From NCBI RefSeq assembly GCF_030695035.1, contig NZ_JAUYTT010000014.1:1-64000 (forward strand): 64,000 nt of DNA, written 5' to 3'. The stretch comes from Frigidibacter sp. Lineage in GTDB: Bacteria; Pseudomonadota; Alphaproteobacteria; Rhodobacterales; Rhodobacteraceae. The position numbers and the translations under genes were made by a program. Of the stretch, positions 1-64,000 are shown one piece after another. The notes beneath the pieces were generated by a model. That model searched no databases and was not told the origin of the DNA. It was given only the letters and a program-made list of their open reading frames with translations. The first letter of the stretch is position 1. Each line of letters starts with the position of its first letter.

Positions 1-49
1 GGGTGCCAGACGCAGGGGGGCCTTCTGCCCCGTATTTTCTAATAATAAG

Positions 50-70
50 CGGGGGGCCTTGTGCCCCCCG
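50..70 (-). terminator. Hairpin downstream of pheA, probable terminator
   Basis: An 8-bp perfect stem (CGGGGGGC / GCCCCCCG) with a 5-nt loop lies about 50 bp beyond the pheA stop. On the minus strand it is followed by a moderately T-rich stretch (CTTATTATTAG). A second, weaker G/C hairpin sits at about 17-31. Nothing else recognisable lies in positions 1-123. Confidence 0.5.
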
Positions 71-123
71 CGCCCCCCGAGGATATTTGGAAAAGGCAAA
101 GGAGAGGGGGCGCGGCGCCGGGG

Positions 124-981
124 TCAGCGGCGGCGCGGGTCGGCGGGGTAGACACCGAGCAGCGCCATGGACGAGGTGAAGTAGCGCAGCTCTTCGAGCG
201 CGAGCTGCACGTTGCGGTCATCGGGGTGGCCTTCGATATCGGCGTAGAACTGGGTGGCGGTGAAATTGCCGTCGACCATGTAGCTTTCCAGCTTGGTCAT
301 GTTGACGCCATTGGTCGCGAAGCCGCCCATCGCCTTGTAGAGCGCGGCGGGGATGTTGCGGACGCGGAAGACGAAGGTAGTCATCATCATGCCGGTGCCG
401 CGGCGCTTCAGGTCCGGCTCGCGCGACATCACCAGAAACCGGGTGGTGTTGTTCTGCTTGTCCTCGATATGGCGGGCCAGCACGTCGAGCCCGTAGATCT
501 CGCCTGCCAGTTCCGAGGCGAGGGCGGCGGTTTTGGGATCGCCCGCATCGGCGACCTGCCGGGCAGAGCCCGCGGTATCGGCGCCGGCGATGGCGTGCAG
601 GTTGTGCTCGCGCAGGAAGCCGCGGCACTGGCCAAGAAGCACGGTATGGCTCATCGCGTTTTCGATCTGCGAGAGCGGGGTGCCGGGAATCGCCAGCAGG
701 TTGATATGCACCCGGACGAAGGCTTCCTCGATGATATGCAGCCCGCTTTCGGGCAGAAGGTGGTGGATGTCGGCCACCCGGCCATAGGTGGAGTTTTCCA
801 CTGGCAGCATCGCCAGATCGGCCTCACCCTTGCGGACCGCCTCGATTGCATCCTCGAAGGTGCGGCAGGGCAGCGCCTCCATATTGGGGCGGGCTTCGCG
901 GCAGGCCTGGTGCGAATAGGCGCCAGGTTCACCCTGAAAGGCGATGCGGCCCTGGATCTGCGAGGGATGGGCGGTGGGCAT
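124..981 (-). CDS. pheA: Prephenate dehydratase (monofunctional, with ACT domain)
   Basis: This enzyme converts prephenate to phenylpyruvate in cytoplasmic phenylalanine biosynthesis. The 285-aa length is normal for the monofunctional form. The N-terminal catalytic domain begins IAFQGEPGAYSHQA and contains the family motifs LPVENSTYGRV and NNTTRFLV. The last ~80 residues form an ACT domain with a recognisable ESYMVDG element, the usual site for feedback binding of phenylalanine. No chorismate mutase domain is present. The gene is divergent from the cytochrome c gene at 1114 across ~130 bp. The ATG at 981 gives a family-typical N-terminus. The call is firm; feedback control is inferred from the family. 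Confidence 0.95.
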   Translation of the reverse strand: MPTAHPSQIQGRIAFQGEPGAYSHQACREARPNMEALPCRTFEDAIEAVRKGEADLAMLPVENSTYGRVADIHHLLPESGLHIIEEAFVRVHINLLAIPGTPLSQIENAMSHTVLLGQCRGFLREHNLHAIAGADTAGSARQVADAGDPKTAALASELAGEIYGLDVLARHIEDKQNNTTRFLVMSREPDLKRRGTGMMMTTFVFRVRNIPAALYKAMGGFATNGVNMTKLESYMVDGNFTATQFYADIEGHPDDRNVQLALEELRYFTSSMALLGVYPADPRRR

Positions 982-1113
982 CGGGCGGCTCCTTCTTCCG
1001 TCGCCCCGCGGTCACAGGGCCGGGAGGAGCGTGTGAGGCGACAAGTAAACCTTGAAAACCGGCAAGGGAAGCGGATACATACCCCGAGCGAATAGCCAGC
1101 ACCGAGGCCCGAC

Positions 1114-1647
1114 ATGTTCGACACGATGACTCTGACCAAGGCCGGCGGCGCGCTGTGCGGCTCTCTGCTGATCCTGCTGCTGGGCAACTGGGCAGCCGAA
1201 GGCCTGTATCACACCGGCCCCTCCGGGCATGGCGGCGATGGTGAGCTGACGCAAGCCTATGCCATCGACACCGGCGCCGATGATGCGGCCGGCGAGGAAG
1301 TGGCCGACGCCGGCCCGCCCTTCGCCGAGGTCTATGCCGCCGCCGATGCAGCCGCGGGCGAGCGGGTGTTCGGCAAGTGCAAGGCCTGCCACAAGCTGGA
1401 CGGCGCCAATGGCGTTGGCCCGCATCTGGACGGCGTCGTGGATCGCGCGATCGCCGGGGTCGAGGGCTTTGCCTATTCCGACGCGCTGGCCGGAATGTCC
1501 GCCGAAGCCTGGACGCCCGAGCATATGGAAGCCTTCCTGGCCAGCCCGAAGGGCTATGCGCCGGGCACCAAGATGAGCTTTGCCGGCCTGCCCAAGGTGG
1601 AAGACCGCGCCAACGTGATCGCCTATCTGGCCACCATCGGCGGCTGA
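1114..1647 (+). CDS. Membrane-anchored cytochrome c (cy/c552 type)
   Basis: This is a 177-aa class I cytochrome c carrying an uncleaved N-terminal membrane anchor (about residues 10-24). An acidic, Ala-rich linker of about 40 residues follows, then a globular haem domain. The haem site is C89-K-A-C92-H93, and M154 in GTKMSF is the likely distal ligand. This layout matches cytochrome cy of Rhodobacter and c552 (CycM) of Paracoccus, which carry electrons from the bc1 complex to terminal oxidases. The cbb3 oxidase genes 11 kb away are a plausible partner, by inference. A GAGG Shine-Dalgarno lies 6 nt before the ATG, and a terminator follows at 1671-1702. Confidence 0.9.
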
Positions 1648-1670
1648 CAGCTCTATCAGACTCAGGATTG

Positions 1671-1702
1671 AAGGCCGCCCCGGCAACGGTGGCGGCCTTT
1701 TT
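1671..1702 (+). terminator. Rho-independent terminator after the cytochrome c gene
   Basis: A 9-bp perfect stem AAGGCCGCC / GGCGGCCTT with an 11-nt loop is followed by TTT, beginning about 23 bp after the stop codon. It separates the cytochrome gene from the yej operon. Confidence 0.8.
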
Positions 1703-1817
1703 CATGGGCGTTGCGGCTGCCTCACGCAATCGCAACTTGAAGCGCGGCCAGCGCGCGCTTTACTTTTGGGGACCGAAGAACGCAGACCGCCCAAGGCGGC
1801 ACAGCAGGGGTGAACGG

Positions 1818-3728
1818 ATGATGGCAGCTTGGACGGGCGGACACGGCGCAGCGGTTGGCCGCAAGGGCAGGGCCCGTTTGGGCGGGATGCTGTTGCTGGG
1901 GGCGCTGGTTGGCTGGGCCGGGATCGCGACGCTGGCCGGGGCGCAGGAGGCTGCTACCAAGACCACCGTCGCGCATGGGGTTTCCACCTTCGGCGACCTG
2001 AAATACCCGGCCGACTTTCCGCATCTGGACTATGTGAACCCCGATGCGCCGAAGGGCGGCGAGATCTCGGAATGGACGATGGGGGGGTTTGACAGCTTCA
2101 ACCCCTACACGATCAAGGGCCGGGCGGCGGCGCTGTCCTCGGCCATGCACGAATCCCTGCTGGCCGGCACTGCGGATGAGATCGGGGCGGCCTATTGCCT
2201 GCTGTGCGAGACGCTGGAATATCCCGAGGATCGCAGCTGGGTCATCTTCACCCTGCGACCCGAGGCGAAGTTTTCCGATGGCACGCCGGTCACGGCAGAA
2301 GACGTGCGGTTTTCCCATGACATCATGCTAACCCAAGGGTTGACCAGTTTCCGCGCCGTCATCAGCCAGATGATCGAGAGCGTCGAGGTGCTGGATGACC
2401 GGCGCATCCGCTTCACCTTCAAGCCCGATTACCCCAAGCGCGACCTGTTGCAGGCGGCCGGCGGGCTGCCGGTGCTATCGAAGCAGGATTTCGAGGCGAA
2501 GGGCCGCAATCTGGCCGAAAGCAGCATGGATCCGTTCCTTGGCTCTGGGCCCTACGTGTTCGACAGCATGGATGTCGGGCGCCGGGTGGTGTGGAAGCGC
2601 AACCCCGACTACTGGGGCAAGGACCTGCCGATCAATATCGGCCGGCACAATTTCGACCGCATCCGCATCGAATATTTCGGCGACTATCAGGCGGCGTTCG
2701 AGGGGTTCAAGGCCGGCGCCTATACCTTCCGCAACGAGGCGTCGTCGCTGATCTGGGCGACGGGCTACAACTTTCCCTCACTGGAAAAGGGCTGGGTAGT
2801 GAAGCGCGAGCTGCCGGATGGCAATATCGCCAACGGTCAGGCCTTCGTGCTGAACCTGCGGCGCGAGAAATTCGCAGACCCCCGCGTGCGCGAGGCGATC
2901 GGGCTGATGTTCAACTTCGAATGGTCGAACGACTCGCTGTTCTACGGGCTCTATGACCGGGTCGAGAGCTTTTGGGAGAACAGCGAGCTGGAGGCGACGG
3001 GCATGCCATCGCCCGAAGAGCTGGCGCTGCTGGAGCCGCTCGCGGCGGATCTGCCGCCCGGCGTGCTGACCGATGAGGCGGCGATGGCTCCGACCTCTGG
3101 CGCGACGCAGTTGGACAGGGCGAACCTGCGGGCCGCGGCGGCGCTGCTGGACGAGGCGGGCTGGCCTGCGGGCAGCGATGGGATGCGGCGCAACGCCGCG
3201 GGCGAGGTGCTGCGGGTGGAGCTGCTGAACGACAGCCAGACCTTTGACCGGGTAATGAACCCCTATGTCGAGAACCTGCGCCGGTTGGGCATCGATGCTA
3301 TGCTGACCCGCGTCGATGATGCGCAGATGACCAACCGCGAACGCAGCCACGACTTCGACATGATCACCAAGCACCTGGGGCAGGACTATATCCCGGGCGC
3401 CGGGCTGCAGCAGTATTTCGGGTCAGGCTCCACCGATGATGTGTTCAACGCGATGGGGCTGCAATCGCCTGCCGTGGACAGCCTGATCGCCACCATCGAG
3501 GGCGCGGATACCCGCGAGGAGATGACCGTGGCGGTGCGGGCGCTGGACCGGGTGCTGCGGGCGGAACGGTTCTGGGTGCCGCAATGGTACAAGGCCGCCC
3601 ATACCGTCGCCTATTTCGACATGTACGAGCATCCCGATCCGCTGCCGCCCTACGCACTGGGCGAGATGGACTTCTGGTGGTACAACGCCGAAAAGGCCGA
3701 AAACCTGAAGGCGGCAGGCGCCTTCTGA
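1818..3728 (+). CDS. yejA: Peptide ABC transporter substrate-binding protein, YejA type
   Basis: This is the periplasmic binding protein of a family-5 (oligopeptide/microcin C type) importer, 636 aa. The ORF track begins at 1377, but the real start is ATG 1818 (an ATG-ATG pair), preceded by AGGGG. It gives a signal peptide with a hydrophobic core ([17 protein letters not shown]) ending near AGA-QEA. The upstream 147 codons lie in another frame of the cytochrome gene and its terminator. Mature features include the SBP_bac_5 pattern around [20 protein letters not shown] and GSGPYVF. Gene order and sizes match E. coli yejABEF. The transported peptide cannot be told from sequence. Confidence 0.9.
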
Positions 3729-3756
3729 GGGGCCGATAAAGGGGCAGGTTCACCAC

Positions 3757-4839
3757 ATGGGCGCCTATATCCTGCGGCGGTTGCTGCTGATGATCCCGAC
3801 GTTGATCGGGATCATGATCATCAACTTTGCGCTGACTCAATTCGTGCCCGGCGGGCCGATCGAACAGGTTCTGGCCCGGATCGAGGGCGAGGGCGACGTA
3901 TTTCGCAACATCTCGGGCGGCGGGGATGCCGGCCAGATGCAGGCGGTGGGCGATGAGCGCTATTCCGGCGCGCGCGGCCTTCCGCCGGAGTTCATCGCCG
4001 AGCTGGAAAAGCAGTTCGGCTTCGACAAGCCGCCCTTGGAGCGGTTCCTGACGATGATGGGCGGCTATCTGCGCTTCGATTTTGGTGAGAGCTATTTCCG
4101 GTCGATCTCGGTGGTGGATCTGGTGATCGAGAAGATGCCGGTGTCGATCACGCTGGGGCTGTGGTCGACGCTGATCGCCTACATGATCTCCATCCCGCTT
4201 GGCATCCGCAAGGCGGTGAAGGATGGTACGCCCTTTGATACATGGACCTCGGGCGCCGTTATCGTGGCCTATGCGATCCCCGGCTTCCTGTTCGCGGTGC
4301 TGCTGATCGTGCTGTTCGCGGGCGGCAGCTATTGGCGGATCTTCCCGCTGCGGGGGCTGACATCCGACAACTTCGAGGATCTGACGCTGATCGGCAAGGC
4401 GCTGGACTATCTGTGGCACATCGCGCTGCCGGTGCTGTCCACCACCATCGCCAGCTTTGCCACGCTGACGCTGCTGACCAAGAACAGCTTTCTGGATGAG
4501 ATCAACAAGCAGTATGTGATGACCGCCCGCGCCAAGGGCCTGACCGAGGGCCGGGTGCTCTATGGCCACGTCTTCCGCAATGCGATGCTGATCGTGATCG
4601 CCGGGTTTCCGGGGCTGTTCCTGGGCGTGTTCTTCGGATCGTCGCTGCTGATCGAGACGATCTTCTCGCTCGATGGCCTTGGGCGGCTGGGATATGAGGC
4701 GGCGGTGGCGCGGGATTATCCGGTGGTGTTCGGCACACTCTATGTCTTCGGGCTGGTGGGGCTGCTGGTCGGGATCCTGTCGGACCTGATGTATGTCTTC
4801 GTCGACCCGCGGATCGATTTTGAGCGGAGGGCTGGCTGA
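3757..4839 (+). CDS. yejB: Peptide ABC transporter permease, YejB type
   Basis: This 360-aa integral membrane permease (E. coli YejB is 364 aa) has an N-terminal transmembrane helix (about residues 9-27) and a long periplasmic loop. A C-terminal permease domain follows, with the EAA-like loop [21 protein letters not shown] that contacts the ATPase. It starts 28 bp after yejA, and its stop overlaps the yejE start (TGATG), indicating translational coupling. It should pair with YejE to form the inner-membrane channel for peptides delivered by YejA. Confidence 0.93.
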
Positions 4840-5938
4840 TGGCCCTCTCGCCGCTCAACGCCCGGCGCTGGCGCAACTTCAAGGCCAACCGCCGGTCCTT
4901 CTGGTCGCTGTGGATTTTCCTCGTGCTGTTCGGCCTGTCGCTGGTGGCCGAGTTCATCGCCAATGACAAACCCATCGTGGTGCGCTACCGGGGCGAGACC
5001 TTCTTCCCGATCTACCAGTTCTACCCGGAAACGGCATTCGGCGGCGATTTCCGCACCGAGGCGATCTATAAAGACCCGGCGGTGCAATGCCTGATCAAGA
5101 CCGGCGGGCTGCTGGAATGCTGGGACGATCCAGAGGCGACGTTGGAAGATGCCGTCGATGGCGATGTGGCGGGGCAGGCGGTGGAGGCCGGCTGGATGCT
5201 GTGGCCGATCGTGCCCTACAGCTACAACACCATCAACAATGTCGGCAACGCGCCCTCGGCCCCCGATGCGAACCACTGGCTGGGCACGGATGACACCGCG
5301 CGCGACGTGCTGGCGCGGGTGATCTACGGGTTCCGGCTGTCGATCCTTTTCACGCTGATCGTCACCGGTGCTTCGGCCGTGATCGGCATCGCGGCGGGGG
5401 CGGTGCAGGGCTATTTCGGCGGCTGGGTGGACCTGATCTTCCAGCGGGTGCTGGAGATCTGGAGCTCGACCCCTTCGCTTTACGTCATAATCATCCTCTT
5501 TGCGATTGTGGGGCGCAGCTTCGGGCTGCTGGTCTTCGTGTCGATCCTGTTCGGCTGGCCGGCGCTGGTTGGCGTGGTGCGGGCCGAATTCCTGCGGGCG
5601 CGGAACTTCGAGTATGTGCGCGCGGCGCGGGCGCTTGGGGTGCGTGACCGTACCATCATGTTCCGCCATATCCTGCCCAATGCCATGGTGGCGACGCTGA
5701 CCATGCTGCCGTTTCTGGTGACGGCGAATATCGGCGGGCTGGCGGCGCTGGACTTCCTTGGCTACGGGCTGCCAGCGTCGCTGCCCTCGCTGGGGGAGCT
5801 GTCCTTGCAGGGCAAGTCGAACCTGCATGCGCCCTGGCTGGGCTTCTCGGCCTTCTTCACCTTCGCGATCATGCTGTCGCTGCTGGTGTTCATCTTCGAG
5901 GGTGTCCGCGACGCCTTTGACCCGCGAAAGACCTTTGC

Positions 5939-5942
<4 letters not shown>
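4839..5942 (+). CDS. yejE: Peptide ABC transporter permease, YejE type
   Basis: This is the second permease subunit, 367 aa, of the DppC/OppC class. It has one N-terminal transmembrane helix (about residues 24-42), a periplasmic insert, and then the permease core. The core includes the marker HWLGTDDTARDVLARVIYG and the coupling loop VRAARALGVRDRTIMFRHILPNA. It overlaps yejB by one base and yejF by four (ATGA). The periplasmic insert of about 120 residues is typical of YejE and distinguishes it from plain DppC. Confidence 0.93.
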
Positions 5943-7551
<1,609 letters not shown>

Positions 7552-7552
<1 letters not shown>

Positions 7553-8781
7553 TGCGCATATTGCTGGTCCATCAGAACTTTCCGGCGCAGTTCCTGCGGC
7601 TGGCACCGGCGCTGCGCGCGCGGGGCCATGAGGTGCTGGCGCTGACCGGCGAGGGGAACCAGCGCCCCTCTCCGGTCCGGGTTGTGCAGTATCCCTGGGA
7701 CATGGCGGCGGAGGCGCGGGTCAAGGGGCCGACCGCCACCTACCAAAAGGCCGTGGCGCGGGGCATGGCAACAGCACGGGTTGCGGCGGCGCTGCGGGGC
7801 AGGCATGGCTATGTCCCGGACGTGATCCTCGGCCATAGCGGCTGGGGCGAGACGCTGTATCTGCGCGAGGTCTGGCCCGAGGCGCGGCAGTTGGCTTATG
7901 CAGAGTTCATGTATGGCACACGCGGGCTCGACACCGATTTCGACCCCGAGTTCCGGCAGGACACGCTTGAGGCGCGGATGACCACCCTGACGCGGCGGGC
8001 CCACATGACGCAGGCCCTGGTCGATTGCGACGCGGCGGTTGCGCCGACCAGATGGCAGGCCTCGACCTTTCCGCCGGGCCTGCGCGACAAGATCAGCGTC
8101 ATCCATGACGGGCTCGACACGGCCCGCGTCTGCCCGGACCCCGCGGCGCGGCTGGAGATCCCCGAGGCTGGGCTGGTGCTGCGCCCCGGCGACGAGGTGC
8201 TGAGCTATGTCTCGCGCAGCCTCGAACCCTATCGGGGCATCCACGTGTTCCTGCGCGCGCTGCCCGAGGTGCTGGCGGCACGCCCCAAGGCGCGGGTTGT
8301 GATCATCGGCGATGAGGGCCAGAGCTATGGCACGCGGCCGCCATGTGGCACCAGCTGGAAGCAGCGTCTGCTGGCAGAGGTTGATGGGCGGCTTGATCTG
8401 TCGCGGGTGCATTTCCTTGGACGCGTGCCCTATCCGCGCTTTCTGGCGCTGTTGCAGGTGACGCGGGTGCATGCCTATCTGACCTATCCCTTCGTGCTCA
8501 GCTGGTCGCTGATCGAGGCGATGGCAGCGGGCGCGGTGATCGTCGCCTCGCGCACCCCGCCGGTCGAAGAAGTGCTTGTGGATGGCACCACCGCCCGGCT
8601 GGTGGAGTTTTTCGACGTGTCGGGCTGGTCGGCCGCGCTGACATCGGCGCTGGCGGAACCCGGCGGTCATGCGCATCTGGGCAGGGCAGCGCGCGCCGAA
8701 GCCGTTGCGGGCTATGACCTTGAACGCATCTGCCTGCCGCAGCTGCTGCGCTTTGTCGAGGCGGGTGGCAGCACGGCCTGA
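7552..8781 (+). CDS. Glycosyltransferase, GT4-like
   Basis: This 409-aa cytoplasmic glycosyltransferase has the two-Rossmann (GT-B) layout. The N-terminal domain opens MRILLVHQNFPAQF. The C-terminal nucleotide-sugar domain contains SYVSRSLEPYRGIHVFLRAL and the GT4-type segment LIEAMAAGAVIVASRTPPVE, carrying the conserved acidic pair. Donor and acceptor cannot be predicted. Its ATG overlaps the yejF stop by one base, so it is probably translated from the same message. The C-terminus abuts hemN on the other strand with no spacer. Expression is likely tied to the yej operon, which is an unusual partner. Confidence 0.85.
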
Positions 8782-10137
8782 TCAGATGGCCGAGCTGTGC
8801 TTGGACTTCGTCAGATCGTAGGCGTCGAACACCCGCGCGATCATCCGGGTCAGCGGCCGCGCGCGTTCCGGGATGAACAGGCCGGCGGGCGAGATCTCCA
8901 CCATCTCGCCAAAGGCCGCCTGTGCGGCGGCGAACAGCGCCGAAAGCTGCGCCGGGGTGGCATTCCAGTCGCGGATCATCTCTTCGGCGTCGATGCGGAA
9001 GTCGCACATCACCGCCTCGATCATGCGCGAGCGCAGCAGGTCCTCGCCCTGGAACACATGGCCGCGATGGGTCGAGAATTTGCCGTCGCGGATTGCACGG
9101 GTATGCTCTGACGTCGAGGAGGCGTTCTGCGCGAAGCCCTGCGGGAAGCGCGAGATGGACGAGGCGCCCATACCCACCAGCACCGGCGCCAGATCGTCGG
9201 TGTACCCCTGGAAGTTGCGGCGCAGGGTGCCGGCCTTCGCGGCCCGCGCCAGCCCATCGGTCGGTCGGGCGAAGTGGTCGATGCCGATCTCGTCATAGCC
9301 GTCCCAGACGAACAGCTTGCGGGCGGTTTCGAACAGCTGCAGCCGCTCTTCGGGCGTGGGCAGCGTATCCGACGGGATCATCTGCTGGCGCCGCGCCATC
9401 CAGGGCACATGCGCATAGCCGTAAAGCGCCACCCGGTCCGGCACCAGCGACAGCAGCATCTGCACCGATTGCGCGATCTTGGCCGGCGTCTGGTGCGGCA
9501 GGCCATAGAGGATGTCAGCGTTCAGCGAGGCCACGCCGCGGTCGCGGATCATGTCCACGGCGCGCTTGGTTTCCTCATAGCTCTGCTCGCGGCCGATGAC
9601 CTTCTGGATCGCGGGATCGAAATCCTGCACCCCGATCGAGGCGCGGTTCATGCCGGCAGCGGCAAGCGCGTCAAGGCGGGCCTCGTCAATCTCGTTCGGG
9701 TCGATCTCGACCGAGAATTCGGCGCCGGGGCCCATTGGCACCGCGTCGAACACCGCGCCGGCGATGCGGGTCATCATGTCGGCGGGCATCAGCGTCGGCG
9801 TGCCGCCCCCCCAATGCAGGCGCGAGAGCGTGACCCCGGGCGCCAGCTTGCTTTTCAGCAGCGCAAGTTCAGCCAGCAGCACATCGGCATAGGCGCGCAC
9901 CGGATCGTCGGATTGCGTGCCTTGCGTCCGACATGCGCAGAACCAGCACAGGCGCCGACAGAACGGCACATGCATGTAAAGCGAGATCGAGGATCCTGCG
10001 GGGATTGCCTCGATCCAGGCGGTGAACTGGTCCGGTCCGACTGACGCAGAAAAATGCGGTGCCGTAGGGTAGCTTGTATACCGCGGGACGCGCGCGTCAA
10101 AAAGACCGAGCCGCATGAGTTGCGATTCTGTTTCCAT
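8782..10137 (-). CDS. hemN: Oxygen-independent coproporphyrinogen III oxidase (radical SAM)
   Basis: This enzyme oxidatively decarboxylates coproporphyrinogen III without oxygen, in the cytoplasm. The 451-aa length matches the HemN family. The radical-SAM cluster motif C60-x3-C64-x2-C67-x-C69 lies in HVPFCRRLCWFCAC, and the substrate-binding N-terminus RYTSYPTAPHF is present. Rhodobacter species carry hemN and hemZ paralogues; the position beside fnrL suggests the hemZ-type copy, but I keep the family symbol. The ATG at 10137 has no clear Shine-Dalgarno. A second in-frame ATG at 10116 is an alternative, giving 444 aa. An FNR box lies 36 bp upstream, so anaerobic induction by FnrL is likely. 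Confidence 0.93.
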   Translation of the reverse strand: METESQLMRLGLFDARVPRYTSYPTAPHFSASVGPDQFTAWIEAIPAGSSISLYMHVPFCRRLCWFCACRTQGTQSDDPVRAYADVLLAELALLKSKLAPGVTLSRLHWGGGTPTLMPADMMTRIAGAVFDAVPMGPGAEFSVEIDPNEIDEARLDALAAAGMNRASIGVQDFDPAIQKVIGREQSYEETKRAVDMIRDRGVASLNADILYGLPHQTPAKIAQSVQMLLSLVPDRVALYGYAHVPWMARRQQMIPSDTLPTPEERLQLFETARKLFVWDGYDEIGIDHFARPTDGLARAAKAGTLRRNFQGYTDDLAPVLVGMGASSISRFPQGFAQNASSTSEHTRAIRDGKFSTHRGHVFQGEDLLRSRMIEAVMCDFRIDAEEMIRDWNATPAQLSALFAAAQAAFGEMVEISPAGLFIPERARPLTRMIARVFDAYDLTKSKHSSAI

Positions 10138-10172
10138 GGGCTTAGGGTTACGGATACACGCGCGGCAAAACC

Positions 10173-10186
10173 TTGACCCAAATCAA
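10173..10186. promoter_or_regulatory. FNR/FnrL box between hemN and fnrL
   Basis: TTGACCCAAATCAA differs from the TTGAT-N4-ATCAA consensus at one position. Its centre is about 42 bp from the hemN ATG and 17 bp from the fnrL ATG. It could activate hemN and, lying in the fnrL leader, could repress or autoregulate fnrL. The ORF-track TTG start of fnrL falls exactly on this box, so that start is not real. Confidence 0.85.
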
Positions 10187-10196
10187 AAGCACCCAG

Positions 10197-10943
10197 ATGT
10201 CCATTCAGGATGCGCATAACATTTCCCTTCAATGTGGAGCCTGTCCGATCCGCCACCGCGCCGTCTGTGCGCGGTGCGAAACGGATGAATTGCTGCTGCT
10301 GGAAGAGATCAAGTATTACCGCAGCTTCGAGGCTGGGCAGACCGTGGCCTGGGCCGGAGACAAGATGGATTTCGTCGCCTCGGTCGTGTCGGGCATCGCC
10401 ACGCTGACCCAGACGATGGAAGACGGGCGCACCCAGATGGTCGGGCTGCTGCTTCCCTCGGATTTCGTGGGCCGGCCGGGGCGCGAGACGGCGGCCTATA
10501 ACGTCACCGCCACCACCGATCTGCTGATGTGCTGCTTCCGCAAGCGCCCGTTCGAGGAGATGATGCTGCGCACTCCGCATGTCGCGCAGCGCCTGCTGGA
10601 AATGACGCTGGACGAGCTGGATGCGGCGCGCGAATGGATGCTGCTTCTGGGCCGCAAGACCGCGCGCGAGAAGATTGCCAGCCTTGTGGCTATCATCGCG
10701 CGGCGCGATGCCTCGCTGAAACTGCGCTCGCCGCAGGGGCGGATGGTGTTCGACCTGCCGCTGACCCGCGAGGCGATGGCCGACTATCTGGGGCTGACGC
10801 TGGAAACCGTCAGCCGCCAGATCTCGGCACTGAAGCGGGATGGCGTGATCGAACTGCAGGGCAAGCGCCATGTGACGATCCCCGATTTTGACTTGCTGCT
10901 GACCGAAGCGGGCGATGACAATGACGGCGGCTACCTGATCTAG
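10197..10943 (+). CDS. fnrL: Crp/Fnr-family anaerobic regulator FnrL
   Basis: This oxygen-labile [4Fe-4S] transcription factor switches on micro-aerobic and anaerobic genes. Starting at ATG 10197 it is 248 aa, the size I recall for Rhodobacter FnrL. N-terminal cysteines C13, C16, C24 and C27 and an internal pair C112-C113 supply the cluster ligands. A cNMP-fold core and dimer helix follow. The C-terminal helix-turn-helix (about residues 189-218) contains ETVSR, the E-x-x-S-R recognition pattern for TTGAT half-sites. It is divergent from hemN and upstream of usp and ccoNOQP, the known Rhodobacter order. The Shine-Dalgarno is poor. Confidence 0.95.
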   Translation: MSIQDAHNISLQCGACPIRHRAVCARCETDELLLLEEIKYYRSFEAGQTVAWAGDKMDFVASVVSGIATLTQTMEDGRTQMVGLLLPSDFVGRPGRETAAYNVTATTDLLMCCFRKRPFEEMMLRTPHVAQRLLEMTLDELDAAREWMLLLGRKTAREKIASLVAIIARRDASLKLRSPQGRMVFDLPLTREAMADYLGLTLETVSRQISALKRDGVIELQGKRHVTIPDFDLLLTEAGDDNDGGYLI

Positions 10944-10965
10944 GCGCCGCCGGTCTTGGTGTGCA

Positions 10966-10991
10966 AAAGGGCGGCCCTTGGGCCGCCCTTT
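10966..10991. terminator. Bidirectional terminator between fnrL and the stress-protein gene
   Basis: An 11-bp perfect stem AAAGGGCGGCC / GGCCGCCCTTT encloses a 4-nt loop (CTTG). It sits 22 bp after fnrL and 6 bp beyond the usp stop, so it serves both converging genes. Confidence 0.85.
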
Positions 10992-10996
10992 GCGTT

Positions 10997-11836
10997 TTAG
11001 TGGGCCATGAACACCGGAACGTCGGTGCGTTCCAGCATGTTGCGGGTCGCGCCGCCCAGAATGGCCTCGCGGAAGCGCGAATGGCCATAGGCGCCCATCA
11101 CCAGCAGGTCGGCATCGACGTCGCGGGCGTGGCGGCACAGAACATCCGATACCCGCGGCATGGTCTTGGCCAGCACCGACACCTCGGCCTTGACGCCGTG
11201 GCGGGCCAGCCATTGTGACAGCGGGCCACCGGGATCCGACCGTTCGGCGCCATGCGCCGGCGGGTCGATGACCACGATGTTCACCAGATCGGCGGCCTTC
11301 AGCAGCGGCATCGCCGCGCGGGCGGCGTTCAGCGCCTCGGTGCTCTGGTTCCAGGCCAGGATCACGCGGCTGCCGACGCGGGCCGACAGCCCGGTTTCGG
11401 GCAGCACCAGCACCGGCGCGCCGCCTTCGAACAGCGCGGCCTCGACGATGGCCTCGGCGTCCTGGGTCTGGCCCTCGCCATAGGGTTTGCGCTGAACGCA
11501 CAGATCGGCAAAGCGCGCCCGCAGCGCCACCAGGCCGGCGAGGCCGCCCAGCTGTGCTACCGCGGCCTCGGCCGACCAGCGGATATCCTCGGCTGCCATG
11601 CGTTCGCGCACCGCGGCTTCGGCGGCCTCGGCGTCACGCTGCGCCCGCTCGATGGTCTCTTGATGGATGAAGGCGGTGGCGCCGGCATAGTAATAGCCAG
11701 TCTGGGTGCGGTCGATCCCAAGGCAGAAGATGTCCAGATGGGCATCCTCGCGCCGGGCGATATCCACTGCCGCGTTCAGCTGGGCCGCTGCGGCCTTGGC
11801 GTCGGTAACAATGGTCAGGATAGATTTATAGGCCAT
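10997..11836 (-). CDS. Tandem-domain universal stress protein
   Basis: This 279-aa cytoplasmic protein consists of two UspA-like domains. The second carries the ATP-binding signature G-x2-G-x9-G in GAYGHSRFREAILGG near the C-terminus; the first is degenerate in that region. Members next to cbb3 oxidase genes are common in this family of bacteria. The exact role is unknown. A perfect FNR box at 11906-11919 lies about 70 bp upstream of the ATG, with a weak -10 (TAAGAA, minus strand, about 11878-11883) at class II spacing. FnrL-dependent expression is therefore likely. Confidence 0.88.
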   Translation of the reverse strand: MAYKSILTIVTDAKAAAAQLNAAVDIARREDAHLDIFCLGIDRTQTGYYYAGATAFIHQETIERAQRDAEAAEAAVRERMAAEDIRWSAEAAVAQLGGLAGLVALRARFADLCVQRKPYGEGQTQDAEAIVEAALFEGGAPVLVLPETGLSARVGSRVILAWNQSTEALNAARAAMPLLKAADLVNIVVIDPPAHGAERSDPGGPLSQWLARHGVKAEVSVLAKTMPRVSDVLCRHARDVDADLLVMGAYGHSRFREAILGGATRNMLERTDVPVFMAH

Positions 11837-11905
11837 GCTGCGTCTCCCATGATGCTATTGTGCATGTCGCCGGGGCATTCTTACGCAGGCCGCCAGCGCA
11901 GCGCT

Positions 11906-11919
11906 TTGATGCGGATCAA
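11906..11919. promoter_or_regulatory. Perfect FNR box, usp/ccoN intergenic region
   Basis: TTGATGCGGATCAA matches the TTGAT-N4-ATCAA consensus exactly. Its centre is 32 bp from a weak minus-strand -10 sequence serving the stress-protein gene, the geometry of a class II FNR-activated promoter. It also lies about 134 bp upstream of the preferred ccoN start. Confidence 0.88.
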
Positions 11920-11937
11920 GGCGGTCCATGCGAAGAT

Positions 11938-11951
11938 TTGACACAGATCAA
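11938..11951. promoter_or_regulatory. Second FNR box, upstream of ccoN
   Basis: TTGACACAGATCAA has one mismatch to consensus. Its centre lies 32 bp from the first box, that is three helical turns. Class II spacing would put the ccoN transcription start near 11986, 61 bp before the ATG at 12047. The -10 there (about 11974-11979) is poor, as expected for an activator-dependent promoter. Confidence 0.82.
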
Positions 11952-12046
11952 GGCATCTTATGGGCCCTCAGCCCAGAAGCACAACAGTCTAAAAGACAGC
12001 TGTCGGCATGAGTCGGCCGCCGGGAAAAGACGAAGGGACGCAAGGA

Positions 12047-13648
12047 ATGTGGGATTACATCAAGCTGATCGCGCTTGGTGCTGTCGCGGTGCTGGCCGCG
12101 ATTGCCGCCAATTATGCGCGTGATCTGCCCTACATGGTTAACGCACTGACTGTCATGCTGGCGGCTTCGGTGACGTTTCTGTGGGTGCTGCGGAGCATGG
12201 GCGACGCACGGCCGGTGCTGGCCAATGAATATAACGACGGCGTGATTCGCGCCGGCGTGATCGCAACGTCGCTCTGGGGCGTGGTGGGCTTTCTGGCAGG
12301 GACGTTCATCGCGTTCCAGCTTGCGTTCCCCGACCTCAACTTCGGCTTTGCCGAAGGATACATGAACTTCGGCAAGCTGCGGCCGCTGCACACCTCGGCG
12401 GTGATCTTCGCCTTCGGTGGCAACGCGCTGCTGATGTCCTCGTTCTACGTGGTGCAGCGCACCTCGGCGGCACGGCTGTGGGGCGGCAACCTCGCATGGT
12501 TCGTGTTCTGGGGGTACAACCTGTTCATCGTGCTGGCCGCGACCGGCTACATCCTCGGCGCCACGCAGTCCAAGGAATATGCCGAGCCGGAATGGTATGT
12601 GGATATCTGGCTCACCATTGTCTGGGTCGCCTATCTCGCCGTGTTCATGGGCACGCTGCTCAAGCGCCGCGAAAAGCACATCTACGTTGCCAACTGGTTC
12701 TACCTGTCCTTCATCGTGACCATCGCGATGCTGCATATCGTGAACAACCTCGCCATTCCGGTCTCCGTCTTCGGGTCCAAATCGGTGCAGCTGTTCGCCG
12801 GCGTGCAAGATGCGATGACCCAGTGGTGGTATGGCCATAACGCGGTGGGTTTCTTCCTGACCGCCGGCTTCCTGGGCATGATGTACTACTTCGTGCCGAA
12901 GCAGGCTGAACGTCCGGTGTTCAGCTACAAGCTGTCGATCATCCACTTCTGGGCGCTGATCTTCCTGTATATCTGGGCCGGTCCGCACCACCTGCACTAC
13001 ACCGCCCTGCCTGACTGGGCGGCGACGCTTGGCATGGTGTTCTCGATCATGCTGTGGATGCCCTCTTGGGGCGGCATGATCAACGGCCTGATGACGCTGT
13101 CGGGCGCCTGGGACAAGCTGCGCACCGACCCGATCATCCGCATGATGGTCGTCTCCATCGGCTTCTACGGCATGTCGACCTTCGAAGGCCCGATGATGTC
13201 GATCAAGGCGGTCAACAGCCTGTCGCACTACACCGACTGGACCATCGGCCACGTCCATTCCGGCGCCCTTGGCTGGAACGGCATGATCACCTTCGGCACG
13301 CTCTACTTCCTGGTACCGCGCCTGTGGAACCGCGAACGGCTGTACAGCCTGTCGCTTGTTTCCTGGCACTTCTGGCTGGCGACCATCGGCATCGTTCTCT
13401 ACGCCTCGTCGATGTGGGTCACCGGGATCATGGAGGGCCTGATGTGGCGCGAAGTGGACAGCCAGGGCTTCCTCGTGAACGCCTTTGCCGACACGGTGTC
13501 CGCCAAATTCCCGATGTATGTGGTGCGCGGTCTGGGCGGGGTCCTCTACCTCGCGGGCGGTGTCATCATGGTCTACAACCTCTGGGCCACCGTTGCCAGA
13601 CAGCCGGCCCGCTCGGCCAATGTCTCGGCCGCGGTTCCCGCTGAATAA
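12047..13648 (+). CDS. ccoN: cbb3-type cytochrome c oxidase subunit I
   Basis: This is the catalytic haem b / haem b3-CuB subunit of the high-affinity terminal oxidase in the inner membrane. It has about 12 hydrophobic segments and conserved His-rich stretches such as [15 protein letters not shown]. The track start at 12008 adds 13 non-hydrophobic residues. ATG 12047 gives the family N-terminus MWDYIKL, is preceded by AAGGGA and AAGGA, and yields 533 aa. It heads ccoNOQP; ccoO starts 15 bp downstream. FnrL control is expected from the two upstream boxes. Confidence 0.96.
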
Positions 13649-13663
13649 GGGAGGCACAGAACC

Positions 13664-14389
13664 ATGGCTTTTCTAGACAAACATGCGATCCTCGAGAAGA
13701 ACGCCTCCCTGCTGATGGTCGGCTCGCTTCTGGTGGTGTCGATCGGCGGCATCGTCGAGATCGCACCGCTGTTCTACCTTGAGAACACCATCGAGAAGGT
13801 GGAAGGGGTTCGCCCCTACACCCCGCTGGAGCTGACCGGGCGCGACATCTACATCCGCGAAGGCTGCTATGTGTGCCACAGCCAGATGATCCGTCCGATG
13901 CGTGACGAGGTCGAACGCTATGGCCATTACAGCCTTGCGGCGGAATCGATGTACGACCATCCGTTCCAATGGGGATCAAAGCGGACGGGGCCTGACCTCG
14001 CCCGCGTCGGTGGCCGTTATTCCGACGAATGGCATGTCGATCACCTGACCGACCCGCAATCGGTGGTGCCGGAATCGGTGATGCCGAAATACGGCTTCCT
14101 GTCGAACCGTCTGATCGAGCCGACCTATATCGAAGACCTGTTGAGCACGCACCGCATGGTGGGTGTCCCCTACAGTTCCGAGATGATCGAGGCGGCGAAG
14201 GCCGACTTCGTGGCCCAGGCCGATCCGAACAGCGACTATGACGGGCTGCAGGAACGCTATCCGGGCGCCAAGGTGTCGAACTACGACGGGGCGCCCGGCG
14301 TGACAGAGATGGATGCGCTGATCGCCTATCTTCAGGTGTTGGGCACGATGGTCGACTTCTCGACCTTCACGCCTGACGCAAGCCGGTAG
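13664..14389 (+). CDS. ccoO: cbb3-type cytochrome c oxidase subunit II (mono-haem)
   Basis: This 241-aa membrane-anchored mono-haem cytochrome c has one N-terminal transmembrane helix (about residues 14-33) and a periplasmic domain. Haem binds at C68-Y-V-C71-H72, within the family motif [14 protein letters not shown]. It passes electrons from CcoP or soluble donors to CcoN. A GGGAGG Shine-Dalgarno lies just upstream, and ccoQ begins 9 bp after the stop. Confidence 0.96.
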
Positions 14390-14398
14390 GGGGGCGTC

Positions 14399-14638
14399 AT
14401 GAACTATCACATCCTTCGGGAGTTCGCCGACAGCTGGGCGCTTCTCGCGCTGACGCTGTTCTTTGTGGGTGTCGTGGTCTGGGCCTTCCGGCCCGGCAGC
14501 TCGAAGATCTACAAGGACACCGCCAACATCCCGTTCCGCAATGAAGACCGACCCGCCTGTGCCGGCACCTGCGCCGACTGCGGTTGCGACGGCACCGACA
14601 AGGCCAGCGGTGCCACGTTCAAGGAGGCGTGGAAATGA
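14399..14638 (+). CDS. ccoQ: cbb3-type oxidase subunit CcoQ with Cys-rich tail
   Basis: This small 79-aa subunit stabilises the complex and has a single transmembrane helix (about residues 12-30). The [19 protein letters not shown] segment is the usual CcoQ C-terminal region. The protein then continues with an unusual tail containing C54, C58, C61 and C63 (C-x3-C-x2-C-x-C), which could bind a metal; I do not recall this from characterised CcoQ. The stop overlaps the ccoP start (ATGA). Confidence 0.9.
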
Positions 14639-15504
14639 CCAAGAGACCTGTGAAAGCCAAGGAAGAGGTCGGAACCACCGGCCATAGCTGGGATGGCATC
14701 GAGGAACTGAACAACCCGCTTCCGCGCTGGTGGCTCTGGACCTTCTATGCCTGCATCGTCTGGGCGCTGCTCTACACCATCGCCTATCCGGCCTGGCCGG
14801 GGCTGACCAAGGCGACCCCGGGCCTGCTGGGCCACTCGACCCGCGCCGATGTCGCGGCCGAGATCGGGCGCTTCGAGGCGGCGAATGCCCCCATCGAAGC
14901 CAAGCTGGTCGCCGCCGATCTGACCGCGATCAGCGCCGATCCGGAACTGGCCAACTACACCCAGAATGCCGGGGGCGCGGTCTTCCGCACATGGTGCGCG
15001 CAGTGCCACGGCTCGGGCGCGGCGGGCGCGGTGGGCTATCCGAACCTGCTGGACAACGACTGGCTGTGGGGTGGGGGGATCGAGGACATCCACCTGACCG
15101 TGACCCACGGCATCCGCAACAATGAGGACGGCGACGCCCGCTACTCGCAGATGCCGGCCTTCGGCACCGACGAGCTGCTGGAACCGGCGCAGATTGACGC
15201 GGTGGTCCAGCATGTGATGGCAATCTCGGGGCAAGAGCATGATGCGGCGCTTGCGACCGAGGGCGCGACGGTGTTCGCCGAAAACTGCGCGGCCTGCCAC
15301 CTGGAAGACGGCACCGGCGACCGTGCCCAGGGCGCGCCGAACCTGACCGACGCGATCTGGCTCTATGGCGGCGATGTCGCCAGCCTGACCCAGACGGTGA
15401 ACAATGCCCGCTTTGGCGTGATGCCGAACTGGAGCACCCGCCTTTCGGAAGCCGAAATCCGGGCCGTGGCCTCTTATGTGCACGGGCTGGGCGGCGGCGA
15501 ATAA
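14635..15504 (+). CDS. ccoP: cbb3-type cytochrome c oxidase subunit III (di-haem)
   Basis: This 289-aa di-haem cytochrome c has an N-terminal membrane anchor (about residues 32-52). Its two haem sites are C121-A-Q-C124-H125 and C218-A-A-C221-H222. It is the entry point for electrons into the oxidase. The track start at 14584 is replaced by ATG 14635, which overlaps the ccoQ stop and has AAGGAGG 7 nt upstream. The N-terminus [21 protein letters not shown] is typical. Confidence 0.96.
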
Positions 15505-15530
15505 GCCCGCCGGCCAGAACGCAGATCTTT

Positions 15531-15552
15531 CGGGGGGCCTTCGGGCCCCCCG
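15531..15552 (+). terminator. Hairpin after ccoNOQP
   Basis: A 9-bp perfect stem CGGGGGGCC / GGCCCCCCG is closed by a TTCG tetraloop, 27 bp after the ccoP stop. No U-run follows, so it may act as a transcript 3'-end stabiliser or a weak terminator. Confidence 0.6.
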
Positions 15553-15641
15553 TCTGCATTTCGGACTTCGCATCCCGCGCGGGCCTGCTGCATCGTGCCG
15601 CACCCGGCAGCGGCCGATACAGGCCCCACCCCGGCCGCGGT

Positions 15642-15655
15642 TTGATCCACGTCAA
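15642..15655. promoter_or_regulatory. Distal FNR-type box upstream of ccoG
   Basis: TTGATCCACGTCAA has one mismatch to the FNR consensus. It lies 237 bp before the ccoG start codon, too far to be the class II site for the promoter at 15854. It may be accessory, or serve a second upstream promoter. Confidence 0.6.
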
Positions 15656-15817
15656 GGTAGTCCGGTTTGTTGAGGTCTACCCAAGCTGTGACCGAGGCGG
15701 AAACGCCCTGTGTCATGGCACCGGCTCCCCGTCCTGTTCGCGCGTTTCCTGGGGGTGCCGGTGCCATTCCTTTCCGGCGGGATGGTCCGGTATTCATGTA
15801 TCGCCGGTCTGCCTTTT

Positions 15818-15859
15818 TTGACGCAGGTCAAAGCCCGGCGCGAGCGGCTATCTTACAAT
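15818..15859 (+). promoter_or_regulatory. FNR-dependent ccoGHIS promoter
   Basis: TTGACGCAGGTCAA (15818-15831) is a symmetric FNR-like box with two consensus changes. TACAAT (15854-15859), a 5/6 match to a -10 hexamer, is centred 32 bp downstream. That is the spacing expected when FNR sits at about -41.5, and predicts a transcription start near 15866, 27 nt before the GTG start of ccoG. Confidence 0.8.
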
Positions 15860-15892
15860 CAACAACAACCAGTCCGCCAACGGAGATCAACC

Positions 15893-17323
15893 GTGAGCTC
15901 TTCCGACCAACCCGCCAGCCTTTATGCCGCGCGCGAACCGATCTTTCCGCGCCGCGTGAAGGGCCGATTCCGCAACCTGAAATGGGTGCTGCTCGCGGTG
16001 ATGCTGGGCATCTACTACGTCACGCCCTGGATCCGCTGGGACCGGGGGCCGGGGATGCCCGATCAGGCGGTGTTGATCGACATGGCGAACCGGCGGTTCT
16101 TCGCCTTCATGATCGAGATCTGGCCGCACGAATTCTACTTCGTCGCGGGCCTGCTGATCATGGCAGGGCTTGGTCTCTTCCTGTTTACCTCGGCGCTTGG
16201 CCGGGTGTGGTGCGGCTATGCCTGCCCGCAGACGGTCTGGACCGATCTCTACATCCTGGTGGAGCGATGGGTGGAAGGCGACCGAAACGCCCGGGTCCGG
16301 CTGTTCAACCAGAAATGGAACGCCCACAAGGCGCGGCTGCGGCTGACCAAATGGACCCTCTGGCTGCTGATCGGCCTCGCCACCGGCGGCGCCTGGGTGT
16401 TCTACTTCACCGATGCGCCGACTCTTCTGGGGAACCTGCTGATCGGGCAGGCGCATCCGGCAGCTTATATCACCATCCTCGTGCTGACGCTGACGACCTT
16501 CATCTTTGGCGGCTTCGCCCGCGAACAGATCTGCATCTATGCCTGCCCCTGGCCGCGGATTCAGGCCGCGATGATGGATGAAGACACCATCACCGTCGCT
16601 TACCGCGAATGGCGGGGCGAGCCGCGCGGCAAGCTGAAGAGGGCAGTGGGCACCGACGATCCGGCAGGCGATTGCATCGACTGCATGGCCTGCGTCAACG
16701 TTTGCCCGATGGGCATCGACATCCGCAACGGCCAGCAACTGGAATGCATCACCTGCGCGCTGTGCATCGACGCCTGCGACGAGGTGATGGACAAGATCGG
16801 CAAGCCGCGCGGCCTGATCGACTATCTGGCGCTGAAGGACGAAGCGGCCGAACGGGCCGGTGCCCATCCCAAGCATATCTGGAAACATATCTTCCGTGTG
16901 CGCACGATGGTCTATACCGTGCTCTGGGCTGGCATCGGCATCGGGCTGGTGGTGGCGCTGTTCATGCGCTCGCCCTTCGACGTGAACGTGACGCCAGAGC
17001 GGAACCCGGTCTACGTGACGCTGTCCGACGGCTCGATCCGCAATACCTATGAGGTGCGCCTGCGCAACAAGCAGGGCGGCGAGCGGGATTTCGTGATAAC
17101 GGTGGAGGGCGATCCGGCGCTGGTGACCACGGTCGAGGGCAATGACGGCACCGTGGTGACCGTCGCCGCCGATGAACTGGGCACCACCCGCCTCTATGTG
17201 GTGGCGCCTGCGGGGTCGGAGCCTGCGCTTGCGGAGCGCACGCCGCTGACAATCTGGATCGAAGATACCGACAGCCGCGACCGTGTCGGCATCCACACGA
17301 TCTTCAACGGGAAAGGGCAGTGA
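15893..17323 (+). CDS. ccoG: cbb3 oxidase assembly ferredoxin CcoG (RdxB/FixG)
   Basis: This 476-aa membrane protein has several transmembrane segments and a cytoplasmic-facing 2x[4Fe-4S] ferredoxin domain (CIDCMACVNVCPMG, CITCALCIDACDEV). Additional CGYACPQTVW and CIYACPWPR motifs in the membrane part are family hallmarks. It reduces copper during cbb3 assembly in the current model for this family. The track start 15710 is wrong: GTG 15893 is preceded by GGAGA at 8-nt spacing and matches the family length. A C-terminal Ig-like domain (about residues 370-470) is present. ccoH follows after 1 bp. Confidence 0.94.
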   Translation: MSSSDQPASLYAAREPIFPRRVKGRFRNLKWVLLAVMLGIYYVTPWIRWDRGPGMPDQAVLIDMANRRFFAFMIEIWPHEFYFVAGLLIMAGLGLFLFTSALGRVWCGYACPQTVWTDLYILVERWVEGDRNARVRLFNQKWNAHKARLRLTKWTLWLLIGLATGGAWVFYFTDAPTLLGNLLIGQAHPAAYITILVLTLTTFIFGGFAREQICIYACPWPRIQAAMMDEDTITVAYREWRGEPRGKLKRAVGTDDPAGDCIDCMACVNVCPMGIDIRNGQQLECITCALCIDACDEVMDKIGKPRGLIDYLALKDEAAERAGAHPKHIWKHIFRVRTMVYTVLWAGIGIGLVVALFMRSPFDVNVTPERNPVYVTLSDGSIRNTYEVRLRNKQGGERDFVITVEGDPALVTTVEGNDGTVVTVAADELGTTRLYVVAPAGSEPALAERTPLTIWIEDTDSRDRVGIHTIFNGKGQ

Positions 17324-17324
17324 C

Positions 17325-17813
17325 ATGAGCAATGTACAAGGACGCGCGCCGGACGGAGGCCGCCCGCTGACCGGGCGCAAGGTGCTGGCCATCGTCGTCA
17401 GCGCCTTCGCGCTGATCATCGGGGTCAATGTCTATATGGCGTTTCAGGCGGTCAGCACCTTCCCGGGTCTGGAGGTCAAGAACTCCTATGTCGCCAGCCA
17501 GACCTTCGACGCCGACCGCGCCGCGCAGGAATCGCTCGGCTGGCAGGTCACGCATGAATATGGCGCCGATGGCGTGCTCAGCCTGGTGATGCGCGATGCT
17601 CAGGGCCTGCCCGCGCCGGTGAAATCGCTGTCGGTGATCGTCGGGCGTACTACCTATGCCCGCGATGACCGGGTGCTGGATCTGGTCTATACCGGCGGGA
17701 TCTATACCGCCAAGCTGGACCTGGAGCCGGGGAACTGGCTGCTGCACCTCGATGCGACCTCTGCCGATGGCATCGCGTTCCGCCAGCGCTACGACATGTT
17801 CGTGAACGGATAA
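17325..17813 (+). CDS. ccoH: cbb3 oxidase assembly protein CcoH (FixH)
   Basis: This 162-aa protein has a single transmembrane segment (about residues 18-40, KVLAIVVSAFALIIGVNVYM) and a periplasmic FixH domain. It is needed for stable cbb3 assembly and may be a loosely bound subunit. The start was moved from 17283 to ATG 17325, which follows GAAAGGG and the ccoG stop. ccoI begins 5 bp after its stop. Confidence 0.92.
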   Translation: MSNVQGRAPDGGRPLTGRKVLAIVVSAFALIIGVNVYMAFQAVSTFPGLEVKNSYVASQTFDADRAAQESLGWQVTHEYGADGVLSLVMRDAQGLPAPVKSLSVIVGRTTYARDDRVLDLVYTGGIYTAKLDLEPGNWLLHLDATSADGIAFRQRYDMFVNG

Positions 17814-17818
17814 TCCCG

Positions 17819-19999
17819 ATGGACGTCCCCGCCGCCTCTGCCTGCCCCGCCTGCCTTGCCGCCCCCTCGGCAGAGCGCATTGCCGCCGCCGCCGCGCCCA
17901 AGGACGCCCGGCTGTTCCTGTCGCTGCCCACCGCCCATTGCGCCGTCTGCATCTCCGATGTGGAACGCGCGCTGGCGGCAGAGCCGGGGGTGCGGACCGC
18001 ACGGGTGAACCTGACGCTGAAGCGCGTCGCGGTCGAGGCGGACCCCGAGGTGACGGCAGAGCGGCTGGTCGCCGTGTTGGACCGCATCGGCTATGAGGCG
18101 CATGAACTCGACCCCGGCACGCTGATGGTGACCGAGACGGACCGGCGCGGCCGCGATCTGCTGATGCGGATCGGCGTGTCCGGCTTTGCGATGATGAACG
18201 TGATGCTGCTCTCGGTCGCCGTCTGGTCGGGGGCCGAGGATGCGACGCGCGATCTGTTCCACTGGATTTCCGCTGCCATCGCGTTGCCGACCGTTGTCTT
18301 TGCCGGGCAGCCGTTCTTCTCCAGCGCCTGGACGGCGCTGAAGGCCGGGCGGCTTGGCATGGATGTGCCGATCAGCCTTGCGCTGATCCTCGCCTCGGCG
18401 ATCTCGGTCTATGAGACGATGCATTCCGGCCATCACGCCTATTTCGATGCGGCGGTGATGCTGTCCTTCTTCCTGCTGGTCGGGCGCTATCTGGACTACC
18501 GCACCCGCGCCGCAGCCCGCTCTGCCGCCGAGGAACTGGCGGCGCTGGAAGTGCCACGCGCCGTTGTCTTGCGCGACGGCGCCGAGGTGACGGTGCCGGT
18601 GGCCGAGATTGCGGTGGACGACCTGGTTCTGGTGCGCCCTGGCGCTCGGATGCCGGTGGATGGCACCGTGACCCACGGCAGCAGCGAGGTTGACCGCTCC
18701 TTGCTGACCGGCGAGAGCCTGCCCGCCTGGGCCGGCATCGGCAGCGTGGTTCTGGCGGGCGAAGTCAACCTGACCGGGCCGTTGACGGTGCAGGTTACCG
18801 CCGCGGGCCGCGATACCAGCCTGCACCGCATGGCCGATCTGGTGGCGATGGCCGAAAGCGCCCGCAACCGCTACACCTCGCTCGCCGACCGTGCGGCGCG
18901 GCTGTATTCGCCGGGCGTGCATATCCTCGCCTTCGGGTCGTTCCTCGGCTGGATGCAGATCACCGGCGGCGACGTGCGCGTTGCGCTTAACATCGCCGCG
19001 GCGGTGCTGATCATCACCTGCCCCTGCGCGCTTGGCCTCGCAGTGCCGGCGGTCGTGACGGCGGCCAGTGGCAAGCTGTTCCGCAAGGGCCTGCTGATCA
19101 AGGACAGCACCGCGCTGGAGCGTCTGGCCGAGGTGGATACCGTCGTCTTCGACAAGACCGGCACCCTGACGATGGGCGCGCCGGAACCCGTCAACCTCGC
19201 CGATCTGCCCGATGCGGCGGTGGAGGTTGCGGCGGCGCTGGCCGGCGCCTCCTCTCACCCCTTGGCCCGTGCGCTGGCGGATGCCGCGCGCGCCGCTGGT
19301 ATCCGCCCCGCCAACGTCACGGATCTGCACGAGGTGCCCGGCTACGGCATCGAAGGCCAATGGCGCGGGCAGGTGGTGCGACTTGGCCGGGCGATCTGGG
19401 TCGGGGCCGAGGCGGGCAGCATCACTGCGACCCATCTGAAGATCGGCACCGCCGCGCCACTGTCTGTCGCCTTCGCCGACCGCCTGCGCCCGGGCGCGGC
19501 CGAGGCTGTCGCCGCCTTCCAGAAGCAGGGCAAGGCCGTGCATCTGATCTCGGGCGACGTGGCCGGCGCGGTGGGCGATCTCGCGGGCCGTCTGGGCATC
19601 GAGCATTGGCAGGCCGAGGCTTTGCCCGCCGACAAGGTCGCGCTGATCGCCGAGCTGGCGGCGCAGGGCCGCAAGGTGCTGATGGTCGGTGACGGTCTGA
19701 ACGATACTGCGGCGCTGGCCGCGGCCCATGCCTCGATCTCGCCCGCCTCGGCGCTGGATGCGGCGCGCGCTGCGTCTGACATCGTGCTGCTGGGAACCGA
19801 TCTGTCCCCCGTGGCCGAGGCGGTTCGCGTCGCCGTGAAGGCCCGGCGGCGGATAAAGGAGAACTTTGCCATCTCGCTGCTGTATAACGTGGTGGCAGTG
19901 CCGATCGCGATTGTGGGGCTGGCGACGCCGCTGGCCGCAGCGCTGGCGATGTCGCTGTCGTCGATCACCGTCTCGCTGAACGCACTGCGGCTGAAATAA
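17819..19999 (+). CDS. ccoI: Copper-transporting P1B-type ATPase CcoI (FixI)
   Basis: This 726-aa ATPase is thought to pump copper across the inner membrane for insertion into CcoN. It has an N-terminal CPAC pair (C9, C12), one HMA-like domain with C41-A-V-C44, and eight predicted membrane segments including the metal site TCPCALG. The phosphorylation motif DKTGTLT and hinge GDGLNDTAAL are present. It is more divergent than the CopA at 38234 and belongs to the slow CcoI/CopA2 branch by context. Confidence 0.94.
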   Translation: MDVPAASACPACLAAPSAERIAAAAAPKDARLFLSLPTAHCAVCISDVERALAAEPGVRTARVNLTLKRVAVEADPEVTAERLVAVLDRIGYEAHELDPGTLMVTETDRRGRDLLMRIGVSGFAMMNVMLLSVAVWSGAEDATRDLFHWISAAIALPTVVFAGQPFFSSAWTALKAGRLGMDVPISLALILASAISVYETMHSGHHAYFDAAVMLSFFLLVGRYLDYRTRAAARSAAEELAALEVPRAVVLRDGAEVTVPVAEIAVDDLVLVRPGARMPVDGTVTHGSSEVDRSLLTGESLPAWAGIGSVVLAGEVNLTGPLTVQVTAAGRDTSLHRMADLVAMAESARNRYTSLADRAARLYSPGVHILAFGSFLGWMQITGGDVRVALNIAAAVLIITCPCALGLAVPAVVTAASGKLFRKGLLIKDSTALERLAEVDTVVFDKTGTLTMGAPEPVNLADLPDAAVEVAAALAGASSHPLARALADAARAAGIRPANVTDLHEVPGYGIEGQWRGQVVRLGRAIWVGAEAGSITATHLKIGTAAPLSVAFADRLRPGAAEAVAAFQKQGKAVHLISGDVAGAVGDLAGRLGIEHWQAEALPADKVALIAELAAQGRKVLMVGDGLNDTAALAAAHASISPASALDAARAASDIVLLGTDLSPVAEAVRVAVKARRRIKENFAISLLYNVVAVPIAIVGLATPLAAALAMSLSSITVSLNALRLK

Positions 20000-20009
20000 G
20001 GACCCCCCT

Positions 20010-20168
20010 ATGAACATGCTTGCCTATCTGATCCCGATCTCGCTTGGCCTTGGCGGGCTGGGGCTGGCGGCGTTCTTCTGGTCGCTCAAGGACCGGCAGT
20101 ATGATGATCCGAAGGGGGACTCGCAGCGCATCTTGTCAACCGAATGGGACGATCAGCCCAAGCCCTGA
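20010..20168 (+). CDS. ccoS: cbb3 oxidase maturation protein CcoS (FixS)
   Basis: This 52-aa ORF is absent from the supplied track because it is too short. It starts at ATG 20010, 10 bp after ccoI, and ends TGA 20166-20168. It contains one transmembrane helix (LIPISLGLGGLGLAAFFW) followed by the family signature SLKDRQYDDPKGDSQRIL. CcoS is needed for cofactor insertion into cbb3 oxidase and is the last gene of ccoGHIS. A hairpin follows at 20192. Confidence 0.93.
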   Translation: MNMLAYLIPISLGLGGLGLAAFFWSLKDRQYDDPKGDSQRILSTEWDDQPKP

Positions 20169-20191
20169 GTTACCGGGCTGCCTGAAATGCA

Positions 20192-20217
20192 AAGGCCGCG
20201 CCCTGGGGCGCGGCCTT
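20192..20217. terminator. Terminator between ccoS and the carboxypeptidase gene
   Basis: An 11-bp perfect stem AAGGCCGCGCC / GGCGCGGCCTT encloses a CTGG loop. It lies 23 bp after ccoS and 25 bp beyond the stop of the convergent gene, with T-rich sequence on both outer sides, so it is probably bidirectional. Confidence 0.85.
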
Positions 20218-20242
20218 GTTGTTTGTGTGGGACGGCAGACCT

Positions 20243-21997
20243 TCAGGGCCCGACGACGCTGCAATCCTGTCCGCGCGCATCGAGCCTGCGGCAGGCGGCC
20301 TCGGCCATCTCTTGCGACATGCCCACGAAGTTGGCGTCGAACCCGCCCTTGCGGCTGACCACCTTGCGCAGGGTGCCATCCAGCGTCGACGGTTCGGTCA
20401 GCGCCATTTGCAGCAACGCCCGTTCGGCATTGTAGCGCGAATTGAAGTTGCCAATGCTGATCGCCCAATGCCGCCCACCAGAGGTCGAGACGCGGCTGAC
20501 CACTTCAAGGTCTGCAGGGGTGGCGGCGGCTGCGGCAGGATCGGTCTGCGCCGACATCAAGATGATGGTGCCTGGCCGCGAAGGCGGTGCGGCAACGGCC
20601 GGTTCGGGCTGCAGCACCGCCGCAAGCTCCAGCGTTTCTGGCTGCGGCTCGGTCGATTGCATCAGCACCGGGCCGGTTGCGGGCGCGGGCAGGGCGCTGG
20701 CCACCTGCGGGTTCGCCGGCGGCGCGGTTCCGGCAGCCTCGGCCACCATCGCCAGCGCCGCGACCTCGGCCACCATAGCCTCTGGCAGGGGTGCGGCCTC
20801 GGCGAGCTGCATCGGTGCGGCAGATTCTGCAGCAACCTCGTCTGGGCGCGCGGCGGGGCGAAGCGCCGGCGGCAGGCTGGCGATCTCGGCCGGTGTCAAC
20901 TCCGGTTCGGCGGTCGCAACGGCAACCTCTGGCGCGGGAGCCGCGGCCACGGCGCCTTGCACCTCGGCCAGAACCGCGTCGATATTGCTTTGCATCGCCA
21001 CCAGCACCTCGGCGGGCGGGGCAACCGGCTCGGCGCCCGGTCGGACCTTGGGCCGCAGGCTGCGCGCGACAGAGCCGCTTACCCGCAGCGTCTTGCCCGC
21101 GCCCCCGGGCGACTCGGGCAACGCGTCGGGCACCACCTGCGCATAGGCCGGCGCGGGCGGTTTCTGCACCGTCGCCTTGTTCGGCGCGCGGCCAAAGCCG
21201 ACATCCAGCAGGCTGGCCATCTTCTCATTCCGCCAGGCGGTGGACTTGCCGCCCATCACCGTGGCGATGATGCGCTTGTTGCCGCGCTGCGCCGAGGCGG
21301 TCAGGTTGAAGCCGGCGGCATTGGTATAGCCGGTCTTGATCCCGTCTGCGCCCTCATAGGAATCCAGGAACCGTCGGTTGGTGCTGGCGACCTGCGCCAT
21401 GCCGGCGTCGGCGCTACGGCGCGAGAAGATGTTGTAATATTGCGGGAAATCGTAGAACAGCCGCCGGCCCAGAATGGTCATGTCGCGGGCGGTGGACAGG
21501 TGCCCGTCGCGCGTCAGGCCGTTGGCGTTCTTGAAGGTGGTGTTCTTCATCCCGAGGGCAGAGGCGGTGCGGGTCATCCGGTGGGCGAATTCCGCCTCGG
21601 ACCCGCCAAGCGCGTCGCCGATGGCGGTTGCGGCATCGTTGGCCGATTTGATCGCCGCGGCGCGGATCAGGTAGCGCAGGGCAATCTTCTGCCCGGCCTT
21701 CAGCCCCAGCTTTGACGGGGGCTGTGCCGCAGCGTTCTTCGACACGGTAATCATGGTATCAAGGCTGACCTCGCCGCGCTCAATTGCCTCGAACGTGATG
21801 TACAGCGTCATCATCTTGGTCAGCGATGCGGGGTGCAATCGCGTGTCGGCGTTTTCGGAATACAGCACCTCACCGGTGCGTGCGTCGATCACCATCGCGG
21901 CGAACGGCGCTGCAAGCGCCGGCACCACCGACATGGCCATCGCGAAAGCAAACGCGAATAGCCGATGGAAGAGCCATCGTCCCGGAAACCTGTTCAC
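20243..21997 (-). CDS. Serine D-Ala-D-Ala carboxypeptidase (PBP5/6 type) with SPOR domain
   Basis: This exported 584-aa enzyme trims the terminal D-Ala of peptidoglycan pentapeptides. A signal peptide (about residues 1-30, ending ALAA) precedes the penicillin-binding fold with S58-L-T-K61, S118-A-N120 and K221-T-G223. A long Pro/Ala-rich low-complexity linker (about residues 290-500) follows. The C-terminus is a SPOR domain (about 507-582, HWAISIGNFNSRYNAERALL) that should bind denuded glycan at the division site. The SPOR tail replaces the membrane-anchoring helix of E. coli PBP5. It is convergent with ccoS. Confidence 0.92.
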   Translation of the reverse strand: MNRFPGRWLFHRLFAFAFAMAMSVVPALAAPFAAMVIDARTGEVLYSENADTRLHPASLTKMMTLYITFEAIERGEVSLDTMITVSKNAAAQPPSKLGLKAGQKIALRYLIRAAAIKSANDAATAIGDALGGSEAEFAHRMTRTASALGMKNTTFKNANGLTRDGHLSTARDMTILGRRLFYDFPQYYNIFSRRSADAGMAQVASTNRRFLDSYEGADGIKTGYTNAAGFNLTASAQRGNKRIIATVMGGKSTAWRNEKMASLLDVGFGRAPNKATVQKPPAPAYAQVVPDALPESPGGAGKTLRVSGSVARSLRPKVRPGAEPVAPPAEVLVAMQSNIDAVLAEVQGAVAAAPAPEVAVATAEPELTPAEIASLPPALRPAARPDEVAAESAAPMQLAEAAPLPEAMVAEVAALAMVAEAAGTAPPANPQVASALPAPATGPVLMQSTEPQPETLELAAVLQPEPAVAAPPSRPGTIILMSAQTDPAAAAATPADLEVVSRVSTSGGRHWAISIGNFNSRYNAERALLQMALTEPSTLDGTLRKVVSRKGGFDANFVGMSQEMAEAACRRLDARGQDCSVVGP

Positions 21998-22175
21998 GGT
22001 TCCTGCCTTTCACTGCCTCTGAGTTTCCCGATCATTATCGCCGGGAATTGTCGTTCTGGGGTCAGCCTAGCATGAGTTGTGATGCGAGAAAACACCCCAA
22101 ATTCAAGAACTTTCGGGGCGAAGTTAAGCCAGATTCCGCCTATGCCAAGTGTTGCGGCACCCCCGGATGCAACGC

Positions 22176-22889
22176 CTAGATGTGGTCCCGGTCCATTTCG
22201 AGTAACCCTGCGAGACCCGACAGGTCCTGCAGTGCACGGAACCGCGGGTGACCCTCGGGCGCGTCGGCGCGTTCCATCTCCCAGATCAGCCCATGCGGGA
22301 CATGGACGCCCCAGCCGCCGGCCTGCAGCACCGGGATCACGTCGGATTTCAGCGAATTGCCGACCATCGCCGCCCGGTCTGCGCCGCTGCCGTGACGGGC
22401 GAAGATCCTTGCATAAACCTCGGGCGTCTTGTCCGACACGATCTCGACCCCGTGGAACAGATCGCCAAGGCCCGACTGCGCCAGCTTGCGCTCCTGATCC
22501 AGCAGGTCGCCCTTGGTGATCAGCACCACCCGGAACTGGGCCGCCGCCGCCTCCACCGCTTCGCGCGCATGGGGCAGCAGTTCGATGGGGTGGGCCAGCA
22601 TCTCGCGCCCCGCGTCCAGCAACTCGCGGATCACGGCGGCGGGCACCCGGTCATCGGTCACCTCGATGGCAGTCTCGATCATCGACAGCACGAAGCCCTT
22701 GATGCCAAAGCCATAGTGCCCAAGGTTACGCCGTTCGGCCGCCAGCAATGCCGCGTCCAGATCGCCGCGGGGCGCGTGATCGGCCAGCAATTCGGCGAAA
22801 CGATCCTGCGTCAGCCGGAAGAATCGCTCATTATGCCAGAGCGTGTCATCGGCATCGAAGCCGATGGTGGTGAAGGGCGCGGGGGTCAT
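22176..22889 (-). CDS. HAD-superfamily hydrolase
   Basis: This 237-aa cytoplasmic phosphatase-like enzyme has the four HAD motifs. These are GFDADDTLW (D12 nucleophile, D14 acid/base), LITKGD, a lysine region near [12 protein letters not shown], and [10 protein letters not shown]. The cap is of the C1 helical type, resembling YjjG-like nucleotidases. The substrate is unknown. It is divergent from clpS, with about 170 bp between the start codons. Confidence 0.8.
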
Positions 22890-23058
22890 GATCTGCGGGC
22901 CGAGGATTTTCAGGGCGTTTGGACGCGATTGTTGTGCGCCCTGCAGGCAACAGATGCAACGCGGCTCTTTTCCGTGGCGGCATCTGCTCTATATTGGGAA
23001 CTCTAACCCCTCACACCCGAATCTGCTGGAGCAAGCGGTGCATCACCTGCCGTGGACC

Positions 23059-23379
23059 ATGACTGACAGGACCGGCGCGCCCGGCCATGACGAGTCGGTC
23101 ATCACCAAGACGCGCCCCAAGACCCAGCGGCCGCCGATGTACAAGGTGCTGCTGCTGAACGACGATTACACCCCGATGGAATTCGTGGTGCATATCCTTG
23201 AGCGGTTCTTTGGCCTGACCCATGCGCAGGCGTTCGAGATCATGCTGACCGTTCACAAGAAGGGTCTGGCCGTGGTCGGCGTGTTCAGTTTCGAGGTGGC
23301 AGAGACCAAAGTGGCGCAGGTGATGGATTTCGCCCGCCGCCATCAGCACCCCCTGCAATGCACGATGGAAAAGGACTGA
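23059..23379 (+). CDS. clpS: ATP-dependent Clp protease adaptor ClpS
   Basis: This 106-aa adaptor delivers N-degron substrates to ClpAP. The conserved block [20 protein letters not shown] forms the N-degron pocket, and ALTVHKKG-like VHKKG and a C-terminal helix follow. The track ORF begins at 22843, but the extra 72 codons are not family-like. ATG 23059 fits the usual length, though its Shine-Dalgarno is weak. A possible -10 (TATATT, 22990-22995) lies about 65 bp upstream. clpA is not adjacent in this window. Confidence 0.93.
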
Positions 23380-23461
23380 TCCGCCTCGGATCTGCTCCCG
23401 GCTCTGGACCCCGCCCTGCGCTGCGGTGTATCGGGCTGGATTGCATTGCCCCGGAGGCCCC

Positions 23462-24511
23462 ATGAAAACTTCTCGCCTGAGCACGCTGCTGGACGACGCG
23501 CCCGATCTGCTGCCCGCGGAGGGCACGGTTCTGGTGCTGGGGCCGCGCGCGGGCAGTGATCTGTCGGCGCTGCCCGCGGACCGGGTGCGCGCGGTGCAGG
23601 GCTTCCGCCCTGACCATGATGCGCTGGCGGCGCAGGGCTACAAGGTGACGCCCGAGCCTGCGGGCAATGACCACGCCGCAGCGCTGGTGATCCTGCCCCG
23701 CTCGCGCGCCGAGGGGCGGGCGATGGTGGCCGAGGCGGCGGCGCGGGTGCGCCCCGGCGCGCCGGTCTGGATCGACGGGCAGAAGACCGACGGAATCGAC
23801 ACCATGCTGCGCGACCTGCGCGGCCGGGCCGAGGTGCCCGGGTCGCTGGTCAAGGCACATGGCCGGATCTTCAGCTTTGCGGGCGGCGAGCCTGCGCGCT
23901 TTGCCGACTGGCAGGCGCAGCCGCTGACGCCGGCCGAAGGCTTCCGCACCTGGCCCGGCGTCTTCTCGGCCGAGGCGGTGGACCGCGGCTCGCTGTTGCT
24001 GGCGGCGGCGCTGCCGGCGGACCTTAAGGGCCGCGTCGCCGATCTGGGCGCGGGCTGGGGCTGGCTGGCGGCGCAGGTGCTGGGGCGGCCGGGGGTGAAG
24101 TCTGTCGATCTGGTCGAGGCGGACCATCTGGCGCTGGCCTGCGCCCGCGCCAATGTCACCGACCCGCGGGCGATCTTCCATTGGGCCGATGCCACGCAGT
24201 TCAAACCCGAGCGGGTCTGCGACGTCGTCGTGATGAACCCGCCCTTCCACCAAGGCCGCGCCGCCGATCCTTCGCTGGGGGCATCCTTCATCGCCGCCGC
24301 GGCGCGGGTGCTGTCGCCCGCAGGCGTGCTGTGGATGGTGGCGAACCGGCATCTGCCCTATGAGGCGGCGCTGACCGGCGCTTTCCGCGAGGTTCAGGAA
24401 CTGCCCGGCGACGGCGGTTTCAAGCTGTTCCGCGCCAGCCATCCGCATCGCGCGCCGGCCCCCGGATCCGCCCCGTCGCCGCATCGCGGCGTGGCTCGCC
24501 GTCGTCGCTGA
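23462..24511 (+). CDS. RsmC-like class I SAM-dependent methyltransferase
   Basis: This 349-aa protein has the two-domain layout of the RsmC/RlmG rRNA guanine-N2 methyltransferases. A degenerate N-terminal half (about residues 1-165) precedes a catalytic half with SAM motif VADLGAGWGW (about 192-201) and the N2-methylation motif N259-P-P-F262. The 16S rRNA is a likely target, but the exact base is not resolvable. Start ATG 23462 has GGAGG at 5-6 nt; the track start 23426 lies upstream of that site. The C-terminus is basic and Pro/Arg-rich. Confidence 0.82.
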   Translation: MKTSRLSTLLDDAPDLLPAEGTVLVLGPRAGSDLSALPADRVRAVQGFRPDHDALAAQGYKVTPEPAGNDHAAALVILPRSRAEGRAMVAEAAARVRPGAPVWIDGQKTDGIDTMLRDLRGRAEVPGSLVKAHGRIFSFAGGEPARFADWQAQPLTPAEGFRTWPGVFSAEAVDRGSLLLAAALPADLKGRVADLGAGWGWLAAQVLGRPGVKSVDLVEADHLALACARANVTDPRAIFHWADATQFKPERVCDVVVMNPPFHQGRAADPSLGASFIAAAARVLSPAGVLWMVANRHLPYEAALTGAFREVQELPGDGGFKLFRASHPHRAPAPGSAPSPHRGVARRRR

Positions 24512-24563
24512 AATCAGTTAAGATCGCGCGAAACGTCCAACGGACGCTATAGAACGGGGCCAC

Positions 24564-25385
24564 ATGACCTACTCCATCAGCGGCAAGACCGCGATTGTCA
24601 CCGGCGCCGCGAACGGCATCGGACTTGCCATCGCGCGGCATTTCATCGAGCGCGGGGCGAATGTGATGTTCGCCGATATCGACGAGGGCAAGCTGGAATC
24701 CGAGCTGGGGGACCTGACCCGCGAGGAAGGGCCGGCGCGTTACTTCGCCGGTGATCTCTGTCAGAAGCTGACCATCGCCAATCTGGTCTCGGCCACCGTC
24801 GATGCCTTCGACCGCATCGACATCCTGGTGAATGCCAGCCGCCAGATCGCTCTGTCAGACCCGCTTTGCGCGGATGACACTCCGCTGGAAGACATGCTGC
24901 GCCAGAACGTCATGGCCGGGCTGAAGCTGAGCCAGACCGTCGCCCGCCGCATGGTGGCGCAGGCGGCACGCGAAACGGCCGAGGGCAGCGGCAGCGCCGG
25001 CAGCATCGGGTCCATCGTCAACCTGTCGAACATCGCCGGGCAACGGGTGCAGCCCGAGTTGCTGGCCTATTCGGTGGCGATGGCCGCGCTGGACCAGACC
25101 ACCCGCTCGCTTGCCGTGGCCTATGCGCCGCACAAGATCCGGGTGAACGCAGTGGCCTTTGGCTCTGTGATGAGCATGAGCCTGCAGAACGGTTGCCGCG
25201 AGCACGCGGACTGGCGCGCGCAGATCATCGCCGGCACGCCGATGGGCCGGATCGCCCCGGCGAATGAGCTGGCCGAGGCGGTGCAGTTCCTCGCCTCGGA
25301 TGCCGCGGGCTTCGTCACCGGGCAGATCCTGACGGTGGATGGCGGGCGCAGCCTGCTGGATGTGGTGCAGGTTCCGGGGCACTGA
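24564..25385 (+). CDS. Short-chain dehydrogenase/reductase-like protein with altered active site
   Basis: This 273-aa protein has a Rossmann fold of the SDR superfamily: nucleotide motif T13-GAANGIG20 and C-terminal VTGQILTVDGG. Key motifs differ from active classical SDRs. The catalytic Y-x3-K reads Y169-S-V-A-M173, NNAG reads VNAS, and the post-active-site PG is FG. S155 and Y169 remain. It may be a non-catalytic or atypical member; substrate unknown. It is convergent with a small lipoprotein gene 1 bp away. Confidence 0.8.
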   Translation: MTYSISGKTAIVTGAANGIGLAIARHFIERGANVMFADIDEGKLESELGDLTREEGPARYFAGDLCQKLTIANLVSATVDAFDRIDILVNASRQIALSDPLCADDTPLEDMLRQNVMAGLKLSQTVARRMVAQAARETAEGSGSAGSIGSIVNLSNIAGQRVQPELLAYSVAMAALDQTTRSLAVAYAPHKIRVNAVAFGSVMSMSLQNGCREHADWRAQIIAGTPMGRIAPANELAEAVQFLASDAAGFVTGQILTVDGGRSLLDVVQVPGH

Positions 25386-25386
25386 T

Positions 25387-25800
25387 CTACTCGGGGAATT
25401 GCGCCTTGCAGCCTTCGATCTGGGCCGCGGCCACGCGGTTCAGCTCTCGCTTCTTCTCCAGCATCCCGTCCAGCTTGCGGCGTTCAGCCCCAAGGTCGAT
25501 TGAGACGGGGCGGCGCACGGTATCGGTGTAATCGTCAAGGCACATATAGGTGCGGCCCGGCCGCAGATTGCCGTTTGAATCCCGTTCCGGAGCGGACTGA
25601 CAATGCACCCAGCGGCTGCGGGTGACGGTGAATTCCTCATAGGCGAAACCGCGCGACAGGTTGGCCTGCGTCTCCTCGATCAGCCCGTTCAGGGTGCGCA
25701 GGTCGCGCGTCGCGGTGCCGATGCAGCGTTCCTGCGGGGTTCCGCAGGCGATCAGCAGCAGCGGCAGGGTCAGAACAAGGCGGGACAGCGGGTGGGTCAT
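25387..25800 (-). CDS. Small predicted lipoprotein, paralogue of the next gene
   Basis: I do not recognise a named family. The 137-aa product has a lipoprotein signal (LLLIACG, acylated C19) and shares two blocks with the protein at 25824: RDLRTLNGLIEETQANLSRG and PVSIDLGAERRKLDGML. It has several cysteines in its central region (WVHC, YMCLDD), which could form disulfides. Both genes are read in the same direction, 23 bp apart, and look like a tandem duplication. Function unknown; the location is probably the periplasmic face of a membrane. Confidence 0.72.
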   Translation of the reverse strand: MTHPLSRLVLTLPLLLIACGTPQERCIGTATRDLRTLNGLIEETQANLSRGFAYEEFTVTRSRWVHCQSAPERDSNGNLRPGRTYMCLDDYTDTVRRPVSIDLGAERRKLDGMLEKKRELNRVAAAQIEGCKAQFPE

Positions 25801-25823
25801 GGCGGGGTTCCTCTCGCGCGGGG

Positions 25824-26240
25824 TCAGGCCCCGGCGGATGTGCAGGCTGCGGCGTCGGCGGCGGCGCGGCTGGCCAGCACGGGACGTTGCTGTAGCATGG
25901 ACTCCAGCTTTGCGCGTTCGGCGTCAAGGTCTATGGCGACGGGGCCGGTGCGGCGGGCGCCATTGCCGCCCGAACAGAAGCTGAGGCCGACATTGCCGGT
26001 GGAATTGCCCATGCAGAAATTGACGCTGGTATTGCCGCGCCCGGTGCTGCTGCCGATGGCGTAGCCGCGCGCAAGGTTCTGCTGGCTTTCGGCGATCAGT
26101 GTGTCGAGCGTGCGCAGATCGCGCGCGGCGGTGCTGGTGCAGGCGGCGGGCTGGGTCGCGCAACCGGCCAGCGCCAACAGGGTCAGCAGCACGCCGATGC
26201 GGGCGAGGGGCGTGTGGGAGACAGGGTTGCGCTGTATCAT
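25824..26240 (-). CDS. Small predicted lipoprotein, paralogue of the previous gene
   Basis: This 138-aa product has an N-terminal signal with lipobox LAGC (C27). It carries the same two blocks as its neighbour, RDLRTLDTLIAESQQNLARG and PVAIDLDAERAKLESML. The middle differs: here it is Gly/Ser/Asn-rich with FCMGNSTGN and SFCSGG. I cannot assign a function. It is upstream of its paralogue and probably co-transcribed with it. The gene is divergent from hemF. Confidence 0.72.
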   Translation of the reverse strand: MIQRNPVSHTPLARIGVLLTLLALAGCATQPAACTSTAARDLRTLDTLIAESQQNLARGYAIGSSTGRGNTSVNFCMGNSTGNVGLSFCSGGNGARRTGPVAIDLDAERAKLESMLQQRPVLASRAAADAAACTSAGA

Positions 26241-26408
26241 GGCTTTGGCTCCGGGCGCCGTCAGCAGGGGGGCCCGCAGGGCCGCAGCGACGCTGGTGCG
26301 ATTATAGAAGCCGGCCCCCGGAACTCAAATGCCATTGCGGTGAGCCGGCCTTGGCGTCCGGGGCTCGAAAATGCTAGGCAAGATCAAAGACGGGGGAGGA
26401 ATTTCGAC

Positions 26409-27308
26409 ATGGACGGCACCCAAGACGATTTCGGCGCGCGCAAGCAGCAGGCGGCGGCCTGGTTCCGCACGCTGCGCGACCGGATCGTCGCGGCGTTCGA
26501 GGCGCTGGAGGATGCGCAGAGCGCCGGCCCCTTCGCCAGCCTGCCCGCGGGCCGCTTCGAGGTCACCTCCACCCGCCGCTCGCAAACCGAGGGCGCGGAT
26601 GCTGGCGGCGGGCTGATGAGCGTGATGCGCGGCGGCCGGGTGTTCGAGAAGGTCGGCGTCAACATCTCGACCGTGCATGGCGAACTGGGGGAGCGGGCGC
26701 AGAAGGCGATGGCGGCGCGCGGCATCCCCGGCATGGCCGAGGATCCGCGCTTCTGGGCCAGCGGGATCAGCCTTGTGGCCCATATGCAGAACCCGCACAC
26801 GCCCGCGGTTCACATGAATACCCGGATGTTCTGGACGCCACATGCCTCGTGGTTCGGGGGCGGTGCCGATCTCAACCCCTGCATCGAATATCCCGAGGAT
26901 ACCTCGGACTTTCACGCCGTGCTGGCGGCGGCCTGCGACGCGCATGACCCGGGTTATTACGATCACTACAAGGCCTGGGCCGACGAGTATTTCTTCGTTC
27001 CCCACCGGGGCCGGGCACGCGGCGTGGGCGGCATCTTCTTCGACGACCTGAACACCGGTGACTGGGAGGCGGATTTTGCCTTTACCCGCGCGGTGGGCGA
27101 GGCGTTGCTGCCCTCCTTCGTGCCAGTGACGGAACGGCGGCGCGATACGCCTTGGACGGACGCCGACAAGGACACGCAACTGATCCATCGCGGGCTTTAT
27201 GCCGAGTACAACCTCGTCTATGACCGCGGGACCAAGTTCGGGCTGGAAACCGGGCACGACGCCAATGCCGTGCTGATGAGCCTGCCCCCGATGGCGAAAT
27301 GGGTATGA
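26409..27308 (+). CDS. hemF: Oxygen-dependent coproporphyrinogen III oxidase
   Basis: This is the aerobic counterpart of HemN, converting coproporphyrinogen III to protoporphyrinogen IX with O2. The product is 299 aa, equal to E. coli HemF, and contains the conserved WFGGGADLNP and YFFVPHRGRARGVGGIFFDD blocks. The track start at 26214 is too far upstream; ATG 26409 has GGAGGA at 8-nt spacing and gives the expected N-terminus. The stop overlaps the start of a small unknown gene (ATGA). Confidence 0.96.
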   Translation: MDGTQDDFGARKQQAAAWFRTLRDRIVAAFEALEDAQSAGPFASLPAGRFEVTSTRRSQTEGADAGGGLMSVMRGGRVFEKVGVNISTVHGELGERAQKAMAARGIPGMAEDPRFWASGISLVAHMQNPHTPAVHMNTRMFWTPHASWFGGGADLNPCIEYPEDTSDFHAVLAAACDAHDPGYYDHYKAWADEYFFVPHRGRARGVGGIFFDDLNTGDWEADFAFTRAVGEALLPSFVPVTERRRDTPWTDADKDTQLIHRGLYAEYNLVYDRGTKFGLETGHDANAVLMSLPPMAKWV

Positions 27309-27655
27309 CCGTGACCGCAGATATCGAGATTCGTGCCGCCTATTGCGAGGCGCTGGACGAAGACGGCGAAGTGCTGGCCGCCTTCGCCACCAGTGACGAC
27401 CCCGATGAGGGCTATGCCCTGTTCCGGCAGGACGGCGCGAAACTGTGGCTGGAGGTCAGCGACGACATCTTCGGCGCCCATGACGCGATCGAGACGATCA
27501 CCGTGGACGATGCGCGGATCGCGTTCGTGATCCGCCCGGCGCAGGTAGCGCGGCTTGGCATGATCCGCAGCGTCGAGATCACCCCGGCCGCCGAAGTCGA
27601 AGGCTGGGCCGAGGCGGTTGCCTTGCTGCGGAAGATGCTGCCCGCGGGCGACTAG
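27305..27655 (+). CDS. Unknown 116-aa acidic protein coupled to hemF
   Basis: I do not recognise this family. ATG 27305 overlaps the hemF stop in an ATGA arrangement (27299 is an in-frame alternative), so translation is probably coupled. The product is soluble and acidic, with no signal or membrane segment, and has alternating strand-like segments such as [12 protein letters not shown] and [12 protein letters not shown]. Its stop overlaps the hemE stop on the opposite strand (CTAG). The link to haem synthesis is only positional. Confidence 0.7.
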
Positions 27656-28695
27656 GCGCTGCGCACCGCCGCGATCATCGCCGCCACGTTGTCGGGGTTG
27701 GCGTCCGGGGTGATCCCGTGGCCGAGGTTGAAGATATGCGGCCCGCCGCGGAAGGCGCGCACGATCCGCTGTGCCTCGTCCGCCAGCGCCTGCCCGCCGG
27801 TGACCATGTGCTGCGGCGCGAGGTTGCCCTGAACACAGCCATCGACCTGCACATTCGCCGCGGCCCAGTCGGCGCTGACGGAATTGTCCAGCGCCACGCA
27901 ATCGGCCCCGGTCGCCTTGGCAAAGCCGATATAGCCTTCCCCCGCCTCGCGCGGGAAGGCGATGATCGGCAGGCCCGGATGGCGGGCCTTCAGCGCGGCG
28001 ATGATCTTGCGGGCAGGCTCCAGCGAGAAATCGGTAAAGTCCTGCCCCTTGAGCGAGCCCGCCCAGCTGTCGAAAAGCTTGACCACCTCTGCCCCCGCCT
28101 GCACCTGCATCGATAGGTATTCCACCGTCGCGTCGGTGATCAGGTCGATCAGCGCGGCAAAGGTCTCGCGGTCCGCAGCCTTCAGCGCGTGGGCGGGCCC
28201 CTGATCCTTGGTACCGCGCCCGGCGATCATGTAGGTCGCCACCGTCCAGGGCGCGCCAGCAAAGCCGATCAGCGTGGTTTCCGCGGGCAGCTCGCCGGAC
28301 AGGATCCGCACTGTCTCATAGATCGGCGCCAGATGGTCGTGGATGTCGTCCTTGCCCTTCAGCGCGCGCAGCCCCTCGGGCCCGGTGATTGTGGACAGCC
28401 GCGGCCCCTCGCCGGTTTCGAACCACAGATCGGCGCCAAGCGCCTGCGGGATCAGCAGAATGTCGGCGAACAGGATCGCGGCATCGAAGCCGAAGCGGCG
28501 GATCGGCTGCAGCGTGACCTCTGCCGCGAGTTCCGGGTTGTAGCACAGCGACAGGAAGTCGCCCGCCTGCGCACGGGTGGCGCGGTATTCGGGCAGGTAG
28601 CGCCCGGCCTGCCGCATCATCCAGATCGGCGGTGTGGGCAGCGCCTCACCGGCAAGGGCACGCAGGATGGTCTTGTCGGATCTGGCAACGGTCAT
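27652..28695 (-). CDS. hemE: Uroporphyrinogen decarboxylase
   Basis: This cytoplasmic enzyme decarboxylates uroporphyrinogen III to coproporphyrinogen III. The 347-aa length is typical. The signature [19 protein letters not shown] near the N-terminus provides substrate-binding arginines, and the TIM-barrel motif [15 protein letters not shown] is present. It is divergent from hemC (99 bp between starts) and overlaps the hemF-linked unknown gene at the stop codons. Confidence 0.96.
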
Positions 28696-28794
28696 CTGGA
28701 TGGCTCCCTTTTGTCGCCCTTCATCGCCGGGTGCGGCGCGATGTCAACCCGCTGGGGCATTGCGCGGTTCATTTGCCGCGGCTATGCGGGGGAT

Positions 28795-29733
28795 ATGCAG
28801 ATACCCGACGCAAAATCCCCGCTGAAGATCGGCACCCGTGGCTCGCCGCTGGCGCTGGCACAGGCGTTCGAGACCCGCCGTCGCCTGATGGACGCCCACG
28901 GCCTGCCCGAGGACGCCTTCGAGATCGTCATCATCAAGACGACCGGCGACAAGGTGCTGGACCGCCCGCTGAAAGAGATCGGCGGCAAGGGGCTGTTCAC
29001 CAAGGAAATCGAGGAAGCGCTGACGGCGGGCGGCATCGACATCGCGGTGCACTCGATGAAGGACATGCCGGTGGATCAGCCCGAGGGACTGCTGATCGAC
29101 TGCTACCTGCCGCGCGAGGATGTGCGCGATGCCTTCGTCTCGCCGCAAGTGCCGAAGCTGATGGACCTGCCGCAGGGTGCGGTGGTCGGCTCGTCGAGCC
29201 TGCGGCGCCGCGCGCAGCTGGCCTATCGGCGCCCCGATTTGCAGCTGGTGGAGTTCCGGGGGAATGTGCAGACGCGGTTGAAGAAGCTCGACCAAGGCGT
29301 TGCGATGGCGACGTTTCTGGCGATGGCGGGGCTGAACCGCCTTGGCATGGCGCAGGTCGCGCAAAGCGCCATCGAGGTCGATGAGATGCTACCGGCGGTG
29401 GCGCAGGGCGCCATCGGGATCGAGCGGCGGGCGGTGGATGCGCGGGCGAAGTTCCTGCTCGCGGCCATCCACGACACGCCCACCGGGCACCGGCTGGCGG
29501 CAGAGCGGGCCTATCTGGCGGCGCTGGACGGGTCTTGCGAGACGCCTATCGCCGGGCTGGCGGTGCTGGAGGCGGGCGAGGTCTGGCTGCGCGGCGAGAT
29601 CCTGCGGCCCGACGGATCGGAGTCCATCACCGGCGAGGCGCGGGGCAGCATTGCCGACGCCGCCGATCTGGGTACCGATCTGGCGCGGCGGCTGCTGGCC
29701 GAAGCGCCGGCCGGCTTCTTCGACTGGCGCTGA
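28795..29733 (+). CDS. hemC: Hydroxymethylbilane synthase (porphobilinogen deaminase)
   Basis: This enzyme polymerises four porphobilinogens into hydroxymethylbilane. The 312-aa product starts at ATG 28795 with a G-rich Shine-Dalgarno (GGGGG) close upstream; the 514-aa track ORF is an overextension through antisense hemE. Motifs include KIGTRGSPLALAQ, GGKGLFTKEIE, HSMKDMP and VGSSSLRRRAQL. The cysteine in DGSCETP is the attachment site of the dipyrromethane cofactor. It is convergent with the FAD oxidase gene, 6 bp apart. Confidence 0.96.
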   Translation: MQIPDAKSPLKIGTRGSPLALAQAFETRRRLMDAHGLPEDAFEIVIIKTTGDKVLDRPLKEIGGKGLFTKEIEEALTAGGIDIAVHSMKDMPVDQPEGLLIDCYLPREDVRDAFVSPQVPKLMDLPQGAVVGSSSLRRRAQLAYRRPDLQLVEFRGNVQTRLKKLDQGVAMATFLAMAGLNRLGMAQVAQSAIEVDEMLPAVAQGAIGIERRAVDARAKFLLAAIHDTPTGHRLAAERAYLAALDGSCETPIAGLAVLEAGEVWLRGEILRPDGSESITGEARGSIADAADLGTDLARRLLAEAPAGFFDWR

Positions 29734-29739
29734 GCCGGG

Positions 29740-31140
29740 TTACACCACCGTCTTGCCGGGGTTGAGCACGCTGCCCGGGTCCAGCGCGGCGCGGATGGCG
29801 CGCATCGCGTCAAGCGCCACCGGATCCTTGTGGGCCTGCAGCGTCGCCAGCTTTGACCGACCGATGCCATGCTCGGCCGAGAACGATCCGCCAAGCGCCA
29901 CTGCTTCCTCGGCCACCGCGGCGCGGATCTCGACCTGCAGGGCCAGATCGTCACGGGAGGGATAGGCGGTGTAGTGAATGTTGCCATCGCCCAGATGCGC
30001 CACCACCAGCTCACCCGCCTCGGGGTCCAGCGTCGCCAGACGGGCGGCCATCGCATCCAGAAACGCCTGCAGCCGGTCCAGCGGCAGCGCCACATCGGTA
30101 TCGACCAGCACCGGCGCGGTGAAGGTGATCTCGGCCGCCGCCTCGCGCCGTGCCCACATCTCGCGCCGCTGTGCCTCGGTCTGGGCGATCACCGCGTCCA
30201 GCAGCGCGCCCTCTTCCAGCGCCTCGGCCAGCACCGACTCCAGATGAGTCACTACGGGCAGGGCGCCATCCGGGCCGGGGGTGGCATCGCGGGGGGCGGT
30301 GGCCCCAACCTCGACCAGCACCGTCACCGGGTGAATTTCGCCGAAGGGCTGGCGCAGGTCGGGGCGGTGCTGTGCCAGCTTGGCCATGTAGGTGGCCGGC
30401 ATGAACTCATAAGCTTCGACCGCGCCCCCCGTTTCGGCCTGCAGCCGGTTCAACAGCGCCAGCGCGCCCTCCAGCGAGGACAGCGCCAGCGTGGCGGTGG
30501 CATAGGCACGCGGCGCGGGAACCAGCTTCAACACCGCAGCGGTGACGATGCCAAGCGTTCCCTCCGCTCCGATCACCAGATCGCGCAGCGAATAGCCGGT
30601 GTTGTCCTTGTGCAGCGCGCCCATCAGGTCCATCACCCGGCCGTCGGCCAGCACCACCTCGACCCCCAGCACCAGCGCGCGGGTGGTGCCATAGCGCAGC
30701 ACGTTCGACCCGCCGGCATTGGTCGAGATGACGCCGCCGATGGTGGCAGAGCCCTTGGCGCCGAAGGTCAGCGGGAAGGCCAGCCCATGCTCGGCCGCGG
30801 CGCCGTGCAGCGCCTCCAGCACCACGCCCGCCTCCACCACCGCCACCCGCGCGGCGGGGCGGATCTCGCGGATGCGGTTCATCCGGGCCAGCGACAGCAT
30901 CAGCGCGCCTTCGGCATAGGTGCCGCCGTTGAGCCCGGTGTTGCCGCCGACCGGCACCACCTTCGTGCCGCTCTCGCCCGCCAGCCGCAGGATCGCTGCC
31001 ACCTCGGCCGTATTGGCCGGGCGAGCGACCGCCAGCGGCGTCCAGCGGTAATGCCCTGTCCATTCGCGGCACCAGGGGGCCATGTCGGCCCCGGTCAGGA
31101 CATTCTCGGCGCCGATCAGGCTGCGCAGGCGGTCAAGCAT
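29740..31140 (-). CDS. FAD-linked oxidase, GlcD/D-2-hydroxyacid dehydrogenase type
   Basis: This 466-aa flavoprotein belongs to the VAO/PCMH family. It has FAD-binding segments VVPVGGNTGLNGG and GSATIGGVISTNAGG, and the C-terminal domain ends SAEHGIGRSK and PGSVLNPGKTV. Relatives oxidise D-lactate, glycolate or D-2-hydroxyglutarate; the substrate cannot be decided here. ATG 31140 is preferred because GGAGGG lies 4 nt upstream; 31152 and the 569-aa track start lack this. It is divergent from a demethylase-like gene. Confidence 0.88.
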   Translation of the reverse strand: MLDRLRSLIGAENVLTGADMAPWCREWTGHYRWTPLAVARPANTAEVAAILRLAGESGTKVVPVGGNTGLNGGTYAEGALMLSLARMNRIREIRPAARVAVVEAGVVLEALHGAAAEHGLAFPLTFGAKGSATIGGVISTNAGGSNVLRYGTTRALVLGVEVVLADGRVMDLMGALHKDNTGYSLRDLVIGAEGTLGIVTAAVLKLVPAPRAYATATLALSSLEGALALLNRLQAETGGAVEAYEFMPATYMAKLAQHRPDLRQPFGEIHPVTVLVEVGATAPRDATPGPDGALPVVTHLESVLAEALEEGALLDAVIAQTEAQRREMWARREAAAEITFTAPVLVDTDVALPLDRLQAFLDAMAARLATLDPEAGELVVAHLGDGNIHYTAYPSRDDLALQVEIRAAVAEEAVALGGSFSAEHGIGRSKLATLQAHKDPVALDAMRAIRAALDPGSVLNPGKTVV

Positions 31141-31238
31141 CGAACCCTCCATTTGGCGTAACTTGTCGGTTTCCTGACGCGGATTGACCAGAGGCGAAAT
31201 GCACCGCGGTGCAGCATTGCCGGGAAGGAGCCCCCGAC

Positions 31239-33275
31239 ATGCGCAATGATCCGCTGCTGCAGCCCTACCGCCTGAGGCATCTGGTGCTGAAGAACCGCCT
31301 GATGTCCACCGCGCATGAACCGGCCTATTCCGAGGACGGGATGCCGACGGATCGCTACCGGCTCTATCACCGCGAAAAGGCGCGGGGCGGGATCGCGCTG
31401 ACCATGACGGCGGGGTCTGCCGTGGTATCGCCCGACAGCCCCGAGGCATTCGGCAACCTGCACGCCTACAAGGATGAGATCGTGCCCTGGCTGCGGCGGC
31501 TGGCCGATGACTGCCACGAGGAAGGCTGCGCGGTGATGATCCAGATCACCCATCTGGGCCGCCGCACCGGCTGGAACAAGGCCGACTGGCTGCCGGTGCT
31601 GTCGGCCAGCCCGGTGCGCGAGGCGGCGCATCGGGCCTTCCCGAAGCAGGCCGAGGACTGGGACATCTCCCGCATCGTTGCCGATTACGCCGCCGCCGCG
31701 CAGCGGATGCAAGCGGCGGGGCTCGACGGTATCGAGTTTGAGGCTTACGGGCATTTCATGGACAGCTTCTGGTCTCCCGCCACCAATCGGCGCGAGGATG
31801 ACTGGGGCGGCAGCCTGGACAACCGCCTGCGATTTACCTGGGCGGTGATCGACGCGGTGCGCGCGGCGACGGGGCCGGATTTCATCGTCGGCATCCGCAT
31901 GGTCGCCGATGAGGATTGGGACAAGGGGCTGAGCCGCGCCGAGGGGGTGGAGATCGCGCAGCGCATCGCCGCCAGCGGCAAGTTCGACTTCCTCAACCTG
32001 ATCCGCGGGCATATCGACTCTGATGCCGCGCTGACCGGGGTGATCCCGATCCAGGGCATGGCCAGCGCCCCGCATCTCGATTTCGCCGGCGAGGTGCGGG
32101 CGGCGACCGGGGTGCCGATGTTCCATGCGGCGCGCATCCCCGATGTGGCGACCGCCCGCCACGCCATTGCCAGCGGCAAGCTGGACATGGTCGGCATGAC
32201 CCGCGCCCATATCGCCGATCCGCATATCGGGGCCAAGGTGGCCGCGGGGCTGGAGGACCGGATCCGCCCCTGTGTGGGAGCGACCTATTGCCTCGACCGG
32301 ATTTATGAGGGCGGTGGCGCGCTGTGCATTCACAACGCCGCCACCGGGCGCGAGGCGCAGATGCCGCATGTGATTGCCCGCGCCCCGGTGCCGCGCCGGG
32401 TGGTGGTGGTCGGTGCCGGCCCCGCGGGGCTGGAGGCGGCGCGGGTGGCCGGGGAGCGCGGCCACAGCGTGACGGTGCTGGAGGCCGCGGCGCAGGCGGG
32501 CGGGCAGGTCGGCCTGCTGGTCCAGAACCCGCGACGGCGCGAGATGATCGGGATCATCGACTGGCGGTTGGCAGAGCTGGAGCGGCTGGGGTTGGAACTG
32601 CGCTTCAACAGCTATGCCGAGGCTGAGGATGTGCTGGCGCTTGCGCCCGATATGGTGGTGATCGCCACCGGCGGCTTGCCGCAACCGCCCGAGGCAGACG
32701 GGGTGGAACTGGCGATCAGCAGCTGGGACGTGATCTCGGGCGCGGTGAAGCCGCAGGGCCGGGTGCTGGTCTATGACGATGGCGGCGCCCATGCCGGAAT
32801 CTCTGCCGCCGAGATGCTGGCCCGCGCCGGGGCCGAGGTGGAGCTGGTCACGCCGGAACGGATGCTCTCGCCCGACATTGGCGGCATGAACGTGGTGCCC
32901 TACCTCAAGTCGCTGCACGAGACCGGCAGCCGGATCACCCCCGCGCTGCGGCTGGCCGCGGTGCGGCGCGAAGGCAACGGGCTGGTGGCGGTGCTGGGGT
33001 CGGACTATGCGCCGGGGGCCGTGCAGGAGCGGCGGGTGGATCAGGTCGTGGTGGAACATGGCACGGCGCCGCTGGACGAGCTGTATTTCGCGCTGAAGCC
33101 CGGCAGCCGCAATCTGGGCGCGGTGGATTACACGGCACTGATCGGGGAGGGGGAAGTGCTGCCGGTGACCAATCCGGCGGGGAGCTACGGGCTCTACCGG
33201 ATCGGGGATGCGGTGCAGGCGCGCAATATCCATGCCGGGATCTATGAGGCGCTGCGGTTCGGGATCAGGTGGTAG
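31239..33275 (+). CDS. FMN/FAD/Fe-S oxidoreductase, N-methylproline demethylase-like
   Basis: The 678-aa product has an old-yellow-enzyme-type TIM barrel (about residues 1-340), a cysteine-rich Fe-S segment (CVGATYCLDRIYEGGGALC) and a C-terminal FAD/NAD domain (VVVVGAGPAGLEAARVA). This is the layout of 2,4-dienoyl-CoA reductase and methylamine dehydrogenases. The N-terminus (STAHEPAYSEDGMPTDRYR) and LGRRTGW strongly recall StcD, the N-methylproline demethylase of proline-betaine (stachydrine) use. That specificity is inferred from memory of the family. ATG 31239 has GGAAGGAG upstream. No betaine transport or Rieske partner genes are adjacent. Confidence 0.82.
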   Translation: MRNDPLLQPYRLRHLVLKNRLMSTAHEPAYSEDGMPTDRYRLYHREKARGGIALTMTAGSAVVSPDSPEAFGNLHAYKDEIVPWLRRLADDCHEEGCAVMIQITHLGRRTGWNKADWLPVLSASPVREAAHRAFPKQAEDWDISRIVADYAAAAQRMQAAGLDGIEFEAYGHFMDSFWSPATNRREDDWGGSLDNRLRFTWAVIDAVRAATGPDFIVGIRMVADEDWDKGLSRAEGVEIAQRIAASGKFDFLNLIRGHIDSDAALTGVIPIQGMASAPHLDFAGEVRAATGVPMFHAARIPDVATARHAIASGKLDMVGMTRAHIADPHIGAKVAAGLEDRIRPCVGATYCLDRIYEGGGALCIHNAATGREAQMPHVIARAPVPRRVVVVGAGPAGLEAARVAGERGHSVTVLEAAAQAGGQVGLLVQNPRRREMIGIIDWRLAELERLGLELRFNSYAEAEDVLALAPDMVVIATGGLPQPPEADGVELAISSWDVISGAVKPQGRVLVYDDGGAHAGISAAEMLARAGAEVELVTPERMLSPDIGGMNVVPYLKSLHETGSRITPALRLAAVRREGNGLVAVLGSDYAPGAVQERRVDQVVVEHGTAPLDELYFALKPGSRNLGAVDYTALIGEGEVLPVTNPAGSYGLYRIGDAVQARNIHAGIYEALRFGIRW

Positions 33276-33624
33276 GGGGCACTCCCTGTTTCGTTGCGCA
33301 CCACGCTTGCCTTCTTCAGAATTTCGGCCGTCGACGAAATTCTGATGTGCCCGCCCCCCACGGGCGGGCACATTCGTGCCCACCGGGGCGGTCAATCAGA
33401 ATTTGGAACCGTAGGGCCAAGCTTCACCCCCCTTGCCCTGCGGCTTGCGCCTTCGGGCAACCGTCGCGGTCGGCTTGCCACTGGCAAGCCACCTGATCGC
33501 GCCGGGGCGCCAGCTGTCTGATCGCCGGGACTGTGGCTGACGTCGGCAGCCCTCTCGCGGTCGTGGGTTGACCCGAGACGGCGCGCGGCGGACCATCCGA
33601 CGCATTCAGGCAAGGAGAGTTGCA
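33276..33624. other. Intergenic region holding repeat copy A (no gene)
   Basis: Apart from the repeat at 33307-33512, this 349-bp gap holds only the leader of the yceI gene with its AAGGAGA ribosome site at 33612-33618. Track ORFs here are short and follow the repeat, not coding statistics. Confidence 0.6.
33307..33512 (+). repeat. Palindrome-rich dispersed repeat, copy A
   Basis: About 205 bp match, by eye at roughly 80% identity, the reverse complement of 40829-41033. The unit contains three nested inverted repeats: CAGAATTT...AAATTCTG, TGTGCCCGCC...GGGCGGGCACA and GGCTTGCCACTGGCAAGCC. It is non-coding in both places and probably forms a folded RNA or a mobile REP/BIME-like element. Confidence 0.8.
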
Positions 33625-34329
33625 ATGCGGATGGCACCGATCATGGCGCTGCTGGTGGGCATGGCTGGCGCAGCTATGGCACAGGAGGCCGCGCCCTCAC
33701 CGGAGCAGCCGGAGGCCGCCCCACCCGCCTTCGCCCCGGCCCCCACTCAGGCCCCCGCTGGCCGCTATACGCTCGACCTCGCCCACGGGCGGCTGATCTT
33801 CCGCGTCAGCCATCTGGGCTTTTCCAACTACACCGCGCTCTTCACCCGGCTTGCCGCCGAACTGGACTTCGACCCGGCGAACCCCGAGGCGATGGGGCTG
33901 ACTGCCACTGTAGATCCCGCCTCGATCGAGACCCACTTCCCCGACCCGGAGTTCGACTTCAACGCCTATCTGGCCGGCCCGGACTTCCTGGACGCGGCGG
34001 CCTTCCCCGAGATCACCTTCACCTCCACCCGCGTCAGGATGACCGCGCCCGACAAGGCGGCGGTGACGGGCGACCTGACCCTCCACGGTGTCACCCGGCC
34101 AATTACCCTGCGCGTGACCTTCAACGGCGGCTATGCGCCGCAGAGCTTCGATCCGGGCGGGGCGCGCATCGGGTTTTCGGCGGTGGGCACGCTGTTCCGC
34201 TCCGACTTCGGCATCGACCTTGGCATCCCGGCGCCGGGCACCACGCTGGGGGTGTCCGATGCCGTCGAGATCGTGATCGAGGCGGAGTTCATCAACCCCG
34301 ACGCCTCGGGTGCGCAGGTCGGGCCTTAG
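33625..34329 (+). CDS. YceI-family periplasmic protein
   Basis: This 234-aa exported protein has a signal peptide ending AAMAQ (about residue 20), a short Pro/Ala linker and a YceI lipocalin-like barrel that binds isoprenoid-type lipids in characterised members. Family signatures include YTLDLAHGRLIFRVSHLGFSNY and the GDLTLHGVTRPITL block. ATG 33625 follows AAGGAGA; the track start 33568 adds non-signal residues. It is convergent and overlaps tesA by 4 bp. Confidence 0.88.
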   Translation: MRMAPIMALLVGMAGAAMAQEAAPSPEQPEAAPPAFAPAPTQAPAGRYTLDLAHGRLIFRVSHLGFSNYTALFTRLAAELDFDPANPEAMGLTATVDPASIETHFPDPEFDFNAYLAGPDFLDAAAFPEITFTSTRVRMTAPDKAAVTGDLTLHGVTRPITLRVTFNGGYAPQSFDPGGARIGFSAVGTLFRSDFGIDLGIPAPGTTLGVSDAVEIVIEAEFINPDASGAQVGP

Positions 34330-34985
34330 TTGGCCATCTCCAGCAGCTTCAGCACCTCTGGCCCCAGCGTTTCCACCATTACCGCGACGCCCGCGGCCGA
34401 AGGGTGCAGCCCGTCCGGCTGCACCAGCCCGGCACGCTGGTCGGGGGCCACGTCCGACAGCCCCGCCAGCATGTTCGGGACCATCAGCGCGCCATATTGC
34501 TCTGCCAACTCGGGCCATATCGCGTCGAAATCCGTCTTGTAGTCGGCGCCATAGTTCCCCGGCGCGGGCAGGCCGATCAGCAGCACCGGCAGGCCCTGCG
34601 CCGAAGCCTCGGCCAATATCGCGTCGATATTCGCCCGCGTCTCCTCGGGCGGCAGCCCGCGCAGCAGGTCGTTCCCGCCAAGCGCCACGATCATCGCATC
34701 GGCGCCACCCTCCAGCGTCCAGCCGAGGCGCGCCAGCCCGCCGGCGCTGGTGTCGCCCGAAACGCCGGCATTCACCACCGTCACCTCGGCCCCGTTCGCC
34801 TGCAGCCAGGACTGCAACTGCGGCACGAACCCCTCTTGCTGCGGCAGTCCGTAGCCCTGTGTCAGGCTGTCGCCAAGCGCCACCAGTGTCAGCGGATCGG
34901 CCGCGGCGGGCGTCGCAACCGGCATCGCCAGTAAACTTGCTGCAACTGCGAGGTTGCGAAGCCGCGCTGCCGCGCCATATGCCAT
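34326..34985 (-). CDS. tesA: SGNH/GDSL lysophospholipase-esterase TesA
   Basis: This 219-aa periplasmic esterase/thioesterase I has a signal peptide (about residues 1-29, ATPAAA) and the GDSL block I motif LVALGDSLTQGYG (S40 nucleophile). It also has block III GGNDLLRG and block V DGLHPSAAG (Asp/His). It is divergent from an ABC transporter ATPase with only 25 bp between starts, the same arrangement as tesA-ybbAP in E. coli. The 296-aa track call extends through antisense of that gene. Confidence 0.9.
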   Translation of the reverse strand: MAYGAAARLRNLAVAASLLAMPVATPAAADPLTLVALGDSLTQGYGLPQQEGFVPQLQSWLQANGAEVTVVNAGVSGDTSAGGLARLGWTLEGGADAMIVALGGNDLLRGLPPEETRANIDAILAEASAQGLPVLLIGLPAPGNYGADYKTDFDAIWPELAEQYGALMVPNMLAGLSDVAPDQRAGLVQPDGLHPSAAGVAVMVETLGPEVLKLLEMAN

Positions 34986-35010
34986 CTGAGGCAGGCAAAA
35001 GGCGGACCAG

Positions 35011-35726
<716 letters not shown>

Positions 35727-35730
<4 letters not shown>

Positions 35731-38231
35731 GCGTCGCCTTCCGCATCGCGCTGCGCGAGCTGCGGGGCGGGATCGGCGGGTTCCGGGTGTTCCTGCTGTG
35801 CCTGATCCTTGGCGTCGCGGCGATTGCCGCCGTGGGCACGCTGCGCGAAGGCATCCGGCGGGGGCTGGACGCTCAGGGCGCGGTGCTGCTTGGCGGCGAT
35901 GCGCAGATGGAGTTCACCTATCGCTATGCCAGCCCCGATGAGCGGGCCTGGATGGACGAGCGTGCCACCGGCCTGTCGGAGATCGTGGATTTCCGGTCCA
36001 TGGCCGTGGTGGGCGAGGACCGGGCGCTGACGCAGGTGAAGGGCGTCGACGCCGCCTATCCGCTGGTGGGCGAGGTGGTGCTGGAGCCTGCAATGCCGCT
36101 GGCCGAGGCGCTGGCGGGCAGTGGCGCGGTGATGGACGGGGTGCTGGCCGACCGGCTGGGGCTGGCCGTGGGCGACCGGTTCCGGCTGGGGCAGGCCGAG
36201 TTCCGGCTGGCCGCGCGGCTGCTGCGAGAGCCGGACAGCGCGGCGGGCGGCTTCGGCCTTGGCCCGCGCACCATCGTCAGCACCGGCGATCTGGCGGGCT
36301 CGGGCCTGCTGGAGCCGGGGACGCTGTTCGAGACCGAATACCGCATGACCCTGCCGCCCACGGCCGACCTGAGCGCGATGCGGGCTGAGGCCGAGGCCGC
36401 CTTCCGTGACAGCGGGATGAGCTGGCAGGACCGCCGCCGCGGCGCGCCGGGCGTGGACCGGTTCGTGGAGCGGATCGGGTCCTTCCTCGTGCTGGTGGGG
36501 CTTGCCGGGCTGGCGGTGGGCGGCGTCGGCATCTCTGCCGCCGTGCGCGCCTATCTGGACCGCAAGACCGAGGCGATTGCGGTGCTGAAGGCGCTTGGGG
36601 CGACCGGCGGCACGATCCTTGCCGCCTATATGCTGCAGATCGGCGCGCTGACCGTGCTGGGGGTGGTGCTTGGCCTGCTGCTTGGCGGTAGCCTGCCTGT
36701 GCTGGCCGCGCCCTTGATTTCCGCGCAGATGCCGATCCCGGTGGAGCTGGGGTTTGCGCCCGGCGCACTGGCCGAGGCGGCGCTGTATGGCACGCTGACG
36801 GCGGCGATCTTCACGCTCTGGCCGCTGTCGCGGCTGCGCGAGGTGCGGGCGGCGGCGCTGTTCCGCGACCTTGGACCGGGGCGACGGGCCTGGCCCGGCC
36901 TTGGCATGGCGGCGGCGATGGCGCTGCTGGTGGCGGCGCTGGTCGGCGCCGCGGTGGGATTTTCGGGCGTGCCGGAGCTGGCGCTTGGCACGCTTGGCGG
37001 GGTGATCGCGGCGCTGGCGGTGCTGGCGCTGGCGGCCTGGGCCTTGGGCGGGCTGGCAAGGCGGCTGGCGGGGTTGGCGCTGATGCGCGGGCGGCCGGGG
37101 CTGCGGCTGGCGCTGTCGGCCATCGGCGGGCCGCGGGCCGAGGCGGCACCGGTGATCCTGTCGCTGGGGCTGGGGCTGGCGGTGCTGGCGGCGGTCGGGC
37201 AGATCGACGCCAACCTGCGCGCCGCCATCGACCGCGACCTGCCCGAGGTCGCGCCGAGCTACTTCTTCGTCGACATCCAGAACGACCAGATCGACGGTTT
37301 CCGCGAACGGCTGGACTCTGACGCGGCGGTCAGCCGGGTCGACAGCGCGCCGATGCTGCGGGGGATCATCACGCAGATCAACGGGTTGGACGCCCGCACC
37401 GTCGCGGGCAGCCATTGGGTGCTGAATGGCGACCGGGGGGTAACCTACTCGGACCGGCCGCCGGCGAACACCACGATCACCGCGGGCGAATGGTGGCCCG
37501 AGGGTTATGACGGCCCGCCGCAGGCCAGCTTTTCCGCCGAAGAGGCGGCCGAGATCGGGCTGAAGCTGGGCGACCGGATCACGGTGAACATCCTTGGCCG
37601 GGATCTGGAGGCGGAGGTGACGAGCTTCCGCGTGGTGGACTTTTCCACCGCCGGGATCGGCTTCGTGATCGCGTTGAACCCCGGCGCGCTGGCCGGTGCG
37701 CCGCATACCCATATCGCCACGGTCTATGCCGAGGAGGCCGCCGAGGCCGCGATTTTGCGTGATCTGGCAACCGCTTACCCGAACATCACCGCAATCCGCG
37801 TGCGCGATGCCATCGACCGCGTGGCCGAGGCGCTTACGGCGATTGCGCGGGCGACGGCGATTGCGGCGGCGGGGACGTTGGTCACCGGCTTCGTGGTGCT
37901 GATCGGGGCGGCGGCGGCGGGCGAAAGGGCGCGGGTCTATGAGGCGGCGCTGCTGAAGGTGCTGGGGGCGAGCCGGGGACGGATCCTTGGGTCATTCGCG
38001 CTGCGGTCGGCGATCATGGGCGCTGCGGCGGGGGTGGTAGCAGTTGCGTTTGGCGGTGTGGCGGGCTGGGCGGTGATGACCTTTGTCATGGAGGCGGAGT
38101 TCCGGTTCGAGCCGGTGTCGGCCATCGCCATCGTCACGGGTGGCGCGGCGGCGACCTTGCTGGCCGGATTGTTCTTTGCGCTCAGGCCCTTGGCGGCGCG
38201 GCCGGCGCAGGTTTTGCGGGCGCGGGACTGA
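35727..38231 (+). CDS. ybbP: FtsX/MacB-like permease, YbbP type
   Basis: This 834-aa membrane protein has two FtsX-type permease units. An N-terminal helix (about residues 20-40) precedes a large periplasmic domain, then three helices, a second periplasmic region and three terminal helices. That is the 10-helix YbbP/LolCE-like layout. It should form a mechanotransmission complex with YbbA rather than a classic importer. ATG 35727 overlaps the ybbA stop; the 857-aa track start is upstream in ybbA. It converges on copA with a 2-bp gap. Confidence 0.87.
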
Positions 38232-38233
38232 GG

Positions 38234-40717
<2,484 letters not shown>

Positions 40718-41088
40718 GGGCTGGGCTCCGGGGGGTCGGTTATGGGAACCTAGACCCGGGGGCGGGATGTTTCAAGAGTTGTTGAAATGTCGAGGTGTCG
40801 CGGGCCATATGCGCCGCGATGTCCAGCTTGGCACCCCGGCGCGATCAGGCGGCTTGCCAGTGGCAAGCCGACCGCGTCGGTTGCCCGGAGGCGTGAGCCG
40901 GAGGGCAAGGGGTGGAGACATAGGCTCTAAGGGTTCCAAATTCTGATGGGTCCGCCCCGGTGGGCACGACTGTGCCCGCCACGGGGGGGCGGGCACAGCA
41001 GAATTTTGTCGACGGCCAAAATTCTGCAAGGCGACCGTTGCGAGGGATAAGGGAGGGCGGTGTTTGCCCGAGGGGGCGAAGGGCGGGG
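40718..41088. other. Intergenic region holding repeat copy B (no gene)
   Basis: This 371-bp gap between copA (start) and urtE (stop) is mostly repeat copy B (40829-41033). The ~110 bp next to copA (40718-40828) should hold its promoter; I see no clear CueR-type operator. No coding sequence is convincing. Confidence 0.55.
40829..41033 (-). repeat. Palindrome-rich dispersed repeat, copy B
   Basis: Read on the minus strand this copy aligns with 33307-33512 through all three nested palindromes, including the identical block CGGTCGGCTTGCCACTGGCA. Conserved arms with changed loops suggest selection on structure or recent transposition. The two copies are in inverted orientation 7.3 kb apart. Confidence 0.8.
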
Positions 41089-41784
41089 TCAGACCGTCAG
41101 CAGGTTCCTGACCGAATCCCCATCCATGTCGGCCCGCACCCCGGCGCGGATGACCTGGCCGCGTTCCAGCACGATGAAGTCATCCGCCAGATCCCGGGCG
41201 AAGTCGAAATACTGCTCGACCAGCACGATCGCCATGTCGCCCTTGCCGCGCAGGTATTTGATGGCGCGGCCGATATCCTGGATGATCGAGGGCTGGATGC
41301 CCTCGGTCGGTTCGTCCAGCACTAGCAGCCGGGGGCGGGTGACCATCGCGCGGCCGATGGCAAGCTGCTGCTGCTGGCCGCCGGAGAGGTCGCCGCCGCG
41401 GCGGTTCATCATCTGGGCGAGGACGGGGAAGAGGTCGAACACCTCATCGGGCACGCGGCGCTCGCGCCGGGGCAGGAGGGAGAAGCCGGTCTCGAGGTTC
41501 TCGCGCACGGTCAGCAGCGGGAAGATCTCGCGCCCTTGGGGCACGAAGGCGATGCCGGCGCGGGCGCGGGCCTCGGGGCGCAGGCGCGAGAGGTCGCGGC
41601 CTTCCCACTCCATCTTGCCGGACTTGATCTGCTGGCGGCCGGTGATGGCGCGCAGAAGCGTGGTCTTGCCGACGCCGTTGCGCCCCAGGACCGAGGTGAC
41701 GCGGCCGGGATGGGCACTCATCGACACGCCGCGCAGGGCCTGAGCGGCGCCGTAGAACACGTCGATCTCGCGGATATCCAGCAT
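41089..41784 (-). CDS. urtE: Urea ABC transporter ATPase UrtE
   Basis: This 231-aa LivF-type ATPase is the last gene of urtABCDE. It has Walker A GRNGVGKTTLL, signature LSGGQQQQLAIGRA and Walker B LLVLDEPTEGIQPSII. ATG 41784 lies 1 bp after the urtD stop; the 299-aa track start intrudes into urtD. With UrtD it powers urea uptake through UrtBC. Confidence 0.93.
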   Translation of the reverse strand: MLDIREIDVFYGAAQALRGVSMSAHPGRVTSVLGRNGVGKTTLLRAITGRQQIKSGKMEWEGRDLSRLRPEARARAGIAFVPQGREIFPLLTVRENLETGFSLLPRRERRVPDEVFDLFPVLAQMMNRRGGDLSGGQQQQLAIGRAMVTRPRLLVLDEPTEGIQPSIIQDIGRAIKYLRGKGDMAIVLVEQYFDFARDLADDFIVLERGQVIRAGVRADMDGDSVRNLLTV

Positions 41785-41785
41785 G

Positions 41786-42519
<734 letters not shown>

Positions 42520-42523
<4 letters not shown>

Positions 42524-43623
42524 GCCTTGGCCTCTTGCAATGCGGGGGCGGGCTTCTTCTTGCGGGCGAAGGTCTCCTCGATCAGGCCAAGCACGCCCTT
42601 GGGCAGGAACAGGGTGACGAGGATGAAGAGCCCGCCGAGGGCGAAGAGCCAAAATTCGGGGAACCAGCCGGTGAAGAGGGTCTTGGCCAGCGCCACGAGG
42701 ATCGCGCCGAGGGCCGCGCCGACGAGCGTGCCGCGGCCGCCGAGGGCGACCCAGATCACGATCTCGATGGAGTTGGCGGGGCTGAATTCGCCGGGGTTGA
42801 TGATGCCGACCTGCGGGGTGTAGAGCGCGCCGGCGACGCCGGCCATCATGGCGGAGACGACGAAGATGAAGAGTTTGTAGCCTTCGACCCGATAGCCCAT
42901 GAAGCGGGTGCGGCTTTCGGCATCGCGGATGCAGACGAGGATCATCCCCAGTTTCGATGTGGTGATGGCGCGGGCGATCAGCAGGCCAAGGGCCAGAGCA
43001 ATCGCGGTGCAGACGAACAGCCCGGCGCGGGTGGCGTCGGACTGGATCGGGAAGCCAAGCACATCCTTGAAGTCGGTCAGGCCGTTATTGCCGCCAAAGC
43101 CCATCTCGTTGCGGAAGAAGGCGAGTTGCAGGGCGTAGGTCATCGCCTGGGTGATGATCGACAGGTAGACGCCGGTGACGCGGCTGCGGAAGGCGAACCA
43201 GCCGAAGAGGAAGGCCAGCGCGCCGGGGACCAGCATCACCATCAGCGAGGCGAACCAGAAATTGTCAAAGCCCATCCAGAACCACGGGAGTTCGTCCCAG
43301 CTGAGGAAGACCATGAAATCGGGCAGGTCGGGATTGGCATAGACGCCGCGGTCGCCGATCTCGCGCATCAGGTGCATTCCCATGGCGTAGCCGCCAAGGG
43401 CGAAGAAGGCGCCGTGACCGAGGCTGAGGATGCCGCAGAAGCCCCAGACCATATCCAGCGCCACCGCCAGCAGCGCGTAGCAAAGGTATTTGCCGAGCAA
43501 CGAGACGATGTAGCTGGGCACCACCTTGCCGTCGAAGGCGAGGTTGCCGATGGGCACGGCCACTGTCAGCACGAAGAGGCCGGCCAGGAAGATGCCCATG
43601 CGGCGGTCGATGAGAGAGGTCAT
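42520..43623 (-). CDS. urtC: Urea ABC transporter permease UrtC
   Basis: This 367-aa LivM-type inner-membrane permease has about nine hydrophobic segments and the family blocks VWGFCGILSLGHGAFFALGG and MGYRVEGYKLFIFVVSAMMAG. ATG 43623 has AAGGA upstream; the 504-aa track start extends through an unstructured Pro/Ala/Ser-rich out-of-frame stretch. A gap of 115 bp separates it from urtB. Confidence 0.93.
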
Positions 43624-43738
43624 GCGCTGGGGTCCTTTGGGGCGGGCTCGGCAGGCGGTGCAGGCGGCGGCGTCAGCAGGCCGGGCGGTAGCGGCATCGA
43701 CAGCAGCGAACGGCAGAGGGGAAATGCGGGCATCCGGG

Positions 43739-45334
43739 TCAGCCCTCGACCGCGCGGCCCTTGACGGCGAAGAGACCGCGGGGGCGTTTCTGGATGAAGA
43801 GGATGATGGCGACGAGCACGATGATCTTGGCCAGCACCGCGCCGGCATAGGGTTCCAGGAACTTGTTGACGATGCCGAGGCTAAAGGCGCCAGCCAGCGT
43901 GCCCCAGATATTGCCGGCGCCGCCGAAGACCACGACCATGAAACTGTCGACGATGTAGCTTTGGCCGAGGTTGGGGCTGACATTGTCGATCTGGCTGAGC
44001 GCGACGCCGGCGAGCCCGGCAATGCCGGCGCCAAGGCCGAAGGTCAGCGCATCGACCCAGTTGGTGCGGATGCCCATGCTGGCCGCCATCGGGCGGTTCT
44101 GGGTCACGGCGCGCATCTGCAGGCCGACGGCGGTGCGCTTCATCACGAAGAGCAGGACCGCGAAGACGGCGAGCGCGAAGATGAGGATCCAGAGCCGGTT
44201 CCAGGTGACGGTCATCTGCCCGACATCGAAGCTGCCCGACATCCAGGAGGGGTTGCCGACCTCGCGGTTGTTGGGGCCGAAGATCGAGCGGACGGATTGC
44301 TGCAGGATCAGGCTGACGCCCCAGGTGGCGAGCAGGGTTTCCAGCGCGCGGCCATAGAGGTGGCGGACGATGCCGCGCTCGATGGCGACGCCGACCGCGC
44401 CGGCGACGAGGAAGGCCAGCGGCGCCGCTATCAGCAGCGACCAGTCGAACAGGCCCGGCGCGTTCTGGCGGATGGTTTCCTGCACGGCATAGGTGGTGTA
44501 GGCGCCCAGCATCACCAGCTCGCCATGCGCCATGTTGATGACGCCCATCACGCCGAAGGTGATGGCGAGGCCGATAGCCGCGAGCAACAGGACGGAGCCG
44601 AGCGAGAGGCCGTACCAGATGTTCTGCGCCTGGCCCCAGAGCATCCGCGATTGCTCGATGGAGGCGAGGGCGGCGGCGGCAGCCTCGGCGATGTCGGGAT
44701 CTTCCGAGGCGGCAAAGGGGGTGAGGATGCGCTGGGCATCGGCATCGCCGCGATCGGCGATCACATCGATGGCCTCGCGCTTTTCGGCATCGGGAAAGTC
44801 GCCGTCGAGGATGGCGACGGCGCGGGCCTCTGCCAGGCGGGATTTGACGGCGGGGTTTTCCTCGCGCTGGAAGGCGGCGTCGAGGAGTTCGTATTGCGCG
44901 GCGTCGGGGGCGCGGAAGGCGGCATCGGCAGCGGCAAGGCGCTTGGCGGGGTCGGGGTCCGACAGGGTGAGGATGCCAAGCGCGGCGCGGATATCGCGGC
45001 GGAGCCCGTTGTTGACGCGGATGCGCTCGGCGGATGTGGCCTCGGCATCTGTCAGGGGCGTACCGGCCAGCGCATCGGCGGGGGCGGGGGCGAGGATCAC
45101 GACCTGGCCGGTGGTTTCGATGACGCCGAGGGCGCCGTCCAGCAGGGCGGTCAGGATCGCCTCGGCGCGCGGATCGCCGGTAAGGGCGATGGCGCCGACC
45201 ACGGCGCCGCGGGCAGAGTAGCTGCCTTCGGGCAGGCTGGTGACGAGAGCGTCAAAGTCTTGGGTTTGCGCCGAGGCGGGGGCGGCAAACATGGGCAGAA
45301 GCAGGGCCAGAAGACAGGCGCGCAGAAACAACAT
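43739..45334 (-). CDS. urtB: Urea ABC transporter permease UrtB
   Basis: This 531-aa permease has a signal-like N-terminus (MLFLRACLLALLLPMFAAPASA). A periplasmic helical extension of about 200 residues, characteristic of UrtB, follows, and then the LivH-type membrane core (ITFGVMGVINMAHGELVMLG). Start ATG 45334 is preferred over the TTG at 45340 used in the track. Two stem-loops in the 134-bp gap before it probably set its level below that of urtA. Confidence 0.92.
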   Translation of the reverse strand: MLFLRACLLALLLPMFAAPASAQTQDFDALVTSLPEGSYSARGAVVGAIALTGDPRAEAILTALLDGALGVIETTGQVVILAPAPADALAGTPLTDAEATSAERIRVNNGLRRDIRAALGILTLSDPDPAKRLAAADAAFRAPDAAQYELLDAAFQREENPAVKSRLAEARAVAILDGDFPDAEKREAIDVIADRGDADAQRILTPFAASEDPDIAEAAAAALASIEQSRMLWGQAQNIWYGLSLGSVLLLAAIGLAITFGVMGVINMAHGELVMLGAYTTYAVQETIRQNAPGLFDWSLLIAAPLAFLVAGAVGVAIERGIVRHLYGRALETLLATWGVSLILQQSVRSIFGPNNREVGNPSWMSGSFDVGQMTVTWNRLWILIFALAVFAVLLFVMKRTAVGLQMRAVTQNRPMAASMGIRTNWVDALTFGLGAGIAGLAGVALSQIDNVSPNLGQSYIVDSFMVVVFGGAGNIWGTLAGAFSLGIVNKFLEPYAGAVLAKIIVLVAIILFIQKRPRGLFAVKGRAVEG

Positions 45335-45375
45335 GGGCAAATCCGCCTTGAGGCCGGAAGGGGAGGGGCAGCGAC

Positions 45376-45456
45376 GGGCGGCGGGTCGTTACCGCGCCGC
45401 CCGCGACTGCGTATTCGTCGGGGCGCGACAACCGCCAACCGGCAGGTATCGCGCCC
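45376..45456 (-). promoter_or_regulatory. Two stem-loops in the urtA-urtB gap
   Basis: GGGCGGCG / CGCCGCCC (45376-45402, 11-nt loop) and GGGCGCGA / TCGCGCCC (45421-45456, 20-nt loop) are perfect 8-bp inverted repeats without U-runs. Such structures after binding-protein genes usually protect the upstream mRNA and reduce read-through. Confidence 0.55.
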
Positions 45457-45468
45457 CTGGTGCCTGCG

Positions 45469-46764
45469 TCAGTTGGAGGCGCCGCCGCAGGTCTTTGTCT
45501 CGGTGTTGTAGTTGCCGCATTTCAGCTCGACCCAGTCCGAGGTGAGCACGGCGCTTTCGGGCAGGAAGTCCGACCAGGCATCGCCCTCGACCAGACCATC
45601 GGTTTCCCAGACCACGTCGAACTGGCCGTCATCCTGGATCTCGCCGACCAGAACCGGCTTGGTGATGTGGTGGTTCGGCAGCATGATCGAGGTGCCGCCG
45701 GTCAGGTTGGGAACCTCGATGCCGGGCAGCGCGTCGATGACCGCGTCGGCGTCGGTTGTGCCGGCCGCCTCGACCGCCTTCACCCACATGTTGAAGCCGA
45801 TGTAATGGGCTTCCATCGGGTCGTTGGTCACGCGCTCTTCGCTGCCGATGAAGGTCTGCCACTTCTCGATGAACTCGGCATTCTCGGGGGTGTCGACCGA
45901 CATGAAGTAGTTCCAGGCGGCGAGGTGGCCGACCAGCGGGGTGGTATCAAGGCCGGCCAGCTCTTCCTCGCCGACCGAGAAGGCGACGACGGGGATGTCT
46001 TCAGCCGAGACGCCCTGGTTGCCGAGTTCCTTGTAGAACGGCACGTTGGCATCGCCGTTGATGGTGGAGACGACGGCGGTCTTCTTGCCGGCGGAGCCGA
46101 AGGTCTTGATGTCGGACACGATCGTCTGCCAGTCGGAATGGCCGAAGGGCGTGTAGTTGATCATGATGTCTTCGGGGGCGACGCCCTTGCCGATCAGGTA
46201 GGCCTCGAGGATCTTGTTGGTGGTGCGCGGGTAGACATAGTCGGTGCCGGCCAGCACCCAGCGTTCCACGCCTTCCTCGGCCATCAGATAATCCACGGCC
46301 GGGATCGCCTGCTGGTTCGGGGCGGCGCCGGTGTAGAAGACGTTCTTCTGGCTTTCCTCGCCTTCATACTGCACCGGGTAGAACAGGATCGAGTTCAGCT
46401 CTTCGAACACCGGCAGCACCGATTTGCGCGAGACCGAGGTCCAGCAGCCGAAAACCACATCGACGCCGTTCGCCTCGATCAGCTCGCGCGCCTTTTCGGC
46501 AAAGAGCGGCCAGTCGGAGGCTGGGTCGACCACGACGGCCTCCAGCATCTTGCCGTTGATGCCGCCCTTCTTGTTCTGCTCGTCGATCAGCATCAGCATC
46601 ACGTCTTTGAGCGTGGTTTCCGAGATCGCCATCGTGCCGGACAGCGAGTGGAGGACGCCCACCTTGATGGTGTCATCCTGCGCGATGGCCGCGGTGGACA
46701 GCAGCAGCGAGGCAATGCCCGCCTTGAAAAGTGTCTTGGCCTTGAAGGTCATGACGGTCTTCAT
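45469..46764 (-). CDS. urtA: Urea ABC transporter substrate-binding protein UrtA
   Basis: This periplasmic binding protein (431 aa from ATG 46764) is the first gene of the urt operon. A signal peptide (KTLFKAGIASLLLSTAAIAQ) precedes a LivJ-type fold; family blocks include VGVLHSLSGTMAISE and FGCWTSVSRKSVLPVFEE. The 473-aa track start is upstream of the ribosome site. AGAGGG abuts ATG 46764, so ATG 46752, with that site 12 nt upstream, is a real alternative. No urease genes are in the window. Confidence 0.93.
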   Translation of the reverse strand: MKTVMTFKAKTLFKAGIASLLLSTAAIAQDDTIKVGVLHSLSGTMAISETTLKDVMLMLIDEQNKKGGINGKMLEAVVVDPASDWPLFAEKARELIEANGVDVVFGCWTSVSRKSVLPVFEELNSILFYPVQYEGEESQKNVFYTGAAPNQQAIPAVDYLMAEEGVERWVLAGTDYVYPRTTNKILEAYLIGKGVAPEDIMINYTPFGHSDWQTIVSDIKTFGSAGKKTAVVSTINGDANVPFYKELGNQGVSAEDIPVVAFSVGEEELAGLDTTPLVGHLAAWNYFMSVDTPENAEFIEKWQTFIGSEERVTNDPMEAHYIGFNMWVKAVEAAGTTDADAVIDALPGIEVPNLTGGTSIMLPNHHITKPVLVGEIQDDGQFDVVWETDGLVEGDAWSDFLPESAVLTSDWVELKCGNYNTETKTCGGASN

Positions 46765-46805
46765 CCCTCTTATGAATGGTGCGCAAGGACATGGCTTCCC
46801 CGCCG

Positions 46806-46826
46806 CCGGACTCCCCATGAGTCCGG
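46806..46826 (-). promoter_or_regulatory. Leader hairpin upstream of urtA
   Basis: CCGGACTC / GAGTCCGG is a perfect 8-bp stem with a 5-nt loop, 42 nt before the urtA start. No U-run follows, so it is not a plain terminator. It may be an operator or a translational control element. Confidence 0.45.
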
Positions 46827-47121
46827 GCGCCCCCGCGCCAATCGTTGTTGCATCTTGCGTGGTGCCGGTTCCCCGTTCCCCCCACCGCATCCCGTTGGGG
46901 CGCCTTGGCGGCCCCGGAGATCAGGTTTGCAACTGCGGCGCGGTGTGTGAACTCTGCGTATGCCGCGCCGGGGTGGGTTGTGTCGGATTTGTGGCGCGAG
47001 CCCGGAAATGCCGACTTTTTGTGCGAAGCTGTCGTCAAATTGTGCGGAAACCAGTTCGGCCATGCCGCAAAGCGACCGATTCGGGTCGAAGCACGACGGG
47101 TGCAGTGGAACAGTGCATTAC

Positions 47122-47137
47122 ATTCTATATATTGAAT
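47122..47137. promoter_or_regulatory. ATTC-N8-GAAT palindrome, possible SqrR/BigR-type operator
   Basis: ATTCTATATATTGAAT is a 4-8-4 inverted repeat. Persulfide-sensing ArsR-family repressors of the SqrR/BigR group bind sites of this form in Rhodobacter, and they often control DUF2892 and rhodanese genes. The TATATA in its centre could also be the -10 of the downstream gene, so binding would block RNA polymerase. The regulator gene is not in the window. Confidence 0.6.
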
Positions 47138-47193
47138 TTGATGTGAGGCACCTGTATTCGAAGGGCCTGCTTTCCTGACATGGAGTTTTGCCG

Positions 47194-47397
47194 ATGTCCC
47201 TCGACCGTGCCGTTCTGGCCTTTGCCGGCGTGATGACCCTGCTGAGCGTGCTGCTGACGGCGCTCGTCTCGCCGCTGTTCATGTGGTTCACCGTGTTCAT
47301 CGGGTTGAATCTGCTGCAATCGGCTTTCACCGGGTTTTGCCCGGCCGCGATCCTGTTCCGCAAGCTGGGCGTGAAGGCGGGCTGCGCGTTCCAGTAA
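47194..47397 (+). CDS. Small DUF2892 (YgaP-like) inner-membrane protein
   Basis: This 67-aa protein consists of two transmembrane helices (about residues 5-26 and 29-46) and the family ending GFCPAAILFRKLGVKAGC. The same module is the membrane part of the rhodanese YgaP and often accompanies sulfur-detoxifying genes. ATG 47194 has GGAG at 8-nt spacing; the track start 47188 is a TTG just before it. Role unknown; persulfide-related function is inferred from the family and from the upstream palindrome. Confidence 0.82.
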   Translation: MSLDRAVLAFAGVMTLLSVLLTALVSPLFMWFTVFIGLNLLQSAFTGFCPAAILFRKLGVKAGCAFQ

Positions 47398-47465
47398 GGA
47401 TTCCCGGAACTTGTGCGATGAGGGGGGCGTTTGCTACAGTCTCGCCATCTCAGAGGGATAATCCG

Positions 47466-48041
47466 ATGACCATGCCTACCATCGCCCGCCGTACCCTGCT
47501 GGGCGGTATCGCCGCCGGGGCCGCGCTTGCTGCCCTGCCGCTCCGCGCCGCGACTGAAGCGCCGCTGGTGATCGCGCCGCAATTCATGCCGCAAGAGGTG
47601 CGGGTGCGCAAAGACATGGCGGTGGGATCGATCACCATCCTGTCGGACCAATTCTACCTCTATTTCATCGACCGGCCCGGCGTGGCCATCCGCTATGGCG
47701 TGGCGGTGGGGCGTGACGAGCTGAAATTCCGCGGCATGGCCGAGGTGGCGCGCAAGGTCGAATGGCCGAGCTGGCGCCCGACGCCCGAGATGATCGAGCG
47801 CAGCCCGGGGCATTACGCCAAATATGCCGACGGGATGCCGGGCGGGCCGACCAACCCCTTGGGCGCGCGGGCGCTGTACCTGTACCAGAACGGGCAGGAC
47901 ACGGCGATCCGCATCCATGGCACGACAGAGCCGCAATCCATCGGAAGCGCCGTGTCGAACGGCTGCATCCGCATGGTCAACTCGCATGTCATCGACCTGT
48001 ATCAGCGGGTGCCGCTGGGAACGCCGGTGGCGGTCTATTAA
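47466..48041 (+). CDS. L,D-transpeptidase (YkuD domain)
   Basis: This 191-aa periplasmic enzyme has an N-terminal signal with a twin arginine (IARRTLLGG) followed by a hydrophobic stretch, so Tat or Sec export is possible. The YkuD catalytic motif runs from H151-GTTEPQSIG to S-N-G-C167-I-R, with C167 as nucleophile. Such enzymes make 3-3 peptidoglycan cross-links or attach proteins to the wall. ATG 47466 follows AGAGGG; the 252-aa track start is upstream. Confidence 0.9.
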   Translation: MTMPTIARRTLLGGIAAGAALAALPLRAATEAPLVIAPQFMPQEVRVRKDMAVGSITILSDQFYLYFIDRPGVAIRYGVAVGRDELKFRGMAEVARKVEWPSWRPTPEMIERSPGHYAKYADGMPGGPTNPLGARALYLYQNGQDTAIRIHGTTEPQSIGSAVSNGCIRMVNSHVIDLYQRVPLGTPVAVY

Positions 48042-48084
48042 GCCGCCGCTGGCGGTGCTGGATGCGCTGCGCTAAGGCTGGGCG

Positions 48085-49146
48085 ATGCCGGTAACCCTTG
48101 CCTCTATCCCCGACCTTGCACGCCTTGGCGTCGATGCGATCATCGACGTCCGCTCCCCGGCCGAATATGCCGAGGATCATGTGCCGGGCGCGATCAGCCT
48201 GCCGGTGCTGGATGACGAAGAACGCGCCCGCGTCGGCACCATCTACAAGCAGCAATCGCCGTTTCTGGCGCGCAAGATCGGCGCGGCGCTGGTGGCGCGG
48301 AATGCCGCCGCGCATCTGGAAGGGGCGCTGGCGGACAAGGGCGGCGGTTGGCGGCCCTTGGTCTATTGCTGGCGCGGGGGGCAGCGGTCGGGATCGTTCT
48401 CAACCATCCTCGCGCAGGTGGGCTGGCGCAGCGACACAATCGTCGGCGGCTACAAGACCTGGCGGCGGCTGGTGGTGGACATCACCCACGATCTGCCCTT
48501 CACCGCGCCGGTGGTGGTGCTGGACGGCAATACCGGCAGCGCCAAGACCGAGGTGCTGGCCCGCGCGGCGGCGCGGGGGGCGCAGGTGATCGACCTCGAG
48601 GGGCTCGCGAACCATCGCGGGTCGCTGTTCGGGGCGATGCCGGGCGGGCAGCCTTCCCAAAAGGCGTTCGAGGGGCGGCTGGCGGTGGCGCTGGCGGGAA
48701 TCGACCCTGCGCGGCCGGTGCTGGTGGAGGCGGAGTCCAATCGCATCGGCCGGGTGACGGTGCCCAAGTCGCTGTGGCTGGCGATGGTGGCGGCGCCGCG
48801 GGTGACGATTGAGGCTCCGCTGGGGGCGCGGGCGGGCTATCTGGCGGCGGCCTATGCCGACCTGACGGCGGACGCGGCGGCGCTGGCCGCCGTGGTCGAC
48901 AAGCTGCGCCCCTTCCATGCCCGCGAGGTGATCGAGCGCTGGCAGGGGATGGCCGGGGCCGGCGCCTTCGCGCCGCTGGCGGGCGAGTTGATGGCCGCGC
49001 ATTACGACCCGCGCTATGGCAAGGGCCGCGCCAAGCATGGGCCGGAGCGGGAGCGGGTGGTGCAGGCCGCGGCGCTGGATTCCGAAGGGCTGGACCGGCT
49101 GACCGATGCGGTACTGGCGGCGGTGAGCGAGCTTATTCCACGATAA
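48085..49146 (+). CDS. mnmH: tRNA 2-selenouridine synthase
   Basis: This enzyme (SelU/YbbB) replaces the sulfur of 2-thiouridine at the wobble position of certain tRNAs with selenium, via a geranylated intermediate, using selenophosphate. The 353-aa product has an N-terminal rhodanese domain with catalytic C95 in YCWRGGQRSGS and a P-loop GNTGSAKT (148-155). It is convergent with selD and overlaps it by 14 bp at the 3' ends. The pair accounts for selenophosphate production and use. Confidence 0.93.
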   Translation: MPVTLASIPDLARLGVDAIIDVRSPAEYAEDHVPGAISLPVLDDEERARVGTIYKQQSPFLARKIGAALVARNAAAHLEGALADKGGGWRPLVYCWRGGQRSGSFSTILAQVGWRSDTIVGGYKTWRRLVVDITHDLPFTAPVVVLDGNTGSAKTEVLARAAARGAQVIDLEGLANHRGSLFGAMPGGQPSQKAFEGRLAVALAGIDPARPVLVEAESNRIGRVTVPKSLWLAMVAAPRVTIEAPLGARAGYLAAAYADLTADAAALAAVVDKLRPFHAREVIERWQGMAGAGAFAPLAGELMAAHYDPRYGKGRAKHGPERERVVQAAALDSEGLDRLTDAVLAAVSELIPR

Positions 49147-51298
49147 GACAGGGCACGCCGGGCTCGATATAGCCGATGATCGCCGCCGGCTCCCCGGCCG
49201 CTTGCAAGGCTGCCAGCAGCGCCTCGGCCTGACCACCCGGCACCGCCGCCAGCAGGCCGCCCGCCGTCTGCGGATCGAACAGCAGATCGGCCTGCCAGCC
49301 CTTGGGGAAGACCATGCGCCCGGCCACCGCCCGGTTCATCGGCAGCAGGGTGGAGCCGTGGCCGGCCGCCGCCAGTGCTTCGGCCCCCGGCAGAACCGGC
49401 ACCGCGGCAAAGCTGATCCGGGCGGCGACATCCGAGGCTTCGAGCATTCCCACCAGATGCCCGGCCAGGCCGAAGCCGGTGACATCGGTCATCGCATGGG
49501 CATGGGGGGCCAGCAGCGCCGCCGCCGCGGCTTGCGGGCGGGCCATCTGCGCCAGCGCGCCCGCGACCACGGGGCCCGGGGCGGCGCACTGCATTTCCGC
49601 GGCCAGGATCACACCGGTGCCGATGGGCCGCGTCAGGATCAGCGCATCACCGGGGCGGGCGCCGGACTGGCCGATGGGCTCCGCCTCCGTCAGGCCGGTG
49701 ACGGTGAAGCCCACGGTCAGCTCTGCCCCAAGGCTGGTATGGCCGCCGACGATATCGGCCCCCGCCGCGCCGAAAGCCTCGGAGGCCGCGGCCATGATCT
49801 CGGCCAGGGTGCGGGCCTGCAGGTCGGGCGACATGCGCGGCAAGATCACCTGCGCCAGTGCGGCTTGCGGGCGCGCGCCCATGGCCCAGATATCGCCCAT
49901 GGCGTGATGGGCGGTGATCCGTGCCAGCAGCCACGGATCCTCGGTGAAGGCGCGCAGATGGTCGGTGGTGATGACCTGACTTGCGGCGCCATGGGCCAGC
50001 ACCGCCGCATCATCGCCGGGGCCCGAGAGGACATCGGCGCGGCGCGGGGCGGGAAGGCCCGCGAGGGCCGCGCGCAGATCGGCCTGCCCGACCTTGGCCC
50101 CGCACCCGCCGCAGAGCGGCTTGCCGCCAGCCAGCAGGTCGCTGACCCCGGCTGCCACCCGGGCCGGCACCGGCGGGGCGGGCATCGGCGGCAGGTTGTG
50201 GAACATCGCCATGAAGCGCCGGTCGATCCGGTCTTTCCAGTGCCAGAGCCAGGCCCCGTTCAACGGCAGGCCGAACTTGTCCGCCACCGCATGGCGGCTG
50301 CCGGCCGAGATGAGCTTGAGATAATCGCGTTGCGGGCGGTAGCTGCGCAGCCCGCGGCGGCCGGCCAGCACCTTGCGCAGGTTGTGCAGCAGGATCGGTG
50401 CCTCGCGCACCGCGAAGACCCCGGCCTTGGGACGGGGGGCGTGCGACAGATGGGCGATATCGCCGGCGGCGAAGATCGCGGGGTCGGTGATGGATTGCAG
50501 GGTGGGGCCGACGGTGACGAAGCCGCCGGTCAGGTGCAGGCCGGTCTGGGCGAGCCAGCCTTGCGGTTGAGTACCCGCCGCGCCGAGGGTGAAGGCAGAC
50601 GGGACGCGGCGGCCATCGGCCAGCAGCACGGCATCCGGTTCGACCGAGGCGGCGGGGCTGCCGGTCAGCAGCGTGACCCCCAGCCGCTTTAGATGCGCCA
50701 GCAGCCGGGCGCGGGCCCCGGCCCCCAGCAGGGGCAGGGCCTGCGGGCCGGCCTCGATCAGTGTGACCTCGGCCCCCGGGCCAAGGCGGTGCGCGGCGGC
50801 GAGGGCCAGCTCCACCCCCGCCACGCCGGCGCCGATGACGGCGACCTGCCGCGGGCCTTTCTGCGCCGCGAACGCCTCCCACGCATCGGCGAAGGCATCC
50901 AGCGGTTTGGCCGGGTGGGCATGTTCGGCAAAGCCAGGCAGCGATGGCATGTCGGAGGTGATGCCGATGTCGAGGGAGCAGATGTCATAGCCGACCGGGG
51001 GACGGCCGGGCACAAGCACATGCCCTTTGGCGCGGTCGATCCCCTCGGCCCGGCCAAGAATCAGCCGCGCGCCGGCATGGCGGGCCAGTTGCACCAGATC
51101 CATCTGCAGCGCGGCGCGGGAGTAGTGCCCGGCGATATGGCCGGGCAGCATCCCCGAATAGGCGGCGCTCGGGTCCGGCGAGATCAGCGTGACGCGCACC
51201 CCGGGCAGCGGCTCCATCGCCCACATCCGCAGCACCAGCGCATGGGCATGGCCGCCGCCGATCAGCACGAGGTCACGGGTCAGGGGCAACAGTTGCAT
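49133..51298 (-). CDS. selD: Selenophosphate synthetase fused to an NADH-dehydrogenase-like flavoprotein
   Basis: This 721-aa two-enzyme fusion has an N-terminal FAD/NAD(P) oxidoreductase of the NDH-2 type (about residues 8-370; LVLIGGGHAHA and AVIGAGVAGVELA). The selenide, water dikinase (about 390-721) follows. The active-site loop reads L-C396-G-G-C399-G-A-K402; C399 and K402 align with C17 and K20 of E. coli SelD, so cysteine is used rather than selenocysteine. ATG 51298 starts right before the flavin motif. The oxidoreductase may supply selenide by reduction, by inference. No selA/selB is seen nearby. Confidence 0.93.
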   Translation of the reverse strand: MQLLPLTRDLVLIGGGHAHALVLRMWAMEPLPGVRVTLISPDPSAAYSGMLPGHIAGHYSRAALQMDLVQLARHAGARLILGRAEGIDRAKGHVLVPGRPPVGYDICSLDIGITSDMPSLPGFAEHAHPAKPLDAFADAWEAFAAQKGPRQVAVIGAGVAGVELALAAAHRLGPGAEVTLIEAGPQALPLLGAGARARLLAHLKRLGVTLLTGSPAASVEPDAVLLADGRRVPSAFTLGAAGTQPQGWLAQTGLHLTGGFVTVGPTLQSITDPAIFAAGDIAHLSHAPRPKAGVFAVREAPILLHNLRKVLAGRRGLRSYRPQRDYLKLISAGSRHAVADKFGLPLNGAWLWHWKDRIDRRFMAMFHNLPPMPAPPVPARVAAGVSDLLAGGKPLCGGCGAKVGQADLRAALAGLPAPRRADVLSGPGDDAAVLAHGAASQVITTDHLRAFTEDPWLLARITAHHAMGDIWAMGARPQAALAQVILPRMSPDLQARTLAEIMAAASEAFGAAGADIVGGHTSLGAELTVGFTVTGLTEAEPIGQSGARPGDALILTRPIGTGVILAAEMQCAAPGPVVAGALAQMARPQAAAAALLAPHAHAMTDVTGFGLAGHLVGMLEASDVAARISFAAVPVLPGAEALAAAGHGSTLLPMNRAVAGRMVFPKGWQADLLFDPQTAGGLLAAVPGGQAEALLAALQAAGEPAAIIGYIEPGVPCLIVE

Positions 51299-51453
51299 GA
51301 AAGGCTCCCGGTGGCGACGGCTCCCTTGCTGATACCGCCGATGCGGCCGGGGGGCAAAGCGCAAATCGGCACGGGGGGCGTGGCAGCCCCGGCAAGGCCG
51401 CGCCGTTTTCCCCTTGACGCCACAGCGCGGCTTCACTAGCAAGCGCCCCATTG

Positions 51454-51530
51454 GCTAGGTAGCTCAGCTGGTTAGAGCACGTGACTCATAATCACGGGGT
51501 CGGGGGTTCGAGTCCCCCCCTCGCCACCAC
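51454..51530 (+). tRNA. tRNA-Met (anticodon CAT)
   Basis: A 77-nt cloverleaf with encoded CCA runs from GGCTAGG to CGCCACCA. The D-arm is GCTCAGCTGGTTAGAGC, the anticodon stem CGTGA/TCACG holds loop CTCATAA, and the T-arm is GGGGG-TTCGAGT-CCCCC. The acceptor stem GGCTAGG / CCTCGCC has one mismatch (T4 opposite C69). The anticodon loop fits elongator Met; a lysidine-modified Ile tRNA has the same anticodon and is less likely. Boundaries are accurate to 1-2 nt. Confidence 0.9.
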
Positions 51531-51532
51531 TT

Positions 51533-52236
51533 CCAACTTACATGTGAAACCAACGCCGGCGTGGCTTCTCACGCCTAGGCCGCTCCCGTTACCTCACCTC
51601 ACCGCTAGTACCTCGACGATGATCACCGTCGGCGGGGCGGTCGCGGTTGGGGGGCGGATTTCGGGCATCGGAACTCCCGCGGTGGGCGGGAAGGGGAAGA
51701 GGAGCTCGGCCAGAAAACCTTCGGGGGCATAGATGAGCTCCGCCTGACCGTTCAGATCCTGCGCGGCGGCGAAACGGACCATCTGGGTGGGTGGTGCGGT
51801 TCCGCGAATGGGCGGGTGGGGGCGCGGTCGTTCCGCTCCTGAGGCTGATCGACCGTCGATGCGGCGCGGTAGTGGCATTCTCCCGACTGCTGGGGTCATT
51901 CGGGAGATTTCAGAAAGCATGGACGTCAAGCCCGTGCGGGGTGAGACGGCGGCTTCGGGAAGCGGCGGCGGCGGGATGGCAGGCCAAGCGCTTCCGGGAA
52001 GAGCCGGCGCTGGAGGTCCGCTGTTCGCGATCCGGTTCGTCTAAATTGGGTGGGGCGGCACCTTGCAAACGGTTGCCTCGGGCACTGCGTACGCCGTGGG
52101 CGGAGACCGTGACGCGCGGAGAGCCCGATGTGGCCCGATCTCCGGTCGCTCCACGTAGCCGGGGGAAGACCGGCGCAGGCCCCCGCCGACCGGCCCGGAT
52201 TTGGCAAGATTTTCTCGGGCCGGTCGTCGGCCGAGG
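51533..52236. other. 704-bp region between tRNA-Met and cheB, no firm gene
   Basis: No family is recognised. The only coding-like stretch is on the minus strand, 51594-51782 (extendable to a TTG at 51929): GC-rich third positions and a coherent 62-aa peptide starting MVRFAAAQDLNGQAELIYAP and ending in a Pro-rich tail. It lacks a ribosome site and may be a gene remnant. The remainder (about 51930-52236) shows no signal I can name, and no cheB terminator is obvious. Confidence 0.4.
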
Positions 52237-53328
52237 CTAGTGCGGCCGCGCCGCGCCGGCCAGTCGCAGGGCGGCGGGGGCGAGGCGTTCCAGCGGCACC
52301 TCATCCTCGACTGCGCCCATGCGCATCGCCTCCTTCGGCATTCCATAGACGACGCAAGTGTCATGATCCTGGCCCAGCGTCCGGGCGCCGGCGTCGCGCA
52401 TTTCCTTCAGGCCCTTTGCGCCGTCATCGCCCATGCCCGTCATGATGATGCCGATGGCATTCCGCCCCGCATAGCGCGCGACCGACCGGAACAGCACATC
52501 GACCGAGGGGCGGTGGCGCGAGACCAGCGGGCCATCGCGCACCTCGACGCTGTAGGAGGCGCCACTGCGTTTGAGCAGGGTGTGCTTCGCGCCCGGCGCG
52601 ATCAGGGCATGGCCGCGCAGCAGCCGGTCGCCGTCGCGCGCTTCCTTGACGGTGACGCCGCATTCGCCGTCCAGCCGGCGGGCGAAGGCGGCGGTGAAGA
52701 GTTCCGGCATGTGCTGCACGATCACGATGGGCGGGCAGTCCAGCGGCATCTGGGTCAGGAACAGCTTCAACGCCTCGGTCCCGCCGGTGGAGGCGCCGAC
52801 GGCGATGATTATTTCGGTGGTCTTGATCATCGCGCCGACATTCGGGGGCGGCAGCACAGCATCGGCCGTCAGCTTCGCCTCGATCAGCCGCGGGCGCATC
52901 GCCGACAGGCGCGCCTGCGCTGCCGCCTTCACCGCGTCGCAGATCTCGATCCGGCTGTCTTCGAGGAAGCCCTTCACGCCCATCTGCGGCTTGCAGATCA
53001 CATCCACCGCGCCGGCGGCCAGCGCCGCCGCCAGCGTTTCGGTGTTGTCGCCGACCAGCGAGCTGCACATGACCACCGGGATCGGATGCTGGCTCATGAG
53101 CTTGCGCAGGAAGGTGACGCCGTCCATCCGCGGCATTTCCACGTCCAGCGTGATCACGTCTGGTTTTTCGGCGCGGATGCGCTGGGCGGCGACGAAGGGA
53201 TCGCCGGCTGTGCCCATCACCTCCAACTCGGGGTCGGAGGCGATGATCTCGGCCATCGCCTGCCGCACCACTGCGCTGTCATCGACGATCAGGACGCGAA
53301 GCTTGCGCGGCTTTGAAGGGTCCAACAT
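52237..53328 (-). CDS. cheB: Chemotaxis protein-glutamate methylesterase CheB
   Basis: This 363-aa response regulator demethylates and deamidates receptor glutamates for adaptation. The REC domain (about residues 10-130; LIVDDSAV, phospho-acceptor D62 in [11 protein letters not shown]) is followed by a linker and the CheB esterase. The esterase contains [11 protein letters not shown] (Ser), [15 protein letters not shown] (His) and [11 protein letters not shown] (Asp). It is the last gene of the operon, 4 bp after cheR. Confidence 0.96.
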
Positions 53329-53332
53329 GGAG

Positions 53333-54190
53333 TTACACCTTTTGATAAACCGAGGTCCGCACCTGCCGTAGGCCTGCAGGTGGCTCGGAGAGGCTTTCGG
53401 AATGGCCGGTCAGCAGATAGCCGCCGGTCCGCAGGCGGCCGAGGACATTGGCCACGGCGCGGCGCTGATCGTCGGGCCGAAAGTAGATCAGGACGTTGCG
53501 CAGGAAGGCGACATCCGCCGTCAGTGACATCCGCGGGTCGAGGTCCACCAGGTTTGCCCAGGCCAGCCGCGCGCGGCCGCGCAGTTCCGGCGCGATGCGG
53601 TAGAGGGTGCGGCCCTTCTGCGGCGCTGCGGAGCGCAGCAGCCAGGCCCGGCGCATCGGCTCGTCCAGGCCCGAGATCTCGTCCTCGGTGAACACGGCAT
53701 TGGCGGCGCGGCGCAGGATCTTGCGCGAGATGTCGGTGCCGACCAGGGCCCAACGCAATTCGCCGGGCTGCTTGGCCGCGAACGCGTCGAGGGTCATGCC
53801 CGCGCTCCACAGTTCCGAGCCCAGCGAGCAGGCCGCGCTCCAGACCGTCAGCGGGCGCTCGCGGCCCGCCCCTTGCGCGACCAGTGCGGGCAGGCCCTCG
53901 GCGGTGAGCCAGTCGTAATGGACCCGTTCGCGGAAGAAGCTGGTGGTGTGGGTGGTCAGCGCTTCGACAAGGCGCCGCGCCTCTTCATCGCCACCGGGGC
54001 CCTTGAGGCTGGCAAGATAGCTCTCGAAATCCCCGCAGCCGATCTCGCGCAGGCGGCGGCTGACGCGCATCTGGATGAAGTCGCGCTTGCTGGGGGCGAC
54101 GGCTATTCCGCCGATCTCGACCGCGATGGCGACCAGCGCCGCGGCAATATCGGGTGACAGATAGGGCGGTTCGGCAAGGGTGGGGGTCAT
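53333..54190 (-). CDS. cheR: Chemotaxis protein methyltransferase CheR
   Basis: This 285-aa SAM-dependent enzyme methylates receptor glutamates. It has an N-terminal helical domain, [10 protein letters not shown] (CheR signature), the SAM region [17 protein letters not shown] and FLRNVLIYF. The usual CheR site sequence C-S-x-G-E-E is here C-S-L-G-S-E, a small deviation. The start overlaps the upstream cheW stop (ATGA), and cheB follows after 4 bp. Confidence 0.95.
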
Positions 54191-54702
54191 GTGAAATCGA
54201 AGGGATCCTGGGCGTCCTTGCCGAACAGCTCGTCCAGCGCGAGCAGCAGCGTCAGGCGCCCCGCCACCCGCGAGACGCCGCGCAGGACCGAGGCATCCCA
54301 GCGGGTCAGGGCACTTGGCGCCGTCTCGATCTCGCCGTCATGGATCTCGACCACGCTCAGCACACGGTCGGCGATCACGCCGACGGCGATGGAGCCGCCC
54401 GCGCCGAACTCGAACACCACGATGCGGCCCTCCTCGACCTCGAGCCCGCCCCGCAGGCCGAGCCGCGCGGCCAGGTCGATCACGGCAATGCCCTCGCCGC
54501 GCACATCGATCATGCCCAGAAGGTCGGATGGCGCATTCGGAAGCCGGGCAATAGGCTGCAGATCCAGGATTTCGCGGACATGGGCCACCGCCACGGCGAA
54601 GACCTGCCCCGACAGCTCAAAGGTGACGTAGGTCTGCGGTTCGGCAGCGATCTCGGAGTCCTCGGGGGACCAGGGATCGGCCAGTGCGGCAGTTGCAGTC
54701 AT
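54187..54702 (-). CDS. cheW: Chemotaxis coupling protein CheW (second copy)
   Basis: This 171-aa CheW/SH3-like adaptor links receptors to CheA. Diagnostic segments are YVTFELSGQVFAVAVAHVREIL and the RGEGIAVIDLAARLGL core. It is divergent from the copy at 56610, so the array may use two couplers. It lies between mcp and cheR, overlapping cheR by 4 bp. Confidence 0.93.
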   Translation of the reverse strand: MTATAALADPWSPEDSEIAAEPQTYVTFELSGQVFAVAVAHVREILDLQPIARLPNAPSDLLGMIDVRGEGIAVIDLAARLGLRGGLEVEEGRIVVFEFGAGGSIAVGVIADRVLSVVEIHDGEIETAPSALTRWDASVLRGVSRVAGRLTLLLALDELFGKDAQDPFDFT

Positions 54703-54781
54703 CGCGCCCTCTTGGGTTCGGGAATGGCGGCAAAAGCCGCACGGGGAAGCGGGGCGGCGCGGGCCGCCCCGGCTGCGAGCC

Positions 54782-56521
54782 TCAGTAGCGGACGAAGTCG
54801 GTGTCGGACATGTCGCCGCCCAGATCCAGCGCCACGCCGTTTGCCTTGCCGTTCATGCCTTGGGCGTGGCCGTTCATGCCGCCATTCATGCTGCCCGCTG
54901 CCGGGGCATGTGCTGCCGGCGCCGCCTTGCCGGCGCTGCGCTTGCTGCGGATATGGGCAACCGGCTTGGTGGTGCTTTTCGCCGGGGTCCGCGCCGCCGA
55001 CGCGCGGCGGGCATGATCGTCATCGCCCAAGCGGAAGAAGCTGATCACACCGCGCAGCTGCTCGGATTGCGAGGCCAGCTGTTCCGAGACGCTTGCGGCT
55101 TCGGTCGAGGCCGAGGCGTTCTGCTGGATCACGGTATCAAGCTCGCGGATCGCCTCGTTGATCTGCTCTGCGCCGACATTCTGCTCGCGCGTGGCGGCAC
55201 TGATCTCTTGCACAAGATCGGCGGTGCGCTGGATCGAGGGCACCAGCGCCGCCAGCATTTCGCCGGCCTTCTGGCTGACCTCGACGGTCTTGCCGGACAG
55301 CTCGCTGATTTCGCCGGCCGCCTGCTGGCTGCGCTCGGCCAGCTTGCGCACTTCCGAGGCGACCACGGCGAAGCCCTTGCCGTGCTGGCCGGCGCGTGCC
55401 GCTTCGACAGCCGCGTTGAGCGCCAGAAGGTCGGTCTGCCGGGCGATTTCCTGGATGATGTTGATCTTTTCGGCAATGGTCTTCATGGCGCGCACCGCCT
55501 CGTCCACGGCCTTTCCGCTGTCGGCGGCCTCTTTCGCCGACTGGGTCGCGATCTTCTCGGTCTGCGCGGCATTGTCGGCCGACTGGCGGATATTGGCTGA
55601 CATCTCCTCCATGCTGGCAGAGGCCTGCTCTGCCGCAGCCGCCTGTTCGGTCGAACCCTCGCTGAGCTGCTCTGCCGTCGCCGACATCGCCTGCGCTCCT
55701 TCGGCCACGCCATTCGCGCTGACATTGGCATTCGACATGACGTCGCGCAGCTTCAGGGTCATGGCGCGGGCCGCCGCCAGAAGGCTTTCGTCGTCGCCGT
55801 CGCGGACCTTGACCTCTATGGTCAGGTCGCCGGCGGCGATGGAGCGGATCACGCGCTGCGCATAATCCGGCTCGCCGCCGAGCGAGCGCAGGACGCTGCG
55901 GGTCAGGTAAACGGCCGTCGAAAGGCCGATGACGAGGGCGGCGGCGATCACGCCGAGCGCCAGCGTCCGCGCGCCAAAGTAGGTCGTATGCGCTTCTTCG
56001 CTAGCCGCCTCTCCACCCTGCACGTTCAGGTTCACCAATTCCGAAAGGTGCCCCGAGAACTCGTCAAAGAGCGTCTTGCTGTCGATCAGGGCGCGCGTGG
56101 CGGCTTCATTCTCATTCCGGCGCGAGAAGTCGAGGGTGCGCTTGGCGGCGTCGAGGTAGAGATCGAAGCTTCGCACGAAGGTGGCGTAAAGCGCGCGCTC
56201 CTGTTCCGACGAGATCAGCGCCTCGTAATCGGCGCGCAACGTGACAAGTGTGGCCTCGACCATGTCCAATTGTTTCTCGACCTCGCGCATCTGCGCGACA
56301 TCGGTGGTGATGACATGCTGGCTCTGCAGCACACGGAAATCCGACGTGGCCGTATTGAGCTTGTGGACCGTATCAATGCTCGGCATCCAGTTTGTCGTGA
56401 TCTCGGTCGTGCGATGGTCGATGGCGCCCATCTTCGTGATCGCCACGGCGCCGAGAGTGGCTATGAGCAGCAGGAGCGCGCCGAACGCGGCGGCGAATTT
56501 CGCCTTCAGGGAGACGGTCAC
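54782..56521 (-). CDS. Methyl-accepting chemotaxis protein
   Basis: This 579-aa transmembrane receptor has TM1 (about residues 9-29), a periplasmic four-helix-bundle-type sensor (about 30-185), TM2 (about 187-207), HAMP, and a long signalling hairpin. The tip (about 365-396) contains [14 protein letters not shown] and [16 protein letters not shown]. The C-terminus is an atypical basic, then Met-Asn-Gly-repeat tail (about 505-565) ending DTDFVRY rather than a CheR-docking pentapeptide. Ligand unknown. It is flanked by two cheW genes. Confidence 0.95.
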
Positions 56522-56609
56522 CGTATTTCCTTTCGTAATTGGTCTGCAGCACGATCAATTCGCCTGCGGTTTGGCGGCCTGCATCAGAGCGCCGGAGTGT
56601 CGGGTCAGT

Positions 56610-57158
56610 TCACGCTTGGGGTGGCCGTTCGTGGCCGGTCGAAGGATCTGGACGGAACAGGGTTTCGGTATCGAGGAGGATGACGAGGCCATCGCCGCGA
56701 TGGGCGACTCCCTTGACGAATTGCTCGGGCCAGCGGGCGCCGAGCTCTGGCACGGCTTCCAGCGCGGCAAGGTCGGCTTCGATGACCTCCTCCACTCCGT
56801 CGGCGAGAATGGCGAGGCGGGTCGGCGCGCCGCCGACCGGCAGCTCCAGCACGATCACCCTGGCCTCCGCACTGGACGTGGCGGGGGGCATCCGCAGCCG
56901 CTGACGCACATCGATGAGCGGGGCGATGGCGCCGCGGACGTTGATCAGCCCGGGCGCGAAGGCAGAGGCGTTGGGCACGCACGTGGCCGGGATCGGGTCG
57001 AGGATCTCGTGCACGGCGCTGACCGAAATGGCGAAAGCCTCGCCGGACAGGGTGAAGATCAGCACCATATCCGGGATGCCAGGCGGGCGGCGCAGTCCAT
57101 GCGCCGTCTCTGCGAGGGTCTTGGTCAGGGCGGTCTGTGGCAAGGCGGTCTCCTTCAT
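56610..57158 (-). CDS. cheW: Chemotaxis coupling protein CheW (first copy)
   Basis: This 182-aa CheW has an N-terminal extension of about 25 residues before the SH3-like core (LIFTLSGEAFAISVSAVHEIL, LINVRGAIAPLIDVRQRL). The start overlaps the cheA stop by 4 bp (ATGA). It bridges CheA and receptors; the second copy at 54187 follows the mcp gene. An 88-bp gap to mcp has no evident terminator. Confidence 0.93.
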   Translation of the reverse strand: MKETALPQTALTKTLAETAHGLRRPPGIPDMVLIFTLSGEAFAISVSAVHEILDPIPATCVPNASAFAPGLINVRGAIAPLIDVRQRLRMPPATSSAEARVIVLELPVGGAPTRLAILADGVEEVIEADLAALEAVPELGARWPEQFVKGVAHRGDGLVILLDTETLFRPDPSTGHERPPQA

Positions 57159-59149
57159 GCAACCGGGCGGATGGCGGCACGCTCGGCCTGCGCCCGGCGC
57201 GCGAGCATCGCGACATCGATGATGAGCGCCACGCCGCCATCGCCGAGGATCGTTGCCCCGGCAAAGCCCTGCACATCGCGGTGATAGACGCTGAGTGTCT
57301 TGATGACGGTCTGGTTCTGGCCAAGGATGTCATCGACCACGAGGCCGATGCGTGCGCCGTCCGCCTTGATGATGACCACCCGGCGCCGCGGCTCGGTGCT
57401 GGGCGGGCGGGAGAACACGTCATCGAGGTCGAGGAACGGAACGAGGTGCTCGCGGATCTGAAGGATGGTGCGGCCCGACTCGCGCCGCCGTTCGGCGACC
57501 TCCATCTCCACGCATTCCTCCACCACCGACAGCGGGATGACGAAAACCGCCTCGCCGAGACGCACCAGCAGCCCGTCGATGATCGCCAGCGTCACCGGCA
57601 GCCGCAGCGTCACGCGGGTGCCGCGCCCCGGATGCGACATCACCTCCACCGAGCCGCGCAAGGCGTCAACTGTGGAGCGGACCGCGTCCATCCCAACGCC
57701 ACGGCCAGATACCGAGGACAGCGCCTTTGCCGTCGAGAATCCCGGCGCGAAGATCAACTGGTGGAGTTCCGTCGTCGTGGGCTGTGCATCGGGGGCCAGC
57801 AGCCCGCGCTCCACCGCTTTGGCGCGGATTGCTTCGGCATCAAGGCCGGCGCCGTCATCCTCGATGGCGATCAGCACTTCGCCGCCCTCTTGCCGGGCGG
57901 ACAGGCGCACGGTGCCGCGGGCCGGTTTGCCTGCGGTGCGGCGGCGGTCGGCATCCTCCAGCCCGTGGTCCATGCTGTTCCGGATCATGTGCACCAGCGG
58001 TTCGGACAGGCGGTCGATGACGTTCTTGTCGATCTCGGTCTCGCCGCCTTCGGTGATCAGGGCAACGTCCTTGCTCAGTTCGGCAGAAAGATCGCGCACG
58101 ACGCGCCGGAACTTGCCGAACACCGCCTCGATCGGCATCATCCGCACCGACAGCGTGGCGTCTCGGAGGCCAGTCACCAGCCGCTCCACCTCCTCGGCCA
58201 CGCTTTCCAGCTCGGCATCCCCGCGGGCGCCAGCGATCTGGTTGAGCCGCGCCTGCACGATGACCAGCTCGCCAAGCTGATCCATGATCTCGTCGAGTTT
58301 CGCGGCGGGAACCCGAACGCTTTCACCGGGGGAATTGGCCGCGGGTCTGGCCGCCTGCCGCGCCGCGGGGGCTGCTACGGCTGCGGCGGCCTGAGCGTCA
58401 GCCGCGTCGCCGCCGATCTCTTCGATCTCCAGCAGGGCATCGTCGGCAAAGATGAACACCGCCTCGATGGCGCTGCGCGGCTTGTTGGTTTCCAGCGTGC
58501 ATCGCCAGGCGAGCAGGCATTCGTCGGCAGCCAGATCCTCGAGCGGTGGCACCGCCGAGACATCGACAGCCATGTCGATGGTGCCGAACCCGGCGAGTTC
58601 GGCCATCAGCAGGTCGGGCCGCATGCCGTTGCGCAGCGCGCTCGGCTCTGGCCGGAACAGGATCGACCAGCGCCGCATCCGCGCGATGCTGATCACGTTC
58701 GATGTGTCCGCATCGGGGGCTGCTGTGCCGCTCGGGGCCGCCTCGCCGGTGATGGCGGCAAGGCCGGCCAGCAGATCCGCCGCCTCTTGCCCCGCGGCCA
58801 GCTCATCCGCCGCGGGGCCGTCGCTGCCGCTGTCGAGCAGGGCTGTCATGTGGTCGCGGGCGCGCAGCGAGAGGTCGATCAGGCGCTGATCAATGGCCAG
58901 CCGCCCCTCGCGAACCCTGTCGAAGGCCTCTTCGAAATGATGGGTGAACTGCGCGAGGGTGCTGAACCCGAACATGGCGCCCGAGCCCTTGATCGTGTGC
59001 AAGGTGCGAAAGACGGCATCGACCTGAACCAGATCCATCTGGCCGGGCTCTGTTCCCCGCTCCAGATCCAGCAGCAGACCTTCGAGCCCCTCAAGCTGTT
59101 CGCGGGCTTCTTGCACAAAGGTGGCGATGGCGGGATTGATCTCTTCCAT
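57155..59149 (-). CDS. cheA: Chemotaxis histidine kinase CheA
   Basis: This 664-aa cytoplasmic kinase has an Hpt domain with phospho-acceptor H51 in LHTIKGSGAMFGF and a P2-like region. A dimerisation domain, ATPase domain (MIRNSMDHGLED, SAKALSSVSGRGVGMD) and a C-terminal CheW-like regulatory domain follow. It phosphorylates CheY and CheB when the array is active. It is 3 bp downstream of cheY and coupled to cheW. Confidence 0.96.
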   Translation of the reverse strand: MEEINPAIATFVQEAREQLEGLEGLLLDLERGTEPGQMDLVQVDAVFRTLHTIKGSGAMFGFSTLAQFTHHFEEAFDRVREGRLAIDQRLIDLSLRARDHMTALLDSGSDGPAADELAAGQEAADLLAGLAAITGEAAPSGTAAPDADTSNVISIARMRRWSILFRPEPSALRNGMRPDLLMAELAGFGTIDMAVDVSAVPPLEDLAADECLLAWRCTLETNKPRSAIEAVFIFADDALLEIEEIGGDAADAQAAAAVAAPAARQAARPAANSPGESVRVPAAKLDEIMDQLGELVIVQARLNQIAGARGDAELESVAEEVERLVTGLRDATLSVRMMPIEAVFGKFRRVVRDLSAELSKDVALITEGGETEIDKNVIDRLSEPLVHMIRNSMDHGLEDADRRRTAGKPARGTVRLSARQEGGEVLIAIEDDGAGLDAEAIRAKAVERGLLAPDAQPTTTELHQLIFAPGFSTAKALSSVSGRGVGMDAVRSTVDALRGSVEVMSHPGRGTRVTLRLPVTLAIIDGLLVRLGEAVFVIPLSVVEECVEMEVAERRRESGRTILQIREHLVPFLDLDDVFSRPPSTEPRRRVVIIKADGARIGLVVDDILGQNQTVIKTLSVYHRDVQGFAGATILGDGGVALIIDVAMLARRAQAERAAIRPVA

Positions 59150-59152
59150 GTC

Positions 59153-59518
59153 TCAGCCCGCCAGCTTCTTGGCCACGGCCACCAATGTGTCGGCGTCGAA
59201 CGGCTTGCTGATCCAGCCCGTCGCCCCGGCGGCCTTGCCCTCGGCCTTCATTTCCGGCTTCGTCTCGGTCGTCAGCATCACGATGGGGACGCCCGAGCCT
59301 TTCGGTTCGGCCCGAAGCTTGCGGATCATCTCGATGCCGTTCATCACCGGCATGTTCAGATCGGTGATCACGAGGCTGACGGCCTCGGACTTGAAGCGCG
59401 TCAGGCCCTCTGCCCCATCGGCGGCCCCGATGACGCGGTAGCCCTCCGGCTCCAACGTGAACGCGACCATGTCGCGGATCGCCTTGCTGTCATCTACAGT
59501 CAGAACGGTTCGGCTCAT
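59153..59518 (-). CDS. cheY: Chemotaxis response regulator CheY
   Basis: This is a 121-aa single REC domain. It has D9/D10 in TVDDSKAI, phospho-acceptor D53 in ITDLNMPVMNG, T83/T84 and K105 in WISKPFDAD. In alphaproteobacteria the cheY next to cheA may bind the motor or act as a phosphate sink. The Shine-Dalgarno GGAGA precedes the ATG. Confidence 0.95.
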   Translation of the reverse strand: MSRTVLTVDDSKAIRDMVAFTLEPEGYRVIGAADGAEGLTRFKSEAVSLVITDLNMPVMNGIEMIRKLRAEPKGSGVPIVMLTTETKPEMKAEGKAAGATGWISKPFDADTLVAVAKKLAG

Positions 59519-59577
59519 CAGGTTCTCCAGGAACGGCTTTCGAGATGTCAGACGACGGAAAGGGCTGCCGCGACGCG

Positions 59578-59841
59578 TCAGACGAGGGGAAGGCCTGCCG
59601 CAAGCGGACCGAAGCCGGCGAAAGCGCCGCGGTTTTCAAGAGAGCGCCGGGCGGCCTGCAAAAGCTGTATGGCTGGGGCCGTCGGGGGGGTGCTGGTCAG
59701 GTCCAGCATGACCGGCGCGTCCGGCCCTGACGCATCAAGTGACAGCAGCAGCGAGGCAAGTATCCCCGGGGCCGCCTGCACATCTGCATCGCCCTTTATC
59801 AGCCAGGAATCGCCGGCCATCGGTGCAATCGTGTCTGTCAT
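59578..59841 (-). CDS. STAS-domain protein opening the che operon
   Basis: This 87-aa protein has the STAS pattern: an initial strand (WLIKGDADVQAAPGILASLL), the central MLDLTSTPPTAPAIQLLQAA, and a C-terminal strand. The usual phospho-serine position is occupied by Thr (PTAPA). AAGGAG lies 7 nt before the ATG. Its position before cheY-cheA matches CheS of Sinorhizobium and CheX of Caulobacter, so it may bind CheA and tune CheY-P levels; that is inferred from position and size. Confidence 0.8.
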   Translation of the reverse strand: MTDTIAPMAGDSWLIKGDADVQAAPGILASLLLSLDASGPDAPVMLDLTSTPPTAPAIQLLQAARRSLENRGAFAGFGPLAAGLPLV

Positions 59842-59983
59842 GCCGCTCTCCTTTTGGCGCCATCTAGGCCTTGATTCCTTGAGAAGCGGATAACGGCGGC
59901 CCGGGTTCAGGGCACTGTCTGGCCGTTACGATTTCTTACCGTTTTCCGGGCGATGCTGCGGCCGTGGGACAGGTGCGGGATTC

Positions 59984-61597
59984 ATGAACATACAGATCAC
60001 CAGAACGGCCAGGGATGCGACGCAGGAGGTGCGCGCCGCATGTGGAGTGGCCTTCGAGGCACTTGCAGATCGTCTGGGTGACGTGCAGCGCGGGGTGGGT
60101 GGCCTGTTGCGGCAGACCAACGAATTGGCCGCGCTTCTCAACACAGACAGCACCGCGCCCGACCCTGCCGCCGCGGTGCTGGGTGCCGCGCGCGGGCTGA
60201 TCGATCTGCTTGGCACGGACGTGCCGGTCACCACGGGCTATGGGGCGGCGGCGGCCGAGGCGCGCGATGCCCTCAGCCGGATTGACGGCGAAGCCCGCGC
60301 GCTGGGCGCCGTGTCTTCGCTGACCCTGATCACGGCGCGGTCGTTGAATGCGCCGGGGCTGGAGGATTATATCCGCACCCTTCGCAGCTTTATCGAAGGC
60401 CTGGCCGCAGATGCGCGTGCCCTGGATGAAGGCGTCTGCGCCGTGACCGACAGCCGCCTGCAGGCGCGGGAGGCGGCTGCGCTGGCGCTTCGCGCGCTTA
60501 ACCAGTCGGTCGCCGCACTTGACGCCAGTGACCCGTCGGCCAACGAAACGGCGTGCGAGACCGCCGCCTTGCGAACCCGCCTGGCGGGCGAGGCGCGGGA
60601 CGCGGCCGACACCGCCCGGCGTGAGACCAAGGCGCTGATCGCGGGCGTTCAGTTCGCAGACGAGTTCGCGCAGCGCCTGGCACATGTGGAGACGATTCTG
60701 GATGATGGGGGCCCGGGAACCCGCGCCCTCGCAGCGGTTCAGATCACCGCCATCGCCGAGGATGCCGAGGGCGTCTGCGACGCGGCAGAGGGCGCGCTGG
60801 ACCGGCTTGAATTGCTGGGCGGCCAGCTCAGGGCCGGCTTTGGCGAGGGCGGCGGCGAGGGGCCGGTTGCCATCGCGGTGCGCGCCCGGCGCGCCGCGAT
60901 GGAGGCGGCCCAGAGCCGGGAGGCCGAGATGGTTGCCGCGCTCGACAAGGTGGCGGCCGCCGCGGATGCGATCAGCGCCAGCATCGGCGCGGCCGAATCG
61001 CGCTTTGCTGGACTTGGGCGCAGCGCTGCTTCGATCAAACATGCCGCCATAAACGCAACGCTGCTGACCGCCCGCTCGGGGCCGGCCCGCGCGGCATTGG
61101 GCGTGCTGGCCGAGGCAGTCCATGCCAGCGCCGTTGTCGCGGGTCGCCAGTCGGTCGTGTGCCGCCGGGCGATCGGCAACCTGTCAGAGGGTTTCGACAG
61201 TGCCCGGGTCGCGGCCACGGTCGCCTCTGCGGCAGAGTTCCGCAACGCGATGGCCACCTGTGCCGGCGCGCTGGATACGGCGGATGCCGCGCTGTCCAGA
61301 CTGACGCAGATGCGCGACAGCGCCGCTGAGGCTGCCGCGATGCTGGTCGAGGCGGTGCGACGATGCCGGTCTGCCGTTGCGCGCGTTCGCGCCACGCAAG
61401 GGGACTTGCGGGCGATGGCGGTAGCGACCGCCCCGGCGGGGGCGGAGGATCTGACTGGACTGGGCCGTTTCGAGCCGATTTACACGATGGAGCGTGAGCG
61501 GATCGTCCACAGCGCCCTGACAGGCAGCTCTGCACCTTCGGCCGACGCCCCGCCAAAGCTGAGCGCGGAGGATGCGGCGGACTCGATCCTGTTCTGA
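59984..61597 (+). CDS. Helical protein with CheZ-like and degenerate receptor-tip motifs
   Basis: This 537-aa, Ala-rich, almost wholly helical soluble protein is transcribed divergently from the che operon. I see three informative parts. Residues 222-235 read VQFADEFAQRLAHV, with D226 and Q230 spaced as the catalytic D143/Q147 of CheZ. Residues 357-383 (NATLLTARSGPARAALGVLA...) resemble the MCP hairpin tip but lack its conserved glutamates. The C-terminus SAEDAADSILF recalls the CheY-binding tail of E. coli CheZ (DDLLDSLGF). There is no membrane segment or REC domain. A CheY-P phosphatase or array-associated factor is plausible but unproven. Confidence 0.75.
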   Translation: MNIQITRTARDATQEVRAACGVAFEALADRLGDVQRGVGGLLRQTNELAALLNTDSTAPDPAAAVLGAARGLIDLLGTDVPVTTGYGAAAAEARDALSRIDGEARALGAVSSLTLITARSLNAPGLEDYIRTLRSFIEGLAADARALDEGVCAVTDSRLQAREAAALALRALNQSVAALDASDPSANETACETAALRTRLAGEARDAADTARRETKALIAGVQFADEFAQRLAHVETILDDGGPGTRALAAVQITAIAEDAEGVCDAAEGALDRLELLGGQLRAGFGEGGGEGPVAIAVRARRAAMEAAQSREAEMVAALDKVAAAADAISASIGAAESRFAGLGRSAASIKHAAINATLLTARSGPARAALGVLAEAVHASAVVAGRQSVVCRRAIGNLSEGFDSARVAATVASAAEFRNAMATCAGALDTADAALSRLTQMRDSAAEAAAMLVEAVRRCRSAVARVRATQGDLRAMAVATAPAGAEDLTGLGRFEPIYTMERERIVHSALTGSSAPSADAPPKLSAEDAADSILF

Positions 61598-61871
61598 TCC
61601 AGCAAGTGTTGGATCTCGCCTGCCACCGCGCAGGCCAAGACCGTCCACGCCTGCCACGGGCGCAGCCAGAGGCCTCTGATTGTTCCAGATCCCTGCGCCA
61701 CGACAGCTTCGATGGGCACCCGCGGCACAGTGGGGGTGCTGAGGGGCGCGGCTTCAAAGCCCTCGTCCCGGGCCGCTTCAACTGCAGGGGGCGAGGTGGC
61801 GGAGCCGAAGTCCGCCAGAGCCAAATCTATACTCCAAATAATCTCTACATATCAACGACTTAAGAAAATCG

Positions 61872-61906
61872 TGTGCCGCATAATGTGTGGCAAATTGTGC
61901 GGCAAA
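61872..61906 (+). repeat. Short direct repeats near the element boundary
   Basis: Three imperfect copies occur at 11-12 bp intervals: TGTGCCGCATAA, TGTGTGGCAAAT, TGTGCGGCAAAT. Iterated short sites beside an attachment site are typical arm sites for a tyrosine recombinase or its directionality factor; this role is inferred. Confidence 0.55.
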
Positions 61907-61920
61907 TCTGGCCTGACCCC

Positions 61921-61957
61921 AGAGAGGCTAAGGTTCGAATCCCTTGCAGCCACGCCC
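61921..61957 (+). other. tRNA-3'-end-like sequence, putative attachment site
   Basis: GGCTAAGGTTCGAATCCCTTGC... includes the T-loop signature GGTTCGAATCC followed by an acceptor-like end, without a full cloverleaf upstream and without a proper CCA. Integrating elements commonly leave such 3' fragments of tRNA or tmRNA genes at one end. Confidence 0.5.
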
Positions 61958-62071
61958 CATTATCCAAAGCCTCCGAGCTATTTTAATTATTTGGGAAGTG
62001 ATAAACCTAATACACCGATTCGTCAAATCGCTAATATACCGTGATGCGACGAGATGGAAATAGGAAAAGAA

Positions 62072-62416
62072 ATGAGGGCCGAAATGCAGATGGAAATGGG
62101 TTCATATATTCAACCGAAGATCATGCGCAAGCTGGATAAGGAACGGCGCGTCGATGACCGCTTCTTCGCCAGGTTCCCGCACCGCCTCCACCTGATCCGG
62201 CGAGCGACTCCCACAGAGGCTGCCCTCAACGGCCCGGCAGCCAGTGGCCTTCTGCTGGCTGCCGTCCATCGTCTCAATCTTGGCTGCACGGCCCGAATTC
62301 TCTTCAGCGCGCCCCGGTCTTATGGCGACACCGACGAATTCGGGGAAGACGAGTCCCGCGCGCTCTTCAACAGGCTCTGTGCAGCAGCCCGCAATAACGA
62401 AGCGCGATGGACGTAA
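62072..62416 (+). CDS. Unknown 114-aa protein of the integrated element
   Basis: I do not recognise this family. ATG 62072 is preferred (AGGA at 6 nt); the track start 62054 adds six residues. The product is basic in its middle (RFFARFPHRLHLIRRATPTEA) and ends RALFNRLCAAARNNEARW. Similar short accessory ORFs often precede replication genes in phage and genomic islands. It is followed by a hairpin and the Prim-Pol gene. Confidence 0.55.
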   Translation: MRAEMQMEMGSYIQPKIMRKLDKERRVDDRFFARFPHRLHLIRRATPTEAALNGPAASGLLLAAVHRLNLGCTARILFSAPRSYGDTDEFGEDESRALFNRLCAAARNNEARWT

Positions 62417-62443
62417 AAAGGGGCAGTCCAGAAGGACTGCCCC
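62415..62443 (-). terminator. Perfect hairpin, terminator-like on the minus strand
   Basis: GGGGCAGTCC / GGACTGCCCC (10 bp, AGAA loop) is preceded on the plus strand by AAAAA, so on the minus strand it is a stem followed by TTTTT. It would stop leftward transcription, while on the plus strand it forms a leader hairpin just before the Prim-Pol gene. Confidence 0.6.
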
Positions 62444-62478
62444 AAGGTATGGATTACGAAACATCGGGGATCAAGCCA

Positions 62479-64000
62479 ATGCTCAAGACAGATATAATCA
62501 CGAATCAAGGCGCAAGAGCAATAGCCCTGACCCTTTGCGAAGCCGGAATCAGCCTCTTTCCTTGCGATCACCTGAAGCGCCCATTGGTGAAAGGCGGCTT
62601 CAAGACTGCATCGGCCAGTCCCAAACAGATCAAGGCATGGTGGAGGAATTGGCCCGATGCGCTAATCGGAATTCCAACTGGAACCACAAACGAAATTTCC
62701 GTCCTTGACTTGGATTTCGGTTGGAAGAAAGGGAAATTCAAGAACGGATATCGCGCCCTCAAGAACTTGGGATACGAGTATTCCCAGCTTTCGAGTTTCA
62801 TGCAGGAAACCCCGAGCGGCGGCGCGCATATCTATTTCAGCCATTGCCAAGGCTTGAAATCGAGTGCCGACAAAATTGCCCGTGGAGTCGATGTTCGCGC
62901 TGAAGGTGGATATGTTGTTTTCTACGGCAATATTCGGGATGCCCTGAATCTGTCGATGGAAACAGCAATAGGACTTCCCGAGTTCCCCGAGGAATTGATC
63001 CCCGAAGAGTCGGAAATCAACCGGGGGGACAATGCAGAACTGCCGATAGATCAGGTTCGTGATGCCTTGAACGCTTGCCCGAATGATGGCGACGAATACG
63101 GCAGTCGTGATGACTGGCTACGCGTAGGAATGGCGGTTCATGCAGCCACGGGTGGAAGTCGGGAAGGACTCATAGCCTGGAAAGAATGGTCGCGGGAACA
63201 TGAGTCCTATGATGCCGACAAAACGGAGTCCGCTTGGCGTTCCTTCCGCAAGAAGCAAAACGGAATTACTGCGTCAACACTTCTGGCGGAAGCCCGAAGA
63301 CATGGCTGGTCCGATATAACCGCCGAAGACTTCGAAGATGACAATGAAACCGAAGCCGAACTGCCGCGCGGCCTCCAGATCGTTTCGCCAGAGGAATGCA
63401 GGGATCGCCGGGGATCGCGGCCTTATGTCGTTAAGGGTCTATTGGCGGAAGGCGATATTGCCGCGATCATTGGCGCGCCTGGTGCGGGGAAATCCTTGCT
63501 GGCCCCAAGGATCGGCTATGCGGTGGCGCAAGGGCTGCCGGTCTTCGGGCTGAAGGTGCGGCAGGGCGGAGTCCTCTATGTCGCCGCTGAAGACGCCCAC
63601 GGCATGAAGGATCGCGTGGCAGCCCTCTATGACCTGCATGGTGATGCCCCCGACTTCGGCATTGTGGAGGGCCTGGGCAACCTCCTGGACTCCAACAACG
63701 TGAAGGCGCTGCGCCGGGTGGTGAAGGATCGCGGCACCCGCTTAATCCTGATCGACACATTGGCGATGGCCTTCAGCGGGCTGGAAGAGAATGACGCCGC
63801 ATCAATGGGGCGCGTGGTCGCTGCGGCGCGATCCCTGACGAAATGGGGCGCTGCGGTGGTGCTGATCCACCATGACACCAAGGCGAAAGACGGGTTGCCG
63901 CGGGGCCATTCGATCCTGAACGGCGCGCTGGACATGTCGCTGCACCTGACTAGAGAAGGGGAGTTCGTGCAGGCCAGGCCGACGAAGAACCGCAATGGCA
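62479..64000 (+). CDS. Bifunctional primase-polymerase / RepA-type helicase, truncated by window end
   Basis: This ORF is missing from the track because it has no stop before 64000; I translated it by eye (507 codons). Residues 10-165 form a Prim-Pol domain with catalytic D77-L-D79-F, TPSGGAHIYF and DVRAEGGYVV. Residues about 205-275 form a PriCT-like helical domain (DDWLRVGMAVHAATGG). From about 320 a RecA-fold helicase begins, with Walker A GAPGAGKS (332-339) and Walker B LILIDTLAM. Such proteins start replication of phages, plasmids and islands. ATG 62479 has GGGGA 8 nt upstream. GC content is low in the first half and high after about 63360. Confidence 0.85.
   Translation, partial: MLKTDIITNQGARAIALTLCEAGISLFPCDHLKRPLVKGGFKTASASPKQIKAWWRNWPDALIGIPTGTTNEISVLDLDFGWKKGKFKNGYRALKNLGYEYSQLSSFMQETPSGGAHIYFSHCQGLKSSADKIARGVDVRAEGGYVVFYGNIRDALNLSMETAIGLPEFPEELIPEESEINRGDNAELPIDQVRDALNACPNDGDEYGSRDDWLRVGMAVHAATGGSREGLIAWKEWSREHESYDADKTESAWRSFRKKQNGITASTLLAEARRHGWSDITAEDFEDDNETEAELPRGLQIVSPEECRDRRGSRPYVVKGLLAEGDIAAIIGAPGAGKSLLAPRIGYAVAQGLPVFGLKVRQGGVLYVAAEDAHGMKDRVAALYDLHGDAPDFGIVEGLGNLLDSNNVKALRRVVKDRGTRLILIDTLAMAFSGLEENDAASMGRVVAAARSLTKWGAAVVLIHHDTKAKDGLPRGHSILNGALDMSLHLTREGEFVQARPTKNRNG

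Follow-up and report, generated by a model that had tools for sequence, protein, structure and literature searches.

We propose that the palindrome ATTC-N8-GAAT upstream of a small membrane protein gene in the window (the whole 64-kb stretch of DNA analysed) is a SqrR operator, and that this gene, an MFP-RND efflux operon and a stand-alone rhodanese gene would be derepressed together by persulfide. We place the probability of this reading, in which we infer binding, repression and response from sequence comparisons, at roughly 0.87. The features concerned are collected in Table 1.

Table 1. Position of the proposed operator, its promoter and the adjoining genes in the window
Feature	Position	Strand	Remark
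Proposed SqrR-type operator ATTC-N8-GAAT	47122..47137	.	palindrome ATTCTATATATTGAAT
Probable -35, TTGAAT	47132..47137	+	right half-site of the operator
Probable -10, TATTCG	47155..47160	+	17 nt after TTGAAT
67-aa small membrane protein, PF11127 YgaP-like_TM (DUF2892)	47194..47397	+	invariant Cys49-Pro50
YkuD L,D-transpeptidase	47466..48041	+	68-nt gap after the PF11127 gene
tRNA 2-selenouridine synthase SelU/MnmH, rhodanese domain	48085..49146	+	0.7 kb downstream of the PF11127 gene
NADH-oxidoreductase/SelD fusion	49133-51298	-	convergent with SelU

The membrane protein matches the PF11127 profile with an E-value of 9e-13 (48.6 bits; curated cut-off 25.3). Its ORF starts with ATG at 47194, preceded by GGAG at 47182-47185, and this start lies 56 nt downstream of the palindrome. 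One further PF11127 gene was located in the genome (C4:629104), with no ATTC-N8-GAAT, exact or with one mismatch, in the 300 nt before its profile match. UrtA is encoded upstream of the window gene on the other strand. Downstream, the gap preceding the YkuD gene contains TTGTGC-N18-TACAGT (read by eye), so YkuD and SelU may have their own promoter; YkuD is probably not co-regulated with the PF11127 gene, and the same probably applies to SelU and SelD. SelU and the SelD fusion constitute a selenium-modification pair adjoining the sulfur-response gene, and the earlier note's remark that no other sulfur gene is nearby is, given this pair, not quite right. The likely partners, namely the MFP-RND operon, the rhodanese and sqrR, are found elsewhere in the genome. 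The order PF11127-YkuD-SelU recurs, together with the operator, in a Sinirhodobacter locus (L057).

The ATTC-N8-GAAT palindrome described in the earlier note is present, in a single copy, in the window. Dinucleotide shuffles gave a mean of 0.52 such sites, with at least one in 43 of 100, so the match is not significant alone; its significance derives from conservation upstream of homologues. Its shape, which had been compared to that of SqrR/BigR sites, equals the recognition site deduced for RcSqrR, ATTC-N8-GAAT (PMC9774250), and as in a SqrR/BigR regulon this form stands at a promoter. Including flanks, the operator reads ACATTC-TATATATT-GAATTTG, the family consensus being ACATTC-N8-GAATGTG.

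Homologues of the window protein were discovered in 15 of the 61 genomes searched, and an exact site lies 41-87 nt ahead of the PF11127 start in eight genomes (G000, G003, G007, G009, G014, G020, G028 and G035). Among 80 homologous loci from the genome collection, 16 possess an exact site in the 200 nt ahead of the gene, where 0.08 would be expected from the rate elsewhere in these loci (0.001 exact sites per 200 nt outside the upstream regions) and 0.16 from shuffled upstream sequence; in 91 pooled upstream regions a spacer of 8 nt occurs in 24, any other length between 2 and 14 nt occurs 0-2 times, and the half-sites in opposite order, GAAT-Nn-ATTC, occur 0-3 times, the homologues behind both sets of counts being related, and hence not independent events, while spanning several genera. 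Conserved letters extend outward beyond the half-sites towards the consensus, and the spacers of the operators have a GC content of 27% versus 73% for the other matches in this genome. Conservation upstream of orthologues, on which the earlier note had let its proposal depend, thus withstood the comparison (24/91; 16/80), and the site is found before co-targets as well.

Exact sites were absent from most of the more distant homologues (64 of the 80 loci). In these the operator may differ or sit upstream of a larger operon; the operons of this kind that were inspected had no single alternative element in common. Four Mesorhizobium loci (L039, L040, L041 and L044) share an AT-rich element, CATATTAAKAnnTACRAATAAT, between sqrR and the SQR-like gene, possibly the operator of rhizobial SqrR/BigR proteins in diverged form. 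The sister species (G001, L007), whose site is 72 nt upstream of the start, has ATGC instead of ATTC as its left half-site and an intact right half. This locus, in which TTGAAT-N17-TATGCG is retained, represents a natural operator-loss variant that could be constitutive.

A sigma-70 scan found no consensus promoter before the window gene, and the promoter was identified through comparison of homologues. We compared 15 promoters in which the right half-site reads TTGAAT and is 62 nt or more upstream of the start: TA follows exactly 17 nt after TTGAAT in 13 of them, and in 0-4 at other spacings. At this distance TATGCG is found in one congener (L007) and TATTTG in another (L008). Because of this TA hexamer the operator is read as overlapping the -35, which in the window is a more likely placement than the -10 overlap that the earlier note had, probably wrongly, chosen. 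Six loci form a second class of promoters, with the site 38-61 nt upstream of the start. In each of them TTG is located 17-18 nt ahead of the site, an arrangement that would place the -10 within the operator, as had been assumed for the window. Either placement fits repression by blocking of the polymerase.

The genome contains 13 ArsR-type (PF01022) matches. One of these, a 118 amino acid protein on contig C4 (190737-191090), matches PDB chain 6o8k (E-value=1e-46 over 108 residues), an entry named only as an ArsR-family regulator which we take to be R. capsulatus SqrR. Both sensor cysteines, in LMILCHL and MFC, are aligned, as in regulators of SqrR/BigR regulons. The genome thus contains the SqrR homologue, with both cysteines, whose absence the earlier note would have counted against its proposal. 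With the NCBIfam BigR model this protein scored below the cut-off of 155 (E-value=3.5e-31, 107 bits), and it is therefore considered SqrR-like and not a BigR in the strict sense. Each of the eight genomes in which an exact site precedes the PF11127 gene has a SqrR match with an E-value of 1e-36 or better, a co-occurrence that lends mild support since most genomes of the family have such a match. A look for R. capsulatus itself as a positive control, by its SqrR at a strict cut-off, matched none of 397 sampled family members. A second ArsR protein (C28, L026; E-value=6e-30 to 6o8k) has arginine at the second cysteine (MFRD for MFC) and shows 66% identity to SqrR over the DNA-binding core. It is interpreted as a SoxR-like paralogue because its neighbours are YeeE-, CcdA- and thioredoxin-like genes.

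Across the genome (4.31 Mb, 29 contigs) there are 19 exact ATTC-N8-GAAT sites. The proposed regulon was selected from their contexts, by proximity to a start and conservation in relatives, and three sites qualified, namely those before the PF11127 gene (C25), the MFP-RND operon (C4, 186-191 kb, with sqrR) and the stand-alone rhodanese (C4, 636 kb). The second, CACATTCATGTCTCGGAATATATG, is 22 nt upstream of the MFP start in the efflux operon, which is convergent with sqrR, and is retained in G001, G003 and G020. The third, CACATTCTGGTATTGGAATGCAT, precedes a rhodanese of 124 amino acids (PF00581); of 15 homologues, 12 have the exact site and two more have it with one mismatch, in agreement with the suggestion of the earlier note that SqrR/BigR sites are tied to rhodanese genes. 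Nearly all remaining exact sites are inside called ORFs, the longest-ORF calls being overpredictive in this GC-rich genome. Two identical intergenic copies of ATTCATCTGGGTGAAT, 23 nt apart (G000:C17:2532 and 2555, L037), were located on a contig of 4.6 kb; their spacers are GC-richer. In addition, ATTCTGGGAGGAGAAT (G000:C26:145048, L130) is intergenic, directly before a LacI-family-like ORF, and has a GC-rich spacer.

Many of the 80 loci have the PF11127 gene beside a Pyr_redox_2 gene and an MFP-RND pair, often with a sqrR/bigR gene within about 2 kb. The Pyr_redox_2 product is termed SQR-like here because its match to the NCBIfam type III SQR model is below the cut-off. The RND proteins of these clusters are up to 79% identical to that of the window's genome, in which no close copy of the SQR-like enzyme was found (best 27% identity over most of the length). 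The cluster seen in relatives (SQR-like, PF11127, MFP-RND) is thus broken up in this genome. The PF11127 family is not uniformly linked to SqrR, since in 11 of the 80 loci an exact upstream site was lacking and the seeds used detected no neighbour.

The palindrome might instead be an operator of the SoxR-like paralogue, alone or with SqrR, in which case the gene would belong to a sox regulon and respond to thiosulfate or sulfane sulfur. The similarity of the DNA-binding cores is in its favour, as is the observation that Hyphomicrobium SoxR binds several sulfur-gene promoters (PMC10451225). Within 14 kb around the paralogue, however, there is no exact or one-mismatch ATTC-N8-GAAT, whereas the site beside sqrR is exact and retained in relatives; the paralogue also lacks the second cysteine. 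We consider this alternative unlikely, and the paralogue was rejected as the main regulator.

A palindrome arising by chance in an AT-rich promoter, with no repressor bound, would agree with the number of matches expected in 64 kb and with the decayed left half in one congener, but is contradicted by spacer-specific conservation across genera, by the exact site in 16 of 80 loci where about 0.1 would be expected, and by the same site at the rhodanese and MFP-RND promoters. It was rejected on conservation and is very improbable. Slightly less probable still is the reading that the conserved operator serves some unrelated repressor whose half-site is identical: short inverted repeats are common to many regulators and SqrR was assigned by motif identity and gene association, yet the site is identical to the published RcSqrR site and the target genes are of the SqrR/BigR type.

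The proposed SqrR regulon resembles that of R. capsulatus (PMC9995734) in its operator, its two-cysteine SqrR homologue and a rhodanese target, and differs in having a stand-alone PF11127 gene as a target. In R. capsulatus, sqr, the rhodanese gene rcc01557 and an uncharacterised flavin/pyridine-nucleotide disulfide reductase are controlled by SqrR and induced more than 10-fold by sulfide (PMC9995734); the comparison made here is one of regulons. A further difference is that the genes for the SQR-like enzyme, PF11127 protein, MFP-RND pump and rhodanese, which various relatives have in clusters, are in this genome either dispersed or absent. A further parallel is E. coli ygaVP (PMC9774250, PMC4730233), where a SqrR/BigR-type repressor controls YgaP-type transmembrane and rhodanese domains, and where the YgaV footprint on the promoter contains a sequence similar to the RcSqrR site (PMC9774250). 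There both domains are in one protein, YgaP, encoded in one operon with the repressor YgaV; in this genome each domain has a gene of its own, and the two genes lie at different loci behind separate operators. The bigR operon of Xylella and Agrobacterium likewise has a two-cysteine ArsR repressor acting on sulfide-detoxification genes at promoter elements, but its targets are Blh and a TauE-type exporter and the repressor recognises the -10 region (PMC5823870), unlike the window site, which probably overlaps the -35.

Established here are the site, its conservation and spacing, the regulator gene and its cysteines, the common sites and the gene clustering. In the mechanism that we propose, a SqrR dimer on ATTC-N8-GAAT would mask the -35 and keep the PF11127 gene off without sulfide. 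Persulfide would bridge the two cysteines, SqrR would leave the DNA, and the gene would be switched on together with the MFP-RND operon and the rhodanese, whose promoters have this operator too. The window protein is the counterpart of the membrane half of YgaP, and probably helps to handle sulfane sulfur or its products at the membrane or to export them. For the YgaP membrane domain, conformational changes on SCN- binding led to the proposal of thiocyanate export (PMC4730233), and by analogy the window protein might have a role with sulfane sulfur or thiocyanate. Perhaps YgaP is functionally split here, the stand-alone PF11127 protein and rhodanese acting in trans and synchronised only by identical distant SqrR operators, with PF11127 as a general membrane partner in the persulfide response of SQR-like enzymes and MFP-RND pumps; we offer this tentatively, as somewhat less probable than its negation.

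Judged by these comparisons, the window gene would be an additional member of a dispersed SqrR regulon of a type already known, and very probably belongs to a sulfide/persulfide stress response that is scattered over the genome but otherwise ordinary. The association of a PF11127 protein with an SQR-like enzyme and an RND pump was not found in the literature searched. The finding points to a sulfide-response cluster that is dispersed in one genome, each piece retaining its own operator, and the PF11127 gene family gains a testable regulatory context, persulfide stress.

Follow-up and report, generated by a model that had tools for sequence, protein, structure and literature searches.

Results

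A chemotaxis operon and a divergent gene for a 537-aa protein

The window, by which we mean the whole stretch of 64,000 nucleotides of Frigidibacter sp. DNA that was analysed, contains a chemotaxis operon on the minus strand with the gene order cheY-cheA-cheW-mcp-cheW-cheR-cheB and, divergent from it, a gene encoding a 537-aa protein (Table 1). An earlier note, made from the letters of this DNA, had pointed out this open reading frame together with residues D226 and Q230 and the C-terminus EDAADSILF of its product; the frame is indeed open, and these features are present as described. The note had also stated that the che operon contains no cheC, cheX, cheD or second cheY, with which the cluster and Pfam searches of the genome agree. 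No cheD or second cheY was seen in the che cluster of the window, and no Pfam matches to CheZ, CheC or CheX (PF04509 and PF13690 for the latter two) were obtained anywhere in the window's genome.

The 537-aa protein has no chemotaxis-family match in Pfam or NCBIfam. It does not match the CheZ model of Pfam even at E 10, nor the MCPsignal model (PF00015), nor those of CheC/CheX, and a phmmer search of the PDB with the single protein returned nothing. Elsewhere in the window, as far as can be read from the sequence, a tRNA 2-selenouridine synthase-like ORF adjoins an ORF resembling a selenophosphate synthetase-oxidoreductase fusion (48085-51451), and the ORFs at 42520-46890 resemble the binding protein and permeases of a urea/branched-chain amino acid ABC transporter.

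Table 1. Features of the che locus and of the 537-aa protein gene (window coordinates).
Feature	Position	Strand	Evidence
Gene for the 537-aa tandem MCP-hairpin/CheZ-like protein, proposed CheY-P phosphatase	59984..61597	+	ORF, homologues, AlphaFold model (pLDDT 82.4)
First degenerate MCP-like hairpin tip, residues 106-140	60299..60403	+	Turn at 120-124 in model; N-half/C-half hhalign match
Q223-x-x-D226-x-x-x-Q230-R231, CheZ-like catalytic motif	60650..60676	+	Invariant in 105/105, exposed helix face, aligned with CheZ active site
Second degenerate MCP hairpin tip, residues 351-383, N357 invariant	61034..61132	+	Profile against MCP structures; turn at 364-366 in model
Y-T-M-x-x-E-R-x-V-H motif, residues 500-509, diagnostic of the family	61481..61510	+	DNA pattern in 20/298 genomes
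Acidic-hydrophobic tail EDAADSILF, residues 529-537, proposed CheY-binding helix	61568..61594	+	99/106 members vs 20/793 control ORFs
Intergenic region between divergent cheY and 537-aa protein gene	59519..59983	.	Gene coordinates
cheY, proposed substrate	59153..59518	-	Response-regulator receiver matches; same operon or adjacent in relatives
cheA	57155..59149	-	NCBIfam CheA match, E 2e-121; query of operon census
cheW	56610..57158	-	Position and conservation in operon type
mcp	54782..56521	-	NCBIfam MCP matches
cheW, second copy	54187..54702	-	Position and conservation in operon type
cheR	53333..54190	-	Position and conservation in operon type
cheB	52237..53328	-	NCBIfam CheB match, E 7e-129

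The scaffold is derived from chemoreceptor hairpins

AlphaFold2, run with 15 relatives, predicted two long hairpins in one chain, with turns near residues 122 and 365 (mean pLDDT 82.4, pTM 0.58). The N-terminal and C-terminal halves match each other: hhalign gave E-values of 2e-10 in one run and 7e-9 in the other, while the controls reached about 6e-5 (reversed) and 1e-3 or worse (block-shuffled). The MCP origin of the scaffold is seen in the profile of the window family (A3), whose best PDB matches are MCPs, with 2ch7 aligning to the second hairpin at E 1.7e-19, and some relatives (L029, L250) pass the Pfam MCPsignal cut-off. A resemblance of residues 357-383 to the MCP hairpin tip, put at about 10 of 27 positions in the earlier note, is present, the number of positions identical to the MCP of the operon being 9 of 27. 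Foldseek, queried with both models, found nothing but generic helical matches in the PDB, which were not counted as support.

The Asn at the tip of MCPs (N357) is invariant, and the tip Glu of MCPs is gone across the whole family. Moreover, the 537-aa protein contains no methylation consensus, and the MCP encoded in the operon contains two. Taken together, the scaffold comes from a receptor, and the protein is unlikely to be a normal receptor. It may sit in, or cap, the chemoreceptor array, as the earlier note suggested; the MCP profile match of the second hairpin and the invariant N357 speak for this, and the loss of the tip Glu speaks against it.

The D-x-x-x-Q site, the tail and a second motif are conserved among divergent relatives

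One relative of the 537-aa protein is found in the same genus (87% identity), and other relatives from the same family share 25-27% identity. A first genome scan with the 537-aa protein as single query yielded no relatives. Because single-protein searches were unproductive, profiles were needed together with a DNA pattern for Y-T-M-x-x-E-R-x-[VIL]-H, by which further relatives were gathered. This pattern matches 20 of 298 Rhodobacteraceae genomes (reversed control, 0), and all 21 ORFs identified with it contain Q-x-x-D-x-x-x-Q-R some 270-280 residues upstream as well as an acidic-hydrophobic end. Since these members were collected via the YTM motif, its conservation is partly by construction; that of the D/Q site and the tail is not. 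Class-wide searches with profiles A1 and A2 returned mostly ordinary MCPs, through the second hairpin, and their counts were therefore left out of the family counts. Named relatives are also present in Devosia, Jiella, Fulvimarina, Desulfovibrio, Solidesulfovibrio, Syntrophobacteraceae, Bryobacterales, SAR324 and Nitrospira.

The sequence D-x-x-x-Q occurs twice in the 537-aa protein, and at least as many occurrences are found in 22% of composition shuffles. As the count alone is at chance level, conservation is the deciding question. The conservation set consisted of 105 distinct full-length relatives, many of them at 14-25% identity. Residues Q223, D226 and Q230 are invariant in all 105, as are N357, Y500, E505 and R506, and H509 is present in 104. 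When 28 sequences that share 13-87% identity with the 537-aa protein are compared, the columns without variation are those of Q223, D226, Q230, R231, N357, Y500, E505, R506 and H509; only about nine of the 537 columns reach such conservation. The motif YTMxxERxVH (residues 500-509), overlooked in the earlier note, is thus as conserved as Q223/D226/Q230. The one sequence without an apparent D/Q site turned out to be a short MCP fusion that had been wrongly aligned among the long relatives.

Residues 223, 226, 230 and 234 (H234) share one side of the helix, turned 139-179 degrees away from the hydrophobic moment, and this D/Q face is predicted to be solvent-exposed. By a simple rule, 99 of 106 members have the tail type; of the 793 remaining long ORFs at these loci, 20 have it. 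The earlier note had made its proposal depend on the conservation of D226, Q230 and the tail and on the placement of Q230; its phosphatase part survives, as D226, Q230 and the tail are conserved even in very distant relatives and the D/Q face is predicted to be exposed. A few members (L212, L260, L319 and L342) keep D-x-x-x-Q and miss the usual tail, which could be due to sequence errors, frameshifts or real loss.

The gene is linked to one type of che operon

Operons were censused by CheA alone, after which the neighbourhoods of selected loci, picked from a longer list and not a random sample, were analysed. Type A operons have the order cheY-cheA-cheW-(mcp)-cheW-cheR-cheB, and a 537-aa-type gene accompanies 8 of the 8 that are complete on their contig, a count that excludes two loci cut by contig ends (L209 and L218). 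The gene is absent from a partial operon lacking cheY and cheB (L216). Type B operons have the order cheY-cheA-cheW-cheR, usually followed by another cheY, and none of the 24 contains a 537-aa-type gene. The gene does occur at one intermediate operon (L217), in which there is no second cheY, and a copy is present near two type-B clusters that were reached via the gene itself (L152 and L153). In genome G381 the whole operon, including the 537-aa-type gene, is present in two copies (L144 and L145).

The co-occurrence with a particular che operon, which the earlier note had proposed to check, is therefore observed: the protein is tied to one operon type, and this type lacks a second cheY. The pattern fits the possibility, which we infer from it, that the 537-aa-type gene does the job of the second CheY of type B. 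The genome of the window contains one operon of each type, the type B operon (G000:C6:107500-126000; L225) being cheY-cheA-cheW-cheR-cheY without a 537-aa-type gene. As this second che operon has its own second cheY, other phosphate sinks exist in the window's genome.

CheZ scores above the Pfam cut-off in 68 of 190 sampled genomes of the same class, so that the earlier note went too far in stating a general lack of CheZ in alphaproteobacteria. No CheZ was found in any of the 24 Rhodobacteraceae genomes that carry the long form.

Shorter relatives connect the family with CheZ

Besides the long form there are short relatives in which LQFQDRxKQRLEH and a tail with the ending I-[ED]-L-F come after a real MCPsignal domain. 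They are mostly encoded beside cheY in che clusters, and the window family matches them with an hhalign E-value of 8e-19. Five loci (L009, L014, L019, L020 and L032) encode such MCP-domain proteins with the CheZ-like LQFQDRxKQRLEH and an acidic I-E-L-F tail. The genomes of these five also have classic CheZ matches, and hence the fusion protein does not replace CheZ there.

The Nitrospira relative is a protein of about 190 aa that combines MQFQDITRQKLEHV, YTMEEERRLH and DSVTLF, and its gene is located directly upstream of cheY-cheA. Standalone CheZ-like proteins of this size are encoded at Nitrospira loci L251, L263, L270, L279, L289 and similar ones; at L251 and L289 the gene comes after a motB-like ORF. 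The standalone proteins lack the MCP hairpin tip. They match the CheZ model of Pfam at E 2e-4 (16-22 bits, under the cut-off of 30.7) and Phos_CheZ of NCBIfam at E 1e-4. When their profile was compared with an alignment of 24 CheZ proteins, hhalign gave a probability of 95.6 and an E-value of 1.1e-8 over 91 columns. The best PDB match of this profile is 1kmi, CheZ, at D143/Q147, with an E-value of 1.6 that is not significant alone. A paper on Nitrospira lists a cheZ gene (PMC5596200), which may be this standalone form.

The sequence bridges from the window family to CheZ run through these proteins. In comparisons restricted to the motif window, hhalign gave E 1e-10 for the window family against Nitrospira and E 3e-8 for Nitrospira against CheZ. 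The window family compared directly with CheZ gave E 9e-5. Among the controls of these motif-window comparisons were six block-shuffled versions of CheZ, one of which still reached 88%. With full profiles the match between A3 and CheZ is weak (probability 23, E 9e-4, 39 columns), the reversed and block-shuffled controls being weaker than the real comparison, and we do not count this match as proof. On these alignments, the motif helix of the window family is likely to be homologous to that of CheZ through intermediates.

Discussion

CheZ of E. coli dephosphorylates CheY-P via D143 and Q147, which form a D-x-x-x-Q motif, and its C-terminal helix, ...DDLLDSLGF, binds CheY. For many alphaproteobacterial systems without CheZ, the usual account of how the signal ends is that a second CheY acts as a phosphate sink. 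We think that the 537-aa protein is probably a CheZ-type CheY-P phosphatase built on a single-chain scaffold of two tandem degenerate chemoreceptor hairpins. A phosphatase had already been suggested in the earlier note, and the conserved D/Q site and tail, the exposed face, the operon co-occurrence and the bridges to CheZ via shorter relatives argue for it; catalysis itself, and the adjacent cheY as source of the substrate, are what we infer from these. For chemotaxis systems of this type, it would probably be the "off switch" that had been missing.

In the proposed mechanism, the acidic-hydrophobic C-terminal helix would dock on phosphorylated CheY. Q230, assisted by D226 on the exposed face of the descending helix of the first repeat, would then enter the active site of CheY, where Q230 would position water for dephosphorylation, like Q147 and D143 in E. 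coli CheZ. In this way, signal termination would be supplied to the cheY-cheA-cheW-mcp-cheW-cheR-cheB operon, which is without CheZ, CheC, CheX or a second CheY. There are two hairpins per chain and the motif is kept in the first only, and the protein would therefore be akin to a two-hairpin CheZ dimer that is covalently joined and half-active.

Alternatively, the protein might be a component of the array that binds CheY and has no phosphatase activity, a receptor-like scaffold or decoy that uses its tail to keep CheY-P close to the array and in which D-x-x-x-Q is a protein contact. The homology to MCP hairpins, the invariance of the tip residue N357, the CheY-binding-like tail and the linkage to cheY would all suit such a component. 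We nevertheless consider it improbable, because the invariant Q-x-x-D-x-x-x-Q has the catalytic spacing of CheZ and is common to the Nitrospira relatives, which are CheZ-sized and not MCPs.

Less probable still, and in our view quite unlikely, is a soluble degenerate chemoreceptor that feeds CheA and in which the Q-x-x-D-x-x-x-Q helix is a methylation helix, the substrate site of CheR/CheB. The motif lies 113 residues past the aligned tip of the first repeat, a spacing that we take to be near that of the second methylation helix of MCPs, going by the tip-to-site distance of Tsr. However, the motif does not form an E/Q pair, the MCP tip Glu is missing from the whole family, the standalone relatives have no hairpin tip at all, and Q-x-x-D-x-x-x-Q was rejected as a methylation site because the methylation consensus is found twice in the MCP of the operon and nowhere in the 537-aa protein. 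Finally, an ordinary decayed MCP paralogue that resembles CheZ by chance, for which the frequency of D-x-x-x-Q in shuffled sequences and the weak direct match to the CheZ profile could be quoted, is hardly credible, since the site, the tail and the YTM motif stay invariant across 105 divergent sequences and synteny is conserved, which excludes chance decay.

If the 537-aa protein is indeed a CheZ-type phosphatase, it gives a distinct operon type a direct phosphatase, for which particular residues (Q223, D226, Q230), the tail and a diagnostic motif can be named, and point mutants in these residues make the question of signal termination testable. YTMxxERxVH plus D-x-x-x-Q provides an annotation signature for proteins not identified as CheZ by the models of Pfam and NCBIfam used here. 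The relatives also provide intermediate sequences between chemoreceptors and CheZ, and the evolutionary origin of CheZ is, to our knowledge, unclear. A broader proposal, to which we give an even chance, is that together the relatives form an undescribed, widespread branch of CheY-P phosphatases that occurs standalone and CheZ-sized, behind a real MCP hairpin, or as a tandem pseudo-dimer of MCP hairpins in which one repeat is catalytic and a single tail docks on CheY, and that serves operons without a second CheY. If true, the existence of tandem, fused and standalone forms suggests that CheZ and chemoreceptors share, or have exchanged, a coiled-coil scaffold.

CheZ-type phosphatases are a known function class. 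In the literature searched, with subscription papers outside its scope, neither the family itself nor any receptor-derived or tandem form turned up. CheT of S. meliloti and A. fabrum is an alphaproteobacterial DXXXQ protein with a CheZ-like predicted fold that dephosphorylates one CheY, and so provides a precedent for a phosphatase among such proteins (PMC12654446). However, CheT belongs to another operon type, with cheD, cheS and two cheY genes, and it is set apart by its description, in which receptor hairpins and the YTM motif do not appear (PMC12654446). The CheC/CheX phosphatases share the proposed role, dephosphorylation of CheY-P, but are of another fold family without a match in the 537-aa protein or its genome.

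With MCPs (PF00015, 2ch7), the 537-aa protein has in common the second hairpin, which aligns to MCP structures, and the invariant tip Asn, and some relatives exceed the Pfam cut-off; it differs from them in having two hairpins per chain and in lacking the Pfam match, the tip Glu and the methylation consensus. The likeness to CheZ (PF04344, 1kmi) consists of D-x-x-x-Q on an exposed helix, the acidic-hydrophobic tail, a gene near cheY and predicted helical hairpins, and the standalone Nitrospira relatives are of CheZ size with weak matches to CheZ models. In contrast to CheZ, the 537-aa protein is made up of tandem MCP-like hairpins without a Pfam CheZ match, the conserved Q of its family is located at -3 of the D instead of -1, YTMxxERxVH is added, and each chain, with its two hairpins, has a single active site and a single tail.
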